From a virus: DNA of 25,247 nt. This document shows, piece after piece, positions 1-25,247 of this stretch. The DNA is taken from IMG/VR virus record IMGVR_UViG_3300032738_000257, positions 1-25,247 of that record, one strand, 5' to 3'. Under the pieces are notes generated by a model, which saw nothing but the letters and a program-made list of their open reading frames with translations, searched no databases and was not told where the DNA came from. Within the stretch, counting starts at the first letter, position 1. The number at the start of each line of letters is the position of its first letter. A program made the position numbers and the translations under genes.

Positions 1-130
1 AAGTATAACTACCTATAACTCCTGTATCTGTAGCAAGCTCATTGGTAGAACCAGTCCCGAAACCACCCCGGTGGATATCGCTTTGTATTAATCCTAGTAC
101 TCTATTTTTCCCTTCTGTTACTATAACCAT
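1..130 (-). CDS. Partial tail-region protein, N-terminus only
   Basis: The first 43 codons of a gene that runs off the left edge. It begins with ATG at 130 (MVIVTEGKNRVLG...). An AAGGAG ribosome site lies about 14 nt upstream, in the 34-nt gap after the LamG adhesin gene. The residues seen are Gly/Thr-rich (GGFGTGSTNE), as is common in tail-tip and fibre proteins, but no family can be named from so short a piece. Its place at the end of the tail operon, after the hub-like and adhesin genes, suggests another tail-tip or fibre component. Confidence 0.7.
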   Translation of the reverse strand, partial: MVIVTEGKNRVLGLIQSDIHRGGFGTGSTNELATDTGVIGSYT

Positions 131-164
131 GTTTTATTTATACTCTCCTTGTTTATTTAGTTTT

Positions 165-1511
165 CTATATGTTATACTGTACCTTGAGCGGGTGTGAAAG
201 TCCAATAGTATCTTCTACATCATATACTGTAGATGTTCCCCCTGTTTGAGTTAATCTTAATTTTAAACTAGTTCCGGGTACAGTAAATGTAACTAATGTA
301 TTGTTGGCAGCTATATCCCAGCTTCCACCACCATTGGCACTAAGATACATCGCAAACGTACCACCCAAAGTAGTTAAATTATCTTCGTATAATATCACTT
401 TTCCATTTGTAATAGTCCCATCGTTAAAACAAATAGGTAAAGTTTGTATTAGTCCGCCCCCGCTTATCGAATCTTCAGTTCCAGAACCAGAATTGTACAG
501 CTGTGAAATTTGTTCTGTTGTCAGTACTTGTTCGGTTAGTCGCACATCATCTAATTCTCCATTAAAGTACGTAGCCGCCATTGGGTTTCCCCATCTGTCT
601 TGTCTACATCCAATGTGCATCCCTAAATTATTAGTATCCATATTAGTTATATTTGAAACTGCAGAATCCTCTTGTACTGTATTTACATATAAATATCCAG
701 AACCACCAGTTGCATTTAAAACTGCAGTTAAATAATACCACGTACCAACAACTAATTGTGTAGTTGTTTGTAAAACAACATTATTTACGCCATTATCTCC
801 TTCGAAATTTACATTTATTTTTCTATTTGCATCCACATACGCATAATACGGGTCGAAAGGAGGATTAGCTCCGTTTCCTTCATTAGACATAATATATCTA
901 TTTCCTGGGGGAATACCACTTAACTTAACCCAAAAAGTCATAGACATATCGTCCGCAGGGTATAAACTAGCATCGAATGGTATATTTATCCACGAATTAA
1001 CTCCGCCGAACTGGGCGGCCTGGTTTATTTTTCCAGCGCCATAAGCCATATTATTATCGGCACCATTATTTCCATTTCCAGAATCATCATTAGAATTATT
1101 ATTCATCTTCCACCACGCAAATTCAACCAGTGGAGAACCACCAATAGTTAATCGATAATTTGATATGTCCCAATCGCCAGTGCTTAATGAAGTATCATTA
1201 AACGTTGTATCTCTAATCATTTCTATCCATGTATCATTTGGGTTAACTATGCACATATTTGTCCATGCGCCCATATCATTTTCTCCCAATTTACCAGTAC
1301 CTAAAATACCGTATTCTATATTACCCAATATAAATAAATTAGTCCCACCAATTTGACGGTCATTAATAATAGTCGGTCCTTGTTTTACGGACAAGTTTTC
1401 AGAAAACCTACGAAACACAAAATTTCTTTGGCCAGGAGAATCTGCAAAATACCGTTTAGTTTCTTCTCTGTCAGTTTCTATCTTCCCAACTATTTCTGCA
1501 TCTTTTACCAT
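165..1511 (-). CDS. Tail adhesin with a LamG-like jelly-roll domain
   Basis: 448 aa. Residues about 129-341 look like a concanavalin A/LamG-like fold (Laminin_G_3 type): it opens with EFAWWKMNNNSNDDSGNGNNG, continues through the strand MTFWVKLSG (191-199), and closes with FNGELDDVRLTEQVLTTEQI, the usual end of this domain in surface and phage proteins. Such domains bind carbohydrate or protein, so host recognition is the likely role. The parts before (1-128) and after (345-448) look like two halves of one beta-rich tail domain (TGDWDISNYRLTI, then FAMYLSANGGGSWDIA), as if LamG sits in a loop. The ATG at 1511 directly follows the upstream gene's stop (TAA-ATG). No signal peptide, as expected for a virion protein. 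The fold call is fairly sure; the ligand is unknown. Confidence 0.8.
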   Translation of the reverse strand: MVKDAEIVGKIETDREETKRYFADSPGQRNFVFRRFSENLSVKQGPTIINDRQIGGTNLFILGNIEYGILGTGKLGENDMGAWTNMCIVNPNDTWIEMIRDTTFNDTSLSTGDWDISNYRLTIGGSPLVEFAWWKMNNNSNDDSGNGNNGADNNMAYGAGKINQAAQFGGVNSWINIPFDASLYPADDMSMTFWVKLSGIPPGNRYIMSNEGNGANPPFDPYYAYVDANRKINVNFEGDNGVNNVVLQTTTQLVVGTWYYLTAVLNATGGSGYLYVNTVQEDSAVSNITNMDTNNLGMHIGCRQDRWGNPMAATYFNGELDDVRLTEQVLTTEQISQLYNSGSGTEDSISGGGLIQTLPICFNDGTITNGKVILYEDNLTTLGGTFAMYLSANGGGSWDIAANNTLVTFTVPGTSLKLRLTQTGGTSTVYDVEDTIGLSHPLKVQYNI

Positions 1512-2885
1512 TTAAACACCCATATAGAGACTTTCATCTTGTTCTAATAAAAGTTTAGTAAACCATCCTTCTTTTCCTATTGTATGATTTATTTCTTTTA
1601 TTCTAAGTAGTTCTGGCGCAGTACCTGCTTCAGAAGCCCTCAGCCCAAAAGCGGGAAAAGTAGGCGCAATAGCTTCCCCTACTTTATATAAAGTAGTTCC
1701 TTTTAATTCTATCTCTCCTTTGAGTTTAGCCTCTCCGCTATACTTAAAAAATCCCCTTGCAACTTTCTCGCCTTCTATCATGGCACGAAACCTGAAAGAA
1801 TCATAGTACTCATCATCATCAGTTACTTGAGACCCCCATGAAGAAGTATATGGATAATTATCTGGAAATCCATCATCATCTGCATCTAAAATCCCATATT
1901 CAGAAAACCTTTCTTTTTCATTTTCCTTCATTTTTTTAGCAATATCAGTCATTGGTATAAACTTCATTCTAAGGTCTCCGCCCGCATCAGCTTCATTAAA
2001 TAAGTACCAATAAACATGATAATTACGTAAATCTTCTCCGCAGTCAAAAATATACATGTTTACAACATCAAACGCATCGTCTGAAAACTCTTCAGAATAA
2101 ACAGTTAAATCCGTTGGTGTATGGTCTGCACTATCTGCAGGATATATCCAATGAAAATAGTTTTTATTATCTATATAAAAAATAAAGCTTCTTGGTGATG
2201 GCGATGGAGTTGCTCCTGGAGCAGAAGGTGTTGTTTGACAGTATTCTGAACCTGAAATTTCCCGTACTATTTCGTACGCACTTTGTAATGATGCTGCATA
2301 GTCTTGCGGATAAAATGCACCACCTAATGGATGTGTGGTTTCTATATAACCACTATCCGTATCAAAATTTACACTAACATCATAATGTTGCGGATTTCCC
2401 TTTTTATCATTTAAAGTAAATTCACCATCGGGATTTCTAGTAACTGACCTGACAACATCTCTAATTATCTGAGGTGGTGTTTGTTGTTTCCAACTGCGCT
2501 TGGCAGGGATACTACTTAATAATAAATAAGTTTTATCAATTACGCCTGCTTCTAAAATAATTCCGTCTTCTTCATAAGACTGGCTAACCTCTTTAATCTT
2601 TCCACTAATTAATAAATGAGTTGGGTCATCTCTATCTATCGCTGCATCCCTATTAACATACGCCATAATAGAATCGCCGCACTTCATACGCAACCAATTA
2701 TTTCCTGTACTTGTGTACTTTCTACTCGTAGAACCAGCCAAATATGAATTTTTAAACCTTAATGTCGCAGTAGTAGCTTTAGATTCTAACGCACGGAGTA
2801 CACTAGCATCTACTACGCCAGATATATCTTCTTCTACACCAGTATCTTTTGATGTCCAATATACTTTATGATATATAACTCCCAT
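1512..2885 (-). CDS. Probable baseplate/tail hub protein (gp27/gpD-like)
   Basis: 457 aa. The N-terminus (ISGVVDASVLRALESKATTA, then LRFKN) followed by a segment with SGKIKEVSQSYEEDGIILE resembles the opening beta domains of tail hub proteins of the T4 gp27 / phage late-control D group. The C-terminus (KEINHTIGKEGWFTKLLLEQ) has the typical closing pattern of that group. Residues about 215-230 are a Pro/Ser-rich linker (TPSAPGATPSPSPRS). The position between the tape measure region and the adhesin is where siphoviruses keep the Dit/Tal hub genes. The role is inferred from order and pattern, not a certain family match. The ATG lies 4 nt after the previous stop, with no obvious SD, so translation may be coupled. 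Confidence 0.55.
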   Translation of the reverse strand: MGVIYHKVYWTSKDTGVEEDISGVVDASVLRALESKATTATLRFKNSYLAGSTSRKYTSTGNNWLRMKCGDSIMAYVNRDAAIDRDDPTHLLISGKIKEVSQSYEEDGIILEAGVIDKTYLLLSSIPAKRSWKQQTPPQIIRDVVRSVTRNPDGEFTLNDKKGNPQHYDVSVNFDTDSGYIETTHPLGGAFYPQDYAASLQSAYEIVREISGSEYCQTTPSAPGATPSPSPRSFIFYIDNKNYFHWIYPADSADHTPTDLTVYSEEFSDDAFDVVNMYIFDCGEDLRNYHVYWYLFNEADAGGDLRMKFIPMTDIAKKMKENEKERFSEYGILDADDDGFPDNYPYTSSWGSQVTDDDEYYDSFRFRAMIEGEKVARGFFKYSGEAKLKGEIELKGTTLYKVGEAIAPTFPAFGLRASEAGTAPELLRIKEINHTIGKEGWFTKLLLEQDESLYMGV

Positions 2886-2889
2886 TAAA

Positions 2890-3399
2890 TTAATCTTCTT
2901 GGTCTTCCACTAATTCTAGCTCGTAATCTATTTTACTTTCATTCGATAACACTGTTGCAGTTATTCCAGCTACGCGCACATTTACATGCGCCAATGGTGC
3001 TCCAGATTCACTAGCATATGCAATAATCCCTCCTCCTGCGTGTGCTGGGTTTCCGCTAAATGGCTTTAATTTTTTATAACCTTTAGTTCTAGCTAAACTA
3101 CAAAGTTGGCTAAACGTTTGTAAATCTGCTAGAAGACTAGAATTTAAAACACCTCTCACCATCCATTTCCTTCTATCTATGCCAGTCAAATCGATATCTA
3201 CCCACGTATACATTTTTGCATCATCATTATCAACTGTTTTTCCAACTGCGGGGTCCGCATTCATCAGTTTTTTTTGCTCCATTGTTATCTCTACGCTTTT
3301 TAATTCTATGTCATTTCCGCTATTTGCTTTGTCTGTTTCTTGGGCCACTAAATCTCCAATAGACCGCATACCCGTATCTTGTATTATAATATCTGCCAT
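2890..3399 (-). CDS. Tail protein of unknown function (Dit position)
   Basis: 169 aa, soluble, mixed alpha/beta by eye. It has a tract IDLTGIDRRKWMVRGVLNSS that reads like a beta-strand domain of tail proteins, a Gly-rich stretch (HAGGGII) and an acidic tail (ELELVEDQED). No family is recognised. It lies between the tape measure and hub-like genes, so a distal-tail or adaptor role is an inference from order only. The start ATG overlaps the stop of the preceding small gene by one base (TAATG), so translation is probably coupled. Confidence 0.6.
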   Translation of the reverse strand: MADIIIQDTGMRSIGDLVAQETDKANSGNDIELKSVEITMEQKKLMNADPAVGKTVDNDDAKMYTWVDIDLTGIDRRKWMVRGVLNSSLLADLQTFSQLCSLARTKGYKKLKPFSGNPAHAGGGIIAYASESGAPLAHVNVRVAGITATVLSNESKIDYELELVEDQED

Positions 3400-3581
3400 T
3401 ATCTTGGTCCTCCATAAACGCCGCCTCTACGTTGAATTTCCGTTTTTATATTCGTCTGTGTTTTTCTAGCGGTTTCGCTCTTTGCTTTTCGCAACCGCAT
3501 TAAAGCAGTAGCATACTCGCGTGCTTCTCTTGCCGCTTCTTTAAAAGAATGCGCTGTTTTTTTTAAATTTTCTTTTAACAT
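3399..3581 (-). CDS. Small basic helical protein
   Basis: 60 aa, highly basic, mostly predicted helix with alternating Lys/Arg and Ala (AAREAREYATALMRLRKAKS), ending RRGGVYGGPR. It starts 2 nt after the tape-measure stop, with a GGGAG ribosome site inside the end of that gene, and joins the next gene through TAATG. No family is recognised. Tight packing on both sides supports real translation; a small tail accessory protein is a guess. Confidence 0.6.
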   Translation of the reverse strand: MLKENLKKTAHSFKEAAREAREYATALMRLRKAKSETARKTQTNIKTEIQRRGGVYGGPR

Positions 3582-3583
3582 AA

Positions 3584-6205
3584 CTAATGTTCTCCCTTAC
3601 CTAATTCTTCTCTTATGTTTTGTAGCGCAGTTAAATAGTCGTTAGCTTTACTTGCTGCAGTTTTAAATGCGTCAGCGTTATCTCCTATTTGTTCTGTTGA
3701 AATATACAATTCTTTAGAGAATAAAGGTAGCGTACTACTGTGCATACCAATCAATAAATCATTAAAGTTCCCTGTGAAAATTGCAGTGTTATATGTAGCG
3801 TCACCCAAAAGACCCATTTGAGTTGAAGCAGCTTGCGCAGCTGGTACAAAACCCTCTGGGCCATATAACGCGGTTGCTGTAGCACTCAACGCGGGTGCAA
3901 ACTGATTTTCAACTTCATCAGCAAATTTAACAACTCTCTCCGCTGCATCGGCTAAGAGAGTCGTGGTATAATCTGTATTTTCCATGGCAGAGTTAAGTAA
4001 TAATACTTGTGAAGTCAACCCATTTAAACTACCCGTAGCTCCATTAATTATTGGTGGCGTCTTAGCAAATTCTTTATTTAAATCTGGAACTAATGAGTTC
4101 CCTACGAGTGGTTCCAATGGATTTATAGCATCCCATGCTTCGTCAGTCCAATCTGATAACTCTCCTGTCGCGGCATCTATAACGCCACTAGTTGTAAGAT
4201 TACTGAATGCGGTCTTAGTGTCATTTATTGAGGAAGATACTCCTTCTGGTAATTTAAAGCCAGACCAATTAATACCCTCTATATTTGATTTTATCGCTGC
4301 TGTCGCACCTGCCGCATCGTTTAAATAAGAACTAGATATTTCAATAAACTTACTATCTGTGCCTTCCATTTGACTACTAATTTTATCCCAATCTATTTCA
4401 ACAATTGGTTCTAAATTTATCGGATGTTTTATCGTTCCGCTCGGAGCAATTGCACTTTGCGCTAGCTTTGCTATTTCTTCATCACTAGCATCTTCATAAT
4501 CCAACATCCAATCTATTGCTAAGAAAGCCGCAATAGGAATTAAAACTGGTGCAAAAGCAGAACCAGCAAATGCAGCTAGCGCTCCTGTAATTCCCACACC
4601 AATTGCCGCTAGCAAACCACCCAGACTACCACTCGCCGCACCGGAGCCCGACATATATGCGCCCGCTTTCCAAACTCCAATCCATTTACCAATATCTAAA
4701 ATAAAATCTAGACTTTTTGTAATTGATTTCTTCTTCTTTTTCTTGCCATCTAAAAAATCCAAAGAGTCTAATACTCCTCCTGCGAGTCCATCATCATCTT
4801 CATTTATATTTATAACAACATTACGGTCTCCATCAATATCATCTAAAGAGTCAGCAATATCTTCTAGACTGCGTGAATGACTAGCGAGTTCTGCTATTTC
4901 ATCCTCCATGTCATCTACATTTTTAATCCCTTTTCTAGTAATGGAATCATTTAATTTATTCAGAGCTTTATCCAAGGAGTCTATATCTTTCCGCAATCCG
5001 TTTCTCCCGAGGTCTTCTAGTTTTTCTTCAAAGTCCTTTAGTTTTTTAGTAGCATCTTTACCTATTCCTAACTTTGATAACACCTTCCTTAATGCGCGTA
5101 GTCCTGCTAATATTGCACCCCCGAATATTTTTTTAAGACCATCTAAAAGCAAAAGTAGCGAAGCTAATATCATACCGACTCCTGTAATAGCACCTATTAC
5201 TCCTAACCAAAAAGCTATTTTTTCAAGGACATGTACGGGCATCCGTGATAACCAATTAATAAATGTAATTAACATATCTATCATTTTTTTAAATAAAGGA
5301 GATTGACTTAATGCAGCTATTATTCTGAACTTTAAAAACTCCCAAGCGGCAGATAGCTTATTGGTTTGTTTTGTGAATTCTCCTTGCTTATTAGTAACTC
5401 TTTCATAAGTAGTTATAGCACTTCTAAAGAAAGCCATTATGTACCTATTCAACATCATAAATCCAAACATAAGAGAAAGAAGTTCCATTCTAAACTTTCG
5501 TGTAGAATTACGCAGAGTCATCATAAATCGTCTAGTGCCCATCATTTGTCCAGTAAGCTGATTAAATGCTACAACTCCACCATTCGCAGTTACTCTTATA
5601 GCCACACCTAATTGCTGCATCTGGCTTATAAGTTGTTGTAATGGTATACCTAATTTCATTGCGGCAGTCTGTAAATAAACTAAACCTTTTCCATACGTAG
5701 ACTGGTCAAACCCAATCATAACTCGCGTAGCTTGTTCTAACCCACCAGAAAGAAGATGAAATGCTCTCTCCGCAGACATTACCTTCCCAGTCATGGTATC
5801 AATTACTGCAGTACGAGACCCCAATTGTATAAACTCCATATTCACCGCTTTTAGGCGTTGGGTTAAAGCATCAAACGTTTTTTGTGGGAGTAAGTTAGAC
5901 GATACAAGTCCAAATTGCTGTGCTTTTTGAATAACTAAATCATAATTTTGTCCCAAGCTACTAATTCCTGTTATAATTCTCTTAGTGGCTTGCGCATAAC
6001 TCGTACCAACTACCGTAGAACTAGCAGTTGCGTGTTTAGATATTGCATCTAACTGAGACGCCATAGTGTTCGTTGAAACATTAAATCGCTTTGCCATCGA
6101 TTCTACTGTTTGTCCTAAACCAACAACACCAGAAGTTACTGTTTTAATTCCTGCCGACTTAGCAATCAAATCAAGAGTTATTTGAAGCTTTCTATCATCT
6201 GCCAT
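3584..6205 (-). CDS. Tape measure protein
   Basis: 873 aa, the longest gene in the window. The N-terminal third is helical and Gln/Ser/Thr-rich with repeated amphipathic stretches (VVGLGQTVESMAKRFNVSTN). A hydrophobic segment lies near residues 240-262 (LSLMFGFMMLNRYIMAFF), another around 330-355 (GVIGAITGVGMILASLLLLL) and a Gly/Ala-rich one around 515-560. Charged helices and a poly-Lys run (GKKKKKKS) lie between them. This mix of coiled coil and membrane-active helices, and the position just after the frameshifted chaperone, are the classical signs of a siphovirus tape measure, which sets tail length and enters the host envelope on injection. If the common rule of about 1.5 angstroms per residue applies, the tail would be roughly 130 nm. 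ATG at 6205 follows the chaperone extension's stop by 3 nt. Confidence 0.88.
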   Translation of the reverse strand: MADDRKLQITLDLIAKSAGIKTVTSGVVGLGQTVESMAKRFNVSTNTMASQLDAISKHATASSTVVGTSYAQATKRIITGISSLGQNYDLVIQKAQQFGLVSSNLLPQKTFDALTQRLKAVNMEFIQLGSRTAVIDTMTGKVMSAERAFHLLSGGLEQATRVMIGFDQSTYGKGLVYLQTAAMKLGIPLQQLISQMQQLGVAIRVTANGGVVAFNQLTGQMMGTRRFMMTLRNSTRKFRMELLSLMFGFMMLNRYIMAFFRSAITTYERVTNKQGEFTKQTNKLSAAWEFLKFRIIAALSQSPLFKKMIDMLITFINWLSRMPVHVLEKIAFWLGVIGAITGVGMILASLLLLLDGLKKIFGGAILAGLRALRKVLSKLGIGKDATKKLKDFEEKLEDLGRNGLRKDIDSLDKALNKLNDSITRKGIKNVDDMEDEIAELASHSRSLEDIADSLDDIDGDRNVVININEDDDGLAGGVLDSLDFLDGKKKKKKSITKSLDFILDIGKWIGVWKAGAYMSGSGAASGSLGGLLAAIGVGITGALAAFAGSAFAPVLIPIAAFLAIDWMLDYEDASDEEIAKLAQSAIAPSGTIKHPINLEPIVEIDWDKISSQMEGTDSKFIEISSSYLNDAAGATAAIKSNIEGINWSGFKLPEGVSSSINDTKTAFSNLTTSGVIDAATGELSDWTDEAWDAINPLEPLVGNSLVPDLNKEFAKTPPIINGATGSLNGLTSQVLLLNSAMENTDYTTTLLADAAERVVKFADEVENQFAPALSATATALYGPEGFVPAAQAASTQMGLLGDATYNTAIFTGNFNDLLIGMHSSTLPLFSKELYISTEQIGDNADAFKTAASKANDYLTALQNIREELGKGEH

Positions 6206-6208
6206 TTA

Positions 6209-6801
6209 CTATAAACTAAAGTTTTTCAAACTTTTTTTACCCCCGCCTTTTCCAGTTTTACTTTTCTTTTTTCTCTCTTTTTCCATTCTGTCTCGCAAGT
6301 CTCCTAGCTCGTCCAACAAAACCACAAACGTACTTGCGGGCAAATTTACTATTTCGCCAATAGGCCAGTGGAACTCATACTGTAGCATGAATAGTCCTCT
6401 AACTATTTGTGATTCTATATCGCTTCTTTTCTTCTTATTGAATAAGTGACGGCTTAGCCTTCCTTTTTTACGGAAGGGTTTCCCAAAGGGTCCTCCACCG
6501 CTTTTTCAATATTTTTATCAAATTCTTCCTCGGATGAAATCCATCCCCATGCAACAGATAATTTTTTAATTATAACCATCGCGTGAGTTGTGGCGAAAGC
6601 TTCTAGCTCTTCTTTTGGTTCTTCTGGATAACTACGCACCAATAAATCCGTTAATAGATTAACAGTTTCTACTAACTGTTCTCCTTTATGTTCTCTTAGA
6701 TTTATAAGCCGTTGTTGGTCCACTACTTTTGCTTTTAGTGCTAACTTTTCACCATCTATTTCTATCTCTGTATCTCCAAGGTATTTTGCAAATCTTCCCA
6801 T
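6209..6801 (-). CDS. Tail assembly chaperone, -1 frameshift fusion (G-T type)
   Basis: Predicted long form of the chaperone, 197 aa. The ribosome reads the first 113 codons from ATG 6801, slips back one base on the heptamer at 6469-6463, and reads 84 more codons to TAG at 6211-6209. The added part is not open from any ATG at its own beginning; its first in-frame ATG is at 6388, about 25 codons in. The extension includes LQYEFHWPIGEIVNLPAS and ends in a very basic tail (KERKKKSKTGKGGGKKS). In lambda and relatives the G and GT proteins load onto the tape measure during tail assembly; the gene order here (G frame, T frame, tape measure) is the same. The slip site and frames are read directly; the use of frameshifting is inferred. 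Confidence 0.75.
6454..6801 (-). CDS. Tail assembly chaperone, short form (gpG-like)
   Basis: 115 aa, acidic and helical, with a short beta N-terminus (MGRFAKYLGDTEIEIDGEKL), as in many G-type tail chaperones. It ends with PSVKKEG just after the slip heptamer, so most ribosomes would make this form. A perfect AGGAGG lies at 6818-6813, 11 nt before the ATG. It sits immediately upstream of the tape measure gene. The short form probably coats the tape measure during assembly together with the fusion. No strong sequence signature exists for this fast-evolving family; the call rests on size, composition, position and the frameshift signal. Confidence 0.8.
   Translation of the reverse strand: MGRFAKYLGDTEIEIDGEKLALKAKVVDQQRLINLREHKGEQLVETVNLLTDLLVRSYPEEPKEELEAFATTHAMVIIKKLSVAWGWISSEEEFDKNIEKAVEDPLGNPSVKKEG
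6463..6469 (-). promoter_or_regulatory. -1 ribosomal frameshift slip site A AAA AAG
   Basis: In the chaperone frame the bases read GTA AAA AAG GAA GGC TAA, so the canonical X XXY YYZ heptamer A-AAA-AAG lies two codons before the in-frame stop at 6456-6454. A slip of one base leads into GGA AGG CTA AGC and 84 open codons. A GGAGG lies about 22 nt upstream, farther than known stimulatory SD sites. No strong downstream hairpin is evident. Confidence 0.8.
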
Positions 6802-6816
6802 TCTTTTCTTTTCCTC

Positions 6817-7143
6817 CTACTCTTTAACTCCAAACGTTGCTGGAGCCTTTCTCTTATCTTTTTTTCCTTCCGACTCACCAAGCTTATCTTCTAGCTCATC
6901 AATCCGTTCCCGTAGACTGCTGAAGTTCTCCTGTATCTTCGCTATCGTCAATAACAACTGGAGTGCAGAAATCATTTTGTTCCCCGCATTCTTCTTCGTC
7001 CATATCTTGAACTCGTCCACTGTGTGCAACTGGTCCCTCGGATAAAATATCTTTATCCACAACATCCTCGTTGCTCCCTCCAATGGGTTCGTTTGATTCG
7101 CTATTTGCTGCTCTTCGGTCAGTAGCTTTTCTTTCTCTTCCAT
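6817..7143 (-). CDS. Overlapping reading frame, coiled-coil C-terminus
   Basis: 108-aa frame overlapping the zinc-ribbon gene by 245 nt in the +1 frame. It starts with ATG at 7143, about 10 nt after a GAGG. The last part, beyond the other gene's stop, reads as a charged coiled coil (LRERIDELEDKLGESEGKKD) with heptad-spaced Leu. It fills what would otherwise be an 80-nt gap before the chaperone. Against it, codons inside the overlap end unusually often in G for this AT-rich genome, which suggests the other frame dominates there. It could be a separate overlapping gene, start later (ATG at 6972), or be reached by a +1 shift. No function known. Confidence 0.4.
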   Translation of the reverse strand: MEEKEKLLTEEQQIANQTNPLEGATRMLWIKIFYPRDQLHTVDEFKIWTKKNAGNKMISALQLLLTIAKIQENFSSLRERIDELEDKLGESEGKKDKRKAPATFGVKE

Positions 7144-7300
7144 ATTTTATTTCCTCTTTATCTTTTTGTTCTATCTTTTTTACAGGCAAGATTCTTTTTA
7201 ATCGCTCATCTTTCCTGCAAGATTTACATATAGGGTTTCTCGTATAAGTCTCATACGATTCTTTTCTCCCACACTTTATACATTTTCCACAATATATCAT
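6899..7300 (-). CDS. Zinc-ribbon protein with acidic tail
   Basis: 133 aa. The N-terminus holds cysteines in the order CGKCIKCG ... CKSC (C4, C7, C10, C25, C28), enough for one zinc ribbon. A basic linker follows (RLKRILPVKKIEQKDK), then a strongly acidic, probably disordered tail. The start is well supported: AGGAGGTGA lies inside the last codons of the upstream glycosyltransferase gene and the ATG follows its stop by 2 nt. Codons are AT-ending with RNY bias, so this frame looks truly coding even where it overlaps the 108-aa frame. The position is after the tail tube and an inserted glycosyltransferase. The function is unknown. Confidence 0.65.
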   Translation of the reverse strand: MIYCGKCIKCGRKESYETYTRNPICKSCRKDERLKRILPVKKIEQKDKEEIKYGRERKATDRRAANSESNEPIGGSNEDVVDKDILSEGPVAHSGRVQDMDEEECGEQNDFCTPVVIDDSEDTGELQQSTGTD

Positions 7301-7302
7301 TT

Positions 7303-8235
7303 TTACTTCACCTCCTCTAAAGTTTTTTTGAATGATTCTCTACAAACATCTCTTGAGTAGAAACCAACGCCCTTTTCGGCTACTTCTAAAATCTCTGACT
7401 TAACCTTTTCATCCGCCAATAAATCTATAGCTGCCCGTATCTTTGTAAAGTTATACGGGTCTGATGTAAGCTTCGGAAACAAATTCCTTTGAGCTTCCGA
7501 AAACATACTACCAATACATGGTATTCCCATGGCGGCAGCCTCTACCGAAACTCGACCATATGTATGTATGGTTGTTGGTTCGTATAAAAAAGAACATTTT
7601 GCCATATGTTTAACTATATCTTCATATTCACAGTATTCAATAATATTTGGAAACAAACTGCTTATAACGCCCCAATGTTTTGACTCTTTTCTAATATAAC
7701 CCAAGAGCGCAGGCGTATAGCCCATTCCTTTCAATGCTATGTAAGGTGAGTATATTTGGTCATCGTACCTGTGATACATAACCCCGGCAACTTTCTTAGG
7801 TGCTTTTTCAATCTTTCTTAAATAATCTAAATCCGCTGGATGCGGAATTCTGTAAACTTTTCTCTCTAACAATGCTGCTAGAGCTGACGCCAAACAATAT
7901 TCTGTAGCGATTACTACATCTGCAGAATCTGTCATATGCCTTAATAAAAAAGGATGTCCATATCGCTGTTGCCAAAGTTCTATTGCGTAATCTGTACATG
8001 CAACAATTTTCGTGGATGAAGAGTTACCAATTATCTTCCGTACTTCCGGAATTAAATTGGCATCCCCTCCAGTCATATTGATATGGACAACGTCATACTT
8101 TTCGAAATCCTCTACCCTACTAAATACCTCAATATCACCATCAAATACCTGTAACCACTGATAAAACCCTGTTTTATGCTTAATTTTAGGCAGGGCGTTC
8201 TTATCAAACCAGTTGGTTACAGTTAAGTATTTCAT
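7303..8235 (-). CDS. GT-B glycosyltransferase inserted in the tail operon
   Basis: 310 aa, cytoplasmic, no membrane segment. The pattern fits GT-B (GT4-like) enzymes: an N-terminal Rossmann half with FEKYDVVHINMTGG (44-57), a linker-like IPHPADLDYL (130-139), and a C-terminal half with EPTTIHTYGRVSVEAAAMG, giving E219 and E232 close to the E-x7-E donor-binding motif, then GIPCIGS. It would move a sugar from a nucleotide donor to an acceptor that cannot be told from sequence. It separates the tail tube gene from the tail chaperone, an unusual place for an enzyme and typical of a cargo ('moron') gene. It may glycosylate virion proteins. The ATG is 2 nt after the previous stop, with no SD. Confidence 0.75.
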   Translation of the reverse strand: MKYLTVTNWFDKNALPKIKHKTGFYQWLQVFDGDIEVFSRVEDFEKYDVVHINMTGGDANLIPEVRKIIGNSSSTKIVACTDYAIELWQQRYGHPFLLRHMTDSADVVIATEYCLASALAALLERKVYRIPHPADLDYLRKIEKAPKKVAGVMYHRYDDQIYSPYIALKGMGYTPALLGYIRKESKHWGVISSLFPNIIEYCEYEDIVKHMAKCSFLYEPTTIHTYGRVSVEAAAMGIPCIGSMFSEAQRNLFPKLTSDPYNFTKIRAAIDLLADEKVKSEILEVAEKGVGFYSRDVCRESFKKTLEEVK

Positions 8236-8237
8236 GT

Positions 8238-8780
8238 TTACAAGTTATTGATGTAGTTCGCTGTTGGTAGGGCGCTCGTTGAAGCATCGTCAGTGTATTC
8301 TTCTACTGAGTTACTAGACAAACACTTAAAGTTTATAGTTTCCTCAAAGAAATCATCAGTGTTTAAGCTAAGTTCTCTTGTTACTCCGTATGCACTCTTG
8401 TATGTTAAACGTCGTAGCTCTCTAGTAGCCGTAGCGTCAGTTCGTAGCAAAAGCTGAATGTGTGCTTGACTTCTTGTTGAGTCTCCTGTAATTGCGTGCG
8501 GCATTGCGCCTACTGCAAAGAAACTACTATCAGTTCCACCAGAATGTAGTGATGCAAAATCCACATCAGTATGCAATAAAGTAAGGGATATTTCCCACAT
8601 CTCCATTGATTTCTCGTGTCCAAATTCATTGGCTCCAAACGTTTTAATTTGTTCTACATCTCTGTCTCCACCGCTTACACTAAATTCTCGAATTTCACCA
8701 GTAACTACTGTACTCGATGCTTCTCCCGTCGGTCGTATTCTAAGGTCAGACACAAGGTCAGACCACCATATATTTACCAT
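8238..8780 (-). CDS. Probable major tail tube protein
   Basis: 180 aa, beta-rich by eye, no Cys-rich or membrane segments. Features typical of tail tube proteins include an N-terminal strand, a paired ISLTLLHTDVDFASLHSG section and ELSLNTDDFFEETINFKC near the end, where tube proteins often have a strand recording the imposed change (EETINFKCLS). It follows the tail completion genes and precedes the chaperone and tape measure, with one glycosyltransferase and a zinc protein between. A strong AGGAGGT about 11 nt upstream of ATG 8780 suggests high expression, as expected for a subunit made in many copies. No specific family is certain. Confidence 0.7.
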   Translation of the reverse strand: MVNIWWSDLVSDLRIRPTGEASSTVVTGEIREFSVSGGDRDVEQIKTFGANEFGHEKSMEMWEISLTLLHTDVDFASLHSGGTDSSFFAVGAMPHAITGDSTRSQAHIQLLLRTDATATRELRRLTYKSAYGVTRELSLNTDDFFEETINFKCLSSNSVEEYTDDASTSALPTANYINNL

Positions 8781-8796
8781 TTTTTTAATTTACCTC

Positions 8797-9255
8797 CTAT
8801 TTTACTGCATCTCGCAGCGCTTTACCTATGTGCTGTGTTGCTATTCTATCTATATCCGACTCCATTGCTTCTGCGGTAGCTTTAAACCACCATTTTGGTC
8901 TAAAGTGTGCTATGTGCCTACCGCCCGGAGTCATAACCATACCATGGCCCGGAACAAACGTGTAATCTTTTACCACTACTACACCTCCGCGCTCTATTAT
9001 ACTTGCGTGTGGTCCTCTTGTTTCTAATATCCCGCCTCTATCACTGACGTTTTCTTGGCGTACATTCTGTCTTAAACCGCCACTTGATGGGCTGGACTCA
9101 AAATCTGTAAAACCCACTTTCGCAAACTCTTCCCCACGCTTTAATGTGTCTTCAACTATATTCCTAGATACTTTTGTTTTTACGTTTCCAGGTAACCGAT
9201 TCAATGAATTTTGTAGTTTCTTTAGTACATCCAAATTGTAATTTATCTTAAACAT
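8797..9255 (-). CDS. HK97 gp10-like tail completion protein
   Basis: 152 aa from ATG at 9255. The N-terminal helix (LDVLKKLQNSLNRLPGNVKT), the middle RGGILETRGPHASIIERGGV and the C-terminal KPKWW-like block (HFRPKWWFKATAEAMESDID) match the HK97 gp10 / tail-component family that works at the head-tail junction. A frame open to TTG at 9261 exists, but ATG 9255 is the better start. It overlaps the preceding gene's stop by 8 nt. Order (head closure, tail terminator, gp10-like, tail tube) fits siphoviruses. Confidence 0.75.
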   Translation of the reverse strand: MFKINYNLDVLKKLQNSLNRLPGNVKTKVSRNIVEDTLKRGEEFAKVGFTDFESSPSSGGLRQNVRQENVSDRGGILETRGPHASIIERGGVVVVKDYTFVPGHGMVMTPGGRHIAHFRPKWWFKATAEAMESDIDRIATQHIGKALRDAVK

Positions 9256-9688
9256 AATCAAATCTAACCTCCATTATTGACGCATGAATATTCTTGTCAC
9301 CCACTACAATGTCAGTAGGAGTAACTGCTTGGATACGCATATTTCTTAATCCATCTGTAATCAAAGAACTTTCGTTTTGACGAAGCTGATAACGCACCGC
9401 ATCAAAAACCACATCTACGTTTATAGAACTATCCGAATATACTTCTATGAAAACAGATATTGTATCTCTTCTAACTGTACCTTTATATGATAGTTGTCTA
9501 TCACTAGATGATGGATTGCGTATAACAATTATTGGGTAGCCGGGGAATTTAGTCCCAGTTCTATCCGGAAATGCACCGAAAATCCATAACTTACTCCTAG
9601 AATTAGGGTCAGTTACGTTATTCTTTATTATATTATATATCGTAGTCCACACATTAGAGTATAGACTGCTCTGTGCTATTGTTACCAC
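9248..9688 (-). CDS. Probable tail terminator / neck protein
   Basis: 146 aa. The helix LYSNVWTTIYNIIKNNV, the turn with a conserved Pro-Gly (GTKFPGYPIIVI), the strand DTISVFIEVYSDSS and the helix NVDVVFDAVRYQLRQN follow the layout of tail terminators (lambda gpU / SPP1 gp17 type). The start is GTG at 9688 with GAGGTC 10-15 nt upstream. That ribosome site lies in a 6-bp hairpin (9696-9710), so translation may be tuned. The family is inferred by pattern and position. Confidence 0.65.
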   Translation of the reverse strand: MVTIAQSSLYSNVWTTIYNIIKNNVTDPNSRSKLWIFGAFPDRTGTKFPGYPIIVIRNPSSSDRQLSYKGTVRRDTISVFIEVYSDSSINVDVVFDAVRYQLRQNESSLITDGLRNMRIQAVTPTDIVVGDKNIHASIMEVRFDYV

Positions 9689-9695
9689 TTTCTTT

Positions 9696-9710
9696 GACCT
9701 CGCAGGTCAC
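9696..9710 (-). promoter_or_regulatory. Hairpin enclosing a ribosome binding site
   Basis: TGACCT-GCG-AGGTCA on the minus strand is a perfect 6-bp stem with a 3-nt loop. The 3' arm holds the AGGTCA that serves as ribosome site for the GTG start at 9688. Pairing would hide that site. It lies in a 47-nt gap between head closure and tail terminator genes. There is no T-run after it, so it is not a terminator. Confidence 0.45.
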
Positions 9711-9735
9711 CTTTCTGGCCAGCCGGCTAGAAAAG

Positions 9736-10107
9736 CTATATGTGTTGTATCTTATCAGTCAGTACACGTTTATAAATCTTTGTACCGCTTACAGCTATGG
9801 CTGATAATCTAGTTACTTCATAATCATCACTAAATATACTAACTTTATCACCAAGGTCTATGCCAACAGTTGGTTGACAGACAAGTATTACCCGCGAAGT
9901 AATCGGACGACCGAACTCGCGTACTTCTCTAATCTCCTCCTTGCTAGCAGGAGCCATGGCTGCAAGAAAGTCAGTAGCTGCGCCATATGATATAGTTTCA
10001 TCTCCTCTTGCGTTATAAGTTGGTGTAGCAGACCAATAGTTAAAACTAGCTCCAAAAGCTTCTAGAACTTTCGTTACTCCTTTCCTCGATATGTCTACTA
10101 CCGCCAT
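9736..10107 (-). CDS. Probable head closure protein
   Basis: 123 aa. The sequence VLEAFGASFNYWSATPTYNA, then a middle with EFGRPITSRVILV, LGDKVSIFSDDYEVTRLSAI and the end YKRVLTDK form a small beta barrel pattern as in head-tail stopper proteins (SPP1 gp16 / HK97 gp7-like). It lies between the connector and the tail terminator. No clear SD precedes ATG 10107; it follows the connector gene by 6 nt, so translation is probably coupled. The role is inferred from size, pattern and order. Confidence 0.6.
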   Translation of the reverse strand: MAVVDISRKGVTKVLEAFGASFNYWSATPTYNARGDETISYGAATDFLAAMAPASKEEIREVREFGRPITSRVILVCQPTVGIDLGDKVSIFSDDYEVTRLSAIAVSGTKIYKRVLTDKIQHI

Positions 10108-10113
10108 TTAAAT

Positions 10114-10500
10114 TTAAGTAGTAATTGTATCTGGTATGTACCATTTAGTTTCTGCTATACCTAACAATTCTAATTTGTCTTTTATTGCATCCTTTAGCAA
10201 TTGTAGCTTAGATTCTATTTCTTTGCTAGTTGCAGATGATGCGCTTACAGATAATCCAGTAACCGCTACGTCAAATGAGTCTCCTGCTCCCGCTGCTGAT
10301 GCTGCTCTTATTAAACAGTATACCGCTGCCGTATCTTCTACTACGTTATCTACAACAGTGCCGGTTTGGCCACCACAGTATAAATCAACGTAGGCTTGTG
10401 CACGAGCTATTTGCGCAGTTATTATTGCGTCTTTATCTGCACCCATTTCGGTGTAAAAGTCACCGAGTAAATATTTTACATTCGTTTCTGATGCTGCCAT
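10114..10500 (-). CDS. Probable head-tail connector (gp6/gp15-like)
   Basis: 128 aa, mainly helical: LLGDFYTEMGADKDAIITAQ, then QAYVDLYCGG, a helix with DTAAVYCLIRAASAAG, and SKEIESKLQLLKDAIKDKL. Early helix-turn-helix pairs with 'AYVD' are typical of phage connector/adaptor proteins (HK97 gp6, SPP1 gp15), which sit under the portal. AAGGAG and GAGGG precede ATG 10500, just downstream of a terminator-like hairpin. The family is likely but not certain. Confidence 0.65.
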   Translation of the reverse strand: MAASETNVKYLLGDFYTEMGADKDAIITAQIARAQAYVDLYCGGQTGTVVDNVVEDTAAVYCLIRAASAAGAGDSFDVAVTGLSVSASSATSKEIESKLQLLKDAIKDKLELLGIAETKWYIPDTITT

Positions 10501-10525
10501 TCTTTTTTCCCTCTTTTCTCCTTAA

Positions 10526-10560
10526 TAAAAAAAATAAAAAAGCACAGGCTTATGCCTGTA
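10526..10560 (-). terminator. Intrinsic-type terminator over the stop of the repeat protein
   Basis: Minus strand: ACAGGC-ATAA-GCCTGT (10559-10544), extended by a U-G pair, then CTTTTTTATTTTTTTT. The loop contains the TAA stop of the repeat protein. Archaeal polymerase stops at T-runs, so this would end or thin transcription before the connector gene. Confidence 0.65.
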
Positions 10561-11788
10561 CTTGACCAAAGGCCATCCAATTAACTAATTTTCCGTGTGC
10601 ACCGTATATACTTCCACCAGTAGTTCCTATGTTGCCTACACCAGCAAGTGTTCCTGCTGTAACGTTTTCACCATATCCTGGTACTACATGCGGAGCTGCA
10701 TCAAATGTTACGCCCCAAGAAACTGGGTTCGCACCACCAGACATAGTTGTCCCGCCGGTTATAATACCGTATGCTTTAGTTGAACTATCTAGTCCTACAA
10801 CTGTTGGATATGTTCCCGCTGCTACGTTCCTTAAGAATACATTCTTCGTACTTGCTACAAATTCGTCGCCACTAACTACACAATCTCCAAGAATTGAAGT
10901 TGTACCTGTTGGTGTATTAAATGCACCCACTGAAGAACTGTAATCTATATTACTAGTTCCACCTACCGCGGTTATATCTACGCCAGTTGCTATGCTAACT
11001 GCACCGTTCAATAAAGTAGTTCCTGTGCCAGTTGTAAATGGATTTACTCCCGATACAACTACGCTTCCACCTAATGTATTCACGCCAGTACTTGTTTTAA
11101 AAGTACTAGTCATCGCACTGAAATCAACTGCTCCTGCACCAGCTAACGCGTCAAGCGTTTTACCTGCTGCTAATCGCACGTCACCACTCATAGTCGCTAG
11201 TCCTGTTGGTGTCTTAAATGTTCCTGCTGAAGCACTGTAATCAATATTCGTAGTTCCTCCTGCTGCCGTTACATCTATTCCAGAAGCGATACCTACCGCC
11301 CCATTTAGAGTAGTTGCTCCAGTAGGAGTCTTAAACGTACCAACCGAACCGCTGTAATCTATATTAGTTGTTCCGCCTACCGCCGTTATATCAATACCGG
11401 ATGCGATACTTACCGGACCACCTAACGTAGTCGTTCCTGTTGTAGTTTTAAATGTACCAGTTCCTAAACTTAGGTCAACTGCTGTTGTTCCTGCTGCACA
11501 ATCAAGGTCTTTGTTTGCTGCAATAGTTATATCTGTACTTAGTCCTAAAGTTCCGCCAATTGTAACTGCACCAGTAGTTGTCTTAAAGGTTCCACTAGAA
11601 CCAGAAAAGTCAATCTCTGGATTGCCCGAGGTTGTTATGTCTGCATATAACGTTACCGTATCTGTTGTAGCATCTCCTAATTGTGTATCACCCAGTACTG
11701 TTGCATCATCTGTTACTGTAATATCATCTTTTACGGCTACATCTTCCACGTTAAGGTTTGCCCTTTTCATTCCGTCTTTCATTCCCAT
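10550..11788 (-). CDS. Repeat-rich probable head fibre or decoration protein
   Basis: 412 aa, very Thr/Gly/Ala/Val-rich. A repeat of usually 39 aa begins GTFKTPTG and continues with 'TLNGAVGIASGIDVTAAGG' and 'TNIDYS'; units start near residues 66, 111, 150, 189, 228 (short), 255 (partial) and 288. Such repeats suggest a beta-solenoid or trimeric fibre. The C-terminal 110 residues differ (YGIITGGTTMSGGANPVSWG ... NWMAFGQVQA) and may be the distal domain. It lies between the capsid gene and the connector, so a capsid-attached fibre is the best guess; a tail fibre is possible. GAGGT precedes ATG 11788. A terminator hairpin overlaps each end of the gene, which may set its dose separately from the capsid. 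Confidence 0.65.
   Translation of the reverse strand: MGMKDGMKRANLNVEDVAVKDDITVTDDATVLGDTQLGDATTDTVTLYADITTSGNPEIDFSGSSGTFKTTTGAVTIGGTLGLSTDITIAANKDLDCAAGTTAVDLSLGTGTFKTTTGTTTLGGPVSIASGIDITAVGGTTNIDYSGSVGTFKTPTGATTLNGAVGIASGIDVTAAGGTTNIDYSASAGTFKTPTGLATMSGDVRLAAGKTLDALAGAGAVDFSAMTSTFKTSTGVNTLGGSVVVSGVNPFTTGTGTTLLNGAVSIATGVDITAVGGTSNIDYSSSVGAFNTPTGTTSILGDCVVSGDEFVASTKNVFLRNVAAGTYPTVVGLDSSTKAYGIITGGTTMSGGANPVSWGVTFDAAPHVVPGYGENVTAGTLAGVGNIGTTGGSIYGAHGKLVNWMAFGQVQA
10837..11593 (-). repeat. Degenerate tandem coding repeats, about 117 bp
   Basis: Protein-level repeats of usually 39 aa (117 nt) with the core GTFKT[TP]TG recur six to seven times. DNA copies are diverged but share tracts such as the GTFKT codons and those for 'TNIDYS'. 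They are in-frame units of the fibre-like gene, not CRISPR or intergenic repeats. Confidence 0.7.
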
Positions 11789-11799
11789 TTTATTTTTAC

Positions 11800-11839
11800 C
11801 TCATAAAATAAAAATAATATAAGCCTAGGCCTATATTAT
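11800..11839 (-). terminator. Terminator hairpin over the capsid gene stop
   Basis: A 26-nt inverted repeat (11814-11839; core GCCTAGGC, AT arms ATAATATA/TATATTAT with one G-U pair) is followed on the minus strand by TTTTATTTTAT. The capsid stop TAG at 11833-11831 lies in the 5' arm. It probably sets the end of the abundant capsid mRNA, with read-through to later genes. Confidence 0.6.
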
Positions 11840-12664
11840 AGTTATTTCGCATATAGATTCTGGACGTAAGTAGTCTATTTTTATACGTTGCGTTACCGCT
11901 ATTCCAGTCATATCCCTTATGTTGTCCTTATAGTTTTCAATCGACAATGGTCTTCGCTCAACACATGCTATTGCATATCTTGAATCAAACACATATACTT
12001 TATCTTCCGTACAAGCAACGTTTACATAAATCTTCATGGTGAAGATTCTACCAATCATATACATATTTATTGGGTTGTTTACTCCGGATTTGTCCGCCTC
12101 AACAAATGTATCAATTAGTCGTAATTCTGCAGCCTGTTTAGGATGTATAATTATTGTGTCTGCGCGCATGTTTTGTTCTTCAATTCTGCGCATTGCTGTT
12201 ACCAAATCGTCAATATCTAACTCTGTACCAACAGAATTAAACTGGTGATTTGCTGTTATTGCCGAACCAGAATTTAGTGCCGCTATGATTAATGTATTTT
12301 CATTGCGTCCCATCTGGTATCCGGCTTCTCGAATATTCTCCTCAATAACGTCGAATTTCGAGTCTTCTATCATCTCTGTAGTAATCAAAGGTCTGATTCC
12401 ATATTTCAGAGGTGTGAAAATCCTTTCAGTGTAAGCACTGACGTCTATTGGAATTTCGGCACCTTCCGCTACTACGGATACAGACATTGCGTTCGCTGTC
12501 GCCACTTCGAAGTTCAATGAACTTCCATTTTTCAAGTTAAACACTCTACAAACTTCACGAAGTCGCTCTTCTTTAGCAGCTTGTATGATTGTATCATAAA
12601 TCTGCTCTTCGATGAGCTCACTTTCAGATGTAGTCGTGAGCATTAATTGTTGTAATGTTTTCAT
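11831..12664 (-). CDS. Major capsid protein, HK97 fold
   Basis: 277 aa. The N-terminal helix is followed by FEVATANAMSVSVVAEGAEI, the strand/loop FTPLKYGIRPLITTEMIEDS (E-loop to spine helix), DVIEENIREAGYQMGRNENT, then IDDLVTAMRRIEEQNMRADT and IIIHPKQAAELR, the A-domain 'P-domain/A-domain' pattern of HK97-type capsids. The end has DMTGIAVTQRIKIDYLRPES, the usual final strand. The order protease, scaffold-like, decoration, capsid supports it. Length is in the normal range for a mature-size capsid without an N-terminal delta domain; scaffolding is probably supplied by the separate acidic protein. ATG 12664 has a weak AAGGG upstream. Confidence 0.85.
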   Translation of the reverse strand: MKTLQQLMLTTTSESELIEEQIYDTIIQAAKEERLREVCRVFNLKNGSSLNFEVATANAMSVSVVAEGAEIPIDVSAYTERIFTPLKYGIRPLITTEMIEDSKFDVIEENIREAGYQMGRNENTLIIAALNSGSAITANHQFNSVGTELDIDDLVTAMRRIEEQNMRADTIIIHPKQAAELRLIDTFVEADKSGVNNPINMYMIGRIFTMKIYVNVACTEDKVYVFDSRYAIACVERRPLSIENYKDNIRDMTGIAVTQRIKIDYLRPESICEITII

Positions 12665-12676
12665 TTTATTTTACCC

Positions 12677-13051
12677 TTACATTAGTATCCGTATCGTTTC
12701 CGCGCTAGCGGTTGATGCGGTTAATGCTCTACCTAGTACTACTGAATGTGTACCACCCGCACAACTGGCTACTGAGCCACCTGTACTTCGCGCACAAACA
12801 AGTGCGCCTTCGTTTATTACACCTCTTGCTCTAACAGTCGCAATACCCTTCGTGATAACAGATATTGGATATCTCTCATCAGATGCTGTGGTCGTTACGT
12901 CAGTAAGTGCAATTCCGAGAACTGTAGTGGAGCTAGCGCTAGAAACTCCTACGTCGCCATCTGCTTTTAATTCAAGCACATCGCCCGCAGTAATTGTCTG
13001 GCTTTCTCCTGCTCTCATGTTTGTTAAGTGTCCTTCACTGTAATATACCAT
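12677..13051 (-). CDS. Probable capsid decoration/cement protein
   Basis: 124 aa, beta-rich and Ala/Thr/Val-rich: TITAGDVLELKADGDVGVSS, then GIALTDVTTTASDERYPISV, ITKGIATVRARGVINEGALV, VVLGRALTASTASAETIRIL. This matches the small capsid-cement (DUF2190-like) layout, in which a trimer caps capsid three-fold axes. It sits directly before the capsid gene (12-nt gap) and after the scaffold-like gene, the usual place. AAGGT precedes ATG 13051. Confidence 0.72.
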   Translation of the reverse strand: MVYYSEGHLTNMRAGESQTITAGDVLELKADGDVGVSSASSTTVLGIALTDVTTTASDERYPISVITKGIATVRARGVINEGALVCARSTGGSVASCAGGTHSVVLGRALTASTASAETIRILM

Positions 13052-13066
13052 TTTTTATTTTACCTT

Positions 13067-13660
13067 TTATTCTTCCTCTCGGTACGTCATACCAAGATTT
13101 CTAACCAGTTTAGGCCTATCGCCATCCACTGTTTCACTTTCACTAACTTCTGACTTAACATCTTTAGATTCTGCTTCCTTCGGTTTATTATCGTCTCCTT
13201 CCTGTTCTTTTGGTTTCTCTGGAGATTCAGGAACTTTATCATCTTTTTTGTCCTCAGATTTCTCTTCAGACTTTTTTTCAGCATCAGCTTTCGGTTCTTC
13301 TGGTTTAGCTTCTGCTGGTTTCTCAACGGGACTTTTGGATTCTTCTTTTGGTTTGTTCTGTGATTCCCATTTCTCGACTATGGCGGATAAGCCATCATCG
13401 TCATTATCCCGTGCGAATTTTAAATATCCCCCAACATTTTTTCCGGTCAAAGCTTCTAAATACCCATAGTTTTTCTTTAAAGTATTATATTCGCCTTGCT
13501 CGGCTTTTATTTTTTCTAGTTCTGATTCTTTCTGTCTAATCTCATCTGCCGCCTGCTTTAGCAATTGATAGGTGTCTGAAACACTTCCCTTACTGTTTCC
13601 ACCCTCCTCAACTTCTTTAAGTAAAGCTAGCGCCCTTCTTAATTTACTTTCTTCTACCAT
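13067..13660 (-). CDS. Probable scaffolding protein
   Basis: 197 aa. Residues 1-60 form a coiled coil (LALLKEVEEG, YQLLKQAADEIRQKESELEK); a middle YLEALTGKNVGGYLKFARDN follows; about 105-180 is a low-complexity Lys/Glu/Pro/Asp run (EKPAEAKPEEPKADAEKKSE) that must be disordered; the end NLGMTYREEE is more ordered. Position between protease and decoration/capsid genes, helical and highly charged, fits a capsid scaffold, whose C-terminus binds the capsid protein. A strong AGGAGTGA precedes ATG 13660. No sequence family is claimed. Confidence 0.6.
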   Translation of the reverse strand: MVEESKLRRALALLKEVEEGGNSKGSVSDTYQLLKQAADEIRQKESELEKIKAEQGEYNTLKKNYGYLEALTGKNVGGYLKFARDNDDDGLSAIVEKWESQNKPKEESKSPVEKPAEAKPEEPKADAEKKSEEKSEDKKDDKVPESPEKPKEQEGDDNKPKEAESKDVKSEVSESETVDGDRPKLVRNLGMTYREEE

Positions 13661-13681
13661 TTTTCACTCCTTAGTAATCCT

Positions 13682-14224
13682 TCATGGACTTAAAACTAAA
13701 TCTGCTTCTTCTACGTTACTGGAGGTCTCTAGTATTGCATTTTCTTTACATCCAGATTCCTTAACTAAACTTAACTCATCAAACGATAAATCGTACGCTG
13801 CTACTCCAAAGTCAGTGAACTTTCGTTCAGACCAAACAGAGGGAGATACAGACATATATCCGTCATTTTTTATTAAGTTTTGAGCGTCTTCATCTTCAAC
13901 AATCCCGTCAAAGAAAATCTTTCCATCTTCATAACGAGTTGCTGTTACCTTACCAACTATTTCATGGCCATTATGGTCTACACACAATGGTTTACCGACC
14001 AATCCGTTTGCATATTTCTCAAGTTCATTGGCGGGGTAATATAGCCCATCGTTAGTCCCTTCTGCCAAGGCTATTCCAGAAATCAACATCTCTGAACGTC
14101 CGCCCTTATTTAAGGTCTGTTCTACTTTAAACTTGTTAGCTATTAGCTGTTGGTTCTTTCTCACTTTTGGCGTTGACTCACTAGCCATCGCCTTTTTTAT
14201 ATCTAATAATAATTTAAGGCTCAT
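13682..14224 (-). CDS. Prohead maturation protease-like protein (XkdF/S78-like)
   Basis: 180 aa. ISGIALAEGTNDGLYYPANE, then GLVGKPLCVDHNGHEIVGKV and the strand KIFFDGIVEDEDAQ, then YMSVSPSV are the landmarks of herpes-protease-fold phage maturation proteases: a His in 'VDHN' (H84) and a Ser in 'MSVS' (S125 or S127) are the likely catalytic pair. The late FDELSLVKESGCKENAIL resembles the 'ELSLV..PA...A' end of XkdF-like proteases. It would cleave scaffold or capsid during head maturation. It starts with ATGA overlap from the zinc-ribbon gene. The fold is likely; activity is not shown. Confidence 0.72.
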   Translation of the reverse strand: MSLKLLLDIKKAMASESTPKVRKNQQLIANKFKVEQTLNKGGRSEMLISGIALAEGTNDGLYYPANELEKYANGLVGKPLCVDHNGHEIVGKVTATRYEDGKIFFDGIVEDEDAQNLIKNDGYMSVSPSVWSERKFTDFGVAAYDLSFDELSLVKESGCKENAILETSSNVEEADLVLSP

Positions 14225-14421
14225 TGTATTTCTATAAAGGTATCCTTCGATATCTTATACTCCTTTGAATTTGTTACATAATTCCATTCGTATTCTTTTA
14301 TGTAACAGTTCTTACAAACAAAATCCTTAGTGTAGATTGGTGCTGCGTATTCCTGCCCACAAGTCGGGCAAGTAAACTTAACCACTTGGTCTCCAAACAC
14401 GATATTCCTAGCTTTTACCAT
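14221..14421 (-). CDS. Small zinc-ribbon protein
   Basis: 66 aa from ATG 14421 (MVKARNIVFG). Two CxxC pairs (C18/C21 in TCPTCG, C36/C39 in VCKNC) make a rubredoxin-like zinc ribbon. The frame is open farther to 14454, but ATG 14421 keeps the overlap with the portal gene to 14 nt. It ends in the ATGA junction with the protease. It is unusual to have a zinc protein between portal and protease. The function is unknown. Confidence 0.65.
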   Translation of the reverse strand: MVKARNIVFGDQVVKFTCPTCGQEYAAPIYTKDFVCKNCYIKEYEWNYVTNSKEYKISKDTFIEIQ

Positions 14422-15646
14422 CTTTATTTTTATCCACCTTAGACTTGTTTTCATCTATTTTAGGCTTGTTTTCGACCTCCTTTGAATTTGATAAACCCAC
14501 CCTGCCCTCCGATTGTGAATCAGTGGAGTTGTCAGCCACGGGGTCTTCGTACCCTAGTTTTTCTCTTGCGAATTCGGGGGAAACAATACCAACTTTAACT
14601 AACTCTACCATTATTTCAGCACTATCTGCTTCTTGGGAGTTAGTAAGCGGCCACGCAAGTTTAGGCTCCTCTTTCCACTTCTTCAACTTTGCAATCAACG
14701 GGAAGAGTTTAGTGTCTATTGGTCTCTTCATATCTAAACGCAGTGATTGTACCCTTCGGTCAAATCCTTGCAACTCTACTCGGGCCACAGCTTCTGTAGT
14801 CCCTTTTCCTCTGCCTAATAGGCAATCTGGTACTTGTACTCCCGTTAATATTTGATTTTCTATATGTTCGAAATAGTAATCAAGTTTAAGTTGAAATTGA
14901 GGTGCCTTTAATTCAAAGTCCACATCTCCTGCCACTCCAACTCGTTTTCTCGTGCTAGGTTTAAAATCGTCTATGAAAGCCTTTATTTTAGTTCTAGTCC
15001 ATGGTTTTTCTGCTCTACCAAATTTCCATAGCTGTATTGGGTTTGCATAATTATCTGCTGCAATTGCAACATTTTCTTCTACATTTAATTTATATGTTAA
15101 TATTTTTAATAATGGTTGTACTAATCCTATGCCATATGGACTATCTGCAATTTGATTCCATATAAAATGAATTATTTCTTTTTGGTCTAATGGTATAGTA
15201 GTTCCATCTTCAGCTTTCTGGAAATACTTCTCTACATTTCCTGCTTTATCTCTTTTTACTTCTATAGATGAAGGGTGTATGAAATCTAACGATGTTATAT
15301 TAGTTCCATCGTATGTAACTTCTAAGTAAGCATTACCAAATATTAGTAATTGTTTTGCTACGTTAATTAAAATAGCATTAAAGTCTAGCTTATCTAACTC
15401 TATAATGAGTTCTTTCTTAATTTCTTCGCCAGCTTCAATATCATAACCAACAACTGCAGCGTTGTCTGCTAGTGTATTGATTCCTTGAAATATATCTGGG
15501 ACGGACAAGTATAACTGTTCGAATAGCTTCATAGAGGGGGGTGTTGGTTCTGATTGTCCAGTTAACGCCGGTACTGAATGTGGCACTGAGTCACGTTTCT
15601 TAGAACTTAAAAGTTGTCTAAACCGGCCCCAGGATTTCTTTGTCAT
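14408..15646 (-). CDS. Portal protein
   Basis: 412 aa. VPDIFQGINTLADNAAVVGY near the N-terminus, FGNAYLEVTYDGTNITSLDF, HPSSIEVKRD, KEIIHFIWNQIADSPYGIGL (the classic 'H......SPYGIS' portal block) and a C-terminal HIENQILTGVQVPDCLLGRG identify a SPP1/HK97-type portal, the dodecameric ring through which DNA enters and leaves the head. The Lys/Asn/Asp-rich C-terminus (after about 375) is disordered. The start at 15646 lies 29 nt after the first base of a TTTATATA box, predicting a leaderless mRNA. It is the first gene of the long virion operon. Confidence 0.9.
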   Translation of the reverse strand: MTKKSWGRFRQLLSSKKRDSVPHSVPALTGQSEPTPPSMKLFEQLYLSVPDIFQGINTLADNAAVVGYDIEAGEEIKKELIIELDKLDFNAILINVAKQLLIFGNAYLEVTYDGTNITSLDFIHPSSIEVKRDKAGNVEKYFQKAEDGTTIPLDQKEIIHFIWNQIADSPYGIGLVQPLLKILTYKLNVEENVAIAADNYANPIQLWKFGRAEKPWTRTKIKAFIDDFKPSTRKRVGVAGDVDFELKAPQFQLKLDYYFEHIENQILTGVQVPDCLLGRGKGTTEAVARVELQGFDRRVQSLRLDMKRPIDTKLFPLIAKLKKWKEEPKLAWPLTNSQEADSAEIMVELVKVGIVSPEFAREKLGYEDPVADNSTDSQSEGRVGLSNSKEVENKPKIDENKSKVDKNKDGKS

Positions 15647-15667
15647 GTATTTATTACTGTGTAGTAC

Positions 15668-15675
15668 TATATAAA
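15668..15675 (-). promoter_or_regulatory. TATA box of the virion operon
   Basis: TTTATATA on the minus strand, preceded by AAAAAG and followed directly by GTACT, 29 nt from the portal ATG. It lies 7 nt after the terminase stop, in the only gap of the packaging/head junction. It has no copy of the AACGTTTCTAT operator, so it is probably regulated differently from the terminase promoter. Confidence 0.75.
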
Positions 15676-15682
15676 CTTTTTG

Positions 15683-17101
15683 TTATATGAGAGGAGTAAC
15701 AAATACTTCGCAAGCCCCCGTACGTTCATCATGTGCCGCGTGAATAGCTAAAGCGATAGCATCCACCATATCATCGTGCACCCCCTTAGTATGGTGCAAT
15801 AATGTTCTACCAGACATCCCTTTAGTGTATGTAAACCCGTGTAGCTGTTTTTCCAACTCATCATCATGTGGTAGCGTTAAGACACGTTTTTCCATAAGCA
15901 TTAACATTCGGTCAAACATCTCTACCTTAGACTGCTGCGACATTGCTATCCCATCTACCAAAATTCCCTTTTTCTCTAATTCTTCTAATTGACGTCGACC
16001 ACTACCTAAATCAGATAAACCACCCATTATATTGAAACGCTTATTAAGTTCATATACATAATCTAATGCTTCGCCATAATTACGTTCTTTAAGTTCTTTT
16101 AGGACGACTACACTATACCTGCCGTCATTATTTTTATCCTCAGAGTACTCTAATATTACTATGACTGTAGAATCTTGGACTTGCCCCCAGTCTATACCCA
16201 AATAATACTCTTTCTCTGGGTTTCCTTCATAAAGAAGTATTTTATCTCGCATACAAGGTATAAACGTTTTATATGGGAAAAAAGCGTCAGACTCATCAAC
16301 AAAGCGAGCACCATACTCCTGTCGAAATTTAATACTAGGCATTTGGTCTGCTTGCTTCTTATAAAATTCTTCATTGTGTATTGGACAGGTCAATGTACCA
16401 ACTCTCGCTGCATCTAACCCAAATTGCGCTGCGGCCTGTTTATTTATCCTATATGGTAAACTATACACTTCCGAATCTGGGTCTTCTTGCCACTTATTAT
16501 ACATACTCCAAAAAAATCCACGCTTTCCTTTGGGGGTCGACATGATAATCAGTCTGCCATGAGTGGCTGCAAGCATTGGCATTATAGATTCATAAAATAT
16601 GGAATCATCAGCAAACATCGCTGCTTCGTCTAATATTACCATATTAGGAGAATAACCTTTAATTGTTGCTTCAGAAGTGGGTAATGCAACTATTATGCTC
16701 CCGTTCTTAAACGCTAGTTTTGTCGTAGAACTAGATATTACATCATTCTTAAACTCAGAGTCCATAACAACTCTAGTAAGCTTTCTAAGTAATTCCGAAG
16801 ATTGCTGCTGGCTTCTTGATATAATAAGCACCTGGCAGTTTTTCCTAGTCGTAGCAGTATGTATTCCTAAAATCTCTGCTATGGATGATTTACCAGTCTG
16901 CCGAGATATATTCAATAAAATACATGGCGCTTTGCTACGCAATATTGTTTTTTGGTACCAAAATAATTGCATTGGTTTATCGGGGTCATTAAAATCTCTA
17001 AGAAAAGTCTCAGCAAAGAATACTGGGTCAGTCTGTATTTTTAACAAAGTTTCTTTAGCTTCCTTTTTACTCAAATCTGCAAACGGTGCTTTCTCAGCCA
17101 T
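15683..17101 (-). CDS. terL: Terminase large subunit
   Basis: 472 aa, the packaging motor and nuclease. Walker A SRQTGKSS is at 66-73, Walker B VILDEA at 155-160 with E159 as catalytic Glu, and the coupling motif STP at 188-190. The RNase-H-like nuclease domain has LGIDWG (D304), a second acid in LSDLGSG (D364) and HDDMVDA (D443/D444/D447). All key residues are present, so it should be active. Length is usual for the family. It starts 8 nt inside the end of the probable small subunit gene. It sits in the operon headed by the winged-helix regulator, not in the portal operon. Confidence 0.95.
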   Translation of the reverse strand: MAEKAPFADLSKKEAKETLLKIQTDPVFFAETFLRDFNDPDKPMQLFWYQKTILRSKAPCILLNISRQTGKSSIAEILGIHTATTRKNCQVLIISRSQQQSSELLRKLTRVVMDSEFKNDVISSSTTKLAFKNGSIIVALPTSEATIKGYSPNMVILDEAAMFADDSIFYESIMPMLAATHGRLIIMSTPKGKRGFFWSMYNKWQEDPDSEVYSLPYRINKQAAAQFGLDAARVGTLTCPIHNEEFYKKQADQMPSIKFRQEYGARFVDESDAFFPYKTFIPCMRDKILLYEGNPEKEYYLGIDWGQVQDSTVIVILEYSEDKNNDGRYSVVVLKELKERNYGEALDYVYELNKRFNIMGGLSDLGSGRRQLEELEKKGILVDGIAMSQQSKVEMFDRMLMLMEKRVLTLPHDDELEKQLHGFTYTKGMSGRTLLHHTKGVHDDMVDAIALAIHAAHDERTGACEVFVTPLI

Positions 17102-17609
17102 CAGTTATCTTCCTACTTAATATTTGTGTAATAGATTCGCCATCGTCAACAACCTTTAATTCTTTCTGTGCTCTAGAGCGTCTATCCATAAATAAATCTA
17201 TACCTGCATTTCTAAGTAACTTCTGATAACTAGAATCAAGAGTATTTGATAGTGCTACTAATTTCTGTAAGTCCTTGTTCGTTTTAAAGTCACCCTTTAG
17301 CATTTCTTTAAGAATAGTATCATTAACTAGTAGTAACTTTACATAGTTCATAACTAGCAAATACAAATTAGCTAAATCATAAGATTTCTCTATCCCATAC
17401 TCGTCTCTCCACCTTACGAAAAGGTTTCTAGCTATGGATGCTAATGCTTCGTCAGGTATGGCTTTTTCGAAGTAACCTTGCTCCATATCTTTAATATGTA
17501 TATGTCCTTTTTCATCTTCTATGAGATATTTTCTTAAAACCTTCGCTTTACGCATATTCTCTTCTGAATCAGGTATCTTAGAAATTACCGTAGCTATATC
17601 TTTTTCCAT
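17094..17609 (-). CDS. Probable terminase small subunit
   Basis: 171 aa, nearly all helical. The part LANLYLLVMNYVKLLLVNDT followed by NKDLQKLVALSNTLDSSYQK and LLRNAGIDLFMDRRSRAQKE resembles P27-type small terminases, where the last helices form the oligomer ring. A small subunit recognises the viral DNA and regulates the large one. It directly precedes and overlaps terL by 8 nt. The family match is by pattern only; the position strongly supports it. Confidence 0.65.
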   Translation of the reverse strand: MEKDIATVISKIPDSEENMRKAKVLRKYLIEDEKGHIHIKDMEQGYFEKAIPDEALASIARNLFVRWRDEYGIEKSYDLANLYLLVMNYVKLLLVNDTILKEMLKGDFKTNKDLQKLVALSNTLDSSYQKLLRNAGIDLFMDRRSRAQKELKVVDDGESITQILSRKITDG

Positions 17610-17629
17610 GATTTGTAATAACGGAATAC

Positions 17630-17974
17630 TTACCTTCCGCCGAATCCGAATATTTTTTTGATTAAAGAAGGTTTAGATACGCTAACTTTATTGCTTGTAC
17701 TTTTTTCAGTTTCTACCTGTTTCTTAGCTTTTTCGTATTCTACGTACAACCTTTTGACTAAATCATAATTTGCAACGTGCAGTTTATCCTTTTTTTTCCG
17801 TATGTGTGTTAAAACTCCGTGTGGGTTTTGTAATTTCTTAATGCACAATGGACAAACATTTGGCTCTACTTTTATTCGCTTTCTAATCCTACTATCACCG
17901 TGGGCTTTTTCTATATGTGTGTTTAAGTCTCCCTTCGCTCTAAACTTAAACCTGCAAAATGGACAACAAACCAC
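17630..17974 (-). CDS. Two-finger C2H2 zinc-finger protein
   Basis: 114 aa from GTG 17974. Finger 1: C4-x2-C7-x12-H20-x4-H25 (CPFCRFKFRAKGDLNTHIEK); finger 2: C41-x2-C44-x12-H57-x8-H66, with a longer His spacing. A Lys-rich helix follows and the end (SLIKKIFGFGGR) is amphipathic and basic. It probably binds DNA or RNA. The GTG start is chosen because GGAGG lies 5 nt before it and it joins the regulator's stop as TAGTG; the frame is also open to a TTG at 17986. C2H2 proteins are common in archaeal viruses and rare in bacterial phages, which supports an archaeal host. Between a regulator and the terminases, a role in gene control or packaging is possible. Confidence 0.75.
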   Translation of the reverse strand: MVCCPFCRFKFRAKGDLNTHIEKAHGDSRIRKRIKVEPNVCPLCIKKLQNPHGVLTHIRKKKDKLHVANYDLVKRLYVEYEKAKKQVETEKSTSNKVSVSKPSLIKKIFGFGGR

Positions 17975-18177
17975 TATATCCTCCAAAAAGTAAGACTTCC
18001 TATCTTTAATTTCTCTATCTTTCCGCTTTCGCTAAGAGCCTCTAGCACTTGAAGAGTAAACTTCCAAGAACGGCCTATTGCTCGCTGTACCGCATATGTT
18101 GACATATGCGCATTACTCAATACGTTAAATGCTTCCCCTTTAACTATATTCCTTGTCTTTTCTGATATTCTTGACAT
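17974..18177 (-). CDS. Winged-helix transcription regulator
   Basis: 67 aa, a single winged helix-turn-helix: helix 1 ISEKTRNIVKGEAFNVLSNA, the HTH MSTYAVQRAIGRSWKFTLQV, then LEALSESGKIEKLKIGSLTF forming the wing (GKIEKLKIGSLTFW). It should bind DNA as a dimer. The ATG is 27 nt after the first base of its TATA box, so the mRNA is leaderless. The box sits in an inverted repeat also found at 21143-21174; autoregulation is likely. It heads the operon with the zinc-finger and terminase genes, so it would control packaging genes together with itself. Confidence 0.8.
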   Translation of the reverse strand: MSRISEKTRNIVKGEAFNVLSNAHMSTYAVQRAIGRSWKFTLQVLEALSESGKIEKLKIGSLTFWRI

Positions 18178-18183
18178 AGTATT

Positions 18184-18215
18184 CTATAAACGTTCTTATA
18201 TAAAAACGTTTCTAT
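18184..18215 (-). promoter_or_regulatory. TATA box in an inverted-repeat operator (regulator/terminase operon)
   Basis: Plus-strand reading: CTATAAACGTT (18184-18194), spacer of 10 nt, AACGTTTCTAT (18205-18215). The TATA box (TTTATATA, minus strand, 18204-18197) fills the spacer, so a bound repressor would block TBP. Both arms contain the palindrome AACGTT, 16 bp apart centre to centre. The distal arm overlaps the stop of the epimerase gene. The same layout occurs at 21143-21174. Confidence 0.75.
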
Positions 18216-19186
18216 TTGTCCCCTCCTAGTAAGTACTGCATTCCTTGTGATAAACTCTTGGCTTTTGTGCTAACTAACTTATTTTTGTTATATAACGTAT
18301 ACTTCCACTCTGTGTCTTCTCTAATAGTTACACAAGGTTTCATAAGCAAATCCGCCTCTACTTGTAGGCCACCGCTATCTGTTATTACTCCTGCAGAGTT
18401 TGAAACTAGCTCTAAGAACTCTTTATAAGGTATTGGTTTAACTAACTCCAAAAACTCGTGTCTAGTGAAGTCTAGCCATAACTCATTTTCTTCCATAATC
18501 TTCCTTGTGTGCGGATGGACTGGAAAATACACTTTATAGCCACTATAAGCAAAGTTTAAAACTATCGCATTTAGTATGTTACGTAAGTTACCTATATTTT
18601 CTATGTTTTCCCTACGATGGAGGGTAAAAACTATATGTCTATTTGCTGGTTTTGTTAGTATATTAGACATTCTAAGCGTCTCTGCCTGAAAGTTTGGAGT
18701 TAAATGTAGATTCCCCCGAACTCCTTCCTTAACTAAGTTTTCATAGCAATGTATATCTGGCGCGAGCAATACATCCGCTAGTTGGTCTACACATCTACGG
18801 TTATGCTCTTCCTGTACAATACCTTTAGCTCTACACCCTGCTTCTATATGCCCTAACTTAACGCCGCACTTTTTGGTAGCTATTGCCGCACCTAGCGTAA
18901 CGTTACAATCACCCACCACATATACACAATCTGGCTTCAACCTCTTTATTACTTCTTCAGTAGTTCTTATTGCCTTCGCTATAAAATCTCCCTGACTTTT
19001 GCTATCGTAACCTAACTCGTGATACTCATCAGGCATTGGTATATCTAAATCTCTAAAAATATACTCCGTTAATTCTTTGTCCCAATGTTGACCAATCCAT
19101 ACTACTTGCGCCTTCTGATATAATTTAAAAAAAGAAGGTAATTTAACTAGATTTGGTCTCGTTCCTACTATTACTATGTTTTTCAT
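18212..19186 (-). CDS. wecB: UDP-GlcNAc 2-epimerase, non-hydrolysing
   Basis: 324 aa, GT-B-like fold. It turns UDP-GlcNAc into UDP-ManNAc. Landmarks: N-terminal IVGTRPN (6-12), VVGDCNVTLGAA (D93), HIEAGCR (E115), QEEHNRR (E126/E127), FTLHRREN (187-193), VHPHTRK (H224/H226), ITDSGGLQVEA (268-278). The catalytic D/E/E/H set is present. It is shorter than the usual ~370 aa, mainly at the C-terminus and in loops, but no motif is missing. It overlaps the zinc-ribbon gene by 44 nt; the start must be at 19186 because the first beta-strand begins there. It is last in the glycan cassette and its stop touches the operator of the next operon. Confidence 0.9.
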   Translation of the reverse strand: MKNIVIVGTRPNLVKLPSFFKLYQKAQVVWIGQHWDKELTEYIFRDLDIPMPDEYHELGYDSKSQGDFIAKAIRTTEEVIKRLKPDCVYVVGDCNVTLGAAIATKKCGVKLGHIEAGCRAKGIVQEEHNRRCVDQLADVLLAPDIHCYENLVKEGVRGNLHLTPNFQAETLRMSNILTKPANRHIVFTLHRRENIENIGNLRNILNAIVLNFAYSGYKVYFPVHPHTRKIMEENELWLDFTRHEFLELVKPIPYKEFLELVSNSAGVITDSGGLQVEADLLMKPCVTIREDTEWKYTLYNKNKLVSTKAKSLSQGMQYLLGGDK

Positions 19187-19382
19187 CTATCCACTCCAAA
19201 GCGAACAACGCTTCGCATTCTGCACACTTCAAACCCGTTGCGCCTAAGTCTGGTCTAACCTTGCCTTTAGCAATCGCGCGTTCAAAACATCCTACAGAAA
19301 ATTTAAAGTTATCTTCACAAGTCCCGCAGGTTGCACTACCACCGCTCTTTACCAATCTCCACTCTTTAGTTATGTGTTCCAT
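19143..19382 (-). CDS. Small zinc-ribbon protein in the glycan cassette
   Basis: 79 aa. CGTCE (C19/C22) and KCAECE (C53/C56) give a four-Cys zinc site, with C32 extra. Hydrophobic LFALEWIDEK follows the second pair. No family recognised. It overlaps the sulfatase-like gene by 17 nt and the epimerase by 44 nt, an unusually long overlap for this genome. It might bind protein or RNA; nothing ties it to sugar chemistry except its place. Confidence 0.65.
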   Translation of the reverse strand: MEHITKEWRLVKSGGSATCGTCEDNFKFSVGCFERAIAKGKVRPDLGATGLKCAECEALFALEWIDEKHSNSRNETKSS

Positions 19383-20229
19383 TTGGTGTCTTTGTATTAT
19401 CTAATCTTTTAATCATGCTGAGATTATAAATTAATAATGGTACGTGGAACATATCTGTATGATTTCCCCACGCATGGAAGTATCTATCACAATCATCTCT
19501 TAGAACAGTTCCATGGTCTGCGGTAACTATTACTACAGGGTTTCCTGGAAGCTTTTTGTGTATTCTTTCGAATACCTGGTCTAAATATCTTATAGCTTCT
19601 ACTTGTTTATCTAAAAGATACGCTAAGTGCGCCTTTGCTGGCTTTGGCTTTGGATAAAACCTACCCAATCCAAGTTTTTTATCATCAGGCATTTTAAAGT
19701 GTGGCGTATCAAACCAATAGTGAGTTTCCCCCATTAAAAATATTGCATAATAAGGTTCTTTTATATTTTCAACTTCTTTTACAATCTCTTCTCCAGCTAA
19801 TTCTGGTTTATCAGGGTGAGTATTAAAAAAGGACTTATAAGTACTAAATTGGTCTTTGTATGGCCAGAACTCAGTTATACCAAACCCCGTATAAAAATAC
19901 GTATTATACCCTACTTTATTAAGGTTTGGAATCATCTCAAAATCAGGCATTAAAACCTGCTCACTGCCATCAGAATGAGGTAATCTTCCACATAAAAGCG
20001 CAGTCATTGCAGGAATAGTCCAGTTACAAGGAGCCCATGCATCGTCATAGTAAAATCCATTGAATGAGTTAGCTAACTTGGTAAAATAAGCCGGTTGTGC
20101 ATGTTTAAACTGGTATTCTGGGACCGAATCCAATACAAATATTACAACATTCCTAGGTTCTGGGGCACCAAACAATTTTTTCTTAGGTTTGATGGCCTCA
20201 TCACTTACTTTGCGTCTTTCTTCTATCAT
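19366..20229 (-). CDS. Sulfatase/alkaline-phosphatase superfamily enzyme
   Basis: 287 aa from ATG 20229 (the frame is open to TTG 20238). The metal-binding VIFVLDSV (D34), the nucleophile region APCNWTIPAMTALLCG (66-81) and the second metal site VTADHGTVLRDD (D238/H239) identify the superfamily. The nucleophile block is of the 'WT-x-P' kind, so T71 is the likely nucleophile; C68 is not in a CxPxR formylglycine setting, so true sulfatase activity is doubtful. It may remove or transfer phosphate or sulfate groups on glycans. No signal peptide, so it acts inside the cell or in the virion. It is shorter than typical (400+) but has both metal sites. It overlaps the glycosyltransferase by 29 nt. 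Confidence 0.8.
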   Translation of the reverse strand: MIEERRKVSDEAIKPKKKLFGAPEPRNVVIFVLDSVPEYQFKHAQPAYFTKLANSFNGFYYDDAWAPCNWTIPAMTALLCGRLPHSDGSEQVLMPDFEMIPNLNKVGYNTYFYTGFGITEFWPYKDQFSTYKSFFNTHPDKPELAGEEIVKEVENIKEPYYAIFLMGETHYWFDTPHFKMPDDKKLGLGRFYPKPKPAKAHLAYLLDKQVEAIRYLDQVFERIHKKLPGNPVVIVTADHGTVLRDDCDRYFHAWGNHTDMFHVPLLIYNLSMIKRLDNTKTPNGTHN

Positions 20230-21094
20230 TTTTCTCAATTATTTTCTTATACTCTTCGTGAAGAACCTTAGCTATTGTATCAGCATCGTGAGTTTCATCA
20301 AATTCACTAATAACGTTAAATTCTCCATCTTTAATCATATCTATTGATGTAGTTATTGCTTTTCCTCCAGTAGCTAACATTTGTAGCGAAGTATAAGACA
20401 ATTCCGCATCCCCTGATAAATCATTTAAAAAATACTCATATTTATTCAACAATTCAGACATTTCGTCATATGGAACCCAATTTTCTTCTCTAATTATTAT
20501 TTCTACAGGAACGCCTAACTTTTCCTCTATTAGCGAGACCATCCGATTACTCGCCCCTAACGGTTCAGTAACTGTTCTAAAGTACAAAACACAGTGCTTT
20601 CTATTATCACAGTATGGCTTAATTGGTTTAAATACGCGCTTATCCACTGGGTTTGGAAGCCACATTGGTTTTGACTTATACCTATATCGCTTTACACTTT
20701 TCTCTAAATCCTTCGTAGAATAAAGCACCAAATCCGCCGCTTCTACACCAAGTACCAACGGTCCACTGTATTTATTCCTTATCTCACTACCATGAAAATG
20801 TAATACTATATTATCGCAACAAAGCCCGCGTAGATGTGATGCTGTTAAATAACTCGCATGAACATGAATAATATCTGCACTCATAAGTTCAGAACTTATT
20901 TCATTAATCATATTAAACCATTCAACACCCGCAGTACTTGAGCATAAAACTGGTTGATAAATTGTCCCCCCAAATCCTTGGTGATGATAACCTTTTACGT
21001 TATAACACTTAGCGTCAACGCCCTCTATTCTATTAAGCGCCTCCACTAAAGTCGCAGCAACATTTGCTTGATTACCAAGATGAATAACTTTCAT
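20201..21094 (-). CDS. GT-B glycosyltransferase (GT4-like)
   Basis: 297 aa, cytoplasmic. N-terminal Rossmann half with IHVHASYLTASHLRG (76-90), the acceptor/phosphate loop LHFHGSEIR (98-106), a linker LPNPVDKRVF (146-155), and a shorter C-terminal half with LSYTSLQMLATGGKAITTSI near 240, the E-x7-E region reduced to 'ELSYTSLQML'. It probably transfers a sugar from a nucleotide donor. First gene of the glycan cassette; its ATG is 31 nt from the first base of a TATA box, so leaderless. With the sulfatase-like enzyme and epimerase it could alter the host envelope or virion glycans. Confidence 0.78.
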   Translation of the reverse strand: MKVIHLGNQANVAATLVEALNRIEGVDAKCYNVKGYHHQGFGGTIYQPVLCSSTAGVEWFNMINEISSELMSADIIHVHASYLTASHLRGLCCDNIVLHFHGSEIRNKYSGPLVLGVEAADLVLYSTKDLEKSVKRYRYKSKPMWLPNPVDKRVFKPIKPYCDNRKHCVLYFRTVTEPLGASNRMVSLIEEKLGVPVEIIIREENWVPYDEMSELLNKYEYFLNDLSGDAELSYTSLQMLATGGKAITTSIDMIKDGEFNVISEFDETHDADTIAKVLHEEYKKIIEKNDRRKTQSK

Positions 21095-21117
21095 TTACTA
21101 CTATATACGAGTACTTA

Positions 21118-21125
21118 TATATAAA
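21118..21125 (-). promoter_or_regulatory. TATA box of the glycan cassette
   Basis: TTTATATA on the minus strand in AAGTTTATATATAAGTACT, 31 nt from ATG 21094, so leaderless. It shares AAGTTTATATA and a downstream GTACT with the virion operon promoter. It is back to back with the plus-strand TATA box at 21152; 26 nt lie between the two boxes. Confidence 0.75.
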
Positions 21126-21142
21126 CTTATCGCTATGACTAA

Positions 21143-21174
21143 ATAGAAACATTTATATAGCAAAACGTTTCTAT
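21143..21174 (+). promoter_or_regulatory. TATA box in an inverted-repeat operator (plus-strand RNA)
   Basis: ATAGAAACATT (21143-21153), 10-nt spacer, AACGTTTCTAT (21164-21174). The arms are inverted copies with one mismatch. TTTATATA (21152-21159) lies between and partly in the left arm. Compared with the regulator promoter at 18184-18215, the left arm matches 10 of 11 and the right arm 9 of 11, with the same spacer length. Transcription should start near 21180-21184. Confidence 0.75.
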
Positions 21175-21180
21175 AATACA

Positions 21181-21246
21181 TGGGGAGTCACAATTCACTC
21201 AGCTCATTTTTTCACCTAAAAACTTGTTCTGAGTGCCTCCCCACCA
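21181..21246 (+). ncRNA. Predicted structured small RNA
   Basis: A three-part stem: TGGGGAG (21181-21187) with CTCCCCA (21237-21243), an 8-nt bulge on the 5' side, CACTCAG (21196-21202) with CTGAGTG (21229-21235), and an apical TTTTT/AAAAA hairpin (21208-21222). Its 5' end falls at the predicted start of transcription from TATA 21152, and CCA follows the closing stem. It has no T-arm or anticodon arm and is not a tRNA. A 30-codon frame (ATG 21180, stop at 21272) also fits leaderless reading, so a peptide cannot be excluded. It may be a free RNA or the leader of the 49-aa gene. Confidence 0.5.
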
Positions 21247-21249
21247 ACT

Positions 21250-21294
21250 TTACATATGTAATATTTATATAGTAGTAATTCGTTACATATGTAA
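21250..21294 (+). promoter_or_regulatory. Twin 12-bp palindromes bracketing a TATA box
   Basis: TTACATATGTAA occurs perfectly at 21250-21261 and 21283-21294, 33 bp apart (about three helical turns). TTTATATA (21264-21271) lies between, and the second copy ends on the A of the start ATG at 21294. A dimeric repressor on both sites would cover TBP site and start point and could loop the DNA. Not related to the AACGTTTCTAT operator. Confidence 0.7.
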
Positions 21295-21443
21295 TGCCAA
21301 TTCCAAAACCAACTCCAAACGAGGAACAATCCCATTATATTTCACGTTGCATAAGCTTTCTGAAGAACGAAAAACCAGATATGGACAGTAAACAGGCCGC
21401 AGCAATCTGCTTTCAAACATGGAGAGATACTAAAAAAGAGTAG
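21294..21443 (+). CDS. 49-aa protein with conserved RC...AICFxxW motif, only plus-strand gene
   Basis: Reads MPIPKPTPNEEQSHYISRCI, then SFLKNEKPDM, then DSKQAAAICFQTWRDTKKE. The pattern P-x-P-x-P..E....[YF]ISRC....Q-A-A-A-I-C-[FY]..W recalls a short domain often seen, alone or at the start of larger proteins, in phage genomes; this is from memory and no function is established. ATG is 30 nt from the first base of its TATA box, so leaderless. The stop TAG directly abuts the stop of the convergent HNH gene (TAG|CTA). It is controlled by its own operator, so it may be an early or lysogeny-type gene. Confidence 0.7.
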   Translation: MPIPKPTPNEEQSHYISRCISFLKNEKPDMDSKQAAAICFQTWRDTKKE

Positions 21444-21731
21444 CTACCACATTTTTACGTAGCGCCACTTTTCTGAAATGAACAATAGCCAATGGATGCC
21501 TCTATGGCATTTTCCGCAAAGTATTATTAGGTTAGTCATACACGCAGGGCCATTAGGTATTATATGGTGAGCAATCAGCGTCTTCCTACCTCTACAAACC
21601 TTACAAACATAACCATCCCTTTCTAAAACGCTACGTCTCAATTTCTTAGAAACGTAACCTTTCTTTTCATCTCTATCTAAACTATGCGGTACTATTCTAA
21701 CCAAACTTCGAAGCATATCCCAGCTAAGCAT
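21444..21731 (-). CDS. HNH endonuclease
   Basis: 95 aa. A treble-clef HNH: VCKVC (C43/C46), AHHIIP (H55/H56), N67 in TNLIILC, CGKCHRGIH (C72/C75, H76, H80). Zinc ligands and the catalytic His are all present, so it should be an active nicking or cutting enzyme. HNH proteins near terminases often help packaging; this one lies away from terL, so a free-standing homing nuclease or early nuclease is possible. A later ATG at 21716 exists. It starts 14 nt after a T-run terminator, with no SD. It converges on the 49-aa gene with touching stops. Confidence 0.82.
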   Translation of the reverse strand: MLSWDMLRSLVRIVPHSLDRDEKKGYVSKKLRRSVLERDGYVCKVCRGRKTLIAHHIIPNGPACMTNLIILCGKCHRGIHWLLFISEKWRYVKMW

Positions 21732-21768
21732 AATAAAAAATAAAAAAATAAAAAGCTTTTACGCTTCT
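21732..21768 (-). terminator. Terminator over the stop of the membrane-anchored protein
   Basis: Minus strand: AGAAGC-GTAAAA-GCTTTT (21768-21751), with one G-U pair, then TATTTTTTTATTTTTTATT. The TAA stop at 21761-21759 lies in the loop. Same design as the terminator at 10526-10560. Confidence 0.6.
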
Positions 21769-22382
21769 GGTAAATCTGGTAGATTTATCTCTACATCATC
21801 CAAACTACAATCGTTTTCATACTCTCCAACTAATTCGAGAGTCTCATTTTCAACAGTAATTTGTCCAAAGTCATCATCAGTTTCCCAGTCTATTATAACT
21901 GGTACTTCCATATCAATGTTATCGCGTGAGTCCCACTCAAAGTCAGCATACTTTTCAGATTTAGCACGAATTTCAAAATCGTAATCATCTAAATCATCAT
22001 CATCTTCTAACTCAAAGTATTCAACTAACCAGTCTTCATTGTCATCTACGAAATCTGCAATAAATCCATTAGTAGCTACGTGTTCAGTAATTGCTGTATA
22101 CGCATCTCGTTCAGATTTTTCATCTTCAGTTAAGGCGTATGCTTCAGGAACATATCCGTCTACTTTTCCCGCGTCACTAATTGCAATGTATCCTGGTAAA
22201 TTACCATCCTCATCGAATTGAACTGCGGCACTTAATGTCTCTTGTAATTTCTCGTAGTCGCCATCACTATATTTACCAATGTCTACTTCATCTGGGAACC
22301 AATTTGCACCTGCAAAACCTGCCACTAAAACTAGTGCAACCGCTATTGCTGCGAAAATCCCCCATGTTTTTTTGTCTGCCAT
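21759..22382 (-). CDS. Membrane-anchored or secreted acidic protein
   Basis: 207 aa. N-terminal MADKKTWG, then a hydrophobic stretch of about 18 residues (IFAAIAVALVLVAGFAGA) makes a signal-anchor, leaving the rest outside. The rest is very acidic (DDDDLDDYDFE, ETDDDFGQ), with no Cys pairs and no enzyme motif seen. Last gene before the terminator of the early-type operon. It could act at the host surface, for example in superinfection exclusion or release; this is a guess. No clear TATA or SD precedes ATG 22382. Confidence 0.7.
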   Translation of the reverse strand: MADKKTWGIFAAIAVALVLVAGFAGANWFPDEVDIGKYSDGDYEKLQETLSAAVQFDEDGNLPGYIAISDAGKVDGYVPEAYALTEDEKSERDAYTAITEHVATNGFIADFVDDNEDWLVEYFELEDDDDLDDYDFEIRAKSEKYADFEWDSRDNIDMEVPVIIDWETDDDFGQITVENETLELVGEYENDCSLDDVEINLPDLPEA

Positions 22383-22431
22383 TTTCTAAATTTTGTCTTT
22401 AAGACTGTGATATTACACAATTCTAGCGTTA

Positions 22432-22722
22432 TTAAGTTTTGTGGTCATGGATAATAGTGTCACTATTGTTCGGTAGTTTATATTCCTTACAAATATAGTC
22501 CATATCCTTGCCTGCTGCTAAGTCTAAAATCGCTTGCACTAGCATCCATCTACCTTTGAACCCCCGTTTCTGTGGATAAATCCTATCTTCATTCTCAAAT
22601 AAATACTTAAGAATTTCCAGCATGTTAAGAAAAGAAAAATTTTCCCCATCTATACCATCAACGATTACTTTGTAATCTTGACCCCATTTATTTTTGAATC
22701 CTCTTTTTAATGTAATTTCTAT
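22432..22722 (-). CDS. Small unknown protein, probable AUA start
   Basis: The frame gives 96 aa if read from ATA at 22722: (M)EITLKRGFKNKWGQDYKVIV, then DGIDGENFSFLNMLEILKYL and FKGRWMLVQAILDLAAG. The first ATG is only at 22623 (63 aa), but the 33 codons before it look coding (charged strand, then 'VIVDGIDG'). No ATG, GTG or TTG lies between the previous gene's stop and that ATG in this frame. GGAG lies 8 nt before the ATA, at the end of the previous gene. No family recognised; helical C-terminus (MDYICKEYKLPNNS). Confidence 0.55.
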   Translation of the reverse strand: MEITLKRGFKNKWGQDYKVIVDGIDGENFSFLNMLEILKYLFENEDRIYPQKRGFKGRWMLVQAILDLAAGKDMDYICKEYKLPNNSDTIIHDHKT

Positions 22723-22733
22723 TTTAACAACTC

Positions 22734-23036
22734 CTAGCCTATATAACTCGGAACTGTTGTCATAGGAATCATTTCCGGACTTAAACTAAATATTTGCAGC
22801 AAGTGCTGCTTATGCATATGTGCTGTAGCAAGTGGATTTACACCAAGCTTACATTTTTCCGCGGTGGCGGAGTTATATAGACTTTCTATCAAACCATATA
22901 ACGCAAATATAGCTTCTGCATAAGTTAACTTATTCTTACGCAATACCTTGCCCATTCCATCTATGGCTTTTGCAGCTTTCTTTTGCTGCGCCATAAATTT
23001 CTTCTGGTCCTTAACTACTTTCTTTAAATTACTCAT
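22734..23036 (-). CDS. Small helical basic protein of unknown function
   Basis: 100 aa, Lys/Ala/Gln-rich N-terminal helix (LKKVVKDQKKFMAQQKKAAK), then LTYAEAIFALYGLIESLYNS and a less charged end (SLSPEMIPMTTVPSYIG). No family recognised. It is coupled to the previous gene by an ATGA overlap at 23033-23036 and carries the ribosome site of the next gene in its last codons. Confidence 0.65.
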   Translation of the reverse strand: MSNLKKVVKDQKKFMAQQKKAAKAIDGMGKVLRKNKLTYAEAIFALYGLIESLYNSATAEKCKLGVNPLATAHMHKQHLLQIFSLSPEMIPMTTVPSYIG

Positions 23037-23410
23037 TTTAAATCTTCCTCTGTTATTCCGAGAAACTTAAGCCAATCTATTCTATGTCCATTATACTGAA
23101 AATATTCTCCATTCCATTTAACGTTACTTCTGGCCAATTTTATTGCTTCAGTCATTAACTCTTCAACTTCAACAATAGTCATAAACCTCAAATCAGTTTC
23201 TTCTTTATCATCCCTATTATCACAAACCATAGTTTCGAATTCTAAATCCTTTACTGTTTTTAATTCGCTAGAACCTACATCACAAGCCACGCATTCAATC
23301 TCGTCATCTGTGTAAACTTTTCCGTTTTTATCTTTTGGAACTGGGTGCTCTTTGTTACTGTGCTTACTACACGCACCAACTATTTTTACATCTGTAATTT
23401 CTACCACCAT
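23033..23410 (-). CDS. Small unknown protein with scattered Cys/His
   Basis: 125 aa, acidic. Cys and His occur as GACSKHSNKEH and ECVACD in the first 45 residues, possibly a zinc site, then a Cys in MVCDNRDD. The C-terminus WNGEYFQYNGHRIDWLKFLG looks ordered. No family recognised. It joins the previous gene by TAATG and the next by ATGA, so the four small genes are translated as a unit. Confidence 0.65.
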   Translation of the reverse strand: MVVEITDVKIVGACSKHSNKEHPVPKDKNGKVYTDDEIECVACDVGSSELKTVKDLEFETMVCDNRDDKEETDLRFMTIVEVEELMTEAIKLARSNVKWNGEYFQYNGHRIDWLKFLGITEEDLK

Positions 23411-23652
23411 TATTTTTGAATATCCGTAACTGCGCGGATAGCTTTACGGTAGCTTTCTACCTTATTATTTATAAGGCGGAGTTTGGTGACAATATCTTTT
23501 TTATACATAGAGTATTCTTCTTTAGATTTATCCAACTCCGCCTCTCTTTCTCGCAGGTCATTTTTCATTACTTCTGCATCCTTCTCCAGCTCTGTAAGTT
23601 CTTTATCCAAATCACTCAGAACTGTTGAACTTGATTCACTTTTCTTTGACAT
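23410..23652 (-). CDS. Small coiled-coil protein
   Basis: 80 aa. Residues 10-60 are a charged coiled coil (LDKELTELEKDAEVMKNDLR, EREAELDKSKEEYSMYKK), then a basic end (KLRLINNKVESYRKAIRAV). No family recognised. GGAGGAT lies 8 nt before ATG 23652, inside the end of the previous gene (17-nt overlap). Many phages have such small coiled-coil proteins near replication genes; the role is unknown. Confidence 0.7.
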   Translation of the reverse strand: MSKKSESSSTVLSDLDKELTELEKDAEVMKNDLREREAELDKSKEEYSMYKKDIVTKLRLINNKVESYRKAIRAVTDIQK

Positions 23653-23935
23653 TTTTATCCTCCACTACATCTATCATGCCCGCCCACATTAGAGCAGCAA
23701 GACCTCTAAATAAGTTTTTCTCTTGTGCAAGCAACAAACCTTTTTTATCTCCATCTTTCCCCATACCATAACCAATAGCCCATGTTTCTTTTGCTATATT
23801 AGCGCAAATATCAGTTAACTTATCAATTTTATTGTGAAATTTCATACCAGCACCTAGTTCTGCTGCCATTATTCCTTTTAGCGTCAACACAAAATTATCT
23901 TCGCCTTCGAATTTTATTTTCTTCTTTTTCTCCAT
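23636..23935 (-). CDS. Small unknown protein, first gene of the operon
   Basis: 99 aa from ATG 23935 (MEKKKKIKFEGEDNFVLTLK). The frame is open to a TTG at 23947, but ATG 23935 lies 28 nt from the TATA box and fits the leaderless rule seen at five other starts. Middle part MAAELGAGMKFHNKIDKLTD and WAIGYGMGKDGDKKGLLLAQ, then GLAALMWAGMIDVVEDK. No family recognised. First of six or seven genes in one transcript ending at the terminator at 21732-21768. Confidence 0.7.
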   Translation of the reverse strand: MEKKKKIKFEGEDNFVLTLKGIMAAELGAGMKFHNKIDKLTDICANIAKETWAIGYGMGKDGDKKGLLLAQEKNLFRGLAALMWAGMIDVVEDKNVKEK

Positions 23936-23955
23936 ATCTATATACAAACACTCTC

Positions 23956-23963
23956 ATATATAA
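23956..23963 (-). promoter_or_regulatory. TATA box of the small-gene operon
   Basis: TTATATAT (minus strand) in AAGCTTATATATGAG, with C in place of the first T of the consensus. Its spacing places transcription start at about 23935, exactly on the ATG. It lies in the 34-nt gap after the nuclease gene. Confidence 0.65.
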
Positions 23964-23969
23964 GCTTTT

Positions 23970-24689
23970 CTATCCATTAATCTCTAATTTAAGTGTATTT
24001 GGCAGTTCTGGCTTAATAACTGGCGTCTTTGGGTTCTTAAATTTCCACACAGCAAACGTATGCATAAATACATCGAATAATTGCCCTGGATTATCTATCT
24101 CAGACAAGTACCACCCCTTCTTTGTGCGGGCACCCAGTATTAAGTCTCCACACCGTTGTATCTTTGGACAATCCAAAATACCTAAGTCCACTAGCATATT
24201 TATGGCCTTCATATAAGCCGCTAGCTGTAAATTATGCGTATCTCGCACTGCTTTTGATGTTTTGAAATCTATTAACCATATATCATCACCTATTTGACAA
24301 ATTAAGTCCGTAGTACCACCATATCCCTTGCCAGGATGATAAATAGTCTGTTCTGCCAATATTGGCTTAAAACTAGGTAATGTACTAACCCAATCTACAA
24401 ATCTATTTATAAACTTCCATTCGTTTTCGTTATATTGATTAACATAAAGTGTTTCTCCGAGTATTAATTTATGTATGGCATTGTGGGCGTTGGTTCCTTC
24501 CCTAGCAGCTTTATCTCTTATTCTATCTGCAGCCATTCCATTTTGCTTTAGCCATTTATTGAATGGCTCGCCCTTTGGAAACGCGTTTAATATTGTAGTG
24601 ACTGAAGGATAAAGAAAACCTTCTACACCATAATAATGCGAACCATTTATTGGCTTCATTTCACATCTGACATCTTGATAGTATTTCAT
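23970..24689 (-). CDS. RecB/Cas4-like PD-(D/E)XK nuclease
   Basis: 239 aa from ATG 24689. LYPSVTTILNAFPKGEPFNK (27-46) is the standard opening of phage RecB-like nucleases; then GTNAHNAIHKLI with H69/H73, AEQTIYHPGKGYGGTTDLIC (E113, D128), WLIDFKTSK (D141, K143) and HNLQLAAYMKAI (Q155). These make the complete catalytic set of the PD-(D/E)XK fold. There is no Cys cluster as in Cas4, so it lacks an iron-sulfur site. It likely processes DNA ends in replication or recombination. The start is placed at 24689 where ATGA overlaps the upstream stop; the frame is open to 24758, including an ATG at 24719. Confidence 0.85.
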   Translation of the reverse strand: MKYYQDVRCEMKPINGSHYYGVEGFLYPSVTTILNAFPKGEPFNKWLKQNGMAADRIRDKAAREGTNAHNAIHKLILGETLYVNQYNENEWKFINRFVDWVSTLPSFKPILAEQTIYHPGKGYGGTTDLICQIGDDIWLIDFKTSKAVRDTHNLQLAAYMKAINMLVDLGILDCPKIQRCGDLILGARTKKGWYLSEIDNPGQLFDVFMHTFAVWKFKNPKTPVIKPELPNTLKLEING

Positions 24690-24892
24690 TTTAATTTGTG
24701 GAAACTGTGGATTGGACATCCTGCCGGAACTCCTTTTATTTCCGGAGTGCAAGTACACACTACAAGCTTTCTAGAAAGACATTCTGTAGTTAACTTAAGA
24801 ATTTCCCATGCTTCTTCATCGTTACAACCACAAGTATGGAATAAAAAGTTTATTAGTCTCTCACAATTATTTTTTATTGTTTCTGTATTCAT
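24686..24892 (-). CDS. Small Cys-rich protein
   Basis: 68 aa. Cys pairs HTCGCND (C20, C22) and VCTCTPEIKGVPAGCPIHSF (C45, C47, C59) suggest a zinc site. It is joined to its neighbours by ATGA overlaps at both ends, which supports coding. No family recognised. Confidence 0.6.
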   Translation of the reverse strand: MNTETIKNNCERLINFLFHTCGCNDEEAWEILKLTTECLSRKLVVCTCTPEIKGVPAGCPIHSFHKLK

Positions 24893-25077
24893 TCTGGTTT
24901 ATTACACTCCTTCTTATCTTTGCAACATCCATCACATCCGTGAATCAGCCAATATTTTACGTCATGCCCCAATTCTGTTGCAATCTTTTTGGCACTTTCA
25001 TAATCAGGATGACCTACTCCATGCGGACATAGATGTTCTAACAACCCGCTCGCTCTTCTTAATCTTCTCCAAACCAT
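24889..25077 (-). CDS. Small Cys/His-rich protein
   Basis: 62 aa, basic N-terminus (MVWRRLRRASG), then HLCPHGVGHPDY and WLIHGCDGCCKDKKECNK. The order CPHGVGHPD ... HGCDGCC looks like a zinc-binding fold with Cys and His ligands. The ATG is 2 nt after the previous stop. Its stop overlaps the next start (ATGA). No family recognised. Confidence 0.65.
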   Translation of the reverse strand: MVWRRLRRASGLLEHLCPHGVGHPDYESAKKIATELGHDVKYWLIHGCDGCCKDKKECNKPE

Positions 25078-25079
25078 TC

Positions 25080-25232
25080 TTAATATGCTCCGTCAGTGTC
25101 AGGGAAAAAATCAATCATTGCTTTAGCAATTAATGATGCTATTTCTCCCTTAGTCCACTTTATATCATCTATATCATTATATTTTTCTAACCAATATATG
25201 AACTCGCTTATTGAATATTTTTTATCTTCCAT
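25080..25232 (-). CDS. 50-aa acidic protein
   Basis: MEDKKYSISEFIYWLEKYND, then IDDIKWTKGEIASLIAKAMI and DFFPDTDGAY, ending in TAA at 25082. One amphipathic helix pair. The ATG at 25232 lies 15 nt from the right edge, so its promoter is outside the window. Coding is supported by a 2-nt gap to the next gene and a good AT-ending codon pattern. No family recognised. Confidence 0.6.
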   Translation of the reverse strand: MEDKKYSISEFIYWLEKYNDIDDIKWTKGEIASLIAKAMIDFFPDTDGAY

Positions 25233-25247
25233 TATTTATTCAAACAC

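Follow-up and report, generated by a model that had tools for sequence, protein, structure and literature searches.

The window analysed here is the entire IMG/VR record IMGVR_UViG_3300032738_000257, a stretch of 25,247 bases with a GC content of 37.5% and with nearly all of its genes on the minus strand. Head genes are represented by the large terminase, the portal and an HK97-type capsid protein, and are followed by connector-like genes, a tail-tube candidate (a 180-aa ORF that is taken as the tail tube), a glycosyltransferase-like gene, a chaperone and the tape measure. An 873-aa protein (3584..6205, minus strand) is assigned as the tail tape measure from its position, its length and a weak PHROG tape-measure match (E=0.0099). 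Its C-terminus is apparently split off: a 60-aa ORF at 3399-3581 (minus strand), ending NIKTEIQRRGGVYGGPR, matches the end of the uninterrupted tape measure of the related locus L003 (SIKTEVQRRGTGYGGPR). The glycosyltransferase-like gene (7303-8235, minus strand) lies within the tail module, with the tail-tube-like ORF on one side and the chaperone on the other, and L003 carries such a gene in the equivalent position. Just upstream of the chaperone, two long ORFs of 133 and 108 aa overlap in different frames (6899-7300 and 6817-7143, minus strand). Further away, a UDP-GlcNAc 2-epimerase and proteins resembling a sulfatase and a glycosyltransferase are clustered at 18212-21094 (minus strand) and could possibly serve surface glycan changes.

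The putative tail assembly chaperone, a short form comparable to gpG of phage lambda, is encoded at 6454..6801 on the minus strand (115 aa plus a TAA stop at 6454-6456), and its gene ends GTA AAA AAG GAA GGC TAA. Within this end, and read from the minus strand, lies the slippery heptamer A_AAA_AAG (plus-strand coordinates 6463-6469), in frame for a -1 slip (GT A|AAA|AAG) and separated from the stop by the sense codons GAA GGC, exactly the two-codon spacing that a previous sequence-only reading of this DNA had described. The same reading had the -1 frame open for 84 codons to a stop 3 nt before the tape-measure ATG, and this too is exact. The gpT-like extension occupies 6209..6463 (minus strand), reads GRLSRHLF...KNFSL (GRLSRHLFNKKKRSDIESQIVRGLFMLQYEFHWPIGEIVNLPASTFVVLLDELGDLRDRMEKERKKKSKTGKGGGKKSLKNFSL in full) and ends at TAG 6209-6211, beyond which come a second in-frame stop, TAA, and the tape-measure ATG at 6203-6205. 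Among 5000 dinucleotide shuffles of the gap, an open -1 frame of at least 80 codons arose at a frequency of 0.0008. Two other in-frame candidates lie slightly upstream on the minus strand. G_GGA_AAC (6478..6484) was rejected as the main slip site, being kept in none of the relatives L003, L002 and L026, and C_CCT_TTG (6484..6490) is also present in L003 and absent from L002 and L026, leaving the A-run as the site common to the window and all three. No convincing 3' stimulatory structure was found after the window site (z about -0.8 to -1.0).

The coding content of the extension was assessed by comparison with L003, where the -1 frame has a pN/pS of 0.59 and the two remaining frames have 1.00 and 1.10. 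The AlphaFold model of the extension has a pLDDT of 83, with a helical core at 96-97, while the chaperone is modelled at pLDDT 81 as a beta hairpin with five helices. Judged from these comparisons and models, the extension forms a helical domain that is conserved, subject to purifying selection and confidently predicted in fold. Sequence searches with the window chaperone returned no significant match to a known chaperone, and the extension domain likewise had no significant direct match to one. The assignment draws on the ORF calls, the model, the relatives L003 and L026, and the matches of the window's relatives to PHROG tail assembly chaperone families (phrog_344, 1442 and 1613; best E 8e-4 to 4e-3). 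Fold matches all had E > 0.1, several of them being named tail assembly chaperones. A comparison of the chaperone against PDB folds gave a top Z of 4.5 and no clear match; there was no chaperone among the matches listed, so that it excludes nothing.

Relatives were gathered by chaperone search (L002), by capsid protein (L003 and others) and by capsid alignment, which yielded 80 loci. The chaperone of L003 is 62% identical to that of the window and its gene reads TTA AAA AAG GGT TAG; that of L026 is 48% identical, with the site A_AAA_AAA, and that of L002 is 27-30% identical by alignment, with A_AAA_AAA/A_AAA_AAG. Each of the three has a -1 extension that stops at the next long ORF, and in L003 and L026 the in-frame site is retained amid diverged surroundings. 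Iterated searches of six-frame translations with an extension HMM, for which no slip site was required, recovered about 20 more relatives, most of them in -1 overlap with the upstream ORF and ending at the tape-measure gene. Conservation of the heptamer among relatives, which the sequence-only reading had proposed as a check, was borne out: an in-frame A_AAA_AAR occurs in 11 of the 18 related -1 overlaps, where 0.10 would be expected from the codon background of 0.0005 per codon in the related contigs (binomial 6e-21; this P value and the two that follow ignore shared descent), and in 2 of 168 control overlaps, namely other -1 overlapping gene pairs on the same contigs (Fisher 1e-11). Because the HMM seeds had been chosen by their slip sites, the count among the non-seed cases, 5 of 16 (P=2e-8), is the fairer one.

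The combination of a small ORF upstream of the tape measure, a heptamer near its 3' end and a -1 ORF ending at the tape-measure start agrees with the lambda G/GT arrangement that the earlier reading had recognised. By far the best explanation, and one held with high confidence on sequence and model evidence, is that a -1 frameshift of the lambda G/GT type makes two forms of the tail chaperone. Most ribosomes would stop at TAA to give the 115-aa protein, while a fraction would slip back by one base, with the P- and A-site lysyl-tRNAs on A_AAA_AAG, to give a 197-aa fusion. If the two forms act as gpG and gpGT do in lambda, the short one should coat the tape-measure protein and the fusion should recruit tail-tube subunits, with the efficiency of slippage setting the ratio between them. 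The slip, its efficiency and the role in tail assembly are what we infer from the layout, the conserved heptamer and the constrained, folded extension.

Other explanations of the same arrangement were weighed against this one. The extension could be a small gene in its own right, with a start codon of its own and translated by coupling, and some distant relatives do resemble such a layout. In L017 the extension (11657-11864) starts with an ATG that immediately follows the chaperone stop and is preceded by GGAGG (GGAGGATAG-ATG), in L020 the chaperone and extension (20020-20232) overlap by ATGA, and L058 (extension 17342-17551), L066 and L053 carry the extension in the +1 frame, where starts of its own are possible. 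All five lack an A_AAA_AAR positioned in register for a -1 shift, and the separate-gene form, named earlier as the finding that would speak against recoding, is confined to distant relatives lacking the heptamer (L017, L020 and possibly L058 and L066). In the window the first 25 residues of the extension contain no start codon, and no ATG, GTG or TTG is met until 59 codons remain, at a point within the first conserved helix and with no Shine-Dalgarno sequence just upstream. This start-less first part argues against a separate gene, and the other relatives with A_AAA_AAR mostly lack a usable extension start as well, making independent initiation highly improbable. The co-occurrence of the heptamer with a start-less -1 extension fits a functional site, and that of the window is probably functional. 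Slippage of RNA polymerase on the A-run, giving a mixed mRNA pool, would account for the same two products, and runs of 8-10 A's in several relatives (L002, L005, L028, L072 and L079) are of a length that permits it. The window, L003 and L075, on the other hand, have just six A's followed by G, the classic ribosomal heptamer and a short run for transcriptional slippage, and the run keeps one reading register, which ribosomal slippage alone requires; transcriptional slippage is accordingly regarded as very unlikely. That a homopolymer base was lost, by sequencing error or in a decaying gene, and split a single ORF can be given practically no weight: homopolymers are error-prone, but related contigs with the same layout come from several independent metagenomes and show the same -1 relation amid unrelated surrounding sequence, which already contradicts error or decay.

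A further alternative accepts the frameshift and places it in a bacterial host, as an ordinary phage G/GT case; the best terminase match is a Thermus phage and the record carries no host link. Against this, the coding strand has six YTTATATA boxes, four of which precede a gene start by 17-31 nt, and a related portal was found in 58 records of the phage collection, of which 53 are haloarchaeal viruses by name (the window capsid protein had no match in that collection). A capsid protein 32% identical to that of the window, and 48-67% identical to those of many relatives, is also encoded on a Candidatus Pacearchaeota MAG contig (L013), the sole capsid match to a named genome. A bacterial host is therefore unlikely, and the window virus is, on these sequence grounds, likely a member of the archaeal Caudoviricetes with an archaeal host. 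The archaeal setting asserted in the sequence-only reading is upheld as regards the promoters, seen here as TATA boxes, to which the mostly haloarchaeal portal relatives can be added, while the host, supported indirectly, is to be taken as likely rather than settled. The L013 contig carries a tailed-virus head module at 9992-10849, possibly a host link or possibly a binned virus, and its capsid match points to no particular archaeal phylum for the window virus. Alignment of the chaperone (A7) against 371 genomes of the L013 phylum gave two marginal, partial matches (E about 2.5e-4) inside longer ORFs, and these were for that reason rejected as host evidence.

With a lambda-type -1 frameshift retained as the explanation for the window, a sister clade shows a different site at the same gene pair. 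Six chaperones of the L070/L081 type, used as queries, identified 44 loci, essentially all with a -1 extension and, except for L125, without A_AAA_AAR in the right place; L125 has a downstream A_AAA_AAA in addition. Members of the clade (L070, L078, L081, L084, L109-L112 and L117-L159) share, almost without variation, an in-frame (G/A)A_U_UUU_C where the -1 overlap begins: in the 0 frame, GAT or AAT (GTT in one case) precedes TTT, and the next codon usually starts with C. Within the set taken for folding, U_UUU is present in 38 of 38 and is followed by C in 36; loci outside this set include L143 and L149 (U_UUU_UUA or U_UUU_UUG) and L126 (G_GGG_U at that position). The -1 frame opens exactly at TTT in L129, L133 and L159, and the 0 frame stops one codon after it in L128 and L138, which together pin the slip to UUU. 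For most -1 shifts, the minimum site is stated to be a tetranucleotide, Z_ZZN (PMC5009743).

Stems downstream of the U_UUU site were found by per-sequence folding and a stem search. A stem score of at least 12 was reached in 14 of 38 sequences, compared with 0.6 in shuffles, and nearly all of these stems start 4-9 nt after UUU. Across 19 strong stems the arms vary yet stay complementary, with cross-pairing at 47% (own pairing being 100% by construction). When the U_UUU clade was aligned with MAFFT and folded with RNAalifold, no consensus structure emerged, as the stems differ in position and in the length of their loops. The capsid proteins of L070, L074, L078, L081 and L088 share 61-67% identity with the Pacearchaeota-binned one, and that of L084 shares 49%. 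Taken from sequence comparison, it is rather probable that in this clade, with DPANN hosts probable, the tail-chaperone slip has shifted from the tandem heptamer to a one-tRNA U_UUU_C site while keeping the same -1 extension, a stem-loop following 4-9 nt downstream of UUU in at least a third of the members. If true, -1 sites of both classes would serve the same pair of genes within one archaeal virus group, and this switch is more novel than the heptamer case of the window.

The sequences suggest that -1 frameshifting of tail chaperones is widespread in uncultivated, probably DPANN-associated tailed viruses. They also account for a gap left by gene callers and provide many natural sites, both heptamers and tetranucleotides, on which slippage of archaeal ribosomes can be studied. 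In the literature searched, no paper joining DPANN, Caudoviricetes, tail and frameshift was found. A 2021 review (PMC8211752) lists one reported case of archaeal cellular -1 frameshifting; for the virus cases it goes no further than calling them "apparent".

Among known systems, lambda gpG/gpGT shares with the window the small ORF upstream of the tape measure, the -1 heptamer near its end and the extension ending at the tape-measure start; the searches made detected no sequence similarity between them. They differ in the heptamer, the slip site of lambda being G_GGA_AAG, while the A_AAA_AAG of the window is that of E. coli dnaX, and in that the window virus is probably archaeal. Frameshifting of tail chaperones in archaeal viruses was reported in 2013, and the cases comprise HVTV-1 and HCTV-1, -2 and -5 (-1) and HSTV-2 (+1) (PMC5009743; PMC8211752). 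GenBank annotates joined tail assembly chaperones in HVTV-1, HCTV-2 and HSTV-2. HSTV-2, which is among the portal matches, likewise has an archaeal-virus tail chaperone made by frameshifting, in the +1 rather than the -1 direction. HVTV-1 and HCTV-2 have the joined chaperone directly upstream of the tape measure, as in the window, and -1 sites that read G_GGA_AAG and A_AAA_AAC, respectively; their extensions do not match the extension HMM. The window case is therefore not new in kind, but it has a different extension family and is a useful starting point for a broad collection of frameshift sites in archaeal viruses.

Follow-up and report, generated by a model that had tools for sequence, protein, structure and literature searches.

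A conserved operator around the TATA box at promoters of two related, probably archaeal tailed viruses, with a small winged-helix protein as its likeliest regulator

Two promoters in the virus record IMGVR_UViG_3300032738_000257 carry a common inverted repeat around their TATA boxes, and one of them reads into the gene for a 67-aa protein. An earlier note on this DNA read the pair as a regulon of that protein, taken to be a virus-encoded winged-helix regulator, and as a switch linking DNA packaging to a structured RNA. At issue are whether the repeat is a genuine operator, which genes stand under it, and which protein binds it. Transcriptional regulons have, to our knowledge, been defined for few tailed viruses of archaea. 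In what follows, the window is the whole stretch of DNA analysed, 25,247 bases in length.

The virus and its close relative

The genes of the window include a large terminase, a portal, an HK97-type capsid and a tape-measure-like protein, and thus mark a tailed dsDNA virus. Its start codons are preceded at ~20–30 nt by TATA boxes, the pattern of leaderless archaeal genes. An archaeal virus is among the best annotated-phage matches of the terminase, and in archaeal genomes the capsid search returned weak, distant relatives only. Judging from these sequence features, the host is probably archaeal.

A single close relative was found in IMG/VR, contig IMGVR_UViG_3300032731_000360 (L006, also L170). 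It was recovered through an alignment of the terminase large subunit (TerL) with distant TerLs, and alignments of the capsid and of the winged-helix protein each returned this contig alone; single-sequence queries of IMG/VR with TerL or the winged-helix protein, and a first 26-mer pattern, gave no matches. Identity between the two viruses is 62% for TerL, 84% for the capsid, 70% for the sulfatase, 62% for the epimerase, 54% for the glycosyltransferase, 52% each for the winged-helix and zinc-finger proteins, and 61% for a 49-aa protein. What is said below on conservation of the regulon rests on these two viruses, the window and L006. Elsewhere in the window (10550–11788), a 412-aa protein with internal repeats of the FKTTTGA type looks like a repeat-bearing fibre or adhesin; the L006 version is expanded differently, to 469 aa.

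A pair of operator copies in the window

The two copies are laid out as follows.

18179..18217, minus strand: copy A of the operator, covering the TATA box in the promoter of the winged-helix gene; its arms are 18184–18194 and 18205–18215, the dyad has its centre at the TATA box, and the ATG lies at 18177; orthologous site in L006 at 8112–8150
21141..21179, plus strand: copy B of the operator, covering the promoter of the plus strand; its arms are 21143–21153 and 21164–21174

In transcriptional orientation, site A (minus strand, 18217–18179) is AAATAGAAACGTTTTTATATAAGAACGTTTATAGAATAC and site B (plus strand, 21141–21179), which is followed by a predicted transcript start at ~21180, is AAATAGAAACATTTATATAGCAAAACGTTTCTATAATAC. 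The two are identical at 32 of 39 bases, with 10 of 11 matches between the left arms and 9 of 11 between the right arms. Arms, 10-bp spacer and the AATAC that follows the right arm are all present in both, as the earlier note had described for 18184–18215 and 21143–21174. Identity ends at the element (13/40 and 10/40 in the flanks), so the pair is not part of a larger segment duplication.

Two AT-rich TATA promoters might resemble each other by chance, and the 39-bp identity on its own is the weaker evidence here, since 32 matches were reached in one of eight shuffles. A joint test gives the stronger evidence. When pairs of 32-mers were required to be palindromic at 8 or more of 11 positions each and alike at 25 or more of 32, one pair in the window qualified, at exactly the A and B coordinates, and none did in 200 dinucleotide shuffles. 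Chance resemblance also fails to account for the prediction of orthologous promoters across the two viruses with the TATA columns masked. This held-out test, given below, refutes it, and we regard coincidence as hardly credible. The operator pair is real.

Conservation and cross-virus prediction

For the forward test, sites A and B of the window were turned into a weight matrix that scored the arms and ignored the TATA spacer. Over 20.6 kb of L006, it ranked the glycosyltransferase promoter at 4845 first (23.0) and the winged-helix promoter at 8112 second (22.4), while the maximum over 600 shuffles of L006 was 21.1, so that none reached 22.4. In the reverse test, a model trained on three L006 sites and applied to the window gave 21141 (25.9), 18179 (20.6) and 23937 (19.1) as the top places, with the next independent place at ~10; among 600 window shuffles, two reached 20 and five reached 18. 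The third place is a degenerate copy, ranked here by a model that was trained on L006 only.

23937..23975, minus strand: copy C of the operator, a degenerate one, covering the promoter that serves the 23935 operon; L006 counterpart 2545–2583

Site C reads GGATAGAAAAGCTTATATATGAGAGTGTTTGTATATAGATATG, in the same register as A and B. Its L006 counterpart at 2545 scored only 13.9 with the window model, a value reached by 104 of 600 shuffles, and its support is its position together with a pattern scan whose pattern came partly from 2545 itself.

That scan covered both full records (51 kb) and, at three or fewer mismatches, matched seven promoters and nothing outside promoters; several of the seven sites were also counted on the opposite strand, as a good dyad will be. 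The reversed pattern, run as a control over the same two records, gave no matches. Because the pattern was drawn from sites of both viruses, the scan tests promoter restriction and is not an independent prediction. Both searches proposed earlier thus came out in favour of a regulon: the genome-wide scan returned promoters only, and the pattern is kept in L006, the sole close relative that keeps the genes.

Across IMG/VR, exact pattern matches with a TATA box and a placed ATG were found only in the lineage of the window and L006. A looser operator pattern matched the L006 contig and 13 others, and the others were rejected. For example, the match in L178 lies inside a coding frame and that in L180 on a 60% GC contig without a TATA box; the remaining contigs lack a TATA box or a placed ATG. 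As a separate observation, the unrelated viral contig L180 has two AAACGTTT cores (ATAGAAACGTTTGCAAATAGAAACGTTTCTA) upstream of a gene at 9821–9859; this may be a coincidence or a phage operator whose half-site is similar.

An operator at matching places in a related virus is therefore a real, virus-specific control circuit, conserved and restricted to promoters.

Anatomy of the operator

The half-site consensus is ~AYAGAAACRTTT, and the full site reads AYAGAAACRTTT-N8-AAAYGTTTCTRT. At all seven promoters of the two viruses the best dyad register is identical and lies over the TATA box, and the distance from operator to start codon is near-constant. The arms match at 7–11 of 12 positions at six promoters and at 5 of 12 at the seventh (L006 4094), compared with 1–6 of 12 at seven operator-free promoters. 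At the L006 winged-helix promoter, AAACGTT/AACGTTT has become AAACATT/AATGTTT, a mirrored change in both halves of the kind expected of a symmetric site. The core AAACGTTT is palindromic in itself, and its two copies are 16 bp apart, ~1.5 turns, a spacing that does not suit one ordinary dimer well. With a palindromic core at this spacing, one dimer or two could bind.

The earlier note had listed the promoters at 15668, 21118, 21264 and 23956 as lacking the repeat. This holds for the first three, which score -6.3, 0.8 and -1.4, but not for 23956, which carries the degenerate copy C. A further nine promoters of leaderless type in the two viruses, those of the portal and of the L006 terminase among them, score from -6.3 to 1.8, and the arms are therefore not part of the general promoter.

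The arms could nevertheless belong to the core promoter, as an element specific to these viruses that sets a temporal class of promoters apart and is read with TBP/TFB or by an activator. The left arm does lie over the BRE position and the right arm between TATA box and start, with fixed spacing to the ATG, and SIRV1/2 promoters have a GTC motif downstream of the TATA box (PMC5569661). Against this, other TATA promoters in both viruses lack the arms, and core promoter elements are normally not dyads, whereas here a dyad is found in one register at all seven sites. We consider such an element improbable and continue to read the arms as an operator.

Transcription units under the operator

At least three transcription units have the operator at a promoter. 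One comprises the winged-helix, zinc-finger and terminase genes, the second is the divergent region that separates the 49-aa gene from the glycan genes, and the third is the 23935 unit. Features of the first two that are needed here are these.

15683..17609, minus strand: putative small terminase (17094–17609, by position) and large terminase (15683–17101, TerL by Pfam/PHROGs), downstream of the winged-helix gene and in the same direction
20201..21094, minus strand: glycosyltransferase gene, divergent from site B; its L006 promoter carries a full operator
21294..21443, plus strand: conserved 49-aa gene, 61% identical to L006 3434–3583; promoter B reads toward it, and it has a promoter of its own as well

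In the first unit, the winged-helix promoter carries the operator in both viruses. For the terminase genes of the window no clear promoter of their own was seen. In L006, however, an internal, leaderless TATA promoter at 8736 precedes the small-terminase gene; it lacks the operator and serves the small and large terminase, and packaging control is therefore not a conserved feature.

The second unit is organized differently in the two viruses. In the window, the full operator is at the rightward promoter B and the glycosyltransferase promoter is without arms; in L006, the full operator is at the glycosyltransferase promoter (4845–4883), and the rightward promoter at 4094 has a half-degenerate copy with a degraded left arm. 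The missing arms in the one virus and the degraded copy in the other indicate that the target set drifts. In the window, ~20 bp separate the TATA box of the glycosyltransferase gene from the edge of site B, so one bound site might affect both divergent directions. The window segment 18212–21094 encodes a UDP-GlcNAc 2-epimerase, a sulfatase-family enzyme and the glycosyltransferase, a cassette likely involved in glycan or surface modification and kept in L006, where it has an extra methyltransferase-like gene.

The divergent operator region of L006 also contains a 702-bp insertion (4138–4839) with perfect 24-bp terminal inverted repeats, TACATTGTTGCGTTAGAGGGACTT, and CGGTTATAT, a direct repeat of 9 bp, borders it on each side. 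If the insertion were taken out, the intergenic distance in L006 would come close to the 85 bp of the window. The two reading frames of the insertion, a 46-aa ORF and a 77-aa cysteine-rich ORF, have no Pfam matches.

The third unit, 23935 in the window (with the degenerate operator at 23937) and 2543 in L006 (site 2545), is a further regulated unit that was absent from the earlier list of targets.

The hairpin RNA and the 49-aa gene

The structured RNA of the proposed switch corresponds to a hairpin just downstream of site B.

21180..21246 (also placed at 21181–21245), plus strand: hairpin where the promoter-B transcript is predicted to begin

Its minimum free energy is -22 kcal/mol, a strong fold for so short a stretch (z -4.2; rank 18 of 8394 windows). 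The region has no Rfam match, the tRNA search was empty, and no counterpart was found in L006. Because the hairpin is not conserved, the structured-RNA switch is set aside; in addition, promoter B faces the conserved 49-aa gene, and the L006 terminase genes have an operator-free promoter of their own. The rightward promoter of the L006 counterpart also reads toward the 49-aa gene, by way of an 88-aa and an 82-aa gene. The hairpin is probably a leader or a relic of the 49-aa-gene unit; less probably, promoter B may yield a dedicated small RNA.

Two further observations belong to this stretch. A 30-codon ORF, MGSHNSLSSFFHLKTCSECLPTNFTYVIFI, at 21180–21272 runs from the predicted promoter-B transcript start, overlaps the hairpin and is placed as a leaderless start. 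The sequence TTACATATGTAA, a perfect palindrome of 12 bp, is present in two copies (21250–21261 and 21283–21294) at a distance of 33 bp. The copies flank the TATA box that serves the 49-aa gene and form another operator-like arrangement around a TATA box, different in sequence from the first; at the L006 counterpart promoter this palindrome is absent.

Of the earlier proposal as a whole, then, a regulon under a virus-encoded winged-helix protein is favoured by the retention of the site in L006 and its restriction to promoters, but the switch between packaging and a structured RNA finds no support.

Candidate regulators and a proposed mechanism

Two proteins of the operon at site A could bind it.

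17974..18177, minus strand: 67-aa winged-helix protein, encoded next to site A; orthologue 52% identical in L006
17630..17986, minus strand: 118-aa protein of the C2H2 zinc-finger type, whose gene overlaps that of the winged-helix protein; the rival candidate for binding

The AlphaFold2 model of the 67-aa protein (mean pLDDT 84.3) has the order H-H-H-E-E of a winged helix. Foldseek aligned it with SmtB/ArsR-type repressors and Z-alpha winged helices, none below E 0.001; the likeness to Z-alpha is one of fold only (1qbj, TM 0.80), a general winged-helix resemblance. Pfam and PHROGs searches gave no confident family assignment, and a comparison with solved winged-helix chains gave no sequence match. 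The predicted fold thus agrees with the winged-helix identity given to this protein earlier. Its gene adjoins the operator in both viruses, and on sequence grounds it is the likeliest regulator. L006 also encodes an 82-aa winged-helix protein (3608–3856; PF14947 HTH_45, E 3.5e-18). Its gene stands in an operon whose promoter bears the operator, and the protein is a candidate second regulator in that virus; it has no counterpart in the window.

The operator could be real and conserved and yet be bound by another factor, either the 118-aa zinc-finger protein or a transcription factor of the host. The zinc-finger gene overlaps the winged-helix gene and so shares its regulated promoter. It is kept in L006, where the orthologue passes the zf-C2H2 cut-offs with two fingers; the C2H2 matches of the window protein are weak and below cut-off. 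Host factors that act on archaeal viruses are known, for example Sta1 (PMC5569661). A long symmetric dyad is, however, better matched to a dimeric winged-helix protein than to two C2H2 fingers, and confinement of the pattern with TATA box and ATG to this IMG/VR lineage is a mild argument against a widespread host factor. We take binding by another factor seriously, as the less probable of the two readings.

Binding by the 67-aa protein is the reading that we favour, with some reserve. The protein would grip the arms on either side of the TATA box and, once bound, block TBP/TFB; this occlusion would repress the winged-helix gene itself together with the other operator-bearing units, until some cue relieved it. 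Because the dyad lies over the TATA box, occlusion of TBP/TFB, and hence repression rather than activation, is the more natural reading. The site itself is non-random, is found at orthologous promoters in the second virus and is restricted to promoters; the fold of the protein is predicted, and the binder, the sign of the regulation and the cue are what we infer.

More tentatively, these elements might make up a class of viral operator that is new, where a small winged-helix protein would hold the DNA on each side of the TATA box and compete directly with TBP/TFB across a multi-operon regulon (its own gene, the glycan cassette and a further operon). Promoters of such a regulon would gain and lose arms from one relative to the next, and in one relative a mobile element would have split the divergent region. 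With a predicted regulator, an operator defined precisely to 39 bp and seven promoters as targets, the two uncultured viruses offer a system sufficient for an in vitro repression test without culture of the virus.

Comparison with known systems

None of the operator sequences given in PMC4027180, PMC5569661 and PMC4284463 matches the present one, and the likenesses are of behaviour. Stf76, the 76-aa winged-helix regulator of the plasmid-virus pSSVx (homologue ORF80), has sites in its own promoter, one of them over the BRE, and autoregulation has been proposed (PMC4027180). Here, too, a very small winged-helix protein is encoded by a mobile element, and a conserved element resembling a binding site lies over the BRE/TATA of its own promoter in both viruses. 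The Stf76 operator is TTAAN7TTAA, in two sites 60 bp apart at one promoter (PMC4027180); the sites described here are not of that type but read AYAGAAACRTTT-N8-AAAYGTTTCTRT, with half-sites of ~AYAGAAACRTTT, and are TATA-centred and spread over several promoters.

F55 of the Sulfolobus spindle-shaped virus SSV1 is likewise a small virus-encoded regulator, which represses its own and several early promoters from sites over the BRE or the start (PMC5569661). The fold of F55 is ribbon-helix-helix and its ATAGATAGAGT repeats are in tandem, whereas here a winged helix goes with inverted repeats; the three helices and two strands predicted for the 67-aa protein are not the ribbon-helix-helix fold of F55, SvtR or AvtR. 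The SIRV GTC element, too, is a virus-specific cis element beside the TATA box of many promoters (PMC5569661), but it is described as a motif downstream of the TATA box and not as a palindrome around it.

Among head-tail archaeal viruses, the haloviruses phiH and phiCh1 encode Rep, which in phiCh1 is a winged-helix repressor and in phiH works at a divergent promoter region (PMC4284463). A predicted winged helix and a divergent operator region are present here, with no sequence relation shown, and unlike Rep the present operator is common to several promoters. No integrase or other evidence of lysogeny was seen among the genes examined in this record, which may be incomplete. In phiH, an ISH23 insertion between the repressor and a lytic gene parts operator from promoter (PMC4284463), and the 702-bp insertion of L006 lies in the equivalent divergent region. 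The nearest systems in behaviour are Stf76 (PMC4027180), F55, SvtR and C68 (PMC5569661), and the Rep proteins of phiH and phiCh1 (PMC4284463).
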